Both the position numbers and the translations under genes were made by a program. Shown piece by piece: positions 1 through 64,000 of a DNA stretch of 64,000 nucleotides; position 1 is the first letter of the stretch; each line of letters opens with the position of its first letter. The notes under the pieces are model-generated. The model saw nothing but the letters and a program-made list of their open reading frames with translations, ran no database searches and had not been told where the DNA came from. The stretch is from Natrinema hispanicum (GTDB lineage Archaea; Halobacteriota; Halobacteria; Halobacteriales; Natrialbaceae): positions 62,001-126,000 of the forward strand of contig NZ_FOIC01000002.1 in the NCBI RefSeq assembly GCF_900111485.1, read 5' to 3'.

Positions 1-759
1 GACATCCGGCGTGCAGACACCGTCGTGGCCCTGACTGGCGCGGGCATCTCGGCACCATCGGGCGTGCCGACGTTCCGCGGTGACGACGGTGTCTGGGATC
101 GGTTCGACGAGGGACAGTTCGCCTACGGCCGATTTCAGCGCGATCCCGCGGGCTTCTGGGACGATCGTGTCGACCTCCAGCGGGAGCTGTTCGGCGACGA
201 TCCCGACCCGAACGCGGCCCACGAAGCGCTGGCCGCGATGGGACGTGCGGGTGCCCTCGAGGCGATCTGCACCCAGAATACGGACGGGCTACACGGTGTG
301 GCGGCCGACACGGTCACGGCTGAAGCCGCCGAACCGGCTACAGCCACCACGACGATCCTCGAACTCCACGGAAACGCCCAGCGAGTTCGCTGTCAGGACT
401 GTGGGAGCCGCCGTGACAGCGAGCCAATCCTCGAGCGTGCAGCCGCCGGCGACTTGCCGCCGACCTGTGACTGTGGTGGCGTCTTCAAGCCTGACGTCGT
501 CCTCTTCGGCGAACAGTTGCCGGGTGCGGCGATCCAGCGTGCGCGATCGCTCGCTCGCGAGAGCGACGTCTTCCTTGCGATCGGCTCCTCGCTGAGCGTC
601 CAGCCCGCCGCTTCGCTCCCGCGGCAAGCCGCGGAAACCGGCGCGACGGTTGGGATCGTCAACCTCGACTCGACGCCGTGTGACAGCCTCGCCGACATCG
701 TCTATCGCGAGGACGTGACAACCGTCTTGCCGCGGCTGCGAGAGCTCGTCGCCGAGTAA
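1..759 (+). CDS. Sir2-family NAD-dependent protein deacylase, 5' end outside the window
   Basis: Removes acyl groups from protein lysines using NAD in the cytoplasm. The reading frame is open from base 1, so the true start lies upstream; a GTG at position 25 is internal. The visible part opens with the NAD-binding GAGISAPSG loop, then has TQNTDGLH and the catalytic His in LELHGN. Next comes a small zinc module with two Cys pairs (RCQDC and TCDCGG), followed by KPDVVLFGEQLP and a GSSLSVQPA nucleotide-binding segment. This order is diagnostic of class III/U sirtuins. About 252 residues are visible, so only a short N-terminal piece is missing. The next gene is convergent and no operon partner is visible. 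Substrates cannot be inferred from sequence. Confidence 0.95.
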   Translation, partial: DIRRADTVVALTGAGISAPSGVPTFRGDDGVWDRFDEGQFAYGRFQRDPAGFWDDRVDLQRELFGDDPDPNAAHEALAAMGRAGALEAICTQNTDGLHGVAADTVTAEAAEPATATTTILELHGNAQRVRCQDCGSRRDSEPILERAAAGDLPPTCDCGGVFKPDVVLFGEQLPGAAIQRARSLARESDVFLAIGSSLSVQPAASLPRQAAETGATVGIVNLDSTPCDSLADIVYREDVTTVLPRLRELVAE

Positions 760-819
760 CGGGCGGCAGTAGCAGTTCGGCAACGGCGCTGTGGGCCACG
801 TTGCTGACTGTTGTGTCGA

Positions 820-1476
820 TCAATTCCGGAGGAGCTCTAAATTCTGCACTGTCGGGAGATCCCAGTTGTACGTAACTGCAGCGAGCCGAGTCACGACGGT
901 CACGACCGCACACACCACAGCGGCCGTACGCCCAGTTGCGCCGACCGTTCCCACGAGCCAGTATCCACTCCCGCCGAGGACTGCACAACTGGCATAGAAA
1001 TCTTCGAAGAGGATGAACGGGGAACGGTCGAGAAGGATATCTGCAAACGCACCACCACCGACGGCGTTGATCGTTGCGATCGTAACGACACCAAATACTG
1101 ACACACCCGCCTCGGTCGCGACGATCGCACCAGCTGTTGTAAAGGCAGCGAGCCCGATCGCATCTGAGACAAGCGTTATTGGATGCGTCTCTGGAGAGGT
1201 GAGGACGACACTCAGTGCGATCGCTAACCCGACTCCAAGCAGCCCCAGACTGATTTCGATCGGGGACTGCAGCGCTAATGGAACCCGTCTTACGAGAATA
1301 TCGCGCGTCGCGCCACCAGCAAATGCCATCGCCAGGCCAACGATCGTAATACCGAGCAAGTCGAATTCCTCACGGATCGCCTTCGACGATCCGACAAGGG
1401 CGAACGCGATCAACCCGATCGTGTTCATCACCGCAAATGGATCGCCAAACAATACGTCAAGGAGCTCCTGACCCAT
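820..1476 (-). CDS. TRIC / UPF0126 (YicG-type) membrane channel protein
   Basis: A 218-residue integral membrane protein of the trimeric intracellular cation channel family, formerly UPF0126. Two related halves (about residues 15-85 and 100-175) each carry the family's glycine-rich kink: AGGATRDIL in the first and GGGAFADIL in the second. About seven hydrophobic helices fill the sequence. Homologues conduct monovalent cations, and bacterial members have been linked to small amino acid transport; the substrate here is unknown. The start ATG has a GGAG 9-10 bases upstream, and that GGAG lies inside a predicted folded leader (see 1477-1535). The gene follows the GGGP synthase gene on the same strand with a 176-base gap. 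Confidence 0.9.
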   Translation of the reverse strand: MGQELLDVLFGDPFAVMNTIGLIAFALVGSSKAIREEFDLLGITIVGLAMAFAGGATRDILVRRVPLALQSPIEISLGLLGVGLAIALSVVLTSPETHPITLVSDAIGLAAFTTAGAIVATEAGVSVFGVVTIATINAVGGGAFADILLDRSPFILFEDFYASCAVLGGSGYWLVGTVGATGRTAAVVCAVVTVVTRLAAVTYNWDLPTVQNLELLRN

Positions 1477-1535
1477 TAGGCGCTCCTAAGAGAACGAGTC
1501 TCTTGAGTGCTCCGAGACGACTCGTCTTTAGCGCC
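1477..1535 (-). promoter_or_regulatory. Predicted three-way-junction leader RNA of the TRIC gene
   Basis: Read on the minus strand, GGCGCT (1535-1530) can pair with AGCGCC (1484-1479), which ends two bases before the ATG. This outer stem encloses two hairpins. One is AGACGA/TCGTCT (1527-1515), a short palindrome. The other is AAGAGA-CTCGT-TCTCTT (1504-1488), with a 6-bp stem and 5-nt loop. The only ribosome-binding-like GGAG lies at the base of the outer stem, so folding could hide it. Leaderless starts are usual in haloarchaea, so a folded leader stands out. The pairing is seen in the sequence; a regulatory role is inference. It could instead be the terminator of the upstream GGGP synthase gene. 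Confidence 0.4.
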
Positions 1536-1652
1536 ACTCCCCCGCACGTGCGGTGACTGCACGACCTGTACTCACTGGGTCGTGAAATCCACAACGGATC
1601 GGTATGTGGGGAGAGAGCTGTCCTGCTCGAGGGAGACGAGAGACAGTCGCGT

Positions 1653-2354
1653 CTACGCGTCGTTGGCCGCTTCGACCGTTTCCTGAACGGCTTCGATACC
1701 CTCGTCGTGTGCGAGGTCGCCGACGACGATGACATCGGCGTACTGGGCCATCGAGTACGCGGAGTCGTAGTCGTGGATGCCACCACCGTAGAACAGCGTC
1801 GCGTCGTCGACTGCGTTGGTTGCGGCATCGACGACGCCTTCGTCACCGAGCATGCCCGAATACTCGACGTAGACGATCTCCTGGCCGAACATCCGTTCGG
1901 CGACCGTCGCGTAGGCGGCGACGTCGTCGGCATCGAGGTCGCAATTGGCCTCCGTCAGCGTCGCCACGTCGGCCTCGGGGTTCATGACGATGTAGGCTTC
2001 CGTCGTCGTCCGCTCCCAGTCGAGGTCGTCGTCGAGTCGGACCCATTCCTTGTGGGCCTCAGTAATCCAGAACGGCGAGCCGGCGTTGAACACCGTCGGG
2101 ATAAGATAGCCGTCGAGCGCGTCGTCCTCGAGGACGACCTGCGGGTTCGAGGGTTCCTGATAGAGCGGGACGTCGTGTTCAGCGCAGGCGTCGATGACGG
2201 CACCCATGTTCTCCTCGGTGATGCCCATCGTCCCGCCGACTTCGATCGCATCAGTCCCGGTCGCACAGAGATCGCCGTAGGTCACACCCTCGGGTAACTC
2301 CTTGTCCGGATCGATCTTGAGAACGTGATTCCAGTCGTCCCAGGGGGTAGTCAT
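1653..2354 (-). CDS. Geranylgeranylglyceryl phosphate synthase
   Basis: Makes the first ether bond of archaeal membrane lipids by joining geranylgeranyl diphosphate to sn-glycerol-1-phosphate. The 233-residue TIM barrel shows family landmarks. [11 protein letters not shown] lies near the N-terminus, PLYQEPSNP at about residue 70, [15 protein letters not shown] at about 85-100, the YVEYSG strand at about 160, and the phosphate-binding FYGGGIHD at about 190. The start ATG at 2354 gives the family N-terminus MTTPWDDW; the open frame further upstream is basic and unlike the family. The gene is monocistronic or leads into the TRIC gene downstream. Confidence 0.95.
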
Positions 2355-2513
2355 ACCGCCCCGTTGCCAGACAACCAGCAAAAGCGCTACGGAACGCCCC
2401 CGTCTCGAGCGTCCACGTGTCACCTGGCGAGACTGCCGTGGTCAGTCCCGCACTCGAGTCCTGACGGCCCGCAACCCCTTCCGACGCGCGAGTGCCCTCG
2501 TGTGCGCCCTGAA

Positions 2514-2687
2514 TTACAGCTGCTCGGCGCTGACAGCCTGTAGCGTGCTGTCGTTTTCGACCTCCCAGATCCGCAGCACGAGGTGAGCCTTGCAGTAGTA
2601 TTCAGCGGTCTCGAGGCCAGTCTGTCCGTTCTTGAGGACGAGCTGGCACATGTCCCCGTTCGAACACTCTGGTGAATGTTCACACAT
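2514..2687 (-). CDS. Small Cys/His-containing protein, 57 aa
   Basis: An unrecognised short gene. It starts at ATG 2687 and ends at TAA 2514-2516. Cysteines fall at residues 2, 8, 14 and 32 and histidines at 4 and 35, so a small metal site is possible but not a standard zinc finger. Beyond that lies an amphipathic stretch rich in Leu, Val and Glu (LVLRIWEVEN). Codon third positions are mostly G or C (GAC, CTC, AAG, CTG), as in neighbouring genes, and the frame is cleanly bounded. These points favour a real gene over chance. It lies on the same strand as threonine synthase-like 2836-4029 and GGGP synthase, 158 bases upstream of the latter. Function unknown. Confidence 0.6.
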   Translation of the reverse strand: MCEHSPECSNGDMCQLVLKNGQTGLETAEYYCKAHLVLRIWEVENDSTLQAVSAEQL

Positions 2688-2835
2688 TGGTACTCGTTTC
2701 GTCTACTCGTCTCGCAGTCAAGACACTGTCGGTGGTCGTCATCGATCCCAGAACGAGGACCTGACCGGCTGCTATCGGTTTTGAGCGGCTTTCGGGGTCG
2801 ATATCACCGAGTACTAGTACTGGTCCAGAAACCGG

Positions 2836-4029
2836 TCAGATTCCCTGACTCATCAGGTGGCTGCGCAACACGTCGGCTTCCTTGTTCCCCGCGCCGGTGT
2901 TGACGATGACGACCGTCTCGTCGCCGTCGAACGCACCGCGCTCGGCGAGTTCCCACGCCCCGCTTGCGGCTGCCGCGGCGCTCGGGATCGGCTCGAGTCC
3001 GGTCGACTGTGCGACTCGCACGGCGGCCTCGAGGATGTCCGGATCGTCGGTCGCGACCGCACCGCCATCGGTCTCGCGGACGGCCTCGAGGACGCGCGGG
3101 CTTGCGACAGGGTCGGGAATCTCGAGTTCGCCACAGATCGTGTCCGGGTGTTCGACCGGTTCGTGGTCGTCGCGGTCGGCGTCGAACGCCTCGACGATCG
3201 GGGCACAGCCTGTAGCCTGTGTCGCATACAGCGCGGGCGTCTCGTCGGTCAGCCCGAGTTCGCGGAACTCGGCTGCGCCTTTGGCCGCACCGACGAGGCC
3301 GACGCCGTCCCCGGTGGGGAAACAGACCACGTCGGGGACCTCCCACTCGAGCTGTTCGACGAGTTCGTAAAACAGCGTCTTCGCGCCCTCGTGGCGATAG
3401 GGAGTCTCGAACGATCGGAGGGAGTACCAGTCATCGTGTTCGCCCAGTCCCTCCTCGAAGGCTCCGACGGCGTCGCCGAAGCGGCCGCCGACGACGTTCA
3501 TGTCGCCGCCATGGACGTTGACCATCGCCTTGTTCGTAAAGCCCGACCGCGAGGGGAGATACGCGTGTGCCTCGAGTCCTGCACGGGCTGCGTAGGCCGC
3601 GACAGCCTGCCCGCTGTTGCCAGTCGAGGGCAGTGCGACATCGGTCGCGCCGTGTTGGGCTGCCGCCGTGACGGCGACCGATGCGCCGCGGTCCGTCCTC
3701 GAGCCCGTTGGATTCCGGCCCTCGTCTTTGATCAGCACGCGCTCGACGCCGAGTTCGGTGGCCAGATCGGGGCAGTCGACCAGTGCAGTCGCGCCCTCTT
3801 GAGTCGTTACTGCAGACTCACGCGAAAACGGGAGCAACTCCGCGTAGCGCCACTGCCCGTCGAACGGCCGAGCGGCGAGCGTCTCGCGGTCGAGGTCGAT
3901 CGCGTCGTACTCGTAGGTTGGGTCGAGCGTGCCGTCACAGTCCGGACAGCGGTGAGACTCCGCAGCGGCGTCGACGGTGGCCCCGCAGTCGACACACTCG
4001 AGACCGGTAAAGGCGTCTGTGGTTTCCAT
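2836..4029 (-). CDS. Threonine synthase-like protein lacking the PLP lysine
   Basis: A 397-residue fold-type II PLP-enzyme homologue. An N-terminal zinc ribbon (C12, C15, C28, C31) precedes the catalytic domain, as in archaeal threonine synthases, which turn O-phosphohomoserine into threonine. The phosphate-cradle motif STGNSGQAV (about residues 135-143) and the KDEGRNPTGS segment (101-110) are kept. The family motif GSFKDRG, whose Lys forms the Schiff base with PLP, reads GSRTDRG here: Arg111-Thr112, encoded by AGG-ACG at 3694-3699. No frameshift is seen. It may be a paralogue with a non-catalytic or altered role rather than the organism's threonine synthase. The fold is clear; the function is not. 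Confidence 0.85.
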   Translation of the reverse strand: METTDAFTGLECVDCGATVDAAAESHRCPDCDGTLDPTYEYDAIDLDRETLAARPFDGQWRYAELLPFSRESAVTTQEGATALVDCPDLATELGVERVLIKDEGRNPTGSRTDRGASVAVTAAAQHGATDVALPSTGNSGQAVAAYAARAGLEAHAYLPSRSGFTNKAMVNVHGGDMNVVGGRFGDAVGAFEEGLGEHDDWYSLRSFETPYRHEGAKTLFYELVEQLEWEVPDVVCFPTGDGVGLVGAAKGAAEFRELGLTDETPALYATQATGCAPIVEAFDADRDDHEPVEHPDTICGELEIPDPVASPRVLEAVRETDGGAVATDDPDILEAAVRVAQSTGLEPIPSAAAAASGAWELAERGAFDGDETVVIVNTGAGNKEADVLRSHLMSQGI

Positions 4030-4162
4030 ACGGGAGTGTTAGCGGCTCGGAACTAAGGGCTGTCCATCGGTGGTCCAATTCCGACAGTGTACGACAGCGG
4101 GCGCGCGACGGTGGCACCGCTGTGTCACGGAGCCGATGGAATGGAAAGAGAAACCCGAAAGA

Positions 4163-4339
4163 TCAGTTGTCGCCGGCTTTCGACTGCCACTCGTAGTCGC
4201 GGCGTTTGGCCGATTTACCGAAGCCGCACGACGAGCAGACCTTCTTCTTCGTGTGGTAGGACTTCTCTCCGCAGCGACGACACTTGGTGTGGGTCGTCTT
4301 GTTTTTCTTGCCTTGTGTCGGGGTTCCTGCACCAGTCAT
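4163..4339 (-). CDS. rpl37e: 50S ribosomal protein L37e
   Basis: A 58-residue zinc-ribbon protein of the large subunit. It is Lys/Arg-rich with four cysteines in two CxxC pairs (KCRRCG at residues 20-23 and VCSSCG at 35-38), a typical eL37 signature, and it binds 23S rRNA. Its ATG (4337-4339) overlaps the stop of the upstream LSm gene in an ATGA arrangement, so the two are translationally coupled. The LSm-L37e pairing is widely conserved in archaea. The stop is TGA at 4163-4165. The protein is unusually basic for a haloarchaeon, as expected for a short rRNA-buried protein. Confidence 0.95.
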
Positions 4340-4563
4340 GGAGTGATCGAGACGACGTTGTCGCCGCGTATAATGGTTGTGTCTTCGACCGGGGCATCCT
4401 CTTCGACGCTCCCCTCGACGGGGATCGTCACGTCTTCGAGCACCAGATTCATATGCTGATCATAGCCGGCGAGTTCGCCAACGTGTTCGTCGCCACTCTT
4501 GAGTCGTACCGTGACGCGGTCACCGAGCGACGCCTCAAGGACGTCCAGCGGTCGTCCACTCAT
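4336..4563 (-). CDS. Sm-like archaeal RNA-binding protein (LSm)
   Basis: A 75-residue protein with an Sm fold that forms a heptameric ring and binds U-rich or small RNAs. Sm1 spans about residues 14-45 ([20 protein letters not shown] and MNLVLEDV), and Sm2 is the [10 protein letters not shown] segment at the C-terminus. An acidic insert between them is typical of haloarchaeal LSm. The ATG at 4563 gives [10 protein letters not shown]; upstream frame extensions have no LSm similarity. It is the first gene of the LSm-L37e operon and overlaps the next gene by four bases. Function in this organism (tRNA or sRNA metabolism) is inferred from the family. Confidence 0.95.
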
Positions 4564-4691
4564 ACGCAACACCGCAGGAGACGGGCACTTAATCGTACCG
4601 GTCCGGAGTCCAGTACAGCCATATTCCATCCACGAGTCAACCGGTTGGACCTAACCAAACGGCTAAGTGTCCGCTCGTGGACCGGCTACGC

Positions 4692-5009
4692 ATGGGCGAC
4701 AAGAAGTTCACTTTCATCGAATTGCACTTCGACGGCGACACACAGTTCGGACCGGGAACGATCGGTGAAGCGCTTCCGGTCGGGAGCACGGAACCGACAA
4801 CGGAGGCGGACTCCGAAACTGAGACCGAATCTGAGGAGGGTGTAGCTGCAGCCGACGACTCCGGTGGCAAAGGCAAAAGCGCCGTCGGCGCGCTGGTCGC
4901 ACTCGCCGTCCTCGTCGGCATCGCCGTCGCCGCCAAGAAGTTCCGTGGTGGTAGCGACGAGGAAAACGAACTCGAGTCTGAAGAAGAACCCGACGTCATC
5001 GTTACGTGA
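4692..5009 (+). CDS. Single-pass membrane protein, 105 aa
   Basis: A small uncharacterised haloarchaeal-type protein. Residues 1-32 form a compact beta-rich start (KKFTFIELHFDGDTQFGPG). An acidic Ser/Thr/Glu linker follows, then one hydrophobic helix at about residues 64-83 (GALVALAVLVGIAVAA), and a short positive then acidic tail. A single membrane anchor with the N-terminal domain on one face is likely. The ATG at 4692 is chosen over a GTG 15 bases upstream because MGDKKFTF starts the folded part. The gene is divergent from LSm-L37e and followed by a palindrome at 5015-5034 that may end its transcript. Function unknown. Confidence 0.75.
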   Translation: MGDKKFTFIELHFDGDTQFGPGTIGEALPVGSTEPTTEADSETETESEEGVAAADDSGGKGKSAVGALVALAVLVGIAVAAKKFRGGSDEENELESEEEPDVIVT

Positions 5010-5014
5010 CTCCT

Positions 5015-5034
5015 CCCACGACTGCAGTCGTGGG
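5015..5034. repeat. Perfect 20-nt palindrome after the membrane-protein gene
   Basis: CCCACGACT at 5015-5023 pairs with AGTCGTGGG at 5026-5034 around a GC centre, five bases after the preceding stop codon. The CCCACG...CGTGGG stem followed by a CGTTCTCCT run resembles the end hairpins of haloarchaeal IS200/IS605 elements, such as those at 20654 and 22072 in this window. No tnpB remnant is next to it. It may be a terminator hairpin, or the scar of a lost element. Confidence 0.5.
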
Positions 5035-5166
5035 CGTTCTCCTCGAATCGCTGTAACCGCCACTCGCCGTCGAAGACGGCTATCCGAACCCGTCTCGACA
5101 GCGCCACGTTCACATCGACGTAAGGCGAGCCGAACGCTTTTGCGCTTCCTTCCCCTAATCATTGTC

Positions 5167-6123
5167 GTGAATCTCTATCGTAGCGCCCGGGCCGTTGCCG
5201 GGGCGTCCGGTTCCGATGCGATCGACTGGCGATCGGCCGCCGACGCCGCCAAGGCAGCGACCGATCCCGGCACGCTCGAGCTCGAGCCCGGCGAGCGCGA
5301 GGGCTACGCCCGCGACGTTCGGGACGCGCGAGCAGCCGTGCGAGCGGTCTCTGGCGTCGAGTTCGATGTACCCGAAACCATCGAGATCCAGAACCGCCAC
5401 CACTGGATCGACGCCAACGTCGCCACCTTCGAGCGGGTCATGAGCGCCCTCGAGACCCACACCGGCGCGTTCCCCGGCGTCGCCCGGACGATCAACACGG
5501 GGACGATGACCGTTCTCCTTTCGTTCCTCGGACGGAACGTCCTGGGGCAGTATGACCCACTCCTGCTGGCCGATATGCCTGATGACGACCACGCGCTGTA
5601 TTTCGTCCGGCCGAACATCCGCAACGCAGCCGACACGCTCGACGTGGACGCCAACCGGTTCCGTCGCTGGATCGCCTTCCACGAAGTGACCCACGCCGCA
5701 GAGTTTGGGGCCGCACCGTGGCTCTCAGACCACCTCGAAGCCCGCATGGAAGACGGGATCGCCACCCTCTCGGAAGGGTCGTTCGACCGCGAGGCGTTCC
5801 GCGACCTCGACGCCGCGATGACCGTCGTCGAGGGCTACGCCGAACTCCTGATGGATCACGCCTTCGACGACGAGTACGAGGACCTGCGGCGGAAACTCGA
5901 CGAGCGCCGACAGGGCCGCGGTCCCCTCCAACGGCTGCTCCGTCGCCTGCTCGGCCTCGGACTCAAGCAGCGCCAGTACGAGCGCGGGAAGAACTTCTTC
6001 GAACATATCGTCGCCGTCCGCGACCTCGAGACGGCGGGGCTCGTCTGGGACCACCCGGAGAACCTGCCGACTCACGACGAACTCGACGCGCCGGACCTGT
6101 GGATTCGACGCGTCGATCGCTGA
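5167..6123 (+). CDS. Zincin-type metalloprotease-like protein (DUF2342 / coenzyme F420-associated family)
   Basis: A 318-residue protein with the zinc-binding motif HEVTH (in FHEVTHAAEFGAAPWL, about residues 174-189). A later Glu-rich helix (VVEGYAELLMDHAF, about 220-233) probably gives the third ligand and shapes the zincin active site. Related proteins occur next to coenzyme F420 genes in actinobacteria and are widespread in haloarchaea; their substrate is unknown. The GTG at 5167 is the best start because it precedes MNLYRSARAVAG, and the frame upstream runs through the palindrome region. No signal peptide is visible, so a cytoplasmic or peripheral location is likely. Confidence 0.8.
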   Translation: MNLYRSARAVAGASGSDAIDWRSAADAAKAATDPGTLELEPGEREGYARDVRDARAAVRAVSGVEFDVPETIEIQNRHHWIDANVATFERVMSALETHTGAFPGVARTINTGTMTVLLSFLGRNVLGQYDPLLLADMPDDDHALYFVRPNIRNAADTLDVDANRFRRWIAFHEVTHAAEFGAAPWLSDHLEARMEDGIATLSEGSFDREAFRDLDAAMTVVEGYAELLMDHAFDDEYEDLRRKLDERRQGRGPLQRLLRRLLGLGLKQRQYERGKNFFEHIVAVRDLETAGLVWDHPENLPTHDELDAPDLWIRRVDR

Positions 6124-6152
6124 CAGGGCACTCGAGGTCGATTCTGTGACCC

Positions 6153-6377
6153 CTAGTCGGCCAGAATCCAGACAAGGTACCACAGCAACGCGCCACCGGC
6201 GATGATACCGCCGAGCATCGCGCCGCCGATTACCACCAATGAGGCGTCACTCTGAAAGGCAATCAGGCCGCCTGAAAGCCCGACCAGCAACACGAACACG
6301 ATTTTGAGCTGATCGGCCGCGTTCGGCTGCGTCCTCGAGCGCGAAGGTCCACGCTGTGGGCCGCGATCCCGACTCAT
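6153..6377 (-). CDS. Small two-helix membrane protein, 74 aa
   Basis: An uncharacterised protein with a basic, Arg/Pro-rich N-terminus (residues 1-22) and two hydrophobic helices (about 24-42 and 46-70). The helices are joined by a short Asp/Ser loop. The positive N-terminus suggests it stays in the cytoplasm. Its ATG overlaps the stop of the upstream SnoaL-like gene by four bases (6374-6377), so the two are co-translated. Function unknown. Confidence 0.75.
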   Translation of the reverse strand: MSRDRGPQRGPSRSRTQPNAADQLKIVFVLLVGLSGGLIAFQSDASLVVIGGAMLGGIIAGGALLWYLVWILAD

Positions 6378-6772
6378 AAGTCGTGTGGCGCGCTGACGTG
6401 CATCATGACGAATCGCCAGTCGCGCGCACCGTCGCCGGCCGATGCCTGCTTTACGAGCGTGGCACTCCAGCGGCTATCGAAGCGGTGTCGATCGCCGCTT
6501 GTCGTGTCCGTCCAGACCATCGTGACTTCGTCGGCCATCGTCGCGAACTCGTCGTGCTCGTCGACGACGAGATGCCGACTGCTGACCGCCCAGTCGTCTG
6601 TCGTTTCGGTCTGTTCTGCGAGTGCCCGCGCGATTTCGTCGCTCCCGAACAGGGACTCGCTAATACCGAACTTGACGGTCGACGCGTCGTCACGGAAAAA
6701 CGGAACGAGCGGCTCGCCGTTGCGGAGTGCGTCGTAGTAGTCGCGGACGACGGCCTCGGCGCTCGGTGACAT
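6374..6772 (-). CDS. SnoaL / NTF2-like domain protein
   Basis: A 132-residue protein with the alpha+beta cone fold of the SnoaL/NTF2 superfamily. An N-terminal helix pair (AEAVVRDYYDALRNG) is followed by FFRDDASTVKFG and a set of beta strands. These include a conserved VTMVWTD and a final DWRFVMMHVSAPHDL strand, as in DUF4440/SnoaL_3 members. Such domains act as small-molecule enzymes or binding scaffolds, and no specific substrate is predictable. The start is the ATG at 6772 (MSPSAEAVVRDYY); upstream codons look non-coding. It forms a two-gene operon with the small membrane protein downstream. Confidence 0.75.
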   Translation of the reverse strand: MSPSAEAVVRDYYDALRNGEPLVPFFRDDASTVKFGISESLFGSDEIARALAEQTETTDDWAVSSRHLVVDEHDEFATMADEVTMVWTDTTSGDRHRFDSRWSATLVKQASAGDGARDWRFVMMHVSAPHDL

Positions 6773-6846
6773 AGCACTATGCTCGAAGCGCGATCCCAAA
6801 GAGCCACCGGACGCGAACGCAGGGTATTGCTCCTCGACCGGCAGTC

Positions 6847-7398
6847 TCACATGAAGCCCCGATCGACTTCGTCCGTCTCGATCAGGTCGTCGAGTTCGCT
6901 GTTCAATAGCTCGTCTGCTTCCTCGAAACGTTCAGCGAGGCCCTCGAGTTCGTCAGGGCGGTCGTACTGATCGTACGCCATCGGCCCGAAGGCGGGACTC
7001 TCGATGGCCTCCATCACGTCATCGAACAAGTCCTGCGGGCGGGTCGGCGCGTCCGCGTGCGTCTCGAGAACGGTCTCGAGACGCTTCCCGACGGTCTCGG
7101 CCTGAGCTTCGTCTTCGGGCGGGGATTGGACCGCAAAGCGGCTACCCGCGTCACGTTCGGGCATGAACGAGCCGATTTCGTCATCGAGGTTGCGGGCGAC
7201 TCGCGTGCCGACGCCGCGGACCTCGAAGGGATTTTTGGCGTATGTTTTCAGGAAGAAGACGCCGGCCCGGGGATGCGCGAGGTACATGTCTTCGCCGACG
7301 CCACCGGCGCGGTCACCGGCGACGGCGCGCCAGTCCTCCGGATCGACATCTCGCTCCGTGACGTCCTCGAGTATGTCCTGCCACTCGCGTATCCGCAT
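6847..7398 (-). CDS. Uncharacterised acidic haloarchaeal protein, 183 aa
   Basis: I do not recognise a family. The start ATG at 7398 gives MRIREWQDILEDV. The N-terminal half has a compact region around MYLAHPRAGVFFLKTYAKNPFEVRG (about residues 34-58) that looks like a folded core. The C-terminal half is very acidic and helical, with ELEGLAERFEEADELLNSEL possibly forming a coiled coil. No membrane helix or metal motif is seen. It lies 74 bases upstream of the SnoaL-like gene on the same strand, so co-transcription is possible. It is divergent from the membrane-protein gene at 7573. Confidence 0.7.
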   Translation of the reverse strand: MRIREWQDILEDVTERDVDPEDWRAVAGDRAGGVGEDMYLAHPRAGVFFLKTYAKNPFEVRGVGTRVARNLDDEIGSFMPERDAGSRFAVQSPPEDEAQAETVGKRLETVLETHADAPTRPQDLFDDVMEAIESPAFGPMAYDQYDRPDELEGLAERFEEADELLNSELDDLIETDEVDRGFM

Positions 7399-7572
7399 AC
7401 GCGCCGGTTGGATCGCCGGCAGAAAGAACGTATCGATTACCTCGACAGACGCCCCGAAACGACTGTTACACGAGACAACGACAAATTCGAGCCATGCGGC
7501 CCGTGGATGTGAGACGGAACCAAAAGGGATACGACAGCTCCCATCACAGGGAACGTAACCGACGCTTTCCCT

Positions 7573-7827
7573 ATGTCCGGCCGTCACTCACTCTCGTTTG
7601 TCGAACTGTTTCGTGCCACGCCGGTGAAAAGTTCGCTGCTGACGCTTGCTCCGCTTGCACTGGCACTGGGACAACTCGGCAATAGCTACGTCAACGGCGT
7701 CTCGCCGGCCGTCTCGGTCGGTTTTGCCGCCGTAATGGTGATATTTGCCGCCGTTGCGATGAGCCACCACGCTGCCGAACACCGCATCCGTCGCCTCGAG
7801 GCCGACTACGGACCGAAACGGATCTAA
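7573..7827 (+). CDS. Small two-helix membrane protein, 84 aa
   Basis: An uncharacterised protein with two hydrophobic segments: about residues 16-36 (VKSSLLTLAPLALALGQLG) and about 42-63 (SPAVSVGFAAVMVIFAAVAM). A His- and Arg-rich tail (HHAAEHRIRRLEADYG) probably faces the cytoplasm. It is convergent with the SPW-repeat gene, and the two coding regions overlap by four bases at 7824-7827. Function unknown. Confidence 0.75.
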   Translation: MSGRHSLSFVELFRATPVKSSLLTLAPLALALGQLGNSYVNGVSPAVSVGFAAVMVIFAAVAMSHHAAEHRIRRLEADYGPKRI

Positions 7828-8381
7828 ATATCCGTCTCGGGTTCGGTTGCGACCGTCCGCGCGTCGCGGGCCTCGTAGGCGTTGTATCCCGCAAGTCCGG
7901 CGACCAACAGCCCGGACGCGATCGTGTTCCAGAACGGGCCGCCAGTCATCTCGAGCAATGCTGCCGAGACGATGAGCCAGATACCAAGGATGGCGACCAG
8001 CGATGCAATGGCGGTACTAAGCGGGATGTCGTTGGCCAGACGGTAGTAGTTGTAGCCCGCCGCGACGCCGATAACGAGGCCGACCAGCACGTTGTTCCAG
8101 AGTGGTGCCGCCACCGTCTCGAGGACGACCGTTGACAGCGCGACCCAGACGCCGAGGGCGGCGACGAGCAGGCTGATGACCGACGTCTTGCGCCGGCGCT
8201 CCTCGTCTGCGACTTGGGTCGGGTCGTCACGTGGGTCACGGCCCGTCTCCGTTCGATCACCGAAGCCGGTGCCCGAATCGATGTCGGCCGCTGTCGTTTC
8301 GGTGCGGTTGGGTGGCCCGTCGGCAGTGCCGTCCTCGGGCGGGCCACCCGACCGACGGTCGTCGCTGTTAGGGTCACTCAT
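7824..8381 (-). CDS. SPW-repeat membrane protein
   Basis: A 185-residue protein. A polar, acidic N-terminal 80 residues (probably disordered) precede two SPW-type repeats, each made of two membrane helices. The repeat signature appears as APLWNNVLVGLVIG and GPFWNTIASGLLVAG, each followed by AGYN. Four membrane helices are expected. SPW proteins are common in haloarchaea and actinobacteria and their role is unknown. The ATG at 8379-8381 (MSDPNSDDRRSGG) is the likely start. The gene is monocistronic, and its 3' end overlaps the convergent gene. Confidence 0.8.
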   Translation of the reverse strand: MSDPNSDDRRSGGPPEDGTADGPPNRTETTAADIDSGTGFGDRTETGRDPRDDPTQVADEERRRKTSVISLLVAALGVWVALSTVVLETVAAPLWNNVLVGLVIGVAAGYNYYRLANDIPLSTAIASLVAILGIWLIVSAALLEMTGGPFWNTIASGLLVAGLAGYNAYEARDARTVATEPETDI

Positions 8382-8593
8382 AGCAGACAGCGGTTGGCGC
8401 TCACTCGCAAAAGCGTCCGCGTCCGTTCTTCTCATCACGGTTCGATTGATAGCAGAGACGGTTCCGCATCTCACTGAAACGGACAGTAAACACGTCTTAT
8501 CGACGGGTGAACGCGACTGGCCCGCAGCGAATCTCGCTGGTCATGGCCGAGCGACCGATAGCGTTTTTGATCGTTCGACCGTGACAGTCGCCT

Positions 8594-11332
8594 GTGTACG
8601 TACGCGGAACCGTCGCTGACGAGGTCGACGTGCGGTCGGTGTCGACGAGCTACGGCGAAAGCGAGCTCGCCGAGGTGCCGCTTCGAGTAGCCGACGATGG
8701 GATCGAACCGCCCGGCGACGCGACACCGACGCTTGGCGACGGTGGAACGGCGGCCATCACGGACGGCGACGAGACGACGACGGTGACGCTCTGGAACAAG
8801 TGGACCGAGTCGGCCGAGTTGCTCGAGCCGGGGATGGAACTGCTCGTGACGAACGCGAAAGAAGAGGAATATCAGGGAGAGACGCAGTACGCGACGACGG
8901 GCGACTCGTATGTCGTCGTCGAACCCTCCTTTCTGGTCAGCGTCACGTCGATCCGCAACTGGGTCGAGTGTCCCCGGCTGTACTACCTAAACAAGCTCTC
9001 GGGCGTCCCGCTGAACTATCCCGTCGTCAAGGGGACGCTCGTCCACGAGGTCTTCGGCGACCTCTTGCGGGGCCGCGACCTCGAGGAGTCGATCGAGGCC
9101 CGCATCGAGGAACGGGGTCTCCAACTCGGCCTGCTGGGCGAGACGCCCGATGCCGTCGCCGAAGACGTTCGTGAGAACGCCACAGCAATTGAGGGCTGGC
9201 TCGAGCAGGGCCGGCTCACTGAAGACGACAACTGGCGCTCGGAACAACTGCTCATCAGCGAAACGTTCGGCATCCGTGGTCGGGCCGACGCCATCCGGCG
9301 GGGCGCGCCAGTCGAACTCAAGACAGGGAAAAATCTGAAGAAGGAACCCCGATTCAAGGACAAGGTCCAGGCCGCCTGTTACGCGCTGTTGCTCGAGGAA
9401 CACGGCGGCGACGTCGATACCGGAACCTTACTCTACACGAAGAACTCGGCGCTGGATCGCAACGAAGAGACCGGCGACCTCACCCCTGCGAAGGATTTCT
9501 CGATGGGCGATGGGCTCCTGAAGTACGTCGTCCGCCTGCGCAACGAGATCGCGGCGATGGAGATGTCGGGCGACATCCCGACGGGCTACGAAGCCGACGC
9601 GAAGTGTGAATACTGTTTCGAGCAGGACGCCTGCATGGTCGTCTCCGGCCGCCTCGATCAGGAATCCAAGGCCGGCCAGATCGGCCAACCGCTGCCCGAG
9701 GCGGAACGCGAGTACTTCGAGCGCTTCTACCGGGCGATCGAGGAGGAACGCCATGAGGTCCACCGCGAGTACGCCAAACTCTGGGAACAGAGCGCCGAGG
9801 AACGGGCCGATGACGACCGCGCGCTGATCGACCTCGAGTTCGTCGAAAAACGTCCGCTCGAGGGCAGCCGCTGGGAACTCAGAGCGCGCCGCGAGGGCGG
9901 GGCGACGTCGAAGCTCCGCGAGGGCGACCTCGTCCTTGCCAGCGACGGCCACCCGGTTCGGGGCGACTCCGAGTTGGCACGGATCGAGCGGTTAGACGAC
10001 GAGATCGTGCTGACAGCAGACGAGCCAGTCGAAGTCACACGCCTCGACGTCTATCCGTCCGAACTGACGACTGACCGGCTGCTCGTCGCGATGCACGACG
10101 CGCTCTTGAAAGGCGACGAGCGACGCAAGGATATCCTGTTCGGCCGTTCCGAACCGGAGTTCGAAGCGATCGACGAGACGTTCATCGACAACAACGAGCG
10201 CCAGAACGAGGCCGTGACGAAAGCCGTCGGCGCGCAGGACTGTGCGCTGATCCACGGCCCGCCGGGTACCGGGAAGACCTATACCATCGCCCAGGCCATC
10301 CGTGCGATGGTCGAGCGCGGCGAGCGCGTCCTGCTGTCGGCCTTTACCAATCGTGCCGTCGACAACGCACTCGAGGCCACCCTCGAGCAGTTAGAGAACG
10401 TAATCGATACCGACCGCGTCGTCCGCGTCGGCTCCGAAAGTGGCGTTCGTGAGGATATGGAATCGCACCGACTCGAGCGCGCGGGCGATCCCGACGACCG
10501 CGTTGCGAAACTGCAGAACGCACAGGTCGTGGCGGCGACGACCGCGACCTGTGGCTCGCGGGTGATGAAAGAGCAGGCCTTCGACGTGGCGCTGGTCGAC
10601 GAGGCAGCCCAGCTCACCGAGCCGGGAACCTGTGCGGCGATCAATCTGGCCGAGCGGTTCGTTCTCGTCGGCGACCACGAGCAGTTGCCGCCCGTCGTAC
10701 GTGCCGAGAACGACCTCACCGAGTCGCTATTTGAACGGCTCGTCGATCTGTATCCCGATGCCGGCGTCATGCTCGACCGTCAGTACCGGATGAACCAGCG
10801 CATTCAGGCCTTCGCCTCTACCGAATTCTACGACGGCCAACTGCGGCCTGCAACGCCGTCGGTCGCAGGGCGGACGCTCGACGATCTCGAGGGCGTCTCC
10901 AGTGAGGCGCTGCCCGCAACGTTACAGGACCCAGTCACGTTCGTCGGCGTCGAAGGTGATCGAAGCCGGTACACCGACAGCGAGGAAGCCGCCCGAATCG
11001 CCGATCTAATCGAGGCGTACGAGGCCGCCGGCCTCGAGCACTCCGAGATCGGTGTCATCGCACCCTTCCGCGCGCAGGTCTCGGAAATATCGAAACACGT
11101 CCCCGACGACGTCGCCGTCGACACCGTCGACCGCTTTCAGGGCTCGAGTCAAGAGGTCATCATCGTCTCGTTCACTGCGACCGATACGTTAGAGGGGCCG
11201 ATCTTCGAGGATTATCGCCGGATCAACGTCGCGTTGACTCGGCCCAAACGCGCGCTCGTGCTGGTCGGCGACGCGCAGGCACTTGCATCCGATCCGGTCT
11301 ACGAGCGCATGCTCGCATGGGCACGACGGTAA
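8594..11332 (+). CDS. Dna2-type fused RecB/Cas4-like nuclease and SF1 helicase
   Basis: A 912-residue DNA repair and replication enzyme. Residues 1-110 look like an OB-fold-type DNA-binding region. Residues 115-350 form a RecB/Cas4-family nuclease: Cys126 plus Cys338/341/347 fit an Fe-S cluster clasp, and the active site comprises His151, Asp232 and ELK (Glu241, Lys243). The C-terminal half is an SF1B helicase with Walker A GPPGTGKT (about 554-561), DEAA, QYRMN and a late VALTRPK motif. This order matches eukaryotic and archaeal Dna2, which trims flaps and resects ends. GTG 8594 lies about 27 bases after a T-rich box (TTTTTGATC), which suits a leaderless transcript. Monocistronic. Confidence 0.9.
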   Translation: MYVRGTVADEVDVRSVSTSYGESELAEVPLRVADDGIEPPGDATPTLGDGGTAAITDGDETTTVTLWNKWTESAELLEPGMELLVTNAKEEEYQGETQYATTGDSYVVVEPSFLVSVTSIRNWVECPRLYYLNKLSGVPLNYPVVKGTLVHEVFGDLLRGRDLEESIEARIEERGLQLGLLGETPDAVAEDVRENATAIEGWLEQGRLTEDDNWRSEQLLISETFGIRGRADAIRRGAPVELKTGKNLKKEPRFKDKVQAACYALLLEEHGGDVDTGTLLYTKNSALDRNEETGDLTPAKDFSMGDGLLKYVVRLRNEIAAMEMSGDIPTGYEADAKCEYCFEQDACMVVSGRLDQESKAGQIGQPLPEAEREYFERFYRAIEEERHEVHREYAKLWEQSAEERADDDRALIDLEFVEKRPLEGSRWELRARREGGATSKLREGDLVLASDGHPVRGDSELARIERLDDEIVLTADEPVEVTRLDVYPSELTTDRLLVAMHDALLKGDERRKDILFGRSEPEFEAIDETFIDNNERQNEAVTKAVGAQDCALIHGPPGTGKTYTIAQAIRAMVERGERVLLSAFTNRAVDNALEATLEQLENVIDTDRVVRVGSESGVREDMESHRLERAGDPDDRVAKLQNAQVVAATTATCGSRVMKEQAFDVALVDEAAQLTEPGTCAAINLAERFVLVGDHEQLPPVVRAENDLTESLFERLVDLYPDAGVMLDRQYRMNQRIQAFASTEFYDGQLRPATPSVAGRTLDDLEGVSSEALPATLQDPVTFVGVEGDRSRYTDSEEAARIADLIEAYEAAGLEHSEIGVIAPFRAQVSEISKHVPDDVAVDTVDRFQGSSQEVIIVSFTATDTLEGPIFEDYRRINVALTRPKRALVLVGDAQALASDPVYERMLAWARR

Positions 11333-11392
11333 CGTGTCTGGACGGCATGAAACTCCGACATTTATCTTCCGCTGCGCGTAACGACCGATGAA

Positions 11393-12232
11393 ATGCGACT
11401 CGAGGAGCAGAGTGCGCTCGTCCGAGATGCCGTCACCGCCGAGTACGCAGAGATCGTCGTCTTCATCACCGAACTTGGCGGAACGACCGCACTCATGCTC
11501 CTGCTCGCAGTGCTGTTCTGGTGGTCGAGCCGTCGTCGAAGCGCGCTCGTGATCAGTTACGCGGTCGCAGGACTGGCGCTTATGCTCTCGCTGAAGACGC
11601 TGTTTGCGCTGCCGCGGCCGCCAGCAGATGCCATGCTCGTTGCACTCGAGGACGAACGCACCGGATACGGCTTCCCGAGCGGACATGCTTTCGCCGCGGC
11701 CGTCGTCTACGGCGGGCTCGTCTCTGCGTACGACCGGACTCGGGACCGACGGGCGCTGCTTGCTGCCGGGGCGCTCGTCGTCCTCGTCTCGCTTTCGCGG
11801 GTCGTTCTCGGTGTCCACTACCTCGGCGACGTGATCGTCGGTGCGGTCCTCGGGGTCGCGTTCGTCGTCGCCATGGACCGGCTCACGGGTGGCGATCCGA
11901 CGATCGGCTTCGCGACCGCGTTCGTCCTCTCGGTTCCCGCGGTCGTCATCGCTGGCGGGACGACCGACTCGTTGCTCGGTCTCGGCGGCTCGATTGGCGG
12001 CCTGCTGGGCTCGCAACGGCTTTCGGCCCTGCCAGAACTGCGTTCCCGGCTCGAGGGACTCGTTCTTCTCCTCGTCGGTGGAGGATTCGTGGCCGTCGTC
12101 CAAGCCGCTGAATCTGCCGTCGAAGCGGTCGAACCCCTCCTGGTCGTGCTCTACGCGATTCTCGTTACCAGCATCCTCCTCGCGCCGGCCGCCGTCGGCC
12201 GGCTCGAGGTCGACGCATTCGAGTCGCGGTGA
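11393..12232 (+). CDS. PAP2-superfamily membrane phosphatase
   Basis: A 279-residue integral membrane protein. The acid phosphatase/PAP2 triad of motifs is complete: KTLFALPRPP (about residues 66-75), YGFPSGHAF (about 90-98, with the acid His), and SRVVLGVHYLGDV (about 131-143, with the nucleophilic His). About eight helices are predicted, the last four beyond the catalytic core. It probably dephosphorylates isoprenoid or phospholipid-type phosphates at the membrane. A TTTATCTT box 26-30 bases before ATG 11393 supports a leaderless start there; an ATG five bases earlier is out of frame. Confidence 0.9.
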   Translation: MRLEEQSALVRDAVTAEYAEIVVFITELGGTTALMLLLAVLFWWSSRRRSALVISYAVAGLALMLSLKTLFALPRPPADAMLVALEDERTGYGFPSGHAFAAAVVYGGLVSAYDRTRDRRALLAAGALVVLVSLSRVVLGVHYLGDVIVGAVLGVAFVVAMDRLTGGDPTIGFATAFVLSVPAVVIAGGTTDSLLGLGGSIGGLLGSQRLSALPELRSRLEGLVLLLVGGGFVAVVQAAESAVEAVEPLLVVLYAILVTSILLAPAAVGRLEVDAFESR

Positions 12233-12343
12233 GCGTCGTCCGACGGTCGGTGGTAGCACCGTCGATTCGCTGGTGTCCAATATCACGCAGACGATCACGC
12301 TATCGAACCAATACTTATTGTTAGCAGCCCTATATGATGATAC

Positions 12344-12658
12344 ATGGAACTCGTCACCACTGAAACGGTCCCCGGCCGCGAGGTTCACGAATCGCTTGGC
12401 ATCGCACGCGGAAATACGGTCAAAGCGCGAAACGTCGGCCGCGATATCACACAGTCGATCCGTAATATCACCGGCGGTGAGCTCAAAGCCTACTCGGAAC
12501 TGCTGACCGACGCGCGCGACGAGGCGATGTCACGCATGGTCGCGGACGCCGAGTCGATGGGTGCCGACGCCGTCGTCAACGTCCGACTCGAGAGTTCCGA
12601 AATCGCAAACGGCGGCTCGGAAGTCATCGCCTACGGCACGGCCGTCCGACTCGACTGA
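12344..12658 (+). CDS. UPF0145 (YbjQ) family protein
   Basis: A 104-residue cytoplasmic protein of the YbjQ/UPF0145 family. It carries the family pattern: a strand ending in a GREVHESLGIARG turn, a central helix (LKAYSELLTDARDEAMSRM), then GADAVVNVRLESSE and the final VIAYGTAVRL strand. Members form pentamers or decamers of unknown function. An ATACTTATTG box centred about 27 bases before the ATG indicates a leaderless transcript. It is followed by convergent genes on the minus strand. Confidence 0.9.
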   Translation: MELVTTETVPGREVHESLGIARGNTVKARNVGRDITQSIRNITGGELKAYSELLTDARDEAMSRMVADAESMGADAVVNVRLESSEIANGGSEVIAYGTAVRLD

Positions 12659-12722
12659 GACGGCCTCCTCTCAGACGGTCTGATTGTCGTCGACGCGCTA
12701 AAAACTCGCTTGCTCGAGCCGC

Positions 12723-13724
12723 TCACTCCTCACGATCCGCCTGCTCCCAGAGTGGATACAGCTCGTCCTCGATCGGCTCGGTAATGGACTCATCGTCGAG
12801 GATGAGTTCCGGTTTGTCACCCTCGAGCGCGCCGACGGTGCCGATCGCCGCAGCTTCAATCTCCGCAGCCTCGAGATCGGCAAGACACGCCTCGAGCGCG
12901 TCCTCGGGAACGGTCGCGAGCAACGCGCCGGAGCCGAAGATTCGCAACGGATCGACGCCGGCGGCAGCACACAGCGTCGCCGTCGGCTTGCGGACCGGAA
13001 CGGCATCGCGAGCCACCTCGAGCCGGACGTCCGAGGCGCGGGCCACCTCGAGCAAGCCCGACGTGACGCCGCCTTCTGTGGGGTCGTGCATCGCCGTCGC
13101 GTACTCGCGGACGATTTGGGCCTCGGGAACGACGCTGATCTCCTCGAGATAGCCCGCAGCACGCTCACGGATTTCAGGAGCGATATCGAGGTCGTCGCCG
13201 AAGTCCGCCGCGAGGATAGCCGACCCCTCGATACCTGCTGCTTTGGTGAGGACGACGGCATCGCCTGGCTCAGCTCCGCCGGTCGGAACGTACCGCTCGG
13301 TCGCCCCTATCGCCGTCAACGAGAGCAGCGGCCGCTCAAGTTGATCGACGTACTCCGAGTGACCACCGACGATCGACGCGCCGAGTTCACGCGCTGCGGC
13401 GTCGAGGTCACGAGAGATTTCCTCGAGGACGTCCGTGTCGACGCCGGTCGGGAGCAATACGACGGCGGTCAGCCAGCGCGGGTCGGCCCCTGAGACGGCG
13501 ATGTCGTTGGTAGCGACGGCGATGCCGAGTTGGCCAACCTGCGAGGCGGCCAGCGAAATCGGATCGGAGCTGACCACGAGCGTTCCCTCGCCGTCGGGCC
13601 AGTCGATCGCGGCGGCGTCCTCGCCCTCGGCCGGGCCCTGTAATACCGTCTCGTCGGTCTCGGTCGCCCCCGTTCGCTGAAAGACGTGCGTGAGCAGGTC
13701 GTCCGGACTCACCTTGCCGGGCAT
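12723..13724 (-). CDS. AIR synthase-related (HypE/ThiL-like) protein
   Basis: A 333-residue ATP-dependent phosphotransfer-type protein of the PurM/HypE/ThiL/SelD superfamily. The N-terminal AIRS domain has EGEDAAAIDW, the SSDPIS metal loop, GQLGIAVATNDIAVSGADPRW (residues about 64-84) and GGHSEYV. The C-terminal domain begins near GDAVVLTKAAGIEGSAILA and includes a DPTEGGV ATP loop. No hydrogenase genes lie near it, so HypE proper is unlikely; many haloarchaea carry such an uncharacterised paralogue. The stop of the LLM oxidoreductase gene lies 59 bases upstream on the same strand, so the two may be co-transcribed. The substrate is unknown. Confidence 0.85.
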   Translation of the reverse strand: MPGKVSPDDLLTHVFQRTGATETDETVLQGPAEGEDAAAIDWPDGEGTLVVSSDPISLAASQVGQLGIAVATNDIAVSGADPRWLTAVVLLPTGVDTDVLEEISRDLDAAARELGASIVGGHSEYVDQLERPLLSLTAIGATERYVPTGGAEPGDAVVLTKAAGIEGSAILAADFGDDLDIAPEIRERAAGYLEEISVVPEAQIVREYATAMHDPTEGGVTSGLLEVARASDVRLEVARDAVPVRKPTATLCAAAGVDPLRIFGSGALLATVPEDALEACLADLEAAEIEAAAIGTVGALEGDKPELILDDESITEPIEDELYPLWEQADREE

Positions 13725-13783
13725 ACCACGAACTGGGTCGATGCGCGGCTTGTAGCTGTCGAAGAACTCGCTTCTCGATTCGC

Positions 13784-14785
13784 TCAGGCGTCAGGCGCGA
13801 CCGCGTCCATCGTCCGGCGAATCCCCGTCTCGTCGGCACCACGCGGGAAGCTGACTGCGATGGCGTCGAGCCCGTCGATCGCCTCGTAACGTGCGAGTTG
13901 CTCACGAGCCGTCTCCACATCGCCGACCGCACAGAGATCGTCGAGAATGTCCTCGTCGACCAACTCGAGCGCGCGCTCGCGGTCGCCAGCCTGCCAGGCG
14001 TCGTAGATGTCAGCTGCCTCGTCGTAGCCTTGGCGCTCGAGGGAATCGCGGTAGAACGTCCCCATCCCGCCGATATAGAAGGCGACGTGCTGGCGGGCGA
14101 GCGCGCGGGCTTCCTGGGGATCGTCAAGCACACAGCAGGTGACGCCGGCGGTGACCCGGACGTCATCGGAGTCACGATCACCGAGGGCAGCACCGCGTTC
14201 GATGTCCTCGAGTCGGGTTTCGATCCCCTCGGGCGTGAGCATGATACCGTGCCAGCCGTCGGCAAAGCGACCCGCGAGTTCGACCGCCTTGGGTCCCATG
14301 CCGGTGACCTCGATCGGTGGGGGCGTTTCCGGCGGGTCACAGCGCAGGCGAAACCCCGACAGCTCGAAGTCGTCGCCGTCGTAGTCGACTGGTTCGCCCG
14401 AGAGGACCTGTCGGACGATTTCGACCGTCTCACGGGTTCGTTTGAGCGGGTTGCCGTACGTCATCCCGTGCCAGTTTTCGATCACGACGGGGCCACTCGG
14501 GCCGAGTCCCAGCCGGAACCGGCCCTCCGAGAGTTCCTGAAGTGTCGCCGCCGTCTGACCCAGCAAGGCCGGCGACCGCGAGTAAGTGTTGAGAATGCTC
14601 GAGCCGACATCGATCGACTGCGTTCGCTCGGCCATCGCCGAAAGGACGGTGACGGCGTCGCGACCCCACGTCTCGGGGAGCCATGCACAGTCGTAGTCGG
14701 CGTCTTCAGCCGCCTGCGTATAGTCGACGATCGAGTCGATCGTCGGCTGTGCAGCGACGGGAAGGTGGACATCTCTGTCAGTCAT
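13784..14785 (-). CDS. LLM-class F420-dependent oxidoreductase
   Basis: A TIM-barrel oxidoreductase of the bacterial luciferase-like family, 333 residues, probably using coenzyme F420. Landmarks are CAWLPETWGRDAVTVLSA (residues about 31-48), IDVGSSILNTYSRSP, GLGPSGP, ENWHGM, and EVTGMGPKAVELAG with GRFADGWHG in the second half. This pattern fits the methylene-H4MPT-reductase-like subgroup common in haloarchaea. Two ATGs are possible: 14785 (MTDRDVHLP) and 14791, two codons further upstream. The AIR-synthase-like gene lies downstream on the same strand, and the AIM24 gene is divergent. Substrate unknown. Confidence 0.9.
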   Translation of the reverse strand: MTDRDVHLPVAAQPTIDSIVDYTQAAEDADYDCAWLPETWGRDAVTVLSAMAERTQSIDVGSSILNTYSRSPALLGQTAATLQELSEGRFRLGLGPSGPVVIENWHGMTYGNPLKRTRETVEIVRQVLSGEPVDYDGDDFELSGFRLRCDPPETPPPIEVTGMGPKAVELAGRFADGWHGIMLTPEGIETRLEDIERGAALGDRDSDDVRVTAGVTCCVLDDPQEARALARQHVAFYIGGMGTFYRDSLERQGYDEAADIYDAWQAGDRERALELVDEDILDDLCAVGDVETAREQLARYEAIDGLDAIAVSFPRGADETGIRRTMDAVAPDA

Positions 14786-14952
14786 CGTCATACACAGTTG
14801 GCGTACTGCCTTTTGGCTGTATGGAAACCGGAGACGACCTGTCTCCCGTTTATCACAGCACACCCATCCCGGATACCAGCTTCTAACCAGTCCGATAGCG
14901 ATGAAACTCGAGGAAACATTCAAACCACTGTACAAATTAATGGACTGTCATT

Positions 14953-15600
14953 ATGGACTTAGAAGAGTTCGTACACTCGAACGAACCGGACGCAGATCAC
15001 AGCGGCTTCGAAAAAGCCAATAAACGACTGCTCGACATCGCCGTCGATGGAACGGTGATGGTAAAAGCCGGCTCGATGATCGGGTACACCGGCGAGCTGA
15101 CGTTCACCGGAAAGTCGTCCGCCGAAGGTGGATTGACCGGGTTCGTCAAGGATGCGGTGTCCAGCGAAGGGACACCGGTGATGGAAGCCGAAGGGGAGGG
15201 GCATCTCTACGTCGCCGATCAGGGAAAGAAGGTCCAGCTCCTCGAGCTCGACGCGGACCAGTCGATTTCGGTCAACGGCACTGACGTACTCGCGTTCGAA
15301 TCAACGATCGACTACGAGATCAACACGATTAGCAGCCTCTCGGAAGTCGCTGCCGGGGGTCTGACGAACGTCTATCTCACTGGTCCCGGTTCGGTTGCGA
15401 TCTCGACGCACGGCGATCCACTGGTGATGACACCGCCGGTAGTCACGGACCCGGACGCGACCGTCGCCTGGAGTACCAATCTCTCGCCGTCGTTTGCGAC
15501 CAATAAAACGATCGAGATCGGTCAAACCTCTGGAGAAAGTATTCAGATGGAGTTCACCGGCTCGGACGGGTTCGTCGTCATCCAGCCGTACGAAGAATAA
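14953..15600 (+). CDS. AIM24-family protein
   Basis: A 215-residue protein of the AIM24 (TIGR00266) family, which forms a double-psi or TRAP-like beta structure. Features are GTVMVKAGSMIGYTGEL (residues about 33-49), GHLYVADQGKKVQLLEL, LAFESTIDYEI and GPGSVAISTHGDPL, then an elongated set of strands to the C-terminus. The yeast protein affects mitochondrial organisation; prokaryotic members are uncharacterised. No membrane helix or signal peptide is visible. The gene is divergent from the LLM oxidoreductase gene, sharing a 167-base AT-richer promoter region with it. Confidence 0.9.
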   Translation: MDLEEFVHSNEPDADHSGFEKANKRLLDIAVDGTVMVKAGSMIGYTGELTFTGKSSAEGGLTGFVKDAVSSEGTPVMEAEGEGHLYVADQGKKVQLLELDADQSISVNGTDVLAFESTIDYEINTISSLSEVAAGGLTNVYLTGPGSVAISTHGDPLVMTPPVVTDPDATVAWSTNLSPSFATNKTIEIGQTSGESIQMEFTGSDGFVVIQPYEE

Positions 15601-15718
15601 CGCAGGGTACGACAGGCAGGTAATTTGTTACTAGATGTCGTTTCACTTGCAAACCCCAGCTAGCAGTACCTGTGTGAGAACATATCGTTAAGTGGCTCGC
15701 GGTTGCTGTCAGAGATCG

Positions 15719-16435
15719 ATGAGTGGCTGCGAGTCGACCGACGGCTGGGAGGCCGTCTTCTGGGACATCGGTGGCGTCATCCTTGCGCTCGACTCCGTCC
15801 AGCGAGCCCACGCCGAGTTCGTCGCACGCCTTCTCGAGCACCACAGCATCGAGACGACGCTCGAGGCGGCCATCGACACGTGGCAGACGACCGTCGGGGA
15901 GTACTTTCGTGAGCGTGATGGGACCGAGTTCCGCGCTGCTCGCGAGGCCTATCACCGCGGTATCGAGGCGATCGTCGGCGAGGAGGTGCCCCGAGACGAG
16001 TGGGCCCCACACGTCGACGACGTTATCCGGTCGTCACTCAAGCCGGTCTCGGGTGCACCCGAGACGATCGCGCGACTGGCCGACCGGGACGTCCATGTCG
16101 GCGTCGTCAGCGATATCGACGACGCGGAGGGGCGTGCCATACTTGAGGGGTTCGGCGTCTGTGAGCACCTCGACTCGATGACCACGTCCGAAGAAGTCGG
16201 TCGGACCAAGCCCGACCCGGCAATCTTCGAGACGGCCCTCGAGAAAGCCGACGCCGAACCGGGACGATCGCTGATGATCGGTGATCGGTACACACACGAC
16301 GTGAGAGGGGCTGCCGCGGTTGGCATGTGTGGTGTGGCGTTCGGCGCTGCCGATGGTCCCGCCGTCTCCTATCGTATTGACACACCCGAAGAGGTGCTCG
16401 AGATCCTCGATGAAGAGCGACCGGAGACAGCATGA
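15719..16435 (+). CDS. HAD-superfamily hydrolase
   Basis: A 238-residue phosphatase-like protein. Motif I is VFWDIGGVI (nucleophilic Asp near residue 17, with Gly in place of the usual second Asp). Motif II is in VVSDIDD, motif III is the Lys of GRTKPDPAIF, and motif IV is MIGDRYTHDV. A helical cap domain lies between motifs I and II (residues about 25-105). This is subfamily IA, related to phosphoglycolate and 2-haloacid hydrolases. The ATG at 15719 follows an ATATCGTTAAG box by about 27 bases, indicating a leaderless transcript. Substrate unknown. The downstream neighbour is convergent. Confidence 0.9.
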   Translation: MSGCESTDGWEAVFWDIGGVILALDSVQRAHAEFVARLLEHHSIETTLEAAIDTWQTTVGEYFRERDGTEFRAAREAYHRGIEAIVGEEVPRDEWAPHVDDVIRSSLKPVSGAPETIARLADRDVHVGVVSDIDDAEGRAILEGFGVCEHLDSMTTSEEVGRTKPDPAIFETALEKADAEPGRSLMIGDRYTHDVRGAAAVGMCGVAFGAADGPAVSYRIDTPEEVLEILDEERPETA

Positions 16436-16526
16436 CAAAATCGGCGCTCGCCGAACGAACGAAACGTCTCATTGACAGTGACGAGCCGCTATCGCACACG
16501 AAGCCGAACCGCGATAGAACGGGTCG

Positions 16527-17051
16527 TCACCGCTCGCTGCGTTCCTTGCCGAGGTCTTCGTAGATCTGGGGATCAGTCTGGAACTTGAGGACGTTATGAA
16601 CCGCCGAGTTTCGAACGTTCTCGATGACCTTGCCGTGTTTCGAGTAGCAGTCGTGGATCCACTTGGGAACTTCCTGCCGGTCGCGAAACATCATGATCGT
16701 CTTCCACTGGTACTCCCCATCGGCGAGGAAGAAAAACAGGGTATGTTTGTCCGCTCGGATGTCCTCCATCGCGGCCCGCCAGTGGTCGGCGAAGTGTTCG
16801 GTATTGAACTTGAACTCGAACAGCGCAAAGATATAATATTCCTCGTTGGGGATTATCGCCTCGCGGAAAACCCCCTCGTCGCGCATCCGTCGGATCGACT
16901 CGCTGACGGTGACGTGGGAGACGTCGATGTCGTACTTGTCCTCGAGGACCGTGGTGAGCTCCCGCGAGGAGAGCTGTGGATCGTCGGCAAGCTCGGTGAG
17001 AATCGCGATATCCCGATCTTTAAAATCCCAATTCGGTGGATCGCTGCTCAT
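16527..17051 (-). CDS. Lrp/AsnC-like winged-helix regulator
   Basis: A 174-residue DNA-binding protein. Residues 12-68 form a winged helix, with DRDIAILTELADDPQLSSRELT and VSESIRRMRDEGVF as the turn and recognition region. The rest resembles a ligand-sensing alpha/beta domain (YYIFALFEFKFN, HTLFFFLADGEYQWKT), but it is not a textbook RAM domain. The ATG at 17049-17051 gives MSSDPPNWDFKD. The Lhr-type helicase stop lies 83 bases upstream on the same strand. The target and effector are unknown; autoregulation is a reasonable guess only. Confidence 0.85.
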   Translation of the reverse strand: MSSDPPNWDFKDRDIAILTELADDPQLSSRELTTVLEDKYDIDVSHVTVSESIRRMRDEGVFREAIIPNEEYYIFALFEFKFNTEHFADHWRAAMEDIRADKHTLFFFLADGEYQWKTIMMFRDRQEVPKWIHDCYSKHGKVIENVRNSAVHNVLKFQTDPQIYEDLGKERSER

Positions 17052-17134
17052 GCTAATGCAACTGTCGTGGCGGCCCTGATATAGATTGATATTAGATCGA
17101 TCGGACGGCCGTCGTGCGTTCGCATGCAGTGACG

Positions 17135-19975
17135 TCACCGACTTTGCGAGTCGGCGTCTCGAGTCGTCGAGAGCCCCGCCAGCGACTCCTCGCCGATCTC
17201 CTCGAGGACGTGCTCGTGAAACGACTGGAGGGCGGCGCTTTCGTCGTCTGCGAGGACGACGTCGCTGGCCGACAGCGTCGCGAGCCCGAACGCCCGCGGC
17301 GTCGGCGAGTCGAGGAGTTGCCGCAAGTAGTCAAGCTCGCCCGCGTCGATCGCGTCGACGATGGCCTCGATCTCAGCGACGTTGAGTTTGTCCTCCAAGA
17401 TTTCGCGATACGTTTCCTCAATTACGGCGAACTGCTCAAGATCTTCGGCGAACCCGAGCAACATCTCGCTCGAGACCTGCTGTTCGCTGGCGGACTTCTC
17501 GTAGCCCTTGTAGCGTTTGAGGATCATCAGCGAGCGGGTCGCGTTGATCCTGAAATAGCGCTGGAGCAGGTCGGTCCCCGACAGCGCCGCCCGGAGATCC
17601 GCGCGGACATCGCCGGCCTCGAGGTCGGCGACGATCCCCTCGAGATCGACTTTCCGGTTGAGCGGCATCGAGAGGACAAAGCCGTTGTCCGCGACCGCGA
17701 CGCGGACGTTTGCCGTCGCTTCCTGGGCACAGCGATAGGCCAGCAGGCGGGAGAGGCCATCGTTGACTTTCCGGCCGTAGTTCGAGCGGACGTAGTAGTG
17801 GCGTTCGTACTCCTCGCGATCGCGGACGACCTCGATTGCGAGCCGGTCGGGCGTGCTCACGCTCTCCGTGCCCGCGTACTGCACTTGGTGGTCGAATAGC
17901 CGGGCGATCGCGCGGACGCTGTCGTCGTCCAGCGGAAGCTCCCGGAGCCACGCGCGAACCCGCGGCGGCCCACCCGCGTCGTAGCGCTCGAGGAGGGCGC
18001 GCTGAAACGCAAGGATCTCGCAGCCAAGATCGTACGACAGGGGCAGCCGCTCGGAGTACCACGAGGGAACGGTCGGACGAGCGCTCGTGCGGTCGACGTA
18101 GACCTTCGAGCCGCGCCGGTAGCGGTACTCGAAGTGGTCTCCGCCAAGCACGAAGACGTCGCCTTTCTCCAAGGTATCGAGATACCCCTCGTCTAGCTGG
18201 CCGACCCACTCGTCGCTCGCCCGCGTGTGGACGTCACAGGTAAACGAGTCGGGGATCGTCCCGATGTTGGTCATGTAGATGACCCGCGCGAGTCGGCCGC
18301 GTTTGCCGATCAGCGGCTCGCCGACCGGGTACGCTTCGTGATGGTGCTCGCCGTCCGGCGGGTCGTTTTCGTCGCGCCAGACCTTCGCATAGACGTTCTT
18401 GTCCTCGAGACCGGCATACTCGGCGGTGAGATATCGCATAAGCGACTCGTACTCTTCGGTCGAGTAGTTCCGGTAGGGGTACGCCCGCCGCAAGATCCCT
18501 TTCAGTTCGGACTCGGGCCGGATCTCGGCGATCGCCATCCCGTAGACGTGCTGGGCGGCCACGTCCTGAGCGTTCTCGGGGATCGACACCGAGTCGACGA
18601 ACCCCTCCGTGGCCGTCTTGAGCATGACCGCACACTCGATGAGTTCGTCCCGGTCGAGCGCGATCACCCGTCCTGTCACCGTTTGGCCGACGCGGTGGCC
18701 TGCCCGGCCGACCCGCTGGAGCAGAGCGGCGACGCTTTTGGGCGAGCCGACCTGCACCACGAGATCGATATGGGGCATGTCGATTCCCAGCTCGAGGCTC
18801 GTCGAGGTGGTGACGACCTCGAGATCGCCGTCTTTTAGCCGCCCCTCGACGTCCTGGCGGACCTCCTTTGAGAGGCTCCCGTGGTGACAGGCCGAGTTGG
18901 CCTCGTCGTAAGCGTCGAAGCGTTCCCGGAGGTTGTGGAGGACTCGCTCCGAGCCCGAGCGCGTGTTGGTGAATACAAGGGTGTTCGTGTGGTCCTGAAT
19001 GTGATCGTGGAGTTGCCGATAGAACCGCTCCTGGACGACCTCGCGGGACGTGTTGATCAGATCGGCGGTCGGACACTCGAGTTGCAGGTCAAACTCGCGA
19101 GCAAAGCGGGCGTCGACGATCTCGTAGTCACGCGGCCCACCACCCGGCTCGTCGCGGCCCACCAGAAACTCCGCGACACGGGACAGCGGCTCGATCGTCG
19201 CCGAACAGCCGATGCGCGTGATCTCACCCGTTGCCAGCGACTCGAGTCGCTCGAGACTCACCGCAAGATGGGTCCCCCGCTTGCTCGCCGCCAGCGAGTG
19301 GATCTCGTCGACGATGACGTACTCGACGGTGCGGAGTTTCTCGCGGAACTTGGGCGAGTTGAGCAAGATCGCGAGCGTCTCCGGCGTCGTATTGAGGATG
19401 TGGGGCGTCTCCTCGAGCATCCGCTGGCGGTCGCTAGAGTCGGTATCGCCGTGGCGGATCGCGTGGCGGATCTCGCCCATCGACGCGTCGTCGCGCTCGG
19501 CCGCGATCTCCTTGATGCCCTCGAGTGGCACCTCGAGATTGCGGTGAATATCGTTCGCGAGAGATTTCAGCGGCGAGATGTAGAGGCAGTACACCGAGTT
19601 CTCGAGGCCAGCGCCAGCGGGAGACGCCGTCTCCTGGGCAGACGGGCGCTGCCCGTCGACGTCGTCAGCATCCCGTTCCCGCCGGTATAGCGAGTTGATA
19701 ATCGAGAGAAACGACGACATCGTCTTGCCGCTCCCCGTCGGCGCACAGACCAGCGTGTTCGTCCCCGCGTCGATTTTCGGGATCGCACCGCGCTGTGGCG
19801 GCGTGAAGAACCCTTCATTTTCGGGGACGAACTCGCCGAATTCCTCGAGCCACCATTCTTGAACTGCCGGCTCGAGAGAGTCGAAGACATCTCCATCCCT
19901 GATCGTGACGGCGGCCGGATCGAACGGCAGCGAATCGTCGGCAACCGGCAGCTCGAGGCGCTCGTCCCCGTCCAT
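17135..19975 (-). CDS. Lhr-type ATP-dependent helicase
   Basis: A 946-residue superfamily 2 helicase. The core has TPPQRGAIPKI (Q motif), CAPTGSGKT (Walker A, about residue 60), VDEIHSLAASKRG (DEVH box), GCSATI, LVFTNTRSGSERV, TSLELGIDMPHIDLVVQVGSP and QRVGRAGHR. After the core come a winged-helix region and the large Lhr-core C-terminal domain (from about residue 500), with the characteristic VPSWYSERLPL and NYGRKVNDGLSRLLAYR. Lhr helicases unwind DNA:DNA or DNA:RNA 3'-5' and act in repair or transcription-replication conflicts. ATG 19975 (MDGDERLELP) is the likely start. The upstream region to 20321 is shared with a divergent HalOD1 gene. Confidence 0.9.
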   Translation of the reverse strand: MDGDERLELPVADDSLPFDPAAVTIRDGDVFDSLEPAVQEWWLEEFGEFVPENEGFFTPPQRGAIPKIDAGTNTLVCAPTGSGKTMSSFLSIINSLYRRERDADDVDGQRPSAQETASPAGAGLENSVYCLYISPLKSLANDIHRNLEVPLEGIKEIAAERDDASMGEIRHAIRHGDTDSSDRQRMLEETPHILNTTPETLAILLNSPKFREKLRTVEYVIVDEIHSLAASKRGTHLAVSLERLESLATGEITRIGCSATIEPLSRVAEFLVGRDEPGGGPRDYEIVDARFAREFDLQLECPTADLINTSREVVQERFYRQLHDHIQDHTNTLVFTNTRSGSERVLHNLRERFDAYDEANSACHHGSLSKEVRQDVEGRLKDGDLEVVTTSTSLELGIDMPHIDLVVQVGSPKSVAALLQRVGRAGHRVGQTVTGRVIALDRDELIECAVMLKTATEGFVDSVSIPENAQDVAAQHVYGMAIAEIRPESELKGILRRAYPYRNYSTEEYESLMRYLTAEYAGLEDKNVYAKVWRDENDPPDGEHHHEAYPVGEPLIGKRGRLARVIYMTNIGTIPDSFTCDVHTRASDEWVGQLDEGYLDTLEKGDVFVLGGDHFEYRYRRGSKVYVDRTSARPTVPSWYSERLPLSYDLGCEILAFQRALLERYDAGGPPRVRAWLRELPLDDDSVRAIARLFDHQVQYAGTESVSTPDRLAIEVVRDREEYERHYYVRSNYGRKVNDGLSRLLAYRCAQEATANVRVAVADNGFVLSMPLNRKVDLEGIVADLEAGDVRADLRAALSGTDLLQRYFRINATRSLMILKRYKGYEKSASEQQVSSEMLLGFAEDLEQFAVIEETYREILEDKLNVAEIEAIVDAIDAGELDYLRQLLDSPTPRAFGLATLSASDVVLADDESAALQSFHEHVLEEIGEESLAGLSTTRDADSQSR

Positions 19976-20321
19976 TACCGTCGTCTCCGGGACCGGCGTG
20001 TAAGAGCGTTTGGACAGTGCAGTGAAAGTGAAACCGCAACTCGACGGTCTCGACCGCAACTGTCGATCTCGGCTATGAATACCTTCGAACCGGTGGTCGC
20101 CAACTTACTGGATCCACAGCCGTCCGCTCGACTCAGAAACGGAGAATCGGCACAATTCTTATCATTGACTCACCACTTCAATCTCTGATTACCGTGAACT
20201 GATAACCAACAGTCATAGAATCCCGGATTATGAAATCACCTATGAAAAATTGCTCACAGTGGGTTGTCTGACGCACGTCATTAGAGGAACGTGCGATTTT
20301 ATATATCGGTACCTGGCAGCG
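19976..20321. other. Intergenic region between divergent helicase and HalOD1 genes
   Basis: About 346 bases with no convincing coding frame on either strand. It is clearly more AT-rich than the flanks, especially from 20160 on. It holds the promoter of the minus-strand helicase and the TATA box of the HalOD1 gene (20297-20306). No strong hairpin or repeat was seen. Confidence 0.6.
20297..20306 (+). promoter_or_regulatory. TATA box of the HalOD1 gene
   Basis: TTTTATATAT is centred about 26 bases before GTG 20328. That is the standard archaeal distance from TATA centre to transcription start, so the transcript is probably leaderless and this position decides the start codon. Confidence 0.6.
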
Positions 20322-20327
20322 GTGATT

Positions 20328-20594
20328 GTGCAAAGCACTCACTCAATCAGCCTCACGGTTGTCGAGGAAATCGCCAAACGAGAAGGGGTTTCGCCGGAAG
20401 AACTTCGGCCGCCGCTTCACTACGCTATTGACACGGATGCACTTGACTCACTATTCCAGTCGACCGATAGCGAGAAGGTCCCCTCCACGGTCAAATTCGC
20501 GTACAACGGTTACATGGTCTCGATCGACGAGACGGGAGACGTGGACGTCACAGATCACACGTCAGTCACAGAGGCGGACAAAACGGTAGTGTGA
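20328..20594 (+). CDS. HalOD1 output-domain protein, 88 aa
   Basis: A stand-alone HalOD1 domain, a small haloarchaeal module often found as the output domain of signalling proteins. The sequence shows SISLTVVEEIAKREGVSPEEL, then PPLHYAIDTDALDSLF and a terminal VKFAYNGYMVSIDETGDVDVT strand pair, as usual for the family. GTG 20328 is chosen because a TATA box sits 26 bases upstream; GTG 20322 is two codons earlier and also possible. The gene is followed 60 bases later by the TnpB insertion element. Partner and signal unknown. Confidence 0.8.
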   Translation: MQSTHSISLTVVEEIAKREGVSPEELRPPLHYAIDTDALDSLFQSTDSEKVPSTVKFAYNGYMVSIDETGDVDVTDHTSVTEADKTVV

Positions 20595-20653
20595 ACCGAT
20601 TCGGAACTCTCCCCACTCGATCTTGATCCCTTATACGCTGAACAGGCGCAATA

Positions 20654-20673
20654 CCACGTCCTTGAGGGCGTGG
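20654..20673. repeat. Left-end subterminal hairpin of the IS605-type element
   Basis: CCACGTCC (20654-20661) pairs with GGGCGTGG (20666-20673) around a TTGA loop, giving 8 pairs with one G-T wobble. It lies 116 bases before the tnpB start and matches the right-end hairpin in stem sequence and loop size. Confidence 0.7.
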
Positions 20674-20789
20674 ATACGCGCCGTCACTTGATGCAACAAT
20701 CGATCGCCTGTTGCATGGCCGGATATTCTCTACTGGATCAGTACTATCATGTTCTTGAGAGTCATAACTGGTTATGAAGCCAGAAATAG

Positions 20790-22049
20790 ATGCGTACCGT
20801 CCGAACCTTCGAGGCGTCAATCGCCAACCCACAGCAGGTGAGTGATGACCTCGATCAACTCGGATGGGCCGCATCGAAACTCTGGAACGTCAGTCGCTAC
20901 TACGCACAAGAACAGTGGGACGACACGGGCGAGATCCCCGATGACGGGGAACTCAAAGCCGAACTCAAAGGCCACGACCGCTATACGGACCTTCATTCTC
21001 AATCCAGTCAGCGCGTTCTCGAAGAACTCGCTGAAGCGTTCACCGGCTGGTTCGCAAAGCGTCGGAACGGTGATGACCGTGCCCGACCGCCCGGCTACCG
21101 CAAACGCGGCGATTCCCACCCACGTTCTACTGTGTCGTTCAAGGCGGCTGGCTTCAAGCATGATGCACAGTTCACCCGCGTTCGCCTCTCGAAAGGCCGC
21201 AACCTCAAAGAACACCGTTCGGACTTCGTGCTGTGCGACTACGAACTCCGCCCCGACGTAGATCTTTCCGAGTGGGACATCCAGCAGGTCCGGGCCGTCC
21301 ATAAGTACGGCGAGTGGCGGCTACACTTCGTCTGCCGAAAGTCAATCGACCCCGACCCACCGGGCGACGGTGTTGCGGGGGTCGATCTCGGTATCTCAAA
21401 CATCGCCGCACTTTCGTTCGGGAGTGAGTCGATCCTCTTCCCCGGTAACGCACTGAAAGAGGACGAATACTACTTCGGGAAGCAGAAAGCGAAGTGTGAC
21501 GAGAGCCGATCGAACGAGCGCCTTCGGTTGGACCGGAAACGTACCGAACGTCGAACCCACTTCCTCCATACCCTCTCGAAACAGATTGTTTCGGAGTGCG
21601 TAGAGAGGGGTGTCGGGACCATCGTAGTCGGTGATCTCGAAGGGATCCGTGATGACGAGAACGGCGAGTCTCGCAACTGGGGCTCGCATGGCAACCTCGA
21701 TCTTCACGGGTGGGCGTTTGACCGCTTCACGTCGATACTCGACTACAAGGCGGAAACGGAGGGGATCGATGTATTGATTGAGTCCGAACGTGATACCTCA
21801 AAGACGTGTTCCGCCTGTGGGACGACAGACGGCAATCAGCGCGTCGAACGTGGGTTGTACGTCTGCGAGGAGTGCGATACCGTCGCGAATGCGGACGTGA
21901 ACGGTGCAGAGAACATCCGACAAAAAGTAACTCCAAGTCCATCTCAGGATAGGAGTAACGGCTGGTTGGCACAGCCTTCAGTCCAGCTGTTCGATCGGAG
22001 CGAGGGCCGTTTCGTCCCGCGAGAACAGGTCATGGACTGCAAACCCTAA
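20790..22049 (+). CDS. tnpB: TnpB RNA-guided endonuclease of an IS1341-type element
   Basis: A 419-residue TnpB, the family ancestral to Cas12. The RuvC catalytic triad is intact: Asp199 in GVDLGISN, Glu284 in VVGDLEGI and Asp369 in NADVNGAENI. A zinc ribbon with C340, C343, C359 and C362 sits between the last two RuvC motifs. The N-terminal 180 residues hold the wedge/REC-like region. TnpB uses an omega RNA from the element's right end to cut target DNA, which favours retention of the element. The ATG at 20790 follows an in-frame stop. No frameshift is seen, so the protein is probably functional. Confidence 0.92.
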   Translation: MRTVRTFEASIANPQQVSDDLDQLGWAASKLWNVSRYYAQEQWDDTGEIPDDGELKAELKGHDRYTDLHSQSSQRVLEELAEAFTGWFAKRRNGDDRARPPGYRKRGDSHPRSTVSFKAAGFKHDAQFTRVRLSKGRNLKEHRSDFVLCDYELRPDVDLSEWDIQQVRAVHKYGEWRLHFVCRKSIDPDPPGDGVAGVDLGISNIAALSFGSESILFPGNALKEDEYYFGKQKAKCDESRSNERLRLDRKRTERRTHFLHTLSKQIVSECVERGVGTIVVGDLEGIRDDENGESRNWGSHGNLDLHGWAFDRFTSILDYKAETEGIDVLIESERDTSKTCSACGTTDGNQRVERGLYVCEECDTVANADVNGAENIRQKVTPSPSQDRSNGWLAQPSVQLFDRSEGRFVPREQVMDCKP

Positions 22050-22091
22050 TATCCCAATGGCGGTCGGGATTCCACGTCGTTCACGGCGTGG
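21950..22091 (+). ncRNA. Putative omega RNA (reRNA/sotRNA) scaffold of the TnpB element
   Basis: In IS200/IS605 elements the guide RNA of TnpB overlaps the 3' end of tnpB and ends at the element's right-end hairpin; the guide is the flanking DNA just beyond. In haloarchaea such sense-overlapping transcripts of tnpB have been reported. Here the region from the late tnpB codons to the 22072-22091 hairpin fits that layout. Start and end are approximate, and the RNA is inferred from family knowledge and position, not from a promoter. Confidence 0.4.
22072..22091. repeat. Right-end hairpin of the IS605-type element
   Basis: CCACGTCG (22072-22079) pairs with CGGCGTGG (22084-22091) around a TTCA loop, 22 bases after the tnpB stop. 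The stem is nearly identical to the left-end hairpin and probably marks the right end and the 3' part of the omega RNA. Confidence 0.7.
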
Positions 22092-22342
22092 AGGATGTCA
22101 AAACTTCTTAACACTATATAATACGAAGACACAACGGCTGTCCCTGTAGTGACGCCTCGTTCCGTATCATAAACGACGCTCCGTATCGAGGGTAATCATG
22201 ACCACACGGACGGCCCCACTTGATATCGCTTCGTGACAATGGTACTTCAGTCACAAGTTCACTGCTGAGAGAACGTGCCGTGGTCCATTTTCACACCTCG
22301 GCACAGTGGTCGCATCGCTCTCCGTTTGATACGGCGTGAAAA

Positions 22343-22413
22343 TGGGACCGCCGAGAATTGAACTCGGGTCCTACGGACCCCATCCGCAGAGGATACCACT
22401 ACCCCACGGTCCC
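22343..22413 (-). tRNA. tRNA-Pro (anticodon GGG)
   Basis: Read on the minus strand, the 71-nt gene folds fully. The acceptor stem GGGACCG/CGGUCCC has discriminator A, a D arm contains UAGUGGUAU, and the anticodon stem is UGCGG/CCGUA with loop AUGGGGU (anticodon GGG, reading CCC). A 4-nt variable region and the T arm CCGAG-UUCAAUU-CUCGG follow. CCA is not encoded and no intron is present. The 3' end faces the IS605-type element about 250 bases away. The cbf5 gene lies downstream of its promoter side on the same strand. Confidence 0.95.
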
Positions 22414-22496
22414 GTACTTGGATCGATGGGCGTCTGCCGTTTAAGGGTGTCGTTTCACCGGAGGTGTGTCACCCGGTTTCGAACCCACAGCCGACC

Positions 22497-23405
22497 TCAG
22501 ACCAGCACGCGCTCGAGGTCAACGACGAGGCCGCTGTCGGCCTCGAGGTCCCCGACGAACGTGCCGAGACAGACCGCCGCGCCGTTTGGCGTGTAACAGG
22601 CGACGAGTGAGTCATGCTCGATGTCGTCGTCGGCGTCGAGGACACCCGGCGCGTAGACCGGTGCGCCCTCAGCTACTTCGCGGGCGGCGCTTTCGGCGAT
22701 CACGACACTGGGAATCCCCTCGAGAATCCGTTCGGCAGGGTCGACGACCTCGTACAGCGGGTCAGGATCGTCGTCCTCGAGCCAGAACGCCAGCGCGTCG
22801 AGGAAGTCATGCGCGCTGTGAAGGGTTCGGTCGTCGAACGGCTCCGTCATCGTCCGGCGGAGGTGTCCCATGTGAGCGCCGGTGCCAAGTGCCAGTCCCA
22901 GGTCGTGACACAGCTTGCGGACGTAGGTGCCGCTCTCACAGCGGATTCGAACGAGGAGGCGTCGCTCTTCGGCCTCAAGGACTTCGAGATCGTAAATCTC
23001 GCGCACGCGTAGCCGGCGAGAGACGGCGCTCTTGCGCGGGGGCTTCTGGTAGATCGGCCCCTCGAACTCGGCGACGACCGATTCGGCGTCGGCCGGCACC
23101 GGCGCGTGACACTCGAGGACGGCGACGTACTCTTTGGCACCCTCGAGAAAGACCGGCGCGAGGCGGGTCGCATCGCCGAGCATGATCGGGAGACAGCCGG
23201 TTACTTTGGGATCGAGCGTCCCCGCGTGGGCGGCGCGGTCGATGGTGACGTCGCGACCGCGTTGGCCGAGCGTCTCATCGACGGCGTCGCGCAGCCAGCC
23301 GCTGACCTGATGTGAGGACGGTCCTGGTGGTTTGTCGAGGTTGACGACGCCGAAGGTGAGCAACTCGGTGGGCGAACGTTCCTCGGGTGGACCACGAAGC
23401 GGCAT
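22497..23405 (-). CDS. cbf5: tRNA/rRNA pseudouridine synthase Cbf5
   Basis: The catalytic subunit of H/ACA guide RNPs, which isomerises uridine in rRNA (and U55 in tRNA). The protein has 302 residues. GVVNLDKPPGPSSHQV (about 19-34) is motif I of the TruB family, and RAAHAGTLDPKVTGCLP carries the catalytic Asp65. YQKPPRKSAVSRRLRVR and CESGTYVRKLCHDLG follow. A C-terminal PUA domain (from about residue 225, including AEGAPVYAPGV) binds the guide RNA. Its ATG overlaps the cmk stop by one base (TAATG), so cmk and cbf5 are translationally coupled, an arrangement conserved in haloarchaea. Confidence 0.95.
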   Translation of the reverse strand: MPLRGPPEERSPTELLTFGVVNLDKPPGPSSHQVSGWLRDAVDETLGQRGRDVTIDRAAHAGTLDPKVTGCLPIMLGDATRLAPVFLEGAKEYVAVLECHAPVPADAESVVAEFEGPIYQKPPRKSAVSRRLRVREIYDLEVLEAEERRLLVRIRCESGTYVRKLCHDLGLALGTGAHMGHLRRTMTEPFDDRTLHSAHDFLDALAFWLEDDDPDPLYEVVDPAERILEGIPSVVIAESAAREVAEGAPVYAPGVLDADDDIEHDSLVACYTPNGAAVCLGTFVGDLEADSGLVVDLERVLV

Positions 23406-23980
23406 TAGAACTCGTAGGTAGTGTCGACGGGTGCTTTCCCTTCGTCACCGTCGGCGTCGTAGCGTTCGACGGCGGTGACGAGCATATCGAGAACCGCCTC
23501 GGGCTCCCAACGGGCCGTGTTCACCGAGAGATCGTAGATCGTCAGATCGCGGATATCGATCCCGTAGTACTCCTCGTAACGCTGGGCCTCACTGGCCTCA
23601 CGGGCCGTCGTTTCCTCGGTTGCGCGGGCGGGGTCTTTTCCTTCGCGTTCGGCGATGCGCTCACCACGAACCTGTGGTGGGGCGTCCAGCCAGAAGCGAA
23701 AATCAGCCTGCTCGGCAGCCAACCAGCCGGCGAGTCTGGACTCGAGCACCAGATCGTCTTCCTCGACGGCGATCTCGCGCAGCCGGCGGTCGAGATCGCG
23801 ATCGATCTCGTCGTTTTCCTCAGCGAGTTTATTGAACTCGAGGGGGGTGTAGCCGCGTTCGTCGGCCAGTTCACGAAAGATGTCACCGCCGCTGACGTGG
23901 TCGAGTTCGAAGGCGTCGGCGAGCAACTCGGCAGTCGTGCTCTTCCCGCTGCCCGGCGGGCCGGAGACGGTGAGTAACAT
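23405..23980 (-). CDS. cmk: Cytidylate kinase (archaeal type)
   Basis: Phosphorylates CMP/dCMP to the diphosphate. The 191-residue P-loop kinase starts [21 protein letters not shown] (Walker A at residues 7-14), followed by [39 protein letters not shown] and the lid-type [18 protein letters not shown] region. ATG 23980 gives this standard N-terminus. It is upstream of cbf5 with a one-base overlap and downstream of the DUF106 gene (130-base gap). The three genes form a nucleotide/RNA modification/membrane group seen beside secY and adk in other haloarchaea. Confidence 0.95.
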
Positions 23981-24110
23981 AATCGATCTGCGAGCGGGCG
24001 GGTAAAATGGGTTTTGAATCCGCGAGCCCGACCGCCGATAGCGGCCACACACGACAGTTTACAAGTGGTCGAACCGGCGACGCGTCGTGATGGTTGAGGG
24101 AATCTGGCGG

Positions 24111-25076
24111 TCAGGTGCCCGTCGGCGACATGTCGATGTTCAGCGACTTGCGCAGGATCTGGGAGAAGCCCATCGAGCACAGGAAGTACCAGACGATCCA
24201 GGCCGGCATCGGACCCACCAATCCAGCCTGCCAGTCGGTCGAGCCGACGATCGGCAAGACAGCCGTCGCTTCCGCGCCGCTGAGGCCGACCGACTGGATC
24301 TTCCAGTACATCCAGAGGAACAGCGGGATCGTCAACAGCATGATCCAGACCATCGGGCGGAACTGCTCTTTGAACATCCCGAGGTTGTCCGCCATGGCCT
24401 CCATCTGCTCTTCACGGACCTGCTCGAGTTCGTTCTCGAGCCGTTCGATTTCGGCCTCGCTCGCGCCGCGTTCCTCGGCTTCTTTCTTGCGCTTGCGAAG
24501 ATCTTTTTGCTCTTCCTGGACGGCTTTCATCCGCTCTTGGTACTTGCCCATGACCTCCGTGTTCATCAGGTTCGCCTGCAGCAGCGACGAGTACAGGCCA
24601 GTGATCAGTGCCACGGAGAGGATCACGGCATAGAAGGGCAACGCCGCGTCGAGCGGTCCGAGAACGATGTCTATCGTTCCACCCACAACGTTTCGAATCG
24701 AGTCAAACCAGTAGCCGGGCATCAACAGGAGCGCACCGACCCCAGCCAGCTTGTCCCACTGCGACCAGCTCGACTCCTCGTCGTCGATATCGACGTCGGC
24801 GCTGGCCACGGCACTGCTCCCGCCACCGTCACCGTTTCCATCGAGGGCCCGGTCGTAGGCCTCACGATCGGCGATCGCGAACCCTTCGTCGCCGTCGACT
24901 AATACGCCTTTCTCGATCAGCCGCCCCCACTGGCCACTCGTCAGCTCGTCGCTGACGTCGGCCCACTGGACCTCGCCGCCGTTCTTGTCGGCTTCCTCGC
25001 GGATTGCCTCGAGCGCATCCGCCATCGAGGAATCCTCACGGACGAGGGCGTCGATCTTCTCGGCTGTACGCGTCAT
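24111..25076 (-). CDS. DUF106 (EMC3/TMCO1/YidC-like) membrane insertase
   Basis: A 321-residue archaeal Oxa1-superfamily protein that helps insert membrane proteins. An N-terminal soluble part (about 1-105) contains a small acidic winged-helix-like region. After it come three membrane helices: VGALLLMPGYWF/FYAVILSVALITGLYSSLL (from about 115 to 165), VWIMLLTIPLFLWMYW, and IVWYFLCSMGFSQ near the C-terminus. Between helices lies the long positively and negatively charged coiled coil (MKAVQEEQKDLRKRKKEAEE and on, about 175-235), the hallmark of DUF106. The gene lies upstream of cmk and divergent from an AT-rich pilin-like gene. Confidence 0.9.
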   Translation of the reverse strand: MTRTAEKIDALVREDSSMADALEAIREEADKNGGEVQWADVSDELTSGQWGRLIEKGVLVDGDEGFAIADREAYDRALDGNGDGGGSSAVASADVDIDDEESSWSQWDKLAGVGALLLMPGYWFDSIRNVVGGTIDIVLGPLDAALPFYAVILSVALITGLYSSLLQANLMNTEVMGKYQERMKAVQEEQKDLRKRKKEAEERGASEAEIERLENELEQVREEQMEAMADNLGMFKEQFRPMVWIMLLTIPLFLWMYWKIQSVGLSGAEATAVLPIVGSTDWQAGLVGPMPAWIVWYFLCSMGFSQILRKSLNIDMSPTGT

Positions 25077-25228
25077 CTGCCCAAAGCTAGGCGTCGTCCG
25101 GTATACAAGTGTTTTTCTTCGGTAGTCACAGTATCCACGAGACCGAGGCTGTCGTCGACCGCTCGAGTACAGGTAGATATACTATTCGCTATTTTTCAGC
25201 CAATATGAACTGTTTGATCGGTCGGACC

Positions 25229-25240
25229 TTTTATTATATG
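25229..25240 (+). promoter_or_regulatory. TATA box of the pilin-like gene
   Basis: TTTTATTATATG is centred about 25 bases before the ATG at 25258, which places transcription start at or next to the start codon (leaderless). Confidence 0.6.
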
Positions 25241-25257
25241 CATCTCCGAATTACTGG

Positions 25258-26808
25258 ATGATCGAAATGACTTTGGGACGCAATGACGGCACAGCGATGC
25301 CGTCGGAAAGAGGGGTGTCCGCGATACTTGGTTTCATTCTGTTAATTGGGATGGTGGCAAGCATCAGCGTCGGTATCCTTCTCTTTGCCGGAAGTGCGAT
25401 GGAAGATGCGGAACAACGAACTGAGAACGAACGCGTCGAACAGTCGTTCGTTGAATTAAAACAACAGATGACAACAGTTTCGAGGAGTGGTGCCACGTCG
25501 CGGTCAATGACTATCGACGCTGGTGACAAAGGTGCGATCGTGAAGACTGACACCGGAACTATCAATATCACCAGCACCGGCGACGAACTTGATCAACCAA
25601 TAAACATCTCTATCGGCACGGTTGAATATGTCGGTGATGATGGGACCAAAATCGCTTATCAAGCAGGAGGCATCTTTCGGGAAACCGGAAACGAGACTCA
25701 AGTCGTGTCTGCGCCACCAATCTACTATGATAAGGGATCTGGAATAAACGATGAGACATTCACTTTCCCAGTCATAGAAGTATCTGATGATACACAGATA
25801 AGTTCGGGTGAAATTGCGATTTCACAGACAATTCCTCCAGATCGTAGGGATGTTCCTCCGCTTAAAAATAGTACAATAAAAGTCAATGTTACAAGCAAGT
25901 ACTGCGTTGGCTGGGAGAATTACTTTAGACAGGAGACAAAGGAAGGTGGTGACGCAATCCAAGAGAGTTGTAACGAAGGAAAAGAAAGAAGAGTAGTCGC
26001 CGAGCTCGGCCGGATCAGCCGGGAGTACCTATTCGAGAGCGGTGGAGCGATTATCGCTCCTAACGGCTATGAAGATGACTTTTGTACCGGCGGCCCCGGG
26101 AACTCAAACTGCCAAATTGAAAGTAAGACAGTGGATAATCCACCAGTTCTAGATAAATATATAAAAGACATTATTAAAAAAGCTTCTAATAGTAGTGAGT
26201 ACGAAACGCCCTCTGAATCACAGTATGATGAACTAGATGACGGAAAATATTATATTGAAGGAATAGACTCGAGTGATGAATTTGAGTTTGATCTTAGCGG
26301 AGGGAATGCAACTCTTGTCGTCGCCGGTGAGATGGATCTAGGTGAAATAGAAGTTTCTGGCGATAATGACTTGAAGATATATACTAACGCAAGCAAAATA
26401 ACTATTGGTGGAGACGTTCATCATGGTTCAAAAGATGGGTCTGGTGCTCAACATATACAGACTTTCGGAACGTCAAACACAACAATAGACGGCAGTCCAA
26501 ATAAAGGAGGATACTATGAGGGACTAATATATGCCATGTCTAGAGAAAATAAAAAATGGGGGAATGATATTCAACAGGGGAATCCAGATGAGAAGTGCCA
26601 AGCTTTCGTCCAGGCAAACGGTGTAACGATCGACGGAGCCGTGGTAGCATATGGTGTTTGCGCCCAGAGTAATGGTATGGGAGGGATCAAAGACAACGAT
26701 GCGTTCCAAGATGAGCTAATTGACCTATTACCAAGAGGATATAAACTATCACCTGATGTCTATTATCTGAATATCGCAGAATATAAAGTCCAAATTGAAC
26801 GACAGTGA
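25258..26808 (+). CDS. Pilin-like secreted protein with type IV pilin N-terminus (DUF7289-like)
   Basis: A 516-residue protein. Residues 19-48 hold a class III-type signal and hydrophobic helix (RGVSAILGFILLIGMVAS), as in haloarchaeal type IV pilins and related DUF7289 proteins. The long exported part is beta-rich with Asn/Thr/Ser and several NxT/NxS sites. Paired cysteines at about 221 and 240, and at about 276 and 285, suggest disulfides. A parallel-beta or adhesin-type tail near residues 350-440 (DLGEIEVSGDNDLKI, TIGGDVHHG) follows. From about base 25700 the DNA is strikingly AT-rich (AAT, ATA and AAA codons), unlike the flanking genes, suggesting acquisition. It is probably a surface adhesin or minor pilin; no pilus machinery genes are nearby. 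Confidence 0.75.
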   Translation: MIEMTLGRNDGTAMPSERGVSAILGFILLIGMVASISVGILLFAGSAMEDAEQRTENERVEQSFVELKQQMTTVSRSGATSRSMTIDAGDKGAIVKTDTGTINITSTGDELDQPINISIGTVEYVGDDGTKIAYQAGGIFRETGNETQVVSAPPIYYDKGSGINDETFTFPVIEVSDDTQISSGEIAISQTIPPDRRDVPPLKNSTIKVNVTSKYCVGWENYFRQETKEGGDAIQESCNEGKERRVVAELGRISREYLFESGGAIIAPNGYEDDFCTGGPGNSNCQIESKTVDNPPVLDKYIKDIIKKASNSSEYETPSESQYDELDDGKYYIEGIDSSDEFEFDLSGGNATLVVAGEMDLGEIEVSGDNDLKIYTNASKITIGGDVHHGSKDGSGAQHIQTFGTSNTTIDGSPNKGGYYEGLIYAMSRENKKWGNDIQQGNPDEKCQAFVQANGVTIDGAVVAYGVCAQSNGMGGIKDNDAFQDELIDLLPRGYKLSPDVYYLNIAEYKVQIERQ

Positions 26809-26912
26809 AATAGTCAATTGTTTAATTAGTCTCGAATTGTAATTCTCAATAACACAGGCTGATGTTGACGTCATCGAGCTCCTGAAAATCAACTGAGTTC
26901 GTATATCCGTTC

Positions 26913-27548
26913 CTACACCGCGTCTTCGATTGTCGCCTTCACGTCTTCCCAGACCTCGTCGGGTGCCTGCTCGCCGTCGACACGCTCGAGGTCGCCTTGC
27001 TCGTCGTAATATTCGATGACCGGTTCGGTGTTCTCGTGGAAGACTGACAGTCGTTCGCGGACCGTCTCCTCGGTGTCGTCGTCACGCTGGACGAGTCGCT
27101 CCTCGACTTCGGGGTCCTCCGGCGGGTTGTATTCGACGTGGTAGATGTCGCCCGTCTCGGGGTCCATCCGGCGGCCCGTCAGGCGGTGGACGAGTTCCTC
27201 CTCGCCGACCTCGAGGTACAGTGCGAGATCGAGGTCGGTCATGCCCTCGAGTTCCTCGGCCTGCTCTAAGTTACGCGGATAGCCGTCGAGAACGAAGCCG
27301 TCGGCCTGGCTGAGTGCCTCGTCGACGATGGCGTTGACGACCTCGTCGGGGACGAGCTCGCCCTGATCCATGTATTCACCTGGCGTGTCGTACTCGGTGT
27401 CCATATCGGAGATGTCCATCTCCTTGTTGTTCCGAAGCGCGTCGCCGGTGGTGATGTGATCGACGTCGAATTCCTCGATGATCTTTGCGCTCTGGGTCCC
27501 CTTCCCTGCCCCGGGTGCACCCAGGATCAGGATTCGTGGCTGTGCCAT
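26913..27548 (-). CDS. adk: Adenylate kinase
   Basis: Interconverts AMP + ATP and 2 ADP. The 211-residue protein starts [23 protein letters not shown] (Walker [10 protein letters not shown]). Next come the AMP-binding [36 protein letters not shown] (DGYPR) and the lid region [19 protein letters not shown]. It is long-type without zinc cysteines in the lid. ATG 27548 is the family start; the frame upstream is unrelated. In several haloarchaea adk follows secY directly; here about 7.9 kb with the oxidase cluster separates them. It is divergent from the gene at 27607, leaving a 58-base intergenic region. Confidence 0.95.
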
Positions 27549-27606
27549 ATGGCACCGTTCATGCCCATCACATAAAGGCTTAAAGAATCGAGCACGTCTA
27601 TTCGGT

Positions 27607-28029
27607 ATGACTCGCTTCGACGCGTCTACACCCGTCGAGCGGCGGAAACTGTACGTCGACGCGATTACCGCCCATCGCGAGCGTGCCAGCGGATTTCTGA
27701 CGCTCGAGGCAGACGACACCGTCTCCGAGGAACGCGATGACACAGCCGAGCAGTCCGCCGCGGAGTTGGGCGTGCCGTGGATTCAGTTCGGTGATGGAAC
27801 GGTCAATCTCGACTGTACCGACGCAGAACTCGAGGCGCTGAAAGACCTGCTCGAGGACTTTCCGGCGTTCAAAATCGACGACCTGACGCGGCCCGAAGAC
27901 GCTGCTGGGATCAACGTTCGGGTCAGCGCGAAGGCGGATGCAAACCGGATCGCCCAGTTCATCGACGACGTCTTTCTCGAGGTGTATGACCTCCCGTCGA
28001 CGGTTCGTATCTGGCTCGTCGACGTGTAA
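27607..28029 (+). CDS. Uncharacterised haloarchaeal protein, 140 aa
   Basis: I do not recognise a characterised family. The first 40 residues are helical with basic residues ([19 protein letters not shown]). The rest is alpha/beta with [31 protein letters not shown] and a final [27 protein letters not shown]. The latter pattern suggests a small nucleotide- or RNA-metabolism protein, but that is a guess. ATG 27607 is the only in-frame Met after the divergent adk start. Conserved position next to adk would support a housekeeping role. Confidence 0.75.
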
Positions 28030-28299
28030 GCACTTGGTCGTCGTACCAACTGACGCGAGTTATACACCGATCGTATCGTACGACCGCTGTGCGAGCGATC
28101 TGTCACTCGTTTCAGTTTGTATTGGCAGGTGCATCCCGGCTACGCGTTCCGGTCCACTCGCAACGTGGCGAGTGCTCAAACAGCGACGTCGCTTCGAGAA
28201 ACAGATCGCAACCACGTCATGAGATTGCAGCTCGTTGGCCGGTGAATATCGATCGACGAGGTGAGAACAGGTCGGCAGTCAGCCGATGGTCGCGGTGCG

Positions 28300-28563
28300 T
28301 TACTGGATCGAATAGCCTGCTGCGAGGGTAAGCAGGACGACCATAAACGCCGCAACGGCCATCGTGTAGGTGACCGACCGTGGCTCGTATTTGAGGTGCT
28401 GGAAGTACCCCGCGATCAGTCCGACCTTGATAGCTGCCAGCACCAGCGTGCCACCTACTGCCATCGTGTAGGTGAAGAAGTCGAAGTGGAAGAAGACGAA
28501 CTTCCCCGTAGCCAGCAGTACCAGTGCCACGTAAATCAATGCGTAGTTCCGAACACTCGCCAT
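28300..28563 (-). CDS. Cytochrome c oxidase subunit IV-like protein
   Basis: An 87-residue protein with three hydrophobic helices (about residues 5-23, 30-51 and 64-85). It carries the motif AAIKVGLIAGYFQHLKYE, typical of the prokaryotic subunit IV (CtaF/COX4_pro) family. It is a small accessory subunit of the aa3-type terminal oxidase. It lies near the other cox genes but points away from them; the divergent gene at 28698 is close enough for a shared promoter region. The ATG at 28561-28563 gives MASVRNYALIYV. Function follows from the family and context. Confidence 0.85.
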   Translation of the reverse strand: MASVRNYALIYVALVLLATGKFVFFHFDFFTYTMAVGGTLVLAAIKVGLIAGYFQHLKYEPRSVTYTMAVAAFMVVLLTLAAGYSIQ

Positions 28564-28697
28564 TGGTGGGGAATGTGAGAGACGAATACTTATAGCTTCC
28601 TCATACGACCGCTTGGGACCATCCGGCACGAACGCGGGTCCGTCCGTGACTCCACAGAAGCGACACGTAGATGGAACACCGGTTCGAATTGCCGACA

Positions 28698-30101
28698 ATG
28701 AGTAGACGTTCGGCTTTGGTTCGCCGAGCCGGTATCGGGGTCGTGTTCGCGCTCGTAACACTCGTTGTGGGCAGCGGTGTCGTCGCCGCGAGTATGACCG
28801 CCTCTGGTCTCATGGAGGGCAGTGGTGATGTAACCATCCCAACGTGGCTGTACCTCGCAACTGGCGGCGGTACCGTCGGCGCATCAGCACTGTTGACCAT
28901 GCTCGTCACCGACCGCGACATGATCGGAACCTACCACGATCGCACACTCGAGGCGACTATTGATCGCCTCCGTACCGGGGGCTCGCTGTTGTTCGGTGCG
29001 ATCGGTATGCTTGGGCTTGCGATCATCCTCGTTGCTGGATTCGTCGGCCCAGCTATCGGGCTGGTCAGCGTGACGGTGCTGGCAACGTTCGTCGGTGGGC
29101 GGGCGCTACTGACGATCTTTGCGTATACCGTCGGAAACCCATGGCCGGCGCTCAACCCATGGCGACGCATCGCTGCAGCGCTTCCCAACGACTTCGAAAC
29201 GTACCCGCCGGCCTTTGGCTCCTGGCCCGCCGTCGTGGCGCTGTTGACGTTCGTCTGGCTCGAGATCGTCGCTCCTCTGACTACCTCTACGACCGTGCTG
29301 GCGCTGATGCTCGTCATGTATTCGCTGTTTACCATCTCGAGTGCAGTTATGTTCTCGCCGGAAACGTGGTTCCAACGCGGTGATCCGCTTTCGCTGTGGT
29401 TTCGACTCTACAGCGCCGTCGCGCCGATTCAGCGGACTGATGATGGGCTCGAGTTGCGCTATCCCGGGTCGAAACTGGGCGAAGACGACGTGATCACTGA
29501 TACCTCCCTCGTGGCCTTCGTGCTCGCGCTGGTCTGGGAGCTGACCTACAGTGGGTTCATCGTCACGCCGGCTGGAGTCGGGACCGTCGAAGCGCTCGTC
29601 GGACTCGGTGTGCCGCCAGTGCTCGTCTATCTGTTCCTGCTCGTTGGTGGATTTGCCCTGTTCTGGAAGGTGTACTGGATCGCGATTGACCGAACCCGCG
29701 AGCGGGCCGAGACGTATCTCTCCCGTGAGTATCTCGGGCTTCGGTTTGCTGCGCCACTGCTTGCGATCGCGGCCGGCTACCACTTCGCCCACTACATCGC
29801 CTTTGCGATCTCGCTGTGGCCGGCGCTCGCCGGTGCGCTCGCGTCGCCGCTTTCCCCGCCGCCGAACCCAACCCAGTACGTAGTGCCGGGCTGGTTCGGG
29901 TACATCGAAATCGCCGGCATTCTGGTCGGCCACATCCTCGCGGTGTGGGTCTCACATACCGTCTCATTCGAACTCTTCCCCGGCAAACTTCAGGCGATCA
30001 GGAGCCAGTACCCGCTCATCGTCGTCATGATCGTTTTCACGATGGCGAGCCTCTATCTCGTCTCGCAAGGAACGATGAGCCCGCCGTACGTCCCGAGCTG
30101 A
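28698..30101 (+). CDS. Multipass membrane protein (fenitrothion hydrolase-like family)
   Basis: A 467-residue protein with about ten to twelve membrane helices. The first starts at RRAGIGVVFALVTLVVG. Later ones carry WPALNPWRRIAAAL and SGFIVTPAGVGTVEAL, conserved in haloarchaeal homologues that databases call fenitrothion hydrolase. No hydrolase catalytic motif is evident, so that name is probably inherited from one bacterial member; a transport or oxidase-assembly role is equally possible. It lies beside the cox genes in a plus-strand group with the gene at 30210. ATG 28698 (MSRRSALVRR) is preferred over ATG 28671 because the positive-inside N-terminus is typical. Confidence 0.7.
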   Translation: MSRRSALVRRAGIGVVFALVTLVVGSGVVAASMTASGLMEGSGDVTIPTWLYLATGGGTVGASALLTMLVTDRDMIGTYHDRTLEATIDRLRTGGSLLFGAIGMLGLAIILVAGFVGPAIGLVSVTVLATFVGGRALLTIFAYTVGNPWPALNPWRRIAAALPNDFETYPPAFGSWPAVVALLTFVWLEIVAPLTTSTTVLALMLVMYSLFTISSAVMFSPETWFQRGDPLSLWFRLYSAVAPIQRTDDGLELRYPGSKLGEDDVITDTSLVAFVLALVWELTYSGFIVTPAGVGTVEALVGLGVPPVLVYLFLLVGGFALFWKVYWIAIDRTRERAETYLSREYLGLRFAAPLLAIAAGYHFAHYIAFAISLWPALAGALASPLSPPPNPTQYVVPGWFGYIEIAGILVGHILAVWVSHTVSFELFPGKLQAIRSQYPLIVVMIVFTMASLYLVSQGTMSPPYVPS

Positions 30102-30209
30102 GCCGGAACCGACACGCGTTCGCCCGTTCCGACAGCGGTCGTCGCCGCGTGTTCGATCGGCGCACCGAACCGGCAAACACTTCCTCGCGGTCCTGTAACT
30201 GCCGATCGA

Positions 30210-30497
30210 ATGGTAACTGACCGAACGCTCGAGCGGGAGTACGAGGTGCCACCGGATGAAACGCCCGCCGCAACCTGCCCGTACTGTGGACGGCCGTTTC
30301 GATCCGAGCGATACGCGACGTTCCACATCGGCGTCGAGCACGCCGAGGTCTGCTCCGACGACGAACGCGAGGCATTCGAGGAGGAACTCGGCGACGAGGA
30401 GTACGAGCTGTTCACGTTTCACTTCAAGGCGGCCGTCTCCGTGTTTCTGGTCTACTTCCTCTTTACGTTCATTTACGCGCTGGTCTGGTCCGGCTAG
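30210..30497 (+). CDS. C2H2-type zinc-finger membrane-anchored protein, 95 aa (DUF7410-like)
   Basis: Residues 23-44 hold a CPYC...H...H zinc-finger-like module (CPYCGRPFRSERYATFHIGVEH). An acidic helix follows, then one hydrophobic helix at the C-terminus (FKAAVSVFLVYFLFTFIYALVW). The protein is thus anchored with a small zinc domain in the cytoplasm. It sits between the multipass gene and the fused oxidase gene and is a recurring companion of haloarchaeal cox genes. A role in oxidase assembly is inference. Confidence 0.75.
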   Translation: MVTDRTLEREYEVPPDETPAATCPYCGRPFRSERYATFHIGVEHAEVCSDDEREAFEEELGDEEYELFTFHFKAAVSVFLVYFLFTFIYALVWSG

Positions 30498-30997
30498 TCG
30501 ATAGCCGACGGATTTGTTGTCCGTGGCGTCTCTCAGACGAGAAGACGTCTGTCGAGGACGCAGTGGCTGTTCTGATCTGTCGTTCGGTGTCCGATGGCAA
30601 CTTGTTCGCTCGGACACAGCACCGACTGTCGCCCAGTATGATACTGTCGGACACCAGTCAGAGAGGGGTCGATCGTGTTTCGACGCCTGTTGCCGTCGGA
30701 CTCGTCCGACGAGTCGGCTTACAGCACTCGCAGCGACACCGCTAGCGGCTACGTCTCGCGTTCGATCGACGTGTGATCCGTGGTATCCAGCAGTATGCGT
30801 TCCCGATTAGATCAACCTGATACACTGCGATAGGAGTGTCGTATCGGTCCCTGAATATGGGTCTGCAACGCCACAGTCCAGTCAGGGACGCTCACGACAC
30901 AGTCACAGGAGTCATCAAGGATGCTGTCGCTGTCCGGCGTGTACAGAGTAGAAACGCAGTGAGAAAAACGAAAGATAGCCTGTGTAGCGGCGGGCCG
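30498..30997. other. Intergenic region beside the oxidase cluster
   Basis: About 500 bases between two convergent transcripts (the gene ending at 30497 and the oxidase gene ending at 30998). Short open frames exist on both strands, but their composition and translated sequence show no family. One 33-codon frame from GTG near 30686 reads plausibly but is unsupported. I see no clear gene; any terminators of the flanking genes would lie here. Confidence 0.6.
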
Positions 30998-33490
30998 CTA
31001 CATCAGGTAGAACAGTGGGAACAGGAAGACCCACACGATGTCGACGAAGTGCCAGTAGAGTCCGAAGTACTCGACTGGCATGTGATCCTCGAGATAGGCG
31101 TCGACGGTCACGACGCGGTAGATCATGAACAGGGCGATCAGGAGCCCGAGGATGACGTGCAGTGCGTGTAGGCCGGTCGTCACGAAGTAGATCGAGTACT
31201 CGAGGCCACTGAACCAGTAGTGACCGTCAGCGAACTTGCTGGTGTACTCGAAGGCCTTGACGCCCATGAACACGAAGCCAAGCAGGACTGTCGTGGTGAG
31301 CGCGCCGAGTAGCCCTTTCTTGTTCCCGCGTTCTGCCATCACATGTGCGATGACGACCGCGAAACTCGAGGTCAACAGGACGTAGGTGTTGAACAGTCCT
31401 GCTTCGGTGATGGAAGCGAGGTGCCAGTTGTTCCAGCCCATGTTGAGGCGCATGAAGACGAAGGCACCGATCGCTGCACCGAAGACGACGACGTCGGATG
31501 CCAGGAAGAACCAGACACCCAGCTTCTCGTTGTTGATGCCGCCGAACGGCCAGCGCTCGGCAACCTCCATCTCAGGTGCCTCGAACTGCTCACGGCCGAA
31601 CTGGAACAGCGTGATACCGAGTAGGACGATCCCTAGTCCGGTCAGGGCCGGATAGACGACGCTCTTCGGCGGTGCCTCGGACAGGGTCACGAAGTCACCG
31701 CTGTGGATGTTAGACTGAACGAAGTCGTAGACGTACGGTGTCAGTCCACTGATGCCAAGGAAGAACGTAAACGTCGCGACGCCGATGCCGAACGGCCAGA
31801 TGCTGGCGTGGTCGGCGTGTTCTTCTTCGTGGGTCGCTGTGGCCGTCGCAGTCGCACCCTGTGCGATACCACCGTCGGTTGCAGTCGGGGTGTCGTCGAC
31901 GAACTCGAGGCTCCCACTGGCGTAGCTTGGCCGGTCCGGCCAGTTCTCGAGCGGTGGGGGCGAGGGAATCGCCCATTCGGCGGTTCGAGAGTGGGTCCAC
32001 GGGTTGTCGGGTGCGTCGGGACCCGAGATGAAGCTCTTTGCGAGCGTCACGAACACGAGCAGGAAGCCGAGTCCGAGAACGAACGCGCCGGCAGTTGCGA
32101 GCTGGTGGTAGATCTGTGCGCTTTCGTTGTAGTGGAAGATACGTCGGGGCGTCTCCCAGGTGAGGAACATCGGGAAGTACAGCAGATTAAAGCCGAAGAA
32201 GTACACAGCGAAGCTGAGTTTCCCGAGTCGTTCGGAATACATTTTGCCGGAGATCTTTGGCCACCAGTAGTAGAGGCCGCCGATCAGCGCGGTGACACCG
32301 GAGACCATCACGTAGTGGAAGTGCGCGACGACCCAGTAGGTGCCACGGAACTCGTAGTCAAGCACGACGGCACCCAGGAAGACACCGGTAATCCCGCCGA
32401 GGATGAACAACAGCAGTGCCCCCAGCGAGAACAGGAACGGCGTCGTAAACCGGATGCGGCCCTTGATCATGGTGTAGATCATCGCAAACACCATTAGGTC
32501 GAAGGGCAACGAGATCCCGATCGTCGTCGCCATGAACAGCGTCTTGATCGGGAGGTTGATCGTCGACAGGAACATGTGGTGCATCCAGACGAGGAACGAC
32601 TGGACCGCAACGAGGACCATCGCGATCATGACCCACTTGCGGCCGACCAGTCGCCGTCCGGTGAACGTCTGGAACGTCTCGAACATGACCCCGAGTGCGG
32701 GGAAGTAGACGATGTACACCTCTGGGTGACCGAAGAACCAGAAGATGTGCGCCCACAGCAGGCTCGAGCCCTCGTTGGTTGCGAAGTACTGCGTGAGGAA
32801 CAGTCGGTCGATCGACTGCAGCATCACTGCAGCGAGCAGCGCGGCGAACGCGAACAGCATCATCCAGGCCGTCAGTAGCCACGACCAGGAGAACATCGGC
32901 AGGTTCCACATCCCCATGCCTTCGGCACGGGAGCGGTGCATCGTCGTCAGGAAGTTCACCGTCCCGATTGTGACCGAGAAGGTAAACAGGACGACGCCGA
33001 GGATCGCGGCGTTACCACCTGCCGTTGCTTCCATCACCGAGGTGTACATGGGCACGTTCAGCGGGGCGTACATCGTCCAGCCGCCGGAGAACGACCCACC
33101 CTGGAAGAACGAGATAACGAACAAAATCCCCGAGAACAGGTAGAACCAGTAACTCAGGGCGTTCAATCGTGGGAACGCGAGGTCTTTCGCCCCGATCTGA
33201 AGCGGGACGAAGTAGTTCGCGAAGCCGGATGCGATCGGTGAGAGGAACCAGAAGACCATTATCAGGCCATGGCCCGTCACCGACTGGTAGTACTGATCGT
33301 TCGTTAGCAGCGGTTCACCACCGAGCATGAGGCCACCCGATTGCCACAGGTGTGCTCGGAACAGCAACGCGAGGACGCCGCCGAAGATCAGGAAGAACAG
33401 GGACGTCGCGAGGTACAGAATCCCGACGTCCTTGTGGTTGGTCGTCACCAACCATCGCTTGACCGACCGCATCGGCGGAAGATCACTCAT
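30998..33490 (-). CDS. Cytochrome c oxidase subunits I and III, fused (aa3-type)
   Basis: An 830-residue fusion. Residues 1-540 are subunit I: heme a ligand His74 in GHGLIMVFW, His255/Glu257/Tyr259 in GHPEVY, CuB ligands His304-His305, and WVVAHFHYVMVSG with the other heme ligands. The K-pathway signature (PTGIKVF in most A-type oxidases) reads PFDLMVF, so the usual Lys and Thr are absent. Residues about 610-830 are subunit III-like (WFFLASDVVVFGAAIGAFV, TGLHALHVILG, YWHFVDIVWVFLFPLFY). It reduces O2 to water and pumps protons. Its ATG overlaps the subunit II stop by one base (TGATG). Confidence 0.93.
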   Translation of the reverse strand: MSDLPPMRSVKRWLVTTNHKDVGILYLATSLFFLIFGGVLALLFRAHLWQSGGLMLGGEPLLTNDQYYQSVTGHGLIMVFWFLSPIASGFANYFVPLQIGAKDLAFPRLNALSYWFYLFSGILFVISFFQGGSFSGGWTMYAPLNVPMYTSVMEATAGGNAAILGVVLFTFSVTIGTVNFLTTMHRSRAEGMGMWNLPMFSWSWLLTAWMMLFAFAALLAAVMLQSIDRLFLTQYFATNEGSSLLWAHIFWFFGHPEVYIVYFPALGVMFETFQTFTGRRLVGRKWVMIAMVLVAVQSFLVWMHHMFLSTINLPIKTLFMATTIGISLPFDLMVFAMIYTMIKGRIRFTTPFLFSLGALLLFILGGITGVFLGAVVLDYEFRGTYWVVAHFHYVMVSGVTALIGGLYYWWPKISGKMYSERLGKLSFAVYFFGFNLLYFPMFLTWETPRRIFHYNESAQIYHQLATAGAFVLGLGFLLVFVTLAKSFISGPDAPDNPWTHSRTAEWAIPSPPPLENWPDRPSYASGSLEFVDDTPTATDGGIAQGATATATATHEEEHADHASIWPFGIGVATFTFFLGISGLTPYVYDFVQSNIHSGDFVTLSEAPPKSVVYPALTGLGIVLLGITLFQFGREQFEAPEMEVAERWPFGGINNEKLGVWFFLASDVVVFGAAIGAFVFMRLNMGWNNWHLASITEAGLFNTYVLLTSSFAVVIAHVMAERGNKKGLLGALTTTVLLGFVFMGVKAFEYTSKFADGHYWFSGLEYSIYFVTTGLHALHVILGLLIALFMIYRVVTVDAYLEDHMPVEYFGLYWHFVDIVWVFLFPLFYLM

Positions 33491-34485
33491 CAGGCGTCAC
33501 CTCCGTCGTTCGTACCGCTTGCAGTAGCATCACTTTCCGTTGCGTTCATCTCGAGCGTGTAGGTCTCGCTGACCGGACCAGTCATATCGAACTGCTCTTC
33601 GACAGTTTCGAACTGACCGTCGGTCGACGTGATTGTCACGTTGTAGTTGCCACCGTGATCGACATCGTTGATGGTGATCGTTCCGTTTTCGTCGAAGTCG
33701 TCGGCGGTGTACGTACGCTCGAAGTCAGTTTCCTGGCCTTCGAGCGTCATCTCGTAGCCGTCCGTCACGGGGGACTCGTTGCCGTCAACCATCTCGAACT
33801 CCATCGTCAGTTGGTCGTCCATCCACGAGTCGAACTCGTCGGACGGCATGACATTAAGCGTCCCAACCATCGAGGTATGGGCTTCACCACAGAGTTCGAA
33901 ACACTTGATGTTGTACTCGCCGGGTTCTTCGGCTTCGAACCAACTCTCGTCGACTTCGCCCGGAATCGCGTCGGCTTTCACCCGTTGATCGGGTATGCCA
34001 AACGTATGCCAGACGTCACCTGAGGTTACTTGGACCCAAACTCGTTGGTCAGCTGGGACGCGAAGCGTACTCGTCGATTCGATCCCGTTGTCGTACTCGA
34101 AGAACCATGCGAATCCCTCGCCGGTCACATCGACTTCCAGCGCTTCTTGCTGGCCACCGTCATCGGCACTGGGATCTTCGACGTACAGAAGCATCGTGTA
34201 CGTCCAGATCACCAGCGAAATGACGATGACGGCGCTGATGCCGAACGAGAGAAACAGTTTTTTTCCGCCCTTTCCGCCTGTCGGTAACTCCCCGAGTGAC
34301 GGCCGATCCTTGTCGTCGTCAGCCGTGTCGCTGTCACGATACTTGTACGCGTTGTACAAGGTGTACGCGACTACGATGATGCCGACGAGCGTTCCGAGCC
34401 CGAGAAATACCGTAAAGATACTCTCGAACACGTCAACGCGGGTCTGCTGCATCGGGGCAATGAGTGCGCTGTAAATTGTATTCAT
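33490..34485 (-). CDS. coxB: Cytochrome c oxidase subunit II with C-terminal extension
   Basis: A 331-residue subunit II. Two N-terminal membrane helices (about 21-43 and 80-102) anchor a periplasmic-side CuA cupredoxin domain with ligands His160, Cys195, Glu197, Cys199, His203 and Met206. It receives electrons and passes them to subunit I. A further 125 residues follow the CuA domain, an acidic beta-rich extension (about 226-318) rich in Asp/Thr that is absent from typical bacterial subunits II. It probably faces the salty outside. The gene is first in a two-gene operon with the I+III fusion; ATG 34485 follows an AT-rich region. Confidence 0.93.
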   Translation of the reverse strand: MNTIYSALIAPMQQTRVDVFESIFTVFLGLGTLVGIIVVAYTLYNAYKYRDSDTADDDKDRPSLGELPTGGKGGKKLFLSFGISAVIVISLVIWTYTMLLYVEDPSADDGGQQEALEVDVTGEGFAWFFEYDNGIESTSTLRVPADQRVWVQVTSGDVWHTFGIPDQRVKADAIPGEVDESWFEAEEPGEYNIKCFELCGEAHTSMVGTLNVMPSDEFDSWMDDQLTMEFEMVDGNESPVTDGYEMTLEGQETDFERTYTADDFDENGTITINDVDHGGNYNVTITSTDGQFETVEEQFDMTGPVSETYTLEMNATESDATASGTNDGGDA

Positions 34486-35091
34486 CTCTTTTGAAGGCCA
34501 GTTATACGTCGGACGATGGTTTCTGGGTGCACTTATCTATTTGGAAACCGCCCGGCCGAGTCTGCACCACGTGCCGGCAGTCTCCGATCGTTCGACTGCG
34601 GTTCATCCAATTCGTTTGTCACCCCTCATCACACTGTCGTTGTTGTCATCGACCTTTTTTCTATCGTTAGCTCGTCCAGATACTATATGGGTACGAATAA
34701 ATCATGTCATATTGGTCCGTTCTCGTTCTTTTATATCAGTCATGAGACGTCACTACACACCGATCGCATAGCCATCGTGCGATCTGCCGGACGCTGATAG
34801 TCAGGAGCTACTCTCGTGTCGATCACGCTGTCGATCATCCACGTCTACGGACCAACCGATTCAGACGTCGATCGCACTCGAGACGCTGTCGCCGACGGCG
34901 ATGGCCGTCGGGACGCGATCGAGTATGCGCTAACTCTTATCCGGTAGTCTCAACGAACCACATTTCGTCAAGGGCGACATCACAGCCACGGCTGCTATCC
35001 GACACCGCCAACTCGAGACCGACTCGCTGCGAGTGGGTCCATGCACATGCATCCGATAACGGTTTTCCTCGAGCACTCAGACGGGGAAGAC
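34486..35091. other. Intergenic region upstream of the coxB promoter
   Basis: About 600 bases between divergent genes. It is AT-richer around 34660-34770 and holds the coxB promoter; on the minus strand a GTATAACTGG box lies about 20-25 bases before the coxB ATG. A 43-codon frame from GTG 34816 to TAG 34947 has host-like codon use but no family, so it is not called. Other short frames here have no visible homology. Confidence 0.5.
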
Positions 35092-35253
35092 ATGCCATTC
35101 CAGCCGCCAGTCGAGTGTCCGATCTGCCGAGAAACGCTTGCACTCGACCGAACGCTCGAGGAACATCTCGTCGGATCACATACGCCGCTCGAAGTCGCCC
35201 GCCAGTTTGCAGCCGTCCACGAGAGCAACAGACTGCGTCGGCTTTCGGAGTGA
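35092..35253 (+). CDS. Small C2H2 zinc-finger protein, 53 aa
   Basis: A short protein with one classical-looking finger: CPICRETLALDRTLEEHLVGSH, two Cys three apart and two His four apart, followed by a helix (LEVARQFAAVHES). Such mini zinc-finger proteins are numerous in haloarchaea, and several influence biofilm or stress responses. A GGGGA stretch eight bases before ATG 35092 supports this start; an in-frame ATG at 35041 would add 17 residues. The gene lies convergent with secY (158-base gap). Target unknown. Confidence 0.7.
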   Translation: MPFQPPVECPICRETLALDRTLEEHLVGSHTPLEVARQFAAVHESNRLRRLSE

Positions 35254-35411
35254 ACGTAGTGACTGTCGATCGTTTCAATCAATAATCAATGAACCCCTCT
35301 CCGTGCCCACGTCCATAGTGTAGCAAGGGTGGCGACACCGAAACGGTATCGACGGAGTGCAGTCGCTCACGGGTGACAAAAAGAACGAAAACCGCACCGG
35401 CGAGAACGCGG

Positions 35412-36872
35412 TTACTCGTTGCCGAACATCTGGCGCATCATCGGGTGCATCTCCATGAGCTGCTCTTCGGCGATCTCCTCGTAGAGCTTGTACGTGATGG
35501 AGACAGCCAGCAGCAGCCCCGTTCCGGAGACGGAACCGATGGTGCCGAGCATGTTCGCCCAGACGGCCAGCAGGCCGACCAGCGCGCCACCGATGACGGT
35601 CACCTGCGGAATGTACCGCTCCATGACCTTCTCGATGACGCCGACGTTCTGTCGGAAGCCGGGAATCTGCATCCCGGAGTTCTGGATCTGCTTTGCCGTC
35701 GACTCAGGACCCATGTCCGTCGTCTCGACCCAGAAGATGGCGAAGATCGCGCCACCGACGACCATGAACGTGACGTCGATGCCGATCCGGATCATCACCT
35801 GCCACCACTCCTGGGAGACGTTCGCCGTCCACCACATCCAGTCCTGTGGCGAGTAGATCGGCGACACGTAGTAGAAGAACCCGCCGTCCGGCTGGCCTCC
35901 CGAATAGGAGCCGAGCCAGCCAGGCATCCCGGCCCACTGCCGGTTCAGGATCTGACCCATGAACTGGACGTTCGCCTGCACTGCGCGAACGAGGATCATC
36001 GGCAGGACGCTCGCGTAGATGAGCTTCACGGGGAAGCGACCGCGTGCGCCCTTGACACGGGCGTGGCTCAGCGGGATCTCGACACGGACCGACTCCGCGT
36101 AGACGACGATCCCGAAGATCAGCAGCGTCGTCAGCAACGCGATGAGGTGTCCGTCGCCGATCAACAGCGTCTGCAGACCGGCACCCGAGACGAGCGAGCC
36201 AACTTCGACCTGCCCGGTTAGAATGCGGTACCAGTCGAAGAAGAACCCGCCAGTCGTGGGCTGGATGAGTCCAGCGACTAGTCGCTGGCTCACGCCGGCG
36301 ATGATGAACAGGCCGATCCCGCTGCCAACTCCCCACTTGCTGACGACCTCGTCCATATAGAGGATGAGGATCCCGCCAACGAAGATTTGGGCGAAGATGA
36401 GCAACTGGACCTGCGTCTGTTCGAGGGCAAGTCCACCGAGTTGCAGCGATGGCTGGGCTGGCAGGAAGCCGCCGGCGAACACCATCGGGAGCGCGGTCAA
36501 CGCAACCATCACGACGACCAGCAACTTCTGCAGGCCCTGGTAGAGGACCTGATCACGTGGATCGTCCGTATCGAGCCCGAGCAGGTTTGCACCGCCAAGC
36601 AACTGCAAGACGATGCTCGCGGTGACGATCGGTCCGATACCGACCTGCAGCACCGACCCCTGAGAGCCCGCAAGGATCGCGCGGAACTGCCCGAAGAGGT
36701 CGCCACCCTGGCCCGTCTGCACGCCGAGCAGCGTGATGTTCGTCAGGAAGAAATACAACATGAGGATGCCGGCCGTCCACATCAGCTTCTCTTTGAAGGG
36801 GACGTGCCCTTCCGGACGGCGAACTGCTGGCATCCTCGTCAGGACCGGTTCAGCGGCTTCCTTCCATCCCAT
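35412..36872 (-). CDS. secY: Protein translocase subunit SecY
   Basis: The central channel of the Sec translocon, which moves proteins across or into the membrane. The 486-residue protein has ten membrane helices. Motifs include GIGPIVTASIVLQLLGG (helix 2 plug region) and the Arg/Lys-rich cytosolic loop IPLSHARVKGARGRFPVKLIYASVLP. A longer external loop at about 300-340 (GGQPDGGFFYYV) is typical of haloarchaea. It is the last gene of the ribosomal operon, two bases after rpl15, so ribosome and translocon synthesis are co-regulated. Confidence 0.97.
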   Translation of the reverse strand: MGWKEAAEPVLTRMPAVRRPEGHVPFKEKLMWTAGILMLYFFLTNITLLGVQTGQGGDLFGQFRAILAGSQGSVLQVGIGPIVTASIVLQLLGGANLLGLDTDDPRDQVLYQGLQKLLVVVMVALTALPMVFAGGFLPAQPSLQLGGLALEQTQVQLLIFAQIFVGGILILYMDEVVSKWGVGSGIGLFIIAGVSQRLVAGLIQPTTGGFFFDWYRILTGQVEVGSLVSGAGLQTLLIGDGHLIALLTTLLIFGIVVYAESVRVEIPLSHARVKGARGRFPVKLIYASVLPMILVRAVQANVQFMGQILNRQWAGMPGWLGSYSGGQPDGGFFYYVSPIYSPQDWMWWTANVSQEWWQVMIRIGIDVTFMVVGGAIFAIFWVETTDMGPESTAKQIQNSGMQIPGFRQNVGVIEKVMERYIPQVTVIGGALVGLLAVWANMLGTIGSVSGTGLLLAVSITYKLYEEIAEEQLMEMHPMMRQMFGNE

Positions 36873-36874
36873 AG

Positions 36875-37363
36875 TTATTCCTCGTCCTGTTCGGCGTCAG
36901 CGTCTTCGGCCGCTCGTTCCTCGCCGCGCTCGGAGAGAACCGCCTCACCGCCGGCGGCCTCGAGCTTCTCCTCGGCTGCATCCGAGAAGGCGTCCGCGGT
37001 GACCGTCAGCTGGTTGCGGACCTGTCCCGAGCCGAGGACCTTGACGACGTCGGCTTCGTGGCCGTCCTCGACGATATCGCGTGCGTCAAGTTCGTAGCCG
37101 TCGCCGGTCTCCTCGGCGAGGTCGTCAGCGACGTAGAGGATGGCGTCCTCGTCGAGCTTCTGGACGTCGATCTCGAGGACGTCCTCACGGATGTCCTGCG
37201 GTCGCTTGAAGCCGTGTTTGCCCTTCGGTTCGTAGTTGTGGAACTCGTGTTTGCTCCGCCCGGCACGGCCGCGGCCACCACGATGACCTGCGCCACGTCG
37301 GTTCTTGTGGCTGCCACCGCTGTGGGTTCGCGAGCCGCGCTGGCGTCGTTTTTTGCTCGTCAT
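36875..37363 (-). CDS. rpl15: 50S ribosomal protein L15 (uL15)
   Basis: A 162-residue large-subunit protein bound near the L4/L21e region of 23S rRNA. A basic glycine/histidine-rich N-terminus (RGSRTHSGGSHKNRRGAGHR) threads into the rRNA, followed by the folded part with LDARDIVEDGHEADVVKVLG and a very acidic tail. Such a tail is typical of halophilic proteins. Two bases separate it from secY and two from rpl30. Confidence 0.95.
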   Translation of the reverse strand: MTSKKRRQRGSRTHSGGSHKNRRGAGHRGGRGRAGRSKHEFHNYEPKGKHGFKRPQDIREDVLEIDVQKLDEDAILYVADDLAEETGDGYELDARDIVEDGHEADVVKVLGSGQVRNQLTVTADAFSDAAEEKLEAAGGEAVLSERGEERAAEDADAEQDEE

Positions 37364-37365
37364 GG

Positions 37366-37833
37366 TTATCGCATCGATTCTAGGAGGTCGTTAATCTCTC
37401 CCGTTGTATGCTTTCCGAGTTGGCCGCCCTCGGCCGTCGGTTTCTTGATACCTTCGTGGCCGCCACGTGGCGGGTGGAGTCGAAGCGTCGGCGACAGTCC
37501 TTCGTCGCGCAGCGTCGTCTCCTCGGCGAGCAGCGCCTCGGCCAGCGCACCGAAGTCGTCGTAGTCGGTGTTGTCGGCGAGCCACTCCTCGTCGACGTCT
37601 GCCTGCTTGCCCTCGAGGGGCTCGGCACGCTTTGCAAGCAGCGTCTCGAGTACGTCAGCCTCGGGTTCGCCGTGGGCAACGTAGTCGTTGACCTTGGCGA
37701 CCATCCCGTTGTACGCGTCAGTCTCGGGGACGAGCGCACAGTGGTTGACGCTGTGGATGTTGAGCATCTCCAGGGTGTCCTGGACGTCTTCCTGTCGGTT
37801 CACTTCGCCGCGAACCTGAACGATCGCTTTCAT
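37366..37833 (-). CDS. rpl30: 50S ribosomal protein L30 (uL30)
   Basis: A 155-residue archaeal L30. The ferredoxin-like core [21 protein letters not shown] and [15 protein letters not shown] is followed by an archaeal extension to [16 protein letters not shown], typical of archaeal/eukaryotic L30/L7. It binds 23S rRNA near domain II. The start codon overlaps the rps5 stop by four bases. Confidence 0.95.
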
Positions 37834-38486
37834 TGATCGGCCACCTCACGTTCCTCACCGACGTTTCGGCGTGGCTGGCGCGACTGCGAGGCGTTCTCGA
37901 GTGCGTTGAACGTCGCCTTCGCCAGGTTGACCGTCGTCCGGGTGTTGCCGTGGCTCTTGGTCCAGGCGTTTTCGATGCCGGCTAGTTCGAGGACGGCACG
38001 GACGGTGTCGCTTGCGGCCAGACCCAGCCCTTCGGGGGCGGGGATGACCTCGACTTCGACGGAGCCGGCCTTGCCGGTCGTCCGTCGGGTCAGCGAGTGC
38101 GGCCGGTCCGAGCGGTCCTCCCACGAACCCGAGCCGCGGGGCACTTTGATCATGTTCAGCTTTGCGATACCGATCGCCTTCTGGATGGCAGACCCGACCT
38201 GGTCGTCTCGACCCTCGGCGTAGCCGATAAAGCCGTCGCGGTTACCGACAGCGACGACGCAACGGAACTTCACGCGTCGTCCAGAGTCGGTCATCCGCTG
38301 GACCATGTTGATGTCCAGCACCTCGTCTTCCAGTCCGGGAAGGAGCTGGTCGACGAGTTCGGGTTCCTTCAGCGGAAGTCCCGAGTTGAGGGCGGTCTCC
38401 ATGTCCTCGATTTCGCCCTCCTGGACCATCCGGCCGAGACGGGTGACGGGCTGCCAACCGCCGTCGTTGTAGTCGTTTGCGCTCAT
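37830..38486 (-). CDS. rps5: 30S ribosomal protein S5 (uS5)
   Basis: A 218-residue small-subunit protein at the mRNA entry and decoding side, contributing to fidelity. An N-terminal DSR-type domain includes [22 protein letters not shown], then [21 protein letters not shown], and a C-terminal [23 protein letters not shown] fold. Four-base overlaps on both sides (rpl18 upstream, rpl30 downstream) indicate translational coupling. Confidence 0.96.
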
Positions 38487-39031
38487 TCGAGAATCGCCTC
38501 TCGTACCTCGTCGAAGTGTTCTGGGAGCTCGGTTGCGTCGAAGTCACCGCTGTACAGCGGCTCGTCGAGCTGTTCGGCGTACTCCGCAATGTGCTCGCCG
38601 CGAGTGCGCGACCAGTCTGCGAGTACGCTATCGTTGTGCGGAATCTCGAGGCCGGCGTCGATTGCGCCTTCCTGGACTGCGAACACCTTGTTGCCGGGCG
38701 TGGCCGTGTTGAGGCCGATGTCGAGGACTGCCTCCTCGAGACCCGCCTCGACGGCCCGTGTGCCGGCCAGCAGGCCGGTCAGGTACGCCGCGGAAATGTT
38801 GCTCGTGGGTGCTTCCCAGCCGTACTCCGCCAGATCGCTCGAGTGTGCGCTTGCGAGCGTCTCGTCTCCCTGAGGTCCGGGAGTGATCAGCTGCGCCGTA
38901 GTGTGCTTGTTGCTCTTGCGAGCGACGAGGCGGGGCTTACCCGATTTCAGCAGGCGCAACCTCTGGTGGTAGTCCGTCCGGACCTCACGGCGACGCCGCA
39001 TCGGCACTTTGTATCGTGGTCCTGTCGCCAT
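38483..39031 (-). CDS. rpl18: 50S ribosomal protein L18 (uL18)
   Basis: A 182-residue archaeal L18, the 5S rRNA-binding protein of the central protuberance. [30 protein letters not shown] (N-terminal basic arm) and [18 protein letters not shown] are family segments. The ATG at 39031 overlaps the rpl19e stop by one base. Confidence 0.96.
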
Positions 39032-39480
39032 TATTGGTCACCGTAGTTGTCGTCAATGTAGTTCAACAGGTACCGGACGCTACGGAACTCCCCACCGCCA
39101 GCCTTCTTGTAAAGCTCGCGGTACTGCGTGGGCGTCAGCTCGCCCTTGTCGCGGAGTTCGCGTAGTTTCCGTCGCTGTGCGCGGATCTTGTTCTGCCAGT
39201 CCTCTTTCTCGTTCTGGCGTGCGCCCTTCTTGCCGCGGCGCTTGCCGTGGCCTTTCTGGTGGCCGTAGGAACGCTTTGCGTTGCGCTCGCGGGCGCGGCC
39301 ACGGGAGTTGCCCGAGGGTTCGTCGGCCTGAATGCGACCGTCGTCGACGAGTTCGCGGATCTCGTCGCGGGTGATCGCTTCGGCGATGTCGCCCTGGGCC
39401 TCGGGGTCGAGCCAGACGCGGTTCTCTCCGACGTCGAGGACGTCGGCTGCCAGTCGCTTCTGTGCGGAGAGATCAGTCAT
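39031..39480 (-). CDS. rpl19e: 50S ribosomal protein L19e (eL19)
   Basis: A 149-residue archaeal/eukaryotic-specific protein. [25 protein letters not shown] and [16 protein letters not shown] form the N-terminal domain. A long basic helix follows ([21 protein letters not shown] and on), which reaches across to form an inter-subunit bridge. The start overlaps the rpl32e stop by eight bases. Confidence 0.96.
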
Positions 39481-40192
39481 CTGCTTCCACCTCGACTTCC
39501 TCGTAGGTCGGGTTCAGGACGCGGACGCCCTGTTCCTCGGCTTCCTCTTCGATTCGTTCGCGCTTGCGTGCGCCAACGGCCGACGCGATCCGAACGGCCT
39601 CGCGATCGCCGTCGACACCCTCGAGATCGTCGAGGTTCTCGACGTAGACTTCTTCGAAGCCGCTGGGGTGTTTGCCCCGAACGGCCTCCGGCGTGCGGTA
39701 GCCGGCCTGGACCTTCGGGCCCTTGCCCTTGACACCGCGGCGCTGCTTGGACAGCGTCCCGCGGGGTCGACGCCAGGATTCCGGCGTCCGCTTTTTCTTG
39801 TGGTAGTCCTGTCGGTTGAACTGCGGCTTCCCTTCGCTCTTGCGTCGGTTGAGGAGTCGCTCCTCGTCCTCGGAGAGGTCGGGCGTCTTCTCAGTCAGCC
39901 CGCGGGGTTGCAGTTCCGTCTCGACTTCTTCTTCCGGCTCGGCTTCTTCTTCGACGCCTTCGTCTTCGATCTCGGCCTCCGTCTCCTCGGTGACCTCGAG
40001 GTCACCGACGTCGGCTTTGATACGGGCGGCGAGTGCGTTGCCGATGCCGTCGGCCTCGGCCAGGTCGTCCTGGTCGGCCTCCTTGACGTCCTCGATGGAC
40101 TCGAAGCCGGCTTCGCGCAGGGCCTCAGCCTTGCTCTCGCCGACGCCACTAATGTCCTCGAGTTCCTGTGGTTCGTCGTTCTCGTCTGCCAT
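39473..40192 (-). CDS. rpl32e: 50S ribosomal protein L32e with N-terminal HhH extension
   Basis: A 239-residue eL32. The L32e core is in the C-terminal half ([43 protein letters not shown]). The first 65 residues contain a helix-hairpin-helix module ([20 protein letters not shown]), then an acidic linker. This extension is known in haloarchaeal L32e and is absent from eukaryotic versions; its purpose is unclear. It is preceded by rpl6 with a three-base gap. Confidence 0.95.
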
Positions 40193-40195
40193 CTA

Positions 40196-40729
40196 TCAGA
40201 CACCTCCTTTGGCGGGTTTGTTGGTGATGTAGACCCCGTCCTGGAAGACACGGGTGTCCTTGCCGCTGACCTTCGTCAGCTGCTCGATGTCGGCCGCCGT
40301 CTGTCCGACGTCTTCCTTGTCGGGGCCGGACAGGACGAGTTGCTCGTCGTCGACGGTGACATCGGTCTCACCGTGGATAGTCGTGCGTCGCGGTGCCTTT
40401 TCGCCGAGGAAGTTCTCGATGACAACGTCCTCGCCTTCCACGCGGACCTGCATTGGGAAGTGAGAGTAGAAGACCTCCATCTCGTACTCCCAGCCCTCGG
40501 TCACGCCGTGGAACGCGTTGCTGATGTGGCTCTCGAAAGTGCCGACGGTCGAGTTCGTCTTCGCGTCCTCGGCGTCGCTTTCGATGACCACCAGGTCGTC
40601 GTCGACTGCGACGGTCACGTCGGGGTACCAGAGACGCCGCGAAACGGTGCCTTCGGGACCTTCGACGGTCACGTCGAATCGATCGACCTCGACGGTTACG
40701 TTTTCGGGGATTTCCAGTTCGACTCGCAT
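40196..40729 (-). CDS. rpl6: 50S ribosomal protein L6 (uL6)
   Basis: A 177-residue large-subunit protein near the GTPase centre and the sarcin-ricin loop. Two similar beta-alpha domains are seen: VELEIPENVTVEVDRFDVTV with EGPEGTVSRRL, and HFPMQVRVEGEDVVIENFLGEK with the C-terminal GVYITNKPA. ATG 40729 starts the family N-terminus MRVELEIP; the open frame upstream runs into rps8. Confidence 0.96.
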   Translation of the reverse strand: MRVELEIPENVTVEVDRFDVTVEGPEGTVSRRLWYPDVTVAVDDDLVVIESDAEDAKTNSTVGTFESHISNAFHGVTEGWEYEMEVFYSHFPMQVRVEGEDVVIENFLGEKAPRRTTIHGETDVTVDDEQLVLSGPDKEDVGQTAADIEQLTKVSGKDTRVFQDGVYITNKPAKGGV

Positions 40730-40731
40730 GG

Positions 40732-41124
40732 TTAGTAGACGTATGCGATCACCTGGCCCCCAATACCCTTCTCGCGTGCCTCGTAGTGGCTCATGATGCC
40801 ACTGCTCGTCGTGACGACGAGCGCACCGAAGTCTCGAGCGGGGAGATAGCGCTTCTCCCACTTCTCGAAGTCTTCAGCGCCAACGGCATAGCGGGGCTTG
40901 ATAGGGCCGCACTCGTTGATCGCTCCTTTCAGTTCGACCTCGAACTGACCGGCTTTGCCGTCATCGACGTACTCGAAGCCGTCGATGTACCCGCGGTCGT
41001 AGAAGACCTCGAGCACGCTGCCGATCTCGTTCGAGGCGGGCGTTACCTCGTGGGTGAGATGACCCACACTCTCGGCGTTGTCGAGTCCCGAGAGCGCGTT
41101 GCTGAGTGGATCGTTTCCAGTCAT
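40732..41124 (-). CDS. rps8: 30S ribosomal protein S8 (uS8)
   Basis: A 130-residue 16S rRNA-binding assembly protein. [17 protein letters not shown] at the start, [19 protein letters not shown] in the middle and the universally conserved [19 protein letters not shown]-type region (here [19 protein letters not shown]) at the end identify it. ATG 41124 is chosen because [11 protein letters not shown] is the family start; the frame extends further upstream without similarity. One base separates it from rps14. Confidence 0.96.
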
Positions 41125-41125
41125 G

Positions 41126-41308
41126 TTATCGATACTTCTTGAATCCCATGTCGCGGGCGATCTCGCGGAAGCACTGTCGGCACAGGTTGATGTCGTACTT
41201 GCCGACCAGTCCCTGCTCGCGGCCACAGCGCTGACAGGACTCGATCTGTCCCGTCCGCTTTGCGGCGTGCTCGCCCGTCTGGTCGTTTTCGGTTTCGCTT
41301 TCACTCAT
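41126..41308 (-). CDS. rps14: 30S ribosomal protein S14 (uS14), zinc type
   Basis: A 60-residue small-subunit head protein. Four zinc cysteines (CQRC and CRQC in [10 protein letters not shown] to LCRQCFRE) and the conserved [11 protein letters not shown] end define the archaeal zinc-binding form. An acidic N-terminal extension of about 20 residues ([13 protein letters not shown]) is added. It overlaps the rpl5 stop by eight bases. Confidence 0.96.
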
Positions 41309-41840
41309 CGTCTGGGGCCTCCACGCTGACGTCGAAGTTCGCCTCGAGGAACGCGATGGCGTCCTCGTGGGTCAGTCGGTGGCTCGAGGGGATCGAGCGG
41401 GTGGCCTTGTCGCGCTTGGCGATGCGGTAGCCCGGACGCACCAGGTTGACGGTGACGTCCAGCCCGTAGATCCCGACGTTCGGGTCGTACTCCTGGCTCG
41501 GGAAGTCGGTGTGTTCCTCGACACCGAAGCTGAAGTTGCCGGTGTCGTCGAACTGCGTCGCGGAGATGTCCGCGAGCGGCAGCGCTTTCTCGAGGAAGTC
41601 GGAGGCGTCGTCGCCACGAAGGGTAACCTTCGTGCCGATCGGGTCGCCCTGACGGATGCCGAAGTCAGGCTCGGTCCGCTTTGCCTGCGTACGGACGCTT
41701 TCCTGCTCCGTGATCTCCTCGATGATGTCTTCTGCTTTGCCGAGTTCGCGACCACCCTGGCCGACGCCCATGTGGACGACGACTTTTTCGACGCGCGGTT
41801 CGCGCATCTCGTGGAACTCGCCTGCCTCAGCTTCGCTCAT
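41301..41840 (-). CDS. rpl5: 50S ribosomal protein L5 (uL5)
   Basis: A 179-residue 5S rRNA-binding protein of the central protuberance. Landmarks are [43 protein letters not shown] and the late [18 protein letters not shown] and [18 protein letters not shown]. It overlaps the rps4e stop by four bases and rps14 by eight. Confidence 0.97.
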
Positions 41841-42535
41841 TCATCATCACCCGTGAAGTTCTCGTCGATGACGACGACGTACTCTTCGATCGTTTCGAAG
41901 CCGCCGTCGTCCGTCGAGACACCGACGGTGTTCGAGCCGCTGCCGGGCGTGATATCGATCGCGTCGATTTCGCCGATCTTGCCGCCGTGGTTGCCACGAA
42001 CGGCCGTCACGAGCGCGCCCTCCTCGTAGGGGAAGTGGGCGACGATCGACTTGTCGTCGTTGTCGATGACGATCGAGTCACGCGCGTTGTACTCGTCGTC
42101 CTCGACGAGGACGTTCGTCCCGTCGTGCAGCGTCAGCTGAGTCTGTCCGCCGGGGACCTGCTGTTTGCCCTCGATCTTGCCGAGGCGGCTCTGCGCAGCG
42201 TCCTCGTCGATTGCGGTCAGTGCGAGCCGACCGCCCTCGTCGGGGAAGACGCGGTAGTATTCCTCGCGTCCGGGGAAGGCAACGATGTCGAACATGCCGA
42301 TCGGGCGCTGTTCGTCATTGATCGCGGTCCCGTTGACGAGGATCGCATCCTCCGAGAGCGCGTAGCGGGCTTCCTTGCGTGAGTCCACGTAGCCGAGCAC
42401 GTCCCGCAGGAGGACGACGAGCGGCACGCCGTCTTCACCGTGCGGGCCGGCACCGGCCTTCACGGTGAAGGTATCGGTCTTTCGCTCGACCGGCCAGGAC
42501 TTCGGTACGGATAGTCGCTTCTGGTGTTTCGTCAT
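41837..42535 (-). CDS. rps4e: 30S ribosomal protein S4e (eS4)
   Basis: A 232-residue archaeal/eukaryotic S4e. An S4-like RNA-binding region ([21 protein letters not shown]) is followed by a central S4e domain ([19 protein letters not shown]) and a C-terminal KOW domain ([20 protein letters not shown]). It sits on the 30S body. ATG 42535 gives [19 protein letters not shown], the universal start. It overlaps rpl24 by four bases. Confidence 0.97.
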
Positions 42536-42888
42536 TCGTTATCACCTTCGAGACGCGCCTCGCGACGCTCGTCCTCGAGGTCGAGCTCCGTGATGCGGAC
42601 GTTCGAGGGGTCGAGCGGCCGGGGCACTTCCTCGCCGTCGGCCGTCTCGATCGTGACGTCCTCGACGTGGATCGTGCCGTCCTCGAGGATGGCGCGGATG
42701 ACCTCGCCTTCGTCGCCGGCGTGGTCGCCACGCATGACCTCGACGGTGTCGCCCGCGTTGACGCGGGTGCGTCGAGTGTCGTACTCCTCGCGAAGCTCGT
42801 CGGACAGCGTCGCGTGCAGCTGCTTCTGTCGCTTGTGCAGCGGCGCGTTTCGCGTCTGCGTTCGCTGTTTGTGTGGTTGTTCCGTCAT
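42532..42888 (-). CDS. rpl24: 50S ribosomal protein L24 (uL24)
   Basis: A 118-residue early-assembly protein of the large subunit. The KOW motif region reads [28 protein letters not shown] (about residues 39-66). The N-terminus is basic ([20 protein letters not shown]), and the C-terminus is acidic as in halophiles. Two bases from rpl14. Confidence 0.96.
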
Positions 42889-42890
42889 AT

Positions 42891-43289
42891 CTATACGATC
42901 ATCGTCGCCGTGCTGGCGATTGCTCCGAAGCGTTCTGCGACTTCGCGGGCGATCGGCCCCTTGATCTCCGTCCCGCGGGGCTCTTCGTTCTCGTCGATGA
43001 TGACCGCCGCGTTGTCCTCGAACTTGAGTCGGGTGCCGTCGGGCCGGCGGATCGACTTCCGCTGGCGGACGACGACGGCCTCGAGGACCTGACGGCGCAT
43101 CTCGGGGGTACCCTTCGTGACCGAGACGGTCACCTTGTCACCGATACCCGCCTTCGGCTGGCGGCTCTTGGTGCCGTGGTAGCCCGAGACGCTGATGACC
43201 TTGAGTTCACGCGCGCCAGTGTTGTCGGCACACGTGACCAGCGAGCCCTTCTTTAGACCCTGGGTGACGTCGGCTTTCATTGCCTCCAT
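42891..43289 (-). CDS. rpl14: 50S ribosomal protein L14 (uL14)
   Basis: A 132-residue beta-barrel protein that binds 23S rRNA and contacts the small subunit. The core ([75 protein letters not shown]) is universal. ATG 43289 overlaps the rps17 stop by one base; a GTG one codon earlier would give a four-base overlap. Confidence 0.96.
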
Positions 43290-43720
43290 CACTGATCACC
43301 CTCGTCTGCGGCGAAGTCATCGTCCGAGAGTTCCTGCTCAGGTTCGACCTCGCGGGTCAACTCGGCGATGTCTTCCACAGTCGCTTCTTCAGTTACTTCG
43401 ACAACCACGTGCGATTTCGTCTTCGACAGTGGTCGGGTCTCTGCGATCTTGACCGTGTCACCGACCGAGAGCGGCTCGAGCACGCCCGGCACGTGAGCCG
43501 GGATGCGCGAGCGACGTTTCATCTGGCGGTCATATTTCGGAACCGCCACGTCGTACTCTCGCTCGACGACTACGGTCTTGTCCATGTCCGTCGAGACGAC
43601 GGTACCTTCGAGGACCTGGCCTCGAACGGCGAGGTCGCCGTAGAACGGACACTTCTCGTAGTCGTATTCCTCCGGGTTTTCTGGTTCCGGAGGGGTTTCA
43701 ACGTCTAGTCCTATTGCCAT
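43289..43720 (-). CDS. rps17: 30S ribosomal protein S17 (uS17)
   Basis: A 143-residue primary 16S rRNA-binding protein. The OB-fold core spans about residues 34-115 ([59 protein letters not shown]). It has an N-terminal archaeal extension with Pro/Glu and a C-terminal acidic tail ([14 protein letters not shown]). Its start overlaps the Rpp29 gene by ten bases. Confidence 0.96.
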
Positions 43721-44115
43721 GGTGAATCACCATTCGTTTCCGTGCGTCGGGCGGGTCGTGAGAGCAGCCGCGATCCATCGACCGTAACGTAGGCCACATC
43801 CTCGCCAGCGCCGTCTACGGCGTCCGATTGCTCGGTCGCTGCAGGTTGAGTGTCGGCCAGTTTGGACATGGTCCCCGACTCCTTCGCGAAGTCGGCGGCG
43901 TCATCTGTGATCGCGAACTCGAACGTCGAGCCCGACTTTGGCACCATCACCACCCGTGACTCGCCGTCTTCACGAACTTCTACCGAGAGGGTGTTGGTCG
44001 TCTCGATGACGACCCGTCCCTCCAGACCGACCCGCGAGGCGTCGTCGCTTTCGACGACGCGTACGGGCAGGCCGTTGAGTTCGTGTCGCGGCAGGGTCTC
44101 GGGTGTCAGTGCCAT
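43711..44115 (-). CDS. rnp1: Ribonuclease P protein component 1 (Rpp29/Rnp1)
   Basis: A 134-residue protein subunit of archaeal RNase P, which trims tRNA 5' leaders. The Sm-like barrel is visible as RHELNGLPVRVVESDD, GLEGRVVIETTNTLSVEVRE and VVMVPKSGSTFEFAI. An acidic linker follows, and a C-terminal VYVTVDGSRLLSRPARR-type tail (here VAYVTVDGSRLL) completes the archaeal pattern. Its place between rpl29 and rps17 is standard for archaea. Confidence 0.93.
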   Translation of the reverse strand: MALTPETLPRHELNGLPVRVVESDDASRVGLEGRVVIETTNTLSVEVREDGESRVVMVPKSGSTFEFAITDDAADFAKESGTMSKLADTQPAATEQSDAVDGAGEDVAYVTVDGSRLLSRPARRTETNGDSPWQ

Positions 44116-44122
44116 TGTTGTC

Positions 44123-44338
44123 TTATGCTTCGTCCTCGAGGTCGCCTTCCTCGCGCTGGATCGTCTTGATCCGCGCGATGGTGCGGCTTAGTTCGCCGAT
44201 GCGGCCCGGGTTCTCCGGGGCACCACCGGCTGCGAGGACGGACTTCTGGTTCAGCAGTTCCGTCTCAAGTTCGTCGAGCTCTTCTGCCCGTTCGGCGGGC
44301 GTCATGTCACGGATCTCTTCGACGTGGAGGATCGCCAT
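44123..44338 (-). CDS. rpl29: 50S ribosomal protein L29 (uL29)
   Basis: A 71-residue two-helix protein near the peptide exit tunnel, a docking site for targeting factors. [31 protein letters not shown] and [17 protein letters not shown] are the two helices with the conserved turn. It overlaps rps3 by one base and precedes rnp1 by seven. Confidence 0.95.
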
Positions 44339-45270
44339 CAGGCGTCACCTCCCTCGTCGTCGTCGTCCGCTTCCATTTCCTCGACAAGCTCTTCGGCTTC
44401 CGCTTCGACGTCTTCCTCGAGCTCGTCGAGCTCTTCTTCGACGTCTTCGTCGCCGCCGGGGACTTCGACCTCTTCGAACTCCTCGTCGGCCTCGACTTCC
44501 TCTTCGATGACCTCTTCGACGACGTCTTCGTCGACGGTCTCGGCAGCCTCCTCAGCTGCAGCCTCGGCACCAGCTTCGGCGGCCTCGGCTTCCTCGGGTT
44601 CGCCCTCGAGGAGCTCCTCGACGCCTTCGGCCTCGTTGGCCTCGACGGCATCGGGGACGAGCTCTTCGGGATCGAGATCCTCGTTGATCTGGAAGTCGTC
44701 GGGGAGCTCGGCTCCTGGCGGGATGATCTTGACGTCGACACCGATGGTGCCGAGTTTCATCACCGCAACGCCCTGGCCGTGGTCGACGACCTCTTCGGCG
44801 GGTTCGCCGTTGTGCTTGATGTAGCCGCGGTTGAACTTCTCAACGCGCGATCGCGCACCGGTGACCTTCCCAGAGAGGACGATCTCCGCGCCGAGTGCGC
44901 CGGCTTCCATGATCCGGTCGATCGTCGTGTGACCGGCCTTCCGGAAGTACCAGCCACGCTCGAGGGCGTTAGCCAGTCGGTCGGCGACGATCCGTGCGTT
45001 CAGGTCGGGTTCTTCGACCTCCTGGACGTCGATCTGAGGGTCCTCGAGGTTGAATCGCTCTTCGAGGGCCGTCGTGACCTTCCGGATGTTCTCGCCGCCT
45101 TTGCCGATGACCATCCCGGGCTTTTCGGCCTTGAGGACGATCTGGGTTCCCATCGGCGTCTTGGCGACGTCCATACCACCGTAGCCTGCGCGGCCGAGTT
45201 CTTCCTGGAAGAACTCGTCGATCTGAGACCGCTGGAGGCCGTTCTCGATGAATTGGTGTTCGTCAGCCAT
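44338..45270 (-). CDS. rps3: 30S ribosomal protein S3 (uS3) with long acidic tail
   Basis: A 310-residue small-subunit protein at the mRNA entry channel. The KH domain contains [22 protein letters not shown] (about 47-68, with the GxxG loop). The C-terminal S3 fold includes [27 protein letters not shown]. Residues from about 210 on form a tail of about 100 mostly Glu/Ala/Asp residues, far longer than bacterial S3. The tail is in frame without an interrupting stop. Flanked by rpl22 and rpl29 with one-base overlaps. Confidence 0.96.
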
Positions 45271-45749
45271 TAGCTATCACCTGCTTCGTCCTCGTCGACT
45301 TCTTCGACGATGATCTCGACGTCGACCTGCGGCGTGTTCCAGGAGGACGCTCGCCCCATCGCGCGGGGCTTGCGGCCCACGGACTCGCCGACCTTGTGGG
45401 CAGCGACGTGGGCGATCTCCATGGACGCGCCGTCGAAGCCCTGACTGTCCGCGTTGGCTTCGACGTTCTCGAGCAGGTCGAGGAACTCCCCGGAGACCTT
45501 CTCCGGGTACTTGCCAGCGTCCCAGCCGTCGACGTCGGAGCGGTGCCCCGCGCCGGCGTTGTGGGACTTGAACGGAACCGACTGGACTTCGTCGATGACG
45601 TCCTGAAGGTACGCCTGCGCGTCCGCGACGGTGCGGCCTTTGATCTCGCGGGCGACCTCCTTGCTGTGCTTGTGGCTCATCTGCCGCTCCCGAAGCATGG
45701 CTTTCGCCGTCGTGTCGGGATCGGCGTCGACTGAGTAGTTGATTCCCAT
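45270..45749 (-). CDS. rpl22: 50S ribosomal protein L22 (uL22)
   Basis: A 159-residue protein lining the peptide tunnel. ATAKAMLRERQMSHKHSKEVAREIKG, VPFKSHNAGAGHRSDVDGWDAG and VAAHKVGESVGRKPRAMGRASSWNTPQVDVEIIVEE are archaeal L22 landmarks. Seven bases follow rps19, and one base overlaps rps3. Confidence 0.96.
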   Translation of the reverse strand: MGINYSVDADPDTTAKAMLRERQMSHKHSKEVAREIKGRTVADAQAYLQDVIDEVQSVPFKSHNAGAGHRSDVDGWDAGKYPEKVSGEFLDLLENVEANADSQGFDGASMEIAHVAAHKVGESVGRKPRAMGRASSWNTPQVDVEIIVEEVDEDEAGDS

Positions 45750-45756
45750 GCGTGGA

Positions 45757-46179
45757 TCACTTCAGTGGGACGAACTTCGACGATCGGGTCGCGCCGATAC
45801 CGGCCTGACCGTGCTCGACCGAGTTCCGGGTGAGCCGGAACTCGCCGAGGTAGTGGCCGATCATTTCGGGCTCGACGCGGACGCGCTCGAACGACTGTCC
45901 GTTGTAGACCTCGAAGGTCAGATCAACGAACTCCGGCAGGATCGGCATATCCCGCAGGTGCGTTCGGATCGGCGCGTTCGCCGTCTCTTCCTCGTCCGCA
46001 TTGCGGGCCTCCTCGAGCAGCTTCTGCTTCTCGACGGAGAGACCGCGTTCGATACTTCGCCGCTGTCGTGCGGGCAGCAGTTCCACGACCTCGTCGAGCT
46101 CCATGTCCTGCAGCTCCTCGACCGTGTAGCCGCGGTAGGTGAACTCACCTTCACGGCCGGTTCGGTACTCCTGACTCAT
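45757..46179 (-). CDS. rps19: 30S ribosomal protein S19 (uS19)
   Basis: A 140-residue small-subunit head protein. An archaeal N-terminal part ([30 protein letters not shown]) precedes the conserved [28 protein letters not shown] and the final [33 protein letters not shown]. It overlaps rpl2 by four bases. Confidence 0.96.
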
Positions 46180-46898
46180 TTGTTGCCACCTCGACCGGTG
46201 CGTCGGGACGAGATGTCACCGACCTTCCGTCCCGGCGGGGCGTCCCGCGAGACGGACTTGGGTTTGCCGGGGTGCTGGCGGCCACCGCCACCGAACGGGT
46301 GGTCGACGGCGTTCATCGCCACACCACGGACGCGAGGCCACTTGGTGCCCCGGGCCTTCATCTTGTGGTACTTGTTCCCTGCCTTGACCATCGGCTTCTC
46401 CGTGCGACCGCCACCGGCGACAACGCCGATGGTAGCACGGCACTGCGGGTCGAGGCGCTTGACCTCGCCGCTTGGAAGTTGGACGACCGCAGCGTTGCGG
46501 TCGTGAGTGATGAGGTCTGCGTTGGTCCCCGAAGCGCGGGCGAATCGACCGCCGTCACCGGGGTTCGCTTCGACGTTACAGACCGGCACCCCTTCGGGGA
46601 TCTCCGCGAGCGGGAGCGTGTTGCCGGGCTTGATCTCTGCGGAAACGCCGACCTGCAACTCCTCGCCGACGGTGATACCCTCTGGTGCGAGGATCAGTCG
46701 CTGATCGCCGTCGTCGAATTCGACGGCAGCAACCGGTGCGGATCGGGCCGGGTCGTGTTCGATGTCCACGACCGTCCCGCGCACAACGTCGTCGTCTTCC
46801 TCTTTCTTGTGGTCGAGCTTCGCCTTGTACCGGTGCGACGGGGCACGGAACGTGGAGGTCCCGCGACCGCGTCGTTGTCCTTGAATGCGTCGTCCCAT
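46176..46898 (-). CDS. rpl2: 50S ribosomal protein L2 (uL2)
   Basis: A 240-residue universal protein near the peptidyl transferase centre. It keeps [12 protein letters not shown] (N-terminal rRNA tail), [40 protein letters not shown] and the conserved C-terminal [28 protein letters not shown]. The His-bearing loop near [11 protein letters not shown] is required for subunit joining. Two bases from rpl23. Confidence 0.97.
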
Positions 46899-46900
46899 GC

Positions 46901-47155
46901 TCAGAACACCCCGATTCGCGAAGCGACTTCCTGTGCGTCGTCGTCCTCGGAGAGGCGGACGACCGCTTTCTTCTTGCCGTTCATCGTAAGCTGCGTGTTC
47001 ACGTTCTCGACCGAAATCTCGAAGCGCTCTTCGACCTCGTCCTGAATCTCAGGCTTGGTCGCGTCCGGGTTGACGATGAACTGGAGCTTGTTCTCGAAGT
47101 CCATATCGTCCATCGCCTTCTCGGTCACGAGCGGGTGTTCGATGATCGAACTCAT
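46901..47155 (-). CDS. rpl23: 50S ribosomal protein L23 (uL23)
   Basis: An 84-residue tunnel-exit protein that docks SRP and the translocon. IIEHPLVTEKAMDDMDFENKLQFIVNPDATKPEI and VNTQLTMNGKKKAVVRLSEDDDAQEVASRIGVF are the archaeal pattern. Its ATG overlaps the rpl4 stop by four bases. Confidence 0.96.
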   Translation of the reverse strand: MSSIIEHPLVTEKAMDDMDFENKLQFIVNPDATKPEIQDEVEERFEISVENVNTQLTMNGKKKAVVRLSEDDDAQEVASRIGVF

Positions 47156-47904
47156 CGGTCAGCCACCTCCTCGAGTGCGCTCTCGGTCCAGACGGTGAGC
47201 CGTCCGGGCTGTGCGCCGGGCGCGAGATCCTCCGCGTTGACCTCGGCGGCGGTCGTCACGTCGGCACCCGCGAGGTTGCGGGCTGCACGGGACGGGCCGG
47301 TCTCGCTCGAGGTGACAAAGAGGATCGACGTCGGCGTCTTGTACTTGCGGCCACGGGCTTTCCCCTGACCGGAGCGGACGCTGCGACCCTCGTCGGCGCG
47401 TTCGATGTCGTCTGCGAGGCCGGCGGCCTCGAGGAACTCGACGACCTCTTGCGTCTTGTGGAGGTCCTCGAACTCGTCAGAGACGACAACCGGGATCTCG
47501 GCGTCGTCGTCGAACTCGTGGCCACGTTCGGCGACGAGTTCGGCGTCGGTCGTCGCAGCGATGGCGCTGCGAACGGCCAGTTTCTTCTCTTTCTTGTTGA
47601 TCGATTCAGTCCAGTCCTTCTCGGCTTTCGGCGGGTGGGCCTTCCGTCCCTTGATGGTCTGGGGAACGCGTCGACCGCGACCCTCCTGTCGTGGGACGTG
47701 GGCCATGCCCCGGCCGCTACCGAACGATTCGGCCGGCGTTCGGAGGCCGGCGAACTCGTCGGCACCGTAGTCCTGTTTTCGGTTGGCCTGTGCGGCACGC
47801 ACGGCGCGGCCGATCAAGTCCGGGCGGTACGTGGTCTCGAAGACCGCCGGGAGCTCGACCGTGCCCGCCTCGGAGCCGTCCAGGTCTCGTACTGTTGCGT
47901 CCAT
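47152..47904 (-). CDS. rpl4: 50S ribosomal protein L4 (uL4)
   Basis: A 250-residue protein with an extended tunnel loop. The start ATVRDLDGSEAGTVELPAVFETTYRPDLIGRAVRA is followed by the loop GSGRGMAHVPRQEGRGRRVPQTIKGRKAHPPK, then a helical core (ELVAERGHEFDDDAEIPVVVSDEFEDL) and AARNLAGADVTTAAEVNAEDLAPG. Three bases from rpl3. Confidence 0.96.
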   Translation of the reverse strand: MDATVRDLDGSEAGTVELPAVFETTYRPDLIGRAVRAAQANRKQDYGADEFAGLRTPAESFGSGRGMAHVPRQEGRGRRVPQTIKGRKAHPPKAEKDWTESINKKEKKLAVRSAIAATTDAELVAERGHEFDDDAEIPVVVSDEFEDLHKTQEVVEFLEAAGLADDIERADEGRSVRSGQGKARGRKYKTPTSILFVTSSETGPSRAARNLAGADVTTAAEVNAEDLAPGAQPGRLTVWTESALEEVADR

Positions 47905-47907
47905 GTG

Positions 47908-48927
47908 TTATCCCTGGTTGGATGCGGTGGAGACATAGCGCACCTCGGGATCGAGGCGCGGCTGGTCTCCGGGTCGGATCGCCGGGCGGAAGCGCACGAG
48001 GCGCTTCTGTGGCCCGGGCAGCGAGCCCTTGATCAGCGCGTGCGGTCCGTCGACTTCGCCGTAGTTGACGAAGCCGCCGTCGACCGTCGCGTCGGCACCG
48101 TCGCCGATGTCGACGAGGCGCTTGTTCAGTTCCGTCCGCTGGTGGTAACCGGTCTGGCCCTGCTGGGGGACCGTCGAGCGAACGCGAGATGGGTTCCAGG
48201 GGCCGAGGTTGCCGATGCGGCGACGCCAGCCCTGCCGGGCGTGTTTGCCCTTGCGTTTCTGGACGCCCCATCGCTTGACGGGACCCTGGGTCCCTTTCCC
48301 TTTCGTGACGCCGCTTGCGTCGACGTACTCGCCGGCGCGGAACACATCGTTCATGACGTGTTCGCCGCCGTCCTCGAGCAGCTCGAGGGCGAAGTCGACG
48401 CGTTCGTCGACGGAGCCGCCGCCGACGCGCGTTTCCATCACGTCCGGTTTCTTCTTCGGTACCGAGGGAACCTCCGACGGTACCGTGTGGGTGATGACGC
48501 GAACGTCGTCGACGCGGCCCTCCTCGTGGAGGCCACGGAGCTCGTCCGTGGCAGCGTCGGCGTCGTAATCGTCACCGGGAAGGTCCAGCACGCGATCGAG
48601 TTCGGGAACGAACTCGTCGGTCCAGACCTCGGTCAGTGGCTTCATACCGTACGGCGTGTCTTCGTACGCTCGCAGGGACACGGCGCGCATCGGCGGCGTC
48701 TCCACGATCGTCACAGGGACGGTCTGTTCCATCCCTTCGGTCGGCGAATTCGATTTATCGTCGACCATGACGACGTGGGTCATGCCGGCCTTGTAGCCCG
48801 CGAACCCCTGAAGCGTCGGCTGTCCGTCGTCGTCCGGCCACGAATTGAACCGTGGGACCTCGCTGGTCGCACGCTTTCGTGGGCCGAACCCGAGTGAGCC
48901 TTTGCGTGGTCTATTTGCTTGTGGCAT
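47908..48927 (-). CDS. rpl3: 50S ribosomal protein L3 (uL3)
   Basis: A 339-residue protein of the peptidyl transferase region. Archaeal landmarks are PRKGSLGFGPRKRATSEVPRF, LQGFAGYKAGMTHVVMVDDK, VDASGVTKGKGTQGPVKRWGVQKRKGKHARQGWRRRIGNLGPWNP and the tail LIKGSLPGPQKRLVRFR. It is preceded four bases upstream by the SPOUT-domain gene and leads the ribosomal protein genes of this operon. Confidence 0.96.
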   Translation of the reverse strand: MPQANRPRKGSLGFGPRKRATSEVPRFNSWPDDDGQPTLQGFAGYKAGMTHVVMVDDKSNSPTEGMEQTVPVTIVETPPMRAVSLRAYEDTPYGMKPLTEVWTDEFVPELDRVLDLPGDDYDADAATDELRGLHEEGRVDDVRVITHTVPSEVPSVPKKKPDVMETRVGGGSVDERVDFALELLEDGGEHVMNDVFRAGEYVDASGVTKGKGTQGPVKRWGVQKRKGKHARQGWRRRIGNLGPWNPSRVRSTVPQQGQTGYHQRTELNKRLVDIGDGADATVDGGFVNYGEVDGPHALIKGSLPGPQKRLVRFRPAIRPGDQPRLDPEVRYVSTASNQG

Positions 48928-48931
48928 GCAA

Positions 48932-49807
48932 TCACTCTCTGAGTGAGAGGGGAGCGAGGGTGGCGAACAGAGCCTCCTCCGTTCGCACGACCTCGCTTCC
49001 CTGGTTCGGAACCGTGTTTAGCCAGAGGTCGAACCCCGGATCGGCAGTGGGTTCGACTCCGTCATCCACGTCCGTGGCTGTCTCCTGGACAGCCCCGACA
49101 GCGGATGCCTCGATTCCGAGGATATCCGGCAACCCTCGTTCGGGCGCGCCAAAGGCGACGGTCATCCCGTCGTCCTCGACACGGCCGGCCAGCGTCTCGA
49201 GCCGCCCGACGGTGAGTTCTTCACCGAATCGGGAGGCGGCGATACAGACGCCAGCGTCCTCACGGCCGAGTGCTGCCGAAAGGTCCGTCCGCTCGATCGA
49301 AAGCCCCGGAAGGGGCTCGTCGACGAGCTTCGCCCGGACCGGTCGTCGCGAAGAGATCCTGACGGTTACGCGCTCTCCCTCCTCGGCCTCCATGTCAGGA
49401 GGCGTGTTGAGGGAGATCGGGTGTTGCAGTCCGCAATTGACCCGGACGCGCCCTTCAGGTCCGACCTCGGTCACGATCCCTTGTCTTGACGACCCCGAAC
49501 CGTTCGATTCGGAGCCGGTCTGTGACACCGCGCGGAGCGGCGGCAAGACCCCCGCGTACTCCAGTTCGTCCCGCATCCCCCAGACCTCGTTGCGGAGGTA
49601 TGGGGGCGTTGCGGCGTACCGTAAGACGGTAGCGACGAACCCGCCGTCGAATCGACCCGTTTCGCCATCCCGATCGGGATAGACGATGAGACGATCGGCC
49701 CGGAAGATCGTCGCCGCGCGGGCGACGTATCCGAGTTTGCGAGTTGCCTCGCGTTTGTCCTCGGCTTCCCGGGTGAGCGACGACGGCACGAGTACGCTGA
49801 TGGTCAT
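48932..49807 (-). CDS. SPOUT-superfamily RNA methyltransferase-like protein
   Basis: A 291-residue protein of the DUF171/SPOUT1 family (putative RNA methyltransferase, knotted SAM-binding fold). The N-terminal region shows SVLVPSSLTREAEDKREATRKLGYVARAATIF with RADRLIVYPD. An OB-like domain follows (GIVTEVGPEGRVRVNCGLQHPISL). The C-terminal strand carries GMTVAFGAPERGLPDILGI, which forms the SAM knot. This gene typically heads the archaeal ribosomal S10 operon. A TTAAAA-type box (49863-49873) lies about 60 bases before the ATG. Confidence 0.85.
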   Translation of the reverse strand: MTISVLVPSSLTREAEDKREATRKLGYVARAATIFRADRLIVYPDRDGETGRFDGGFVATVLRYAATPPYLRNEVWGMRDELEYAGVLPPLRAVSQTGSESNGSGSSRQGIVTEVGPEGRVRVNCGLQHPISLNTPPDMEAEEGERVTVRISSRRPVRAKLVDEPLPGLSIERTDLSAALGREDAGVCIAASRFGEELTVGRLETLAGRVEDDGMTVAFGAPERGLPDILGIEASAVGAVQETATDVDDGVEPTADPGFDLWLNTVPNQGSEVVRTEEALFATLAPLSLRE

Positions 49808-49862
49808 GCCGAGACGCTTCGGCGCCGCGTCACTAGACTGTAGCGATGTATTGCGGAGAGGG

Positions 49863-49873
49863 TCTTAAAAGGA
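49863..49873 (-). promoter_or_regulatory. TATA box of the SPOUT-ribosomal operon
   Basis: Minus-strand TCCTTTTAAGA is an archaeal TATA-type element about 60 bases before the ATG at 49807, implying a 30-40-base leader on the operon transcript. Confidence 0.5.
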
Positions 49874-50070
49874 TAGCGGATTCGATTCCGGCTGACAACC
49901 GCTCACACCCGCGAATTCGTGCCGAACGGGAACACACTCACGTTCGGTAACTGGTCACAGACAACTACTGTCGAATGCGGATTACATTGCTGACTTCTGA
50001 TAGAATGTCGCTGCCTCGCGGTCGAAAATCGGCATGCCGAACCATGGCGAAGGGCGTGCGATTCGCAACC

Positions 50071-50079
50071 CTTATACAT
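50071..50079 (+). promoter_or_regulatory. TATA-like box of the first tRNA-Gly
   Basis: CTTATACAT is centred about 35 bases before the mature tRNA 5' end. Start-site distance of about 26 would leave a short 5' leader of roughly 9 bases, removed by RNase P. Confidence 0.4.
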
Positions 50080-50109
50080 CCATCCGGCAGTAGGTATGAG
50101 TGCAGCAGG

Positions 50110-50180
50110 GCGCTGGTAGTGTAGTGGTATCACGTGACCTTGCCATGGTCACAACCTGGGTTCAAATCCCAGCCAGCGCA
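50110..50180 (+). tRNA. tRNA-Gly (anticodon GCC), copy 1
   Basis: A 71-nt gene. The acceptor stem GCGCTGG/CCAGCGC carries discriminator A. The D arm is GTG-TAGTGGTAT-CAC, the anticodon stem TGACC/GGTCA has loop TTGCCAT (anticodon GCC), and the T arm is CTGGG-TTCAAAT-CCCAG. No intron or encoded CCA. The mature sequence is identical to the copy at 50606-50676. A partial 3'-end remnant lies at 50362-50382. Confidence 0.97.
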
Positions 50181-50288
50181 TTTTTCCGAACATCACATCC
50201 ACGAGCGTTGTGTATCAACGCGAGTATCCGTATTCGAAGAAGTCGGTCTGGATTTGAATTAGACTGTGGTTCTGCGAGCAAAGTCGTT

Positions 50289-50336
50289 CGAAACGGCTCC
50301 GCCGTTTCGTGATGACGAGAGAGCGAAGCTCTCTCG
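50289..50336. repeat. Tandem intergenic hairpins
   Basis: Two perfect stem-loops in a row: CGAAACGGC-TCC-GCCGTTTCG (50289-50309, 9 bp) and CGAGAGAGC-GAA-GCTCTCTCG (50316-50336, 9 bp). The second shares the GAGAGAG/CTCTCTC stem with the hairpin at 60424-60446. Such palindromic clusters recur in haloarchaeal intergenic DNA; function unknown. Confidence 0.75.
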
Positions 50337-50361
50337 AACCACGAACAGGTTCTCAGGCGTA

Positions 50362-50382
50362 GTTCAAATCCTAGCCAGCGTA
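50362..50382 (+). repeat. Degraded tRNA-Gly 3' end, attachment-site-like
   Basis: Nineteen of 21 bases match the T-loop-to-3'-end part of the tRNA-Gly gene (two C to T changes). No body of a tRNA precedes it. A duplicated 3' end of a tRNA gene is what tRNA-directed integration leaves (att site), so this may be the scar of a lost mobile element; it may also be a decayed third tRNA copy. Confidence 0.6.
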
Positions 50383-50536
50383 CGTCTCTGAACGAACTTC
50401 TTCAAACGATCATGTCGGTCGGGTCGCGGGCGCGTGACAAAATAATTGTCACTCAGTAACCTCGAACCACCGGCAACCGAATCCCCCATGTACTTGATTG
50501 ATTTGTTGGCGAACGTTCTGTTTCGATGTTCGTCAG

Positions 50537-50545
50537 TTATAAATA
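50537..50545 (+). promoter_or_regulatory. TATA box of the second tRNA-Gly
   Basis: TTATAAATA is a near-consensus archaeal TATA element. Transcription would start near 50567, about 39 bases before the mature tRNA 5' end. Confidence 0.55.
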
Positions 50546-50605
50546 GGTATGGCACATTTGTCTACTTGCACTCGAGATAACCTGGCTGACCGAGGCCAGT
50601 CGAGG

Positions 50606-50676
50606 GCGCTGGTAGTGTAGTGGTATCACGTGACCTTGCCATGGTCACAACCTGGGTTCAAATCCCAGCCAGCGCA
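50606..50676 (+). tRNA. tRNA-Gly (anticodon GCC), copy 2
   Basis: A 71-nt gene identical to copy 1 through the whole mature region, including acceptor GCGCTGG, loop TTGCCAT and the T arm. The flanks differ, but the five bases before the 5' end (AGGGC context) are similar. Downstream lie a TGATTTGAAT (50717-50726) and a GGTTCAAACCC (50767-50777), weaker echoes of the layout after copy 1. Confidence 0.97.
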
Positions 50677-50843
50677 CTTCTATCGCGAACAAATTCGTGA
50701 GCGACAGAATCGATCTTGATTTGAATGAGGCCAGACGCGCACAGTGAACCGAGCACGTCTGGACGTGGTTCAAACCCCCGCTGAGCCGTGTGTCTCATCG
50801 ACGAATACTCGAGAGCGTGGCTGGCGTCCAAGCGGCGTTCCGG

Positions 50844-51254
50844 CTAGTTGTGTTCCGCAGCGAGGTCCTCGAGCGCCAATTCGAGGTTCCACGCGTTAGC
50901 CTTCCAGAACGAGTCAAAGAGCACACCGAGAACGGGGACGGAGCCGGCAACGGCGTCGACGCCGACGTTCGCAAGCATGCGAAGCAGCGTCGATCGAGAG
51001 ACCCCCATACGAGCGGCTTCGACGACGAGATACAGCGAGACGACCGCGGCCGCGGTGTCGCCAGCTCCCGGGAGGATACCGACGATCGGATCGAGGCCGA
51101 CTCGAGCGTCCGTTCCAGGGATCCGAATCCCCTCGTCGAGTGTGTGCGCGACGAAGCGCATGCGATCGATCGCTCCATCGTCGACTGTGGCGGGGAGATC
51201 GTCCTCGAGTGTCTCGAGGTCCGTGCTGAGGGCGGCTGCTGTGTCGGATGCCAT
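50844..51254 (-). CDS. DUF4112-family protein
   Basis: A 136-residue protein of DUF4112. The core is IDRMRFVAHTLDEGIRIPGTDARVGLDPIVGILPGAGDTAAA (about 29-70) with two following hydrophobic stretches: VVSLYLVVEAARMGVS and VGVDAVAGSVPVLGVLFDSFWKANAWN. The alternating Gly/Pro and apolar segments suggest a membrane-associated or partly buried protein. Function unknown. It is a single gene on the minus strand facing the tRNA region. Confidence 0.85.
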   Translation of the reverse strand: MASDTAAALSTDLETLEDDLPATVDDGAIDRMRFVAHTLDEGIRIPGTDARVGLDPIVGILPGAGDTAAAVVSLYLVVEAARMGVSRSTLLRMLANVGVDAVAGSVPVLGVLFDSFWKANAWNLELALEDLAAEHN

Positions 51255-51447
51255 ACCCTCGATTGGGTCTGTCTGTCGATAAAGTCAGGGGTGGCCGTGG
51301 CAAGCGGCGATAGCCGTCGCGGTCGTCGATGGCGAGTAGCGTTGCGTCAGCGTGCGGGCGCGCTCGAGAGACACCACGTAGCCCTCACGCACAGCATTCA
51401 GACAGGAGTGTATATCACGTTTGCGTACTGTTAACGGCTGCGAGTGA

Positions 51448-51457
51448 CTTTTATACT
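51448..51457 (+). promoter_or_regulatory. TATA box of the second HalOD1 gene
   Basis: CTTTTATACT is an archaeal TATA-type element about 50 bases before the ATG at 51504, implying a short leader of about 25 bases. Confidence 0.45.
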
Positions 51458-51503
51458 ATGAGAGGGTACTCAACAGTGCACGATTGAACGATCAGATCTA
51501 GCA

Positions 51504-51857
51504 ATGCAGACGGACTTCTCACCTGCGGACGGCACGACCGACCTCCAGTACGATCAGCCCAATGACCGCTACGTCTTCCACCACGACACCGACGGGACGG
51601 CGACGATCACCACGACGATCGTCCACGCGCTGGCGTCGATCGCGGACACCGACGTCTCGCAGGGAGAGTTCTCCCTGTACGATAGCGTCGACCCGGACGC
51701 ACTCGAGCGCATCTTCGCCACGAAATCGGACGGCACCGAACGGACGGGTGGCCACGTCGCGTTCACCGCGCTCGAACACGAGGTGTACGTCTACGCGAAC
51801 GGTGACGTGATCATCTATCCACCGACGGGGACGCCTCGAACGCCGACGAGAGCCTGA
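51504..51857 (+). CDS. HalOD1 output-domain protein, 117 aa
   Basis: A second stand-alone HalOD1 domain. It opens with an acidic stretch and YVFHHDTDGTATITTTIVHALASIADTDV, then the conserved LYDSVDPDALERIF and a late VAFTALEHEVYVYANGDVIIYPP strand pair. It has the same domain as the gene at 20328, with a longer N-terminus. Whether it acts as an output adaptor for sensor kinases is inferred. Its stop is 161 bases before the MTH1187 gene. Confidence 0.8.
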   Translation: MQTDFSPADGTTDLQYDQPNDRYVFHHDTDGTATITTTIVHALASIADTDVSQGEFSLYDSVDPDALERIFATKSDGTERTGGHVAFTALEHEVYVYANGDVIIYPPTGTPRTPTRA

Positions 51858-52018
51858 CCGCGGGTCGGGTATCCATACGCAACCGCGCTGATCGTTTTTC
51901 GAAACCGTCCATCTTGTTAGCACCGCGGCCGCTCGGTGCGCGCTCCCGGCCAGCCCACCCTCAGAGAAAACCGCCGGATTGCACGGATTTAGGGAGCTAT
52001 CGATCGTTGCTCGGTCGT

Positions 52019-52333
52019 ATGACGGTAGTTGCGCTCCTGAGCGTTGCACCGGTAATCGAAGACAGTATGGCTGGTGAAGTCGCGAAGGCGGTCGACGCAC
52101 TCGAGGACTACGACGTCAGCTACGAGACGAACCCGATGGGGACGGTGATCGAAGCCGAGACGACGGACGAGCTCTTTGCGGCCGCACAGGCGGCCCATGA
52201 CGCGGTCGACGCCGACCGCGTGAGCACAGTCCTAAAGATCGACGATAAGCGGACACGTGATATCGACGCTGCGGAGAAGGTCACGGTCGTCGAAGACCAG
52301 CTCGGTCGGCCAGCCCGGAGCCGTAAAGAGTGA
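52019..52333 (+). CDS. MTH1187 / YkoF-like (UPF0045) thiamine-binding family protein
   Basis: A 104-residue protein of the ferredoxin-like MTH1187/UPF0045 family. TVVALLSVAPVIEDSMAGEVAKAVDALED and VSYETNPMGTVIEAETTDELFAAAQAAHDAV show the double beta-alpha-beta pattern. Family members bind thiamine-type or other small ligands as dimers; a function is not proven. Its start is ATG 52019; a frame open further upstream has no family similarity. It is followed by the HMA-like gene (97-base gap). Confidence 0.85.
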   Translation: MTVVALLSVAPVIEDSMAGEVAKAVDALEDYDVSYETNPMGTVIEAETTDELFAAAQAAHDAVDADRVSTVLKIDDKRTRDIDAAEKVTVVEDQLGRPARSRKE

Positions 52334-52429
52334 CCTTCTGACTGAACACCGCACACCGGCCAACGCACACCGGCGGGTGCTTGGAACAGACGGCTCAACA
52401 CGCAACCCAGCAGAGCGACTGGGTCAGAT

Positions 52430-52639
52430 ATGGAACAGACGACGCTCACAGTCAGGGATCTGTCCAGTGCCGACAACGAACGAACCGTGACGCCCGCGCT
52501 CGAGTCTCTCGAAGGAGTCGTGTCCGCCCGCACGGACCCCGAACTCGACGAAATACGAGTCGAGCACGACGCGTCGACGGTCGAGGCGATGGCGCTGGCG
52601 AAGACGGTCGAGAATGCGGGATACAGTGTCGACGAGTAG
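52430..52639 (+). CDS. HMA-fold protein without metal-binding cysteines, 69 aa
   Basis: A 69-residue protein with the heavy-metal-associated fold: TLTVRDL (beta 1), VTPALESLEGVVSARTDPELDEIRVEHDAS (helix and strands) and AMALAKTVENAGYSVDE (last helix and strand). The MxCxxC loop of copper chaperones is replaced by LSSADNER, and the protein has no cysteine at all. It cannot bind Cu(I) in the usual way, so a repurposed or structural role is likely. It lies between the MTH1187 gene and mch on the same strand. Confidence 0.75.
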   Translation: MEQTTLTVRDLSSADNERTVTPALESLEGVVSARTDPELDEIRVEHDASTVEAMALAKTVENAGYSVDE

Positions 52640-52725
52640 CGAGCTGCGACACGACACCGCATCGGGTATGCCGCCAGCAGTCCGGACTGACAAACGGTTT
52701 TACCACGGAGGCTGAAGCCCGTCGC

Positions 52726-53658
52726 ATGGAAAGTCTCAATCGGATGGCGATCGAGCTGGTCGACGAGGCCCTCGACTACGCCGAGGAGCTGAATATCGGC
52801 GGCTACGACCTCGCAAACGACGCGACGGTACTCGACTTCGGCCTCGAGTTCGACGGCGGGATCGAAGCCGGGCTGTTACTGACCGAGATTCAGACGGCGG
52901 GGATGGCGACGCCGAGCTACGAATTGGGCGAACTCGGCGACGCTTCGATCCCTTACGTGGAACTGTCGACCGACCAGCCCGCACTCTCGCTGTTGTGTTC
53001 CCAGAAGGCCGGCTGGGAGCTGACCACGGAGGACTTCGAAGGGCTTGGCAGTGGTCCCGCGCGGGCGCTTGTGGCCGAAGAAGAGGAGTTCCGCCGCGTC
53101 GGCTACACCGATGCGTTCGATCTGACGGCGCTGGCGGTCGAAACCGAACTCGAGCCGACCGAGGCCGCGGCCGAGCAGGTCGCCGACCTCGCCGAGGTCG
53201 AAACGAGTAGCGTCTTCTTGCTCGCGTACCGAACCGCCAGCCTCGTCGGCAGCATCACGAACGCCGCCCGCACTGCCGAACTCGCCACCTTCCGGCTCGC
53301 CGAGCTGGGATACGATCCACTCGACATCGTCTCGGCAACTGGTCGCGCCCCGGTTGCACCCGTCGCGAGCGACGAACGGACGGCCATCGCGCGAACGAAC
53401 GATGCGATCGCCTACGGTGGGCGTGCCCACCTCACCGTCCGAGAGGACGCTGATATCTTCGATTCGGTACCGTCGACCGCCGCCGAGGACCACGGCCGCC
53501 CGTTCGGCGACGTCTTCGACGACCTCGACTGGGAGTTCGCGGAGGTCCCGTCGGGTCTCTTCGCACCCGCGACGGTGACGATCGACGTGCTCGGCGGGCC
53601 GACGTACGTCTACGGCGAGACGGACGAAGACCTGCTCGTCGACTCTTTCGATCTCTGA
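52726..53658 (+). CDS. mch: Methenyltetrahydromethanopterin cyclohydrolase
   Basis: A 310-residue C1 enzyme that interconverts 5,10-methenyl- and N5-formyl-H4MPT (or a related pterin). It is known from methanogens but common in haloarchaea. MESLNRMAIELVDEALDYAEELNI (N-terminus), VLDFGLEFDGGIEAGLLLTEI, YVELSTDQPALSLLCSQKAGWEL, and the C-terminal GRAHLTVREDADIFDSVPS with FVPATVT-like FAPATVTIDVL match the family. ATG 52726 is the family start. It ends 33 bases before a strong hairpin (53692-53719). Confidence 0.93.
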   Translation: MESLNRMAIELVDEALDYAEELNIGGYDLANDATVLDFGLEFDGGIEAGLLLTEIQTAGMATPSYELGELGDASIPYVELSTDQPALSLLCSQKAGWELTTEDFEGLGSGPARALVAEEEEFRRVGYTDAFDLTALAVETELEPTEAAAEQVADLAEVETSSVFLLAYRTASLVGSITNAARTAELATFRLAELGYDPLDIVSATGRAPVAPVASDERTAIARTNDAIAYGGRAHLTVREDADIFDSVPSTAAEDHGRPFGDVFDDLDWEFAEVPSGLFAPATVTIDVLGGPTYVYGETDEDLLVDSFDL

Positions 53659-53691
53659 GCGGCTCGAGGTCGCGTATAGAATATATATGGT

Positions 53692-53719
53692 GATTTCGCG
53701 CCCGCGTGGGCGCGAAATC
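53692..53719. terminator. Bidirectional hairpin between mch and proA
   Basis: GATTTCGCGCCC (53692-53703) and GGGCGCGAAATC (53708-53719) form a perfect 12-bp stem with a GCGT loop, between the convergent ends of mch (53658) and proA (53769). Position and strength suit a shared terminator, though archaeal termination usually also needs U-rich tracts. Confidence 0.55.
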
Positions 53720-53768
53720 CCGAGACGGAGAAGAGAGACGGAGAAGAAGCGAGACGAAAATGGGAATT

Positions 53769-55106
53769 CTACTCGTCAGAGAGCTGGCCGGGCGTCCACT
53801 CGCCGTCGAACTCCTTGTGGGTGAACGGTTTCGCGTCCTCGCCGGCGTAGGTGGCCACGAGCTGGCCGTCGCCCTCGAGGTGGTACTTGTAGGTCGTCAG
53901 TCCCTCGAGGCCGACGGGGCCGCGGGCGTGGATCTTGCCCGTGCTGATGCCGACTTCGGCACCGAGCCCGTAGCGGTAGCCATCGGCAAAGCGGGTCGAG
54001 GCGTTGTGGAAGACGCTTGCGGAGTCGAGGCCGCGCATGAATGTGCTCGCGCGGTCGGCGTCGTCGGTCACGATCGACTCGGTGTGTTTCGAGCTGTGGA
54101 CCGTGATGTGATCGATCGCGGCCGTAAGCGAGTCGACGACTTTGATCGAGATGATCAGGTCGCCGTACTCGGTGTCCCAGTCGTCGTCAGTCGCCGCCTC
54201 CGCGTCGATGAGCTCGCGGGTAGCCTCGTCGCCGCGAATCTCGACGCCAGCGGTCTCGTAGCGGTCGGCGATCGCGGGGAGGAACTCGTCGGCGACGTCT
54301 TCGTGAACCAGCAGCGTCTCGACGGCGTTACAGACCGCCGGATACTGGACTTTGGCGTCGTAGGCGATGTTCTCGGCCATCGACAGGTCGGCCTCGTCGT
54401 CAACGTAGACGTGGCAGATCCCTTCTGTGTGGCCGAGCACAGGGATGCTCGTGTTGTCTTGGATGTAGCTGACGAACTTGGAGCTGCCCCGGGGCATCAG
54501 CAGGTCGATCGCGTCGTCCATCTCGAGCAAGGCGGTGACGTCCTCGCGGGCCTCGATGTGCTGGGCCCAGCCGTCGGGGATGCCCGCTTCAGCGGCGGCC
54601 TCTTCGATGATCTCGAAGAGGATTCGGTTGGAGTGTAGCGCCTCGCTGCCGCCTTTCAGGATCACGGCGTTGCCGGATTTCAGGCCGAGCGCGGCGATCT
54701 GGACGAGCGCGTCGGGCCGGGACTCGAAGACGGTCCCCACGACGCCGATCGGCACGGCGATCTTGTAGAGTTCGAGATCGTCGGCGAGTTCGCGGGCCGA
54801 CAGCGTCTTGCCAAGCGGGTCGTCCTGGCCGGCGACGCTGCGGACCATCTCGGCGATGTCCTCGATCTTCGATTCGGAGAGTTTGAGCCGGTCGACGAGC
54901 GCTTGTGTGTACTCGCCGTCCTCGAGCAACCGCTCGCCTTCTTCGACGTCTTTCTCGTTTTCCGCAAGGATCTCCTCGGTTCGGGCCTCGAGCGCGTCGG
55001 CGATCGCGTGGAGTGCCGCGCTGCGGTCCTCGTCGGAGCGTTTCGCAAGCTCTAGAGCCGCGGTCTGTGCCTCCTCGACGTCGCGTTCGATATCGGTCTC
55101 AGTCAT
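53769..55106 (-). CDS. proA: Glutamate-5-semialdehyde dehydrogenase (gamma-glutamyl phosphate reductase)
   Basis: Second step of proline synthesis: reduces gamma-glutamyl phosphate with NADPH. The 445-residue aldehyde-dehydrogenase-fold protein has [34 protein letters not shown] (about 120-155), [19 protein letters not shown], and [17 protein letters not shown] carrying the catalytic Cys, then [34 protein letters not shown]. It is last in the operon proC-proB-proA and overlaps proB by eight bases. Confidence 0.95.
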
Positions 55107-55932
55107 CGCTCACACCGTTGATGGGGATGAATATGGTTCCCACGGGTTTGGCAGTAGCGATCTTCTCGAGGACGTCGGGTTCGGTGGACTTCGCGATGAC
55201 CGCCGGGTTGCCGTGTTCGCTGACGTCGCGTGCGCCCTCGACTTTGGTCTGAATGCCGCCGAACCCCTCAGAGGTGGTCTCGGAGATGATATCCTGCACC
55301 TGGTCGTAGTTGGTTCCGACGGCCTCGATGCGCTCGGCGTCGTCGTCTTCTTTCGGATTCCCGGTGTAGACGCCGCCGACGTCAGTCAGCGTCACGAGCA
55401 GATCGGCGTCGACGCCGATCGCCGCGGCCGACGAGAGCATGTCGTTGTCGCCGATACGGATCTCCTCGGTCGCGACCGCGTCGTTCTCGTTGATGATCGG
55501 GACAACGCCCCAATCGAGCAGCGTCTCGATCGTGTTCCGGAGGTTTGTAAACCGCTCCGGGTTCTCGAGGTCGTGCTGGGTCAGGAGCAACTGCGCGACC
55601 TTCCGGTCGTACCGCGCGAAGCTCTCGGTGTAGCGGTGCATGAGAAGGCTCTGGCCGACGGTCGACAGCGCCTGGGACTCCTCGACGGTCCCGCTTGACT
55701 GTTCGATCCGACCCGTTCCGGCCCCGATCGAGCCCGACGAGACGAGGATAACCTCCTTGTCACGCGAGAGGAGGTCTTCGAGGTCGTCAACGAGTTTGTC
55801 GAGTTTCTCGTCGTCGAGATTCGATTCGTCGTCGGTCAGGGAGTTCGTCCCGGCCTTGACGATCACACGGTCGGCGTCGGCTGCGAGCTGTCGTGTCTCG
55901 TCAATAGCCGCTTCCTCGAGTTCGCTACTCAT
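55099..55932 (-). CDS. proB: Glutamate 5-kinase (without PUA domain)
   Basis: First step of proline synthesis. The 277-residue amino acid kinase has [10 protein letters not shown] (near residue 24), [54 protein letters not shown], and the C-terminal [29 protein letters not shown]. It lacks the C-terminal PUA domain of E. coli ProB; this shorter form is common in archaea. It overlaps proC and proA by eight bases each, indicating translational coupling. Confidence 0.93.
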
Positions 55933-56701
55933 CGCTAAACTCCGCTGCGAGTTCCGCAGAGCGTTCTTCGGCTGCGTTCACCGCCTCGGCAACGGCTTCG
56001 TTGGCGGTGCTATCCCAGAGGACCTCCATCCCTTCGATGGTCGTCCCGTTGGGCGAGCAGACGGCGTCGATCAGGTCATCGAGATCCTCGTCCGACCGGA
56101 GGATCGTCTCGGCAGCGCCCTTGAACGTCTGGGCGGCCAGCGTCTCGGCGTCGTCAGGCTCGAGACCACCCTCGATGCCCGCCTCTTTCATCGCCTGAAC
56201 GAGATAGAAGACGAAGGCGGGGCCGCTTCCGTTGACGGCGGTCGCGATGTCCATCAGACTCTCGTCGACCTCGGCGAACTCGCCGACATCGTCGAGCAGC
56301 GTTCGGACCTCGTCGGGAACGTCGTCGCCGGTGACGGCCGCAGCCATATTTCCGGTTTCGGCCGCGAGGTTCGGCATGATCCGGACGACGTTCGCGTCGG
56401 TTCGCGCGCTGACGTAGTCGGTGGAGACACCCGCAGCAATAGAGACTAGCGTCTGCTCGGGCGAGAGCTCGAGATCGTCCAGAACCGCGCCGACGATGTC
56501 CGGTTTCACTGCGACGACGACCACGTCGGCTTCGGCCGCCTCGGCGACATCCGTCGTCGTGTGGTCGACGTAGTCGGCGACCGCCTCGAGTGCGTCGGGA
56601 TCGAGGTCACACGCGGTCACCGTGTGATTTCCCGACCGATGGAGGCCCGTGATCAGGGCGCTCCCCATGTTACCACAACCGATAACGCTCGTCTGTACCA
56701 T
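55925..56701 (-). CDS. proC: Pyrroline-5-carboxylate reductase
   Basis: Last step of proline synthesis, using NAD(P)H. The 258-residue Rossmann protein starts [19 protein letters not shown] (dinucleotide motif), then [49 protein letters not shown] and [25 protein letters not shown]. It is first of the proC-proB-proA operon, where overlaps couple the three genes. Confidence 0.95.
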
Positions 56702-56766
56702 CTTATCCTAGCCCAGGAACCGAGGCGGACATACCAACTTTGGTTTCGTTCTGCCGGCGGCGCGGG

Positions 56767-57462
56767 TTAGACGAGACCGAGAATCACGGTCGCGATCCCG
56801 TCGACGATCGTCTCCCAGATCGAGAACCCAGTCAGGATCTGCAACACCGTATCGAGCCCGAAGAAGAGAAACAGCGCCGCGCCGGCGAAGTGGGCCAGTC
56901 GAGCATCGAAACGATGCGAGAACCGGTGGAAGAAATACGCGTTGACTGCACTCACGGGGATGATCGCGAGCATTTCACCGGCCCAGATCGCGGGATTGGC
57001 TCCATACTTGACTGCGAGTCCGATCGTGACGAGTTGGGTCTTGTCACCGAACTCCCCGACGGCCATCAGCGCGAAGATCGGGACGAACCCGCGGAGATAC
57101 GGCGGGATATCGTACCCGAAAAGCGAGATGTCCAGTACGTCGCCCATCACCGTCCCGCCGTTGGTCGCGACTGACTGAGCGCTCGTCTCGGGTGCCGACC
57201 TGATGAGCAACACCGCAAAGAGCAGGAACAGCCCTGCCGTGATCGCATCGAGGTAGATCGGCGGCAGTACGCCCCTGATCGCCGCACCGAAGAGGATCTC
57301 GAGGGCCGTCCACCCGGCAAAGGCGCTCCCTGCAGCAGCGACGACGATCCGTGGGTCGTACTGTGTCGAGAGGCCAGCGATAATGAACTGCACCTTCTCG
57401 CCAGGCAGCACCGACAACTGGAGGACGAACGCGACGACGAGGATCTCGAGCCAGCCGGTCAT
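56767..57462 (-). CDS. GDT1/TMEM165-family (UPF0016) membrane transporter
   Basis: A 231-residue integral membrane protein of the cation transporter family that includes yeast Gdt1 and human TMEM165 (Ca2+/Mn2+/H+ exchange). The second signature EFGDKTQLVTIGLAVKYG (about 138-155) is canonical. The first is altered to LPGEKVQFIIAGLSTQY (about 19-35), usually ExGDKTQ. About six helices are present. It may export manganese or calcium; that is family-based inference. It is single gene, 66 bases upstream of proC. Confidence 0.85.
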   Translation of the reverse strand: MTGWLEILVVAFVLQLSVLPGEKVQFIIAGLSTQYDPRIVVAAAGSAFAGWTALEILFGAAIRGVLPPIYLDAITAGLFLLFAVLLIRSAPETSAQSVATNGGTVMGDVLDISLFGYDIPPYLRGFVPIFALMAVGEFGDKTQLVTIGLAVKYGANPAIWAGEMLAIIPVSAVNAYFFHRFSHRFDARLAHFAGAALFLFFGLDTVLQILTGFSIWETIVDGIATVILGLV

Positions 57463-57694
57463 GGCTCGAGCGCGGTGAGAGCGCGCGGTCGTTCATACTG
57501 TCGGACAACTAGCCCAACAACTGTTCGAGTGGACAGCTCATCGAACAGCGTCGGTGACAGCCAGCCGACAGTAGTGGTGATGCCGCCAGCCATGTCGTTG
57601 TTTAGCCCCGTCTAATGTATACGGTTTACGGAGCAAATCCGGACGGGTGATCGACGCGGTCATGCGGGCCGCCGGTGACCGCCGCTCTTGGCAG

Positions 57695-59350
57695 TCACTC
57701 CATCGGAGAGACATCGGTGACCGTCCCGACGCCCTTGCTGCGACCCTCGCGGAAGACGAACTTCTGACCCTCCTCGACGAGATAGGGGCGGAACTTGAAC
57801 TTGACAGTGGTCGTGCCCGTATCACCAGGCAGGAGGCGGCCGTTCTCCGGGTGGAAGACGGCAGCCTCGCCGATCGTCTCGAGGTGGACCACCGGTTCGT
57901 AGCCCTCGCCGATGCGGGTGGGATGGTTGAGCACCATCACTTCGGCTTCGAACTCTCGGACCGGATCGGGGTCGGCATCTCGAGGCAACAGGACCATGCC
58001 GCGCTCGATGGCGCTTTCTTTGATCCCTTTTAGCGCGATGCCGACGATCCGACCCGCCTGTGCCTGATCGACCCGGTGGTAGTGCATCTCGATCGAGCGG
58101 ACCTCAACCTCTTGGAAGCGGCCGTCAGGCATGGGACCGATCAGGAGTTCGTCGCCGGCTTCGACCTCACCGGCCATTATGGTGCCCGAGGCGACCGCAC
58201 CGACGCCGGTCACCGAGTAGCTGCGGTCGACGTACATCCGGAACTCGCCGGTGTCCTGGGATGTCTTGGGGAGCCGGTCGAACAGTTCGTCGAGCGTCTC
58301 GAGGCCGTCCATCGTGATCGCGCTGGTCTCGACGATGGGGACGACGCGGTCGTTGATTTCCTCGACGGCGGCGTCGACGCCATGGCGGCTGACCCGCAGC
58401 GGCGACTTATCGACGTCACGGAGGAGTCGCTCGACCTCGCGTTCGACCTCCGCGACGCGGTCGTCGTCGACGGCGTCTATTTTCGTGATCGCGACGATCG
58501 TCGGAAGCTCGGTTGCGAGCAACACGCCAAGGTGTTCACGCGTCGTCCGCGTCGGGCCATCGTCGGCGGCGACGACCAGCAGGCCGTAGTCGAGTTTCTG
58601 GCCGACAAGCCCGCGAATCGTCGTTCGGAGCCACGGCTCGTGGCCGACGGTGTCGACAAAGGAGACGAGTCGATCGGCCTCCTGAACGACTTCGGCGCGA
58701 TCTGCCTTGCGATTCGGGTTCCGCACCCGGACCGGCCCCTCGTCGTCGAAGCCGTAGACCGCATAGGACAGATCAGCCGAGAGGCCACGTTCGACCTCGT
58801 GGGGCTGAACGTCGAGGAACGCCCGCGTCGCCCCGTCGCCGTCGTCGGCTTTGCCCGTCACGAGCGAGCCCACGAGCGTACTCTTCCCGTGGTCGACGTG
58901 ACCTGCCGTCCCGACGACGACGTGTTCATCGTCCGTCTCGAGAACGCCGCCCTCTCGTACCTGCGCGACACCGACCAGGCCACGCTCGGCCGTCTTCGAT
59001 GGCCGATCTGTGTCGGACTCGAGCGAGTCCGAAACGCCATTGATCCCCCACGTCTGGACGTCTTCGATGTGTGCGTCGGCCTCTTCGGCCAGCAATGAGA
59101 GGACGTCCATCGTCTCGGAGAAGGTGTCAGGATCGATGCCAGCGAGGCCGCCGTCGTCGGTGACGCCGACCACGTAGGTCGCCTCACCGTCGCCCGAGAG
59201 CAAACGGTGTCGCAGTTGCGCAGCCAGACTCTCCCGTCGTCCACCCTCGAGGTGGACGTCTCGTGACAGTCGTTCCTTGAATTCGACGTTGCCACCGTCC
59301 TGTTCGCCACGGTCCAGGGCTCGCTCGAGGAGAGCCCGGTCACGGCTCAT
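57695..59350 (-). CDS. GTPBP1/EF-Tu-like translational GTPase
   Basis: A 551-residue GTPase of the GTPBP1/2 group, related to elongation factors. A helical N-terminal domain (about 1-135) precedes the G domain. There, G1 is GTAGHVDHGKST (about 145-156), G3 DTVGHEPW, and G4 TKID. After it come two beta domains (about 380-551) as in EF-Tu domains 2-3 (RSYSVTGVGAVASGTIMAGEVEAGDELLIGPM). Eukaryotic GTPBP1 rescues stalled ribosomes and handles aminoacyl-tRNA; archaeal roles are unproven. ATG 59350 (MSRDRALLERALDRG) is the start. It is divergent from the zinc-finger gene. Confidence 0.88.
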   Translation of the reverse strand: MSRDRALLERALDRGEQDGGNVEFKERLSRDVHLEGGRRESLAAQLRHRLLSGDGEATYVVGVTDDGGLAGIDPDTFSETMDVLSLLAEEADAHIEDVQTWGINGVSDSLESDTDRPSKTAERGLVGVAQVREGGVLETDDEHVVVGTAGHVDHGKSTLVGSLVTGKADDGDGATRAFLDVQPHEVERGLSADLSYAVYGFDDEGPVRVRNPNRKADRAEVVQEADRLVSFVDTVGHEPWLRTTIRGLVGQKLDYGLLVVAADDGPTRTTREHLGVLLATELPTIVAITKIDAVDDDRVAEVEREVERLLRDVDKSPLRVSRHGVDAAVEEINDRVVPIVETSAITMDGLETLDELFDRLPKTSQDTGEFRMYVDRSYSVTGVGAVASGTIMAGEVEAGDELLIGPMPDGRFQEVEVRSIEMHYHRVDQAQAGRIVGIALKGIKESAIERGMVLLPRDADPDPVREFEAEVMVLNHPTRIGEGYEPVVHLETIGEAAVFHPENGRLLPGDTGTTTVKFKFRPYLVEEGQKFVFREGRSKGVGTVTDVSPME

Positions 59351-59492
59351 ACCCCCTGGTAGTTGGCCACATGGCAAAAGGCTTCCCGTAGATTGGCACT
59401 ATATGACACAGTGGAGCTACCAAACTGGAGACCGACTGTCGGTCGCCCGTGCCGGGCCCGGTTTCAAGCACCTCGAGTGCGTTTCTCGGAGT

Positions 59493-59669
59493 ATGAGCGT
59501 CAGCGGCCTCTGTCAAATCTGCGAATCGCGCCCCGCTCAGCACCGGTGTCCCAACTGCGGGACGCTCGTCTGCGAGATCCACTACGACGACGAGCTGGGG
59601 CTGTGTGCCGACTGCGCTGCACAGGCCCGGCCGGGACAGCACGACGACGTGGACATCAACCGGCTTTAA
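59493..59669 (+). CDS. HIT-type zinc-finger protein, 58 aa
   Basis: A short protein with a treble-clef-like HIT zinc finger: CQICESRPAQHRCPNCGTLVCEIHY and CADCA supply the Cys/His ligands (CxxC, CxxC, C...H, CxxC). A brief Arg/Asp-rich tail follows. HIT fingers mediate protein contacts in chromatin and RNP complexes; archaeal copies are uncharacterised. ATG 59493 is the likely start because the upstream frame reads through the promoter region. It is divergent from the GTPBP1-like gene and upstream of hicB. Confidence 0.75.
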   Translation: MSVSGLCQICESRPAQHRCPNCGTLVCEIHYDDELGLCADCAAQARPGQHDDVDINRL

Positions 59670-59741
59670 GTATAAACAGCGGCGAACCGCGTCCGTTATG
59701 CTGTCGGAAAACATTTCACGCTGGTCGTCCTGTGGGTATAT

Positions 59742-59963
59742 ATGGGCGTGCAATCCCGCGGAGATTTGACCGACGAGACCATTACTGTTACCAAGGAGGG
59801 ACAGTGGTACGTCGCGACTGACGAATCAAGTGGGATTGCCAGCCAAGGTGAGACGAAAGTAGCAGCACTGGAAAACCTCGCCGAGGCACTTTCACTTCAC
59901 GAGCGGCCGGTTCCCGAACGCGACGAAAACACGGCTGACCCGTCAACGGCACCCTGGTTTTAA
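59742..59963 (+). CDS. HicB-family antitoxin-like protein, 73 aa
   Basis: A small protein with the partial RNase H-like HicB fold: ITVTKEGQWYVATDESSGIASQGETKVAALENLAEALSLHE, the pattern of antitoxins that block HicA mRNA interferases. It lacks the C-terminal DNA-binding domain of longer HicB forms, so autoregulation might need another factor. A GTATATATGG TATA-like element overlaps the start; a downstream TTG is therefore conceivable. The putative HicA lies 59 bases downstream on the same strand. Confidence 0.75.
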   Translation: MGVQSRGDLTDETITVTKEGQWYVATDESSGIASQGETKVAALENLAEALSLHERPVPERDENTADPSTAPWF

Positions 59964-60022
59964 TGATCTCTTCCCGCGCGTAAAGGGTGCCTTTTTACCG
60001 CAACCATGAGTATGCTGGCATA

Positions 60023-60268
60023 GTGACACGCGGAACGTATTCCGGTCGAGAGATCATACAGGCCCTCGGAAACTGGGGATTCCGCCGCGTTGATCAGACT
60101 GGGAGTCACGTCAAACTGCAATACGTCAATCCAGATACCGGTGAGACGCGCTCCGTTGTCGTTCCGCTGCATGATGAACTCGCGACTGGAACACTCCGGA
60201 GCATCGCAACACAGGCCGGAGCAGAGGACTTTCAGGCTTTTCTCGACGAGATGGATGAGATGATTTGA
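60023..60268 (+). CDS. HicA-family mRNA interferase-like toxin, 81 aa
   Basis: An 81-residue double-stranded-RNA-binding-fold protein of the HicA/YcfA family. RGTYSGREIIQALGNWGFRRV starts the fold; the catalytic His sits in QTGSHVKL, and VVPLHDELATGTLRSIATQAG is the terminal motif. HicA cuts mRNA and stops growth unless HicB neutralises it. GTG 60023 matches the family start (TRGTYSGRE); a GTG 36 bases earlier would extend it. The order hicB then hicA is the reverse of the usual one. It ends next to the 60269-60711 repeat region. Confidence 0.75.
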   Translation: MTRGTYSGREIIQALGNWGFRRVDQTGSHVKLQYVNPDTGETRSVVVPLHDELATGTLRSIATQAGAEDFQAFLDEMDEMI

Positions 60269-60711
60269 TCGACTCGTCTAGTTTAGACGTGTTCTGAGGG
60301 TGTCATAGAACTCTTCCTATGGTGTTGATTACACGCACTTCGATGGTGAATTGGCCAACAAGTAGGAACCCCAACCTTTTGCTCTGCGCTCCCTCGCTAA
60401 CGCGAGGTCGCTCGGCAAAATCTCGAGAGAGAGAAAAGCTCTCTCGGACCTCGCGGGAGCGAAGTTCCCGCTTAGTGTTGATGAAAAGCACTCCTCCTTC
60501 CCCTACGGGTCGATCGTCGGCCCGCTCGCTCGCTCCGTTCGCTCGCGGTCCCAGCGGTAACACCACCCCTTGTACGTATCGAATTAGGAGGCCCGTATAG
60601 TCGGTGTGAGTGCCGTTCTATGACTCCCTAATGTTCTAGTTAGATAGCGGAATTCTAAATGCCCACACCGAAGAGTTGCAATTCTAGGAATCGAGTGAAA
60701 CGAGCGAGGTT
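60269..60711. other. Intergenic region with palindromes downstream of HicA
   Basis: About 440 bases with stem-loops and short repeats but no supported gene. Hairpins: CCTCGC/GCGAGG (60392-60407), CGAGAGAG/CTCTCTCG (60424-60446) and GCGGGA/TCCCGC (60453-60471). A GTGTTGAT...GCACT segment occurs twice (near 60323 and near 60475), imperfectly. Frames through this DNA give Arg/Ser-rich peptides without homology. It may be debris of mobile DNA. Confidence 0.55.
60392..60471. repeat. Cluster of three intergenic hairpins
   Basis: CCTCGC-TAAC-GCGAGG (60392-60407), CGAGAGAG-AGAAAAG-CTCTCTCG (60424-60446) and GCGGGA...TCCCGC (60453-60471) follow one another. The middle one shares its GAGAGAG/CTCTCTC stem with 50316-50336, showing a repeat family within the window. 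Confidence 0.7.
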
Positions 60712-61512
60712 TTACGCTCGATACTGGTTGAGCCGCTTTTTGAGTCGCTTTGCGGCCTGACCGCTGGCACTGGCGAAGTCCTCACCTTCGTCTTCGCCCG
60801 CGAAGATAATCCCGCGCGAAGAGTTGACGAGGCCGACGCCGTCTGCCAGCCCGTACTCGACGGCCGCCTCGGCGTCGCCGCCCTGTGCCCCGATGCCGGG
60901 TACGAGGAAGGGGAGGTCGGGAACCTGCTTGCGGAGTTCCGCGAGTTCGTCCGGTTTCGTCGCACCCACGACGAGTCCGACGTTGTCGTTTTCGTTCCAG
61001 AGGTCGGCGAGCGCGGCGACGCGCTCGTAGAGCGGTTCGCCCGACTCGAGCGTCAGATCTTGCAGGTCGGCTCCGCCGGGGTTCGACGTCCGACAGAGGA
61101 TGAAAACGCCCGACTCCTCATCGGCGAGAAACGGCTGCAGCGAGTCCCGGCCCATGTAGGGATTGACGGTGATCGCATCGACTGTCTCGAGCATCTGGGC
61201 GTACTGTCGGGTCGTGTTCCCGATGTCGGCTCGCTTGGCGTCCAGCAGGACGGGCACGTCCTTGCCGTGGGCGTAGGCGATGGTCTCCTCGAGTGCGCGC
61301 CAGCCGTCGGGATCCTCGTAGAAGGCCGCGTTCGGCTTGTAGACGGCGGCGTGTTCGTGGGTCGCGTCGATGATACGTCGGTTGAACGCCCAGCGAGGGA
61401 GGTCGTGTTCCTGGAGGTGGTCAGGAATGCGCGACGGGTCGGGATCGAGACCGACGGAGACGACGCTGTCGACCGTTCGGATGCGGTCGTGCAAGCGGTC
61501 GAAGAAGTTCAT
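60712..61512 (-). CDS. pyrF: Orotidine 5'-phosphate decarboxylase
   Basis: Makes UMP from OMP. The 266-residue TIM barrel shows SVGLDPDPSRIPDHL, the catalytic DAKRADIGNTTRQYAQ (Lys and Asp of the proton-relay), VNPYMGRDSLQPF, VGATKPDELAELRKQV and LVPGIGAQGGDAE. This size and pattern match the type 2 OMPDC of many archaea and proteobacteria. The stop is TAA-type at 60712; the gene is minus-strand and preceded by a convergent repeat region. Confidence 0.95.
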   Translation of the reverse strand: MNFFDRLHDRIRTVDSVVSVGLDPDPSRIPDHLQEHDLPRWAFNRRIIDATHEHAAVYKPNAAFYEDPDGWRALEETIAYAHGKDVPVLLDAKRADIGNTTRQYAQMLETVDAITVNPYMGRDSLQPFLADEESGVFILCRTSNPGGADLQDLTLESGEPLYERVAALADLWNENDNVGLVVGATKPDELAELRKQVPDLPFLVPGIGAQGGDAEAAVEYGLADGVGLVNSSRGIIFAGEDEGEDFASASGQAAKRLKKRLNQYRA

Positions 61513-61606
61513 GCCGGAACTGGCGTCGGGACGGTCGAAAAGGTTGCTATCTGCGGGTCACCCGGAGACTGCCGGTCGACTCGAAACGGGCAGTGTAGTC
61601 GCCGGT

Positions 61607-62026
61607 TTACGCCTCGAGGATTTCGATCAGGTTCCCCTCTGGATCGCGCAAAAACATGAGCGTGGTGCCGCTTTCGGTGGTCTGTGGCCCGCTGATCGTC
61701 GGCACGTCGTCGGGAAGTGACGCGGCGAACGACTCGAGGTCGTCGACCGAGAGGCCAATGTGTGTCGCCCCCGGTTGGTTGAGATCCGACGCCGACACGT
61801 CCGCCCCCTCGGGGTCGTATTCGACGAGTTCGATCCGAACGCCGTCGGCCTCGAGATGGGCGAAGTCGGCGCTTGCACCCTCGACTCCGACAGCGTCGGA
61901 AAACGCTTCGCCACCGACGCTGAACCGATTTGCAACCGGGAGGTCGAGTACGTCCCGGTAGAACGCGAGCGTCTCCTCGAGATCGGTGACGGTGATACCG
62001 ACGTGGTGTGCGCTGAGTTCGGTCAT
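61607..62026 (-). CDS. VOC-superfamily protein (glyoxalase/epimerase-like)
   Basis: A 139-residue protein of two beta-alpha-beta-beta-beta modules. Metal-ligand positions of the VOC fold are visible: His in HHVGITVTDLEETLAFYRDV, Glu in VRIELVEYDP, His in ATHIGLSVDDLESF and Glu in GNLIEILEA. It may be a methylmalonyl-CoA epimerase-like or glyoxalase-like enzyme; no epimerase-specific residue set was checked. Single gene between pyrF and the AI-2E-type transporter. Confidence 0.85.
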   Translation of the reverse strand: MTELSAHHVGITVTDLEETLAFYRDVLDLPVANRFSVGGEAFSDAVGVEGASADFAHLEADGVRIELVEYDPEGADVSASDLNQPGATHIGLSVDDLESFAASLPDDVPTISGPQTTESGTTLMFLRDPEGNLIEILEA

Positions 62027-62135
62027 CCGTCGTGGATCGACGCTGCACCGACGAAAAACGTTCGTCTGCGCGATGTCGGGGTGTGCTCACCGTGGCTCGA
62101 GCGACGACGAACGGCCGATCGTGGACGGGGCGCGA

Positions 62136-63227
62136 TTAGCCCACGAGTAGGTCGTCCACGAGGTCGGGGAAGATTTCGTCGGCGAAGTGGACCGCGAGGA
62201 CGACGACGATCGGGCCGAGAAACAGGCCGTACCAGCCGAACGCGAGCGTCCCGAGAAAGTAGCCCAGAAGAACTAGCCCCATGTGGACGCCACTTCGTGC
62301 GGACAGAAATGACCGGGCGAAGAAGTCGGGAATGGTATCGACGACGACGAACGTGACGGCGAAGAAGACAATCGGATGCCACAGTGGCGTCGCCGTCGTC
62401 ACGGTAAGCCCCAACAAGAGCAGTCCGTACGGAACGTAGACGATCTTCATTCCGACCGCCGGGATCAGCGTCCCGATCCCGATGAGCAACGAGAGCAATA
62501 CCGGCGTTGCGACGACGGACCCGCTCGAGGCGAGGACGTTGAGACCGACGTACGTGGCGGTGGCGACGCCGGCCGCGACCGCGATCACCGCAAGATTGCT
62601 GACGAACACCGTCTCGAGGTCGCCATCGACAGCGGTCGTGTACTCGACGATCCGTTCGTCGTGGTCGACACTGTCGTAGAACCAGCGCCGGAGTTTCTGA
62701 TCGTCACGCAGGAGATAAAAGAGAAACGTGAGCATGAGGAAGAAGCGCGCGAGGACCGAGAAGACGAAGCCGGCGATCGACGAGAGGCGAGTGAGGGCGT
62801 TCGGCAAGCCCTGCGCCAGCGTCCCCGCGACCGACCCACCCATTCCGGCCCCGAGCACCGCTCGCAGGCGGCCGATATTTCCCTCCCGGGCCAATCGCAG
62901 GTACGGCTGGAAGACCGACCGATACGTCTCGAGGGTGCTCGTGGCAAGCAGTCGATCGAGTTCCCCGAGCGCGACGACGCCTGCATAGCCGATGACGGCA
63001 ACCATCGGGATGACGACGAACAGTATCGTGACCGTCGCGGTCACGTTCGGATGCTCGAGATAGCGATCGAGCCAGCGGTAGAGAGGTCGCGTCGCGTAAT
63101 AGACGAAAATCGCAAAGAGCAGCGTCCCGACATAGCGAAAGAGGGCGAGCCCGATCAGCGCCGCGATGACTAGCCCAAGTCCGATCCAGACGAGCCGCGT
63201 ACCGTCACGGCCGCGCAAAACACCCAT
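62136..63227 (-). CDS. AI-2E-family transporter (PerM-like)
   Basis: A 363-residue membrane protein of the AI-2E family, named for autoinducer-2 export. Members also act in Na+(Li+)/H+ exchange or as PerM permeases. About eight helices: VWIGLGLVIAALIGLALF near the N-terminus, VTATVTILFVVIPMVAVIGYAGVVAL, a pair in the middle, and the conserved IPDFFARSFLSARSGVHMGLVLLGYFLGTLAFGWYGLFLGPIVVVLAVHF at the C-terminus. ATG 63227 gives MGVLRGRDGTRL; a further ATG nine codons upstream is possible. Confidence 0.85.
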   Translation of the reverse strand: MGVLRGRDGTRLVWIGLGLVIAALIGLALFRYVGTLLFAIFVYYATRPLYRWLDRYLEHPNVTATVTILFVVIPMVAVIGYAGVVALGELDRLLATSTLETYRSVFQPYLRLAREGNIGRLRAVLGAGMGGSVAGTLAQGLPNALTRLSSIAGFVFSVLARFFLMLTFLFYLLRDDQKLRRWFYDSVDHDERIVEYTTAVDGDLETVFVSNLAVIAVAAGVATATYVGLNVLASSGSVVATPVLLSLLIGIGTLIPAVGMKIVYVPYGLLLLGLTVTTATPLWHPIVFFAVTFVVVDTIPDFFARSFLSARSGVHMGLVLLGYFLGTLAFGWYGLFLGPIVVVLAVHFADEIFPDLVDDLLVG

Positions 63228-63275
63228 GCGCAGTTTCACGGGATTTGGTGGCAAAAATGCCCGTCTTGAGTATCA

Positions 63276-63600
63276 ATGCGGTGTGCGCGTCCACGATCGA
63301 AAGAAGCCGGACCTCATCGAGTTCGCACAGACCCACGAGTCACAGCTCCGAACGTACCAGTTGACCGCGGCAGGAACGACGGGGAAACGGCTGCTCGAGG
63401 AAACCCCTCGAAATCGAGCGCATGGAGTCCGGCCCGCACGGCGGGGACTGATGATCAGTACCGAGGTCGTAGCAGGGAACCTCGATGGGGTCGTCTTTCT
63501 CTGCGACCCGCTGCGGGCGCAACCCCACGAGCCGGATATCTCGGCGCTGGCGACGAACCTCGCCTCCGCGACGTTCCTCACCGAAGGGCTCGCTGAGTAA
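63276..63600 (+). pseudogene. mgsA: Methylglyoxal synthase pseudogene with several lesions
   Basis: The frame contains most of MgsA (methylglyoxal from dihydroxyacetone phosphate), but it is broken. The first strand from ATG 63276 is in a different frame from HDRKKPDLIEFAQTHE. After GTTGKRLLEE, the segment IERMESGPHGGD (from 63413) is in another frame and hits TGA at 63449. DDQ follows in a third frame (63450-63458), then EVVAGNLDGVVFLCDP returns to the first. An in-frame gap of about eleven residues near 63555 joins DISAL to ATNLASATF. No single frame gives a functional enzyme; translation of the longest frame would lack the GGDQQIG loop. A recent, multi-step decay. Confidence 0.85.
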
Positions 63601-63685
63601 TGGCGGTGGCCATCTTGTTTCCGGCCACGAGTAACCCGGTGACTGGGTCATGCCATTTATGGCCACACGCTCCGCTCTTTGTGGT

Positions 63686-64000
63686 ATGACCATCTACGAG
63701 AGCGACCTCCCCGGCGTCGGGAAGAAATTCGAGGTCGAACTCGACGGCAGCGAACGGCTCGTCATCGTGACACATAACACAGGGAAACGGGAGGTCTACC
63801 TGAAACCGGACGCGGACGCCGACGGCGACAAACTGTTCGAGGTCTCGGATCGGCTCGCCCGGAAGATCGGCACGATTCTAGAGGGGGCATACTTCCAGCC
63901 AGTCCAGGCCGATGCGGTCGAGACGATGCTCTCCGACGAGACCTACCTCGAGTGGTACACCGTCACGGCGTCAGCTGAAATCGCCGGCCAGAGCCTCGCC
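63686..64000 (+). CDS. KhtT-like cation:proton antiporter regulatory subunit, 3' end outside the window
   Basis: The first 105 residues of a protein cut by the window edge. MTIYESDLPGVGKKFEVELDGSERLVIVTHNTGKREVYLKPD (1-42) and LARKIGTILEGAYFQPVQADAVETML (about 60-85) match the N-terminal domain of KhtT-like/TrkA_C regulators. The visible end (EWYTVTASAEIAGQSLA) begins a TrkA_C domain. Such regulators sense nucleotides and control CPA2 K+/H+ antiporters, a likely salt-tolerance function; the antiporter gene would be expected just beyond base 64000. A promoter-like region lies between 63600 and 63686. Confidence 0.85.
   Translation, partial: MTIYESDLPGVGKKFEVELDGSERLVIVTHNTGKREVYLKPDADADGDKLFEVSDRLARKIGTILEGAYFQPVQADAVETMLSDETYLEWYTVTASAEIAGQSLA

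Follow-up and report, generated by a model that had tools for sequence, protein, structure and literature searches.

The thrCx locus and its product

The window considered here is the whole stretch of 64,000 nucleotides analyzed from the genome of Natrinema hispanicum (contig NZ_FOIC01000002.1). On its reverse strand it carries a gene referred to below as thrCx, an open reading frame with an ATG start and, in the ORF list of the window, zero internal stops. In Natrinema this gene lies between rpl37e and pcrB. The features needed in what follows are:

1653–2354, (-) strand: pcrB family, downstream neighbour (PF01884, 175 bits; synteny)
2836–4029, (-) strand: thrCx, a Lys-less protein of the fold-type-II PLP family, 397 aa (ORF, profiles, AF2 model and Foldseek)
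3100–3108, (-) strand: V308, A309 and S310 (GAS in the Lys-bearing form; PAS, AGG and others in the Lys-less form), from comparison of alignments
3127–3129, (-) strand: Glu301, Gly in the Lys-bearing form; the majority of Lys-less copies in Natrialbaceae, and 17/17 of those in family f4, have Glu
3295–3315, (-) strand: TGDGVGL (residues 239–245), once the PLP phosphate loop; 30/30 Lys-less genomes tested have lost G241
3376–3402, (-) strand: PYRHEGAKT (210–218), near-frozen with or without the Lys, apart from the replacement of K216 by A, part of the Lys-less signature
3505–3519, (-) strand: NVHGG (171–175), near-frozen in both forms according to dN/dS
3607–3627, (-) strand: STGNSGQ (135–141), where Lys-bearing orthologues have SAGNAGQ; replacement of A136 by T or P marks the Lys-less form
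3685–3729, (-) strand: KDEGRNPTGSRTDRG, residues 101–115, the motif expected to hold the PLP lysine, with Arg111-Thr112 at 3694–3699
3937–3996, (-) strand: N-terminal zinc ribbon with Cys12, Cys15, Cys28 and Cys31, all four unchanged in 30/30 Lys-less genomes of the paired-genome test
4163–4339, (-) strand: rpl37e-like ribosomal protein, 58 aa, upstream neighbour (named by eye from its translation)
4336–4563, (-) strand: Lsm/Sm-like protein overlapping the start of rpl37e (named by eye)

In the Natrialbaceae, the Lys-bearing and Lys-less forms of thrCx both occur in the block lsm - rpl37e - thrCx, followed by pcrB in many genera. Outside this family the neighbours include a metallophosphoesterase, an FAD oxidoreductase and a DtxR-like regulator, named by eye and without functional link; none of the neighbours there consistently accompanies thrCx or points to a partner.

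The original prediction rested on the sequence GSRTDRG, found where PLP enzymes have GSFKDRG, and the reading frame and codons bear it out. Codons 111 and 112 are AGG and ACG, located at 3699–3697 and 3696–3694 (cgtcct on the forward strand), and Arg111-Thr112 replaces Phe-Lys. Several other residues of the motif, K101, D102, N106, T108, D113 and R114, are conserved in Lys-bearing and Lys-less thrCx alike. A sequencing error at 3694–3699 had been named as one way in which the observation could fail. Such an error, or an assembly artefact, now has a negligible probability and is refuted by the presence of GSRTDRG in independent relatives: the closest ones (94% and 97% identical, from Natrinema limicola and N. 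hispanicum) were sequenced separately and have the same residues, and losses of the lysine are seen in many genera.

Relationship to threonine synthases

The product of thrCx matches the fold-type-II family profile PF00291 with 213.7 bits (cut-off 35) and the family NF006050 (PRK08197) with 328.8 bits (cut-off 303). Its score against TIGR00260, the threonine synthase (ThrC) equivalog, is 156.2 bits and falls below the cut-off of 167.1. The AF2 model has a pLDDT of 90.6 and finds its best Foldseek matches in the threonine synthases 2d1f, 2zsj and 6nmx. With threonine synthases (TIGR00260; 2d1f, 2zsj, 1uim, 6nmx) the protein has in common the fold and the KxExxNPTG and PYRxEGxKT segments, and its identity to the solved bacterial enzymes reaches 30–34% across the catalytic domain. 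It differs from them not only in its sub-cut-off score but in the cofactor site itself: the Schiff-base lysine of the N-terminal GSxK motif is absent, the phosphate and Asn loops are altered, and in place of the STGNTS and GNAG substrate and cofactor loops of ThrC it has STGNSG and GDGV.

These alterations modify two elements of the earlier description, which had presented the protein as otherwise intact and STGNSG as its phosphate loop. The actual phosphate loop is the glycine-rich TGGGVG of Lys-bearing orthologues, which here reads TGDGVG. STGNSG is itself a changed sequence, almost every Lys-bearing orthologue having SAGNAG there, and some ten further pocket sites have been replaced. The Lys-bearing haloarchaeal members of NF006050/PRK08197 are true orthologues of thrCx, occupying the same locus with up to ~80% identity (79% for the one of Natronorubrum halalkaliphilum). 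They retain FKDRG, SAGNAG and TGGGVG, and Lys-less thrCx differs from them at about a dozen sites in concert.

The genome of the window holds a separate, canonical ThrC (TIGR00260, 291 bits), the second, Lys-bearing thrC whose presence had been proposed as a check; it has the lysine together with STGNTS and GNAG. An orthologue of this canonical enzyme was found in 35/35 genomes checked and, in 30/30 of those for which DNA was fetched, it carries NPTGSFKDR, STGNTS and GNAG; the canonical copy L003/L355 has both the STGNTS and the GNAG loops. It follows that thrCx is not the main threonine synthase, and the suggestion of a mutated main enzyme is thereby excluded. The substrate of the Lys-bearing orthologue is itself uncertain, since the example L054 has SAGNAG and TGGGVG loops and scores 166.2 bits against TIGR00260, again under the cut-off. 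In Haloferax volcanii, transposon insertion in thrC3 (HVO_2969) causes auxotrophy (PMC4300041); HVO_2969 may or may not be the orthologue of thrCx.

Distribution of the two forms

The named sampling comprised 80 GTDB records, to which further genomes were added. thrCx is near-universal in haloarchaea, with 369 of the 391 genomes of the class giving a match at E < 1e-90, and the Lys-bearing form (GTFKDRG) makes up about half of the sequences examined. A motif survey of 162 unique orthologues found 97 with Phe-Lys, 59 without Lys, 5 with GTSKDRG and a single Lys-bearing outgroup paralogue. Almost all of these proteins are 393–401 aa long, a few Lys-less ones reaching 412–419 aa, and no stops interrupt them. 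One long copy, in N. hispanicum DSM 18328 (L040:6001-7192), has a frame change near residue 372 that produces an altered C-terminus and a length of 419 aa and that is either real or a sequencing error.

The lysine is missing from Natrinema, Natronorubrum, Natronolimnohabitans, Salinadaptatus, Natrarchaeobius, Halococcus, Halospeciosus, Halarchaeum and other genera; of the 28 other Natrinema genomes, almost none has Phe-Lys. Natrialba, Natronococcus, Haladaptatus, Halorussus and others still have Lys-bearing thrCx. The Halobacterium salinarum protein reads GTFRDRG and Halobacterium relatives with Lys exist. Both kinds of copy are present together in four genomes of a family other than Natrialbaceae. 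Among more distant haloarchaeal copies, which belong mainly to families f3 and f4 and are 39–58% identical to the Lys-bearing query, Lys was missing in 30/30 examined; it is retained in non-haloarchaeal homologues and in canonical ThrC.

The discovery of Lys at this site in close relatives had been put forward as grounds for abandoning the prediction. Formally this has happened, as several Natrinema relatives (82–86% identical; L044, L047 and others) read GTSKDRG. The prediction stands nonetheless, because these sequences, though they have the Lys, replace Phe by Ser and show all the remaining pocket changes of the Lys-less form. Judged from the alignments, their Lys is one residue among those found at a loosened site, and is apparently a chance regain or a late relic there.

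Concerted changes in the cofactor pocket

The extent of the remodelling was measured on a species tree of rpo genes, using 198 sites at which at most one of 30 Lys-bearing genomes deviates and independent pairs of genomes (n = 9) differing in Lys state, GTSKDRG sequences being grouped with the Lys-less ones. Ten sites, G241, F111, M219, G308, M76, K216, I184, A136, G301 and A139, shift together with K112 in 6.5–9 of the 9 pairs, and S310 and G379 show a weaker co-change. The reverse direction, a pocket site changing against Lys, is essentially never seen in the independent pairs. In every Lys-less genome 96 of the 198 conserved sites are unaltered, the four zinc-ribbon cysteines among them.

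The replacements are of two kinds. At some sites they are restricted: A136 gives way to T or P, G301 in most cases to E, G308 to A, P, T or V, and S310 to G. At others they are diverse, position 241 accepting A, I, V, T, D, E, S, L, H or Q and position 112 T, A, R, K, E, M, L, D, G, N or V. The Lys-less members of the 162 orthologues have gained no conserved Lys, His or Cys of their own. Asn138 and the C-terminal Thr378 persist in many Lys-less proteins, which could thus still bind PLP without covalent attachment.

Selection on thrCx

Pooled dN/dS is 0.148 for the Lys-bearing form (39 pairs) and 0.166 for the Lys-less form (24 pairs), computed as Nei-Gojobori counts rather than with a codon model on non-overlapping pairs of close relatives, mostly Natrialbaceae. 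Taken with the presence of intact orthologues in the same position and of a separate canonical ThrC, these values support the part of the original prediction that proposed a paralogue without catalysis, or with a new use, maintained by selection; an intact gene that stays under purifying selection after its catalytic residue has gone is what one expects of a pseudoenzyme. The pocket set of the pooled analysis was partly picked from its own behaviour. A second set of four PLP motifs (residues 108–114, 135–141, 238–244 and 376–381) was defined by homology and fixed after the changing sites had been seen, so that it is less circular but not blind. On this set, dN relative to whole-gene dS is 0.021 in the Lys-bearing form (95% interval 0.009–0.035) and 0.140 in the Lys-less form (0.073–0.235). 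The phosphate loop goes from 0.00 to 0.19. Outside the four motifs dN/dS is 0.157 in the Lys-bearing against 0.168 in the Lys-less form: constraint there is equal with or without the catalytic machinery. Segments 171–175 and 210–218 taken together give 0.005 in the Lys-bearing and 0.014 in the Lys-less form, values that are descriptive and no test, the segments having been chosen after their invariance was seen. Purifying selection on the Lys-less pocket has not vanished altogether (0.14 rather than 1), and a different chemistry, instead of none, could be the reason.

Number and mode of the transitions

By parsimony, a gene tree with the motif columns removed gives eight changes of Lys state and a larger gene tree seven; both are affected by long Lys-less branches. 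A species tree built from three rpo genes of one operon in 60 genomes gives 12 changes, nine of them forced by well-supported branches. Parsimony on these trees suggests at least seven to eight changes of state, read as losses of the lysine, across haloarchaea. The large tree places copies of other families within the Natrialbaceae, a nesting that we read as long-branch attraction, and it was used solely for the lower bound of changes.

Within the Natrialbaceae, the protein tree unites most Lys-less forms and the rpo species tree disperses them. Depending on the tree, between about 1–3 and 9–12 losses would have occurred in this family, reflecting either repeated loss or exchange of Lys-bearing and Lys-less alleles at the locus. 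Third codon positions and silent sites of thrCx are near saturation here, so that silent sites cannot decide between repeated loss and allelic replacement. In one-clade tests the species grouping was rejected for 2 of 5 groups, and only with the non-synonymous signal included; a comparison of flanking sequences for allele exchange was suggestive only. Three loci, L054, L038 and L129, have Lys-bearing thrCx in otherwise Lys-less genera, and in L038 and L129 several flanking genes are closest to those of Lys-less relatives. Gene-by-gene replacement is possible in these three cases.

A probable pseudoenzyme

We consider it probable that Lys-less thrCx is a PLP-independent pseudoenzyme with a non-catalytic role, reached repeatedly from a Lys-bearing ancestor; we infer that it does not bind PLP and that it binds a ligand or a partner. 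The ancestral protein would have combined a PLP-dependent activity, probably other than threonine synthesis, with a second function independent of PLP. The first would have become dispensable in many haloarchaeal lineages, where the lysine and about a dozen residues surrounding the cofactor would have changed together. At several of these sites Gly or Ala gave way to larger or charged residues (A136T/P, G241X, G301E, G308A/P), which would leave the cofactor site closed or filled anew. The second function would have kept selection on the fold, the zinc ribbon and the 171–175 and 210–218 segments, and the present protein would bind a small ligand or a protein partner as a sensor, a regulatory subunit or a scaffold. 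The equal constraint outside the motifs makes two functions in the ancestor, with the PLP one dropped many times, the simplest account. The segment of Arg212 and Lys217, which we take to be the substrate-phosphate side by reference to Thermus ThrC structures, is retained, and binding of a small ligand is therefore plausible.

The main rival to this reading is that the Lys-less form is still an enzyme, acting through non-covalently bound PLP, another cofactor or none, with the remodelled pocket (Glu301 for instance) as its active site. Separate lineages do converge on the same replacements (A136T/P, G301E, G308A/P, S310G) and pocket dN/dS stays at 0.14–0.17 instead of rising to 1; however, positions 112 and 241 accept many residues, unlike a catalytic residue, and no new invariant nucleophile or base has appeared. 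On balance we regard new chemistry as unlikely. Far less probable is a redundant enzyme losing its function after mutation of its lysine. Such a relic could be suspected from the presence of other ThrC paralogues and from the loss of the once extreme constraint on the PLP motifs, but the gene is retained at full length and without stops in nearly the whole class, its dN/dS outside the motifs is that of the Lys-bearing form and its 96 conserved sites are unaltered, so that decay is already largely refuted. An active threonine synthase forming its aldimine on another lysine has a slighter chance still. The fold is that of a threonine synthase and K101, K167, K217 and K383 are conserved; yet these lysines are equally conserved in Lys-bearing orthologues, so that none is new, and the protein has also lost the phosphate and SAGNAG loops and scores under the TIGR00260 cut-off.

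Catalytically dead paralogues of metabolic enzymes resemble thrCx in that the catalytic residue is gone, the fold is retained and a canonical paralogue is encoded in the same genome. One is the dead paralogue of trypanosomatid deoxyhypusine synthase (PMC3663545). Others are antizyme inhibitor and, in serine palmitoyltransferase, the LCB1 subunit, PLP examples that belong to other fold types than thrCx. What distinguishes thrCx from such cases is that the loss has happened repeatedly inside a single orthologous group, with sister species differing in it. The open-access literature searched contained no earlier description of a Lys-less ThrC.

A pseudoenzyme origin of this kind gives thrCx a broader interest. 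In one near-universal orthologous gene, a catalytic protein would have turned into a cofactor-less one many times, with both forms in sister species at the same locus and selection on the rest of the protein unchanged. Nature itself would thereby show, for each residue, whether constraint is due to catalysis or not. Lys-bearing and Lys-less pairs of sister species offer a direct experimental handle in the form of gene swaps. In many haloarchaeal genomes the annotation 'threonine synthase' is attached to a protein that cannot function as an ordinary PLP enzyme. More tentatively, and with the balance leaning somewhat against it, haloarchaea may have repeatedly and reproducibly made a PLP enzyme PLP-free by the same change at about a dozen sites, including the convergent replacement of Gly301 by Glu, thereby creating a new ligand-binding or catalytic site, and may have done so recently, the two forms alternating between sister species.

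Other observations

Elsewhere in the genome of the window, an MCM-like ORF of 1172 aa (L210:1074-4592, contig C50) seemingly contains an intein (VRGDTKVTLADG ... VSNGVISHN), as judged by eye. Another genome carries two full rpoB-type genes (G100:C1:1056922-1058718 and 1436396-1438192).
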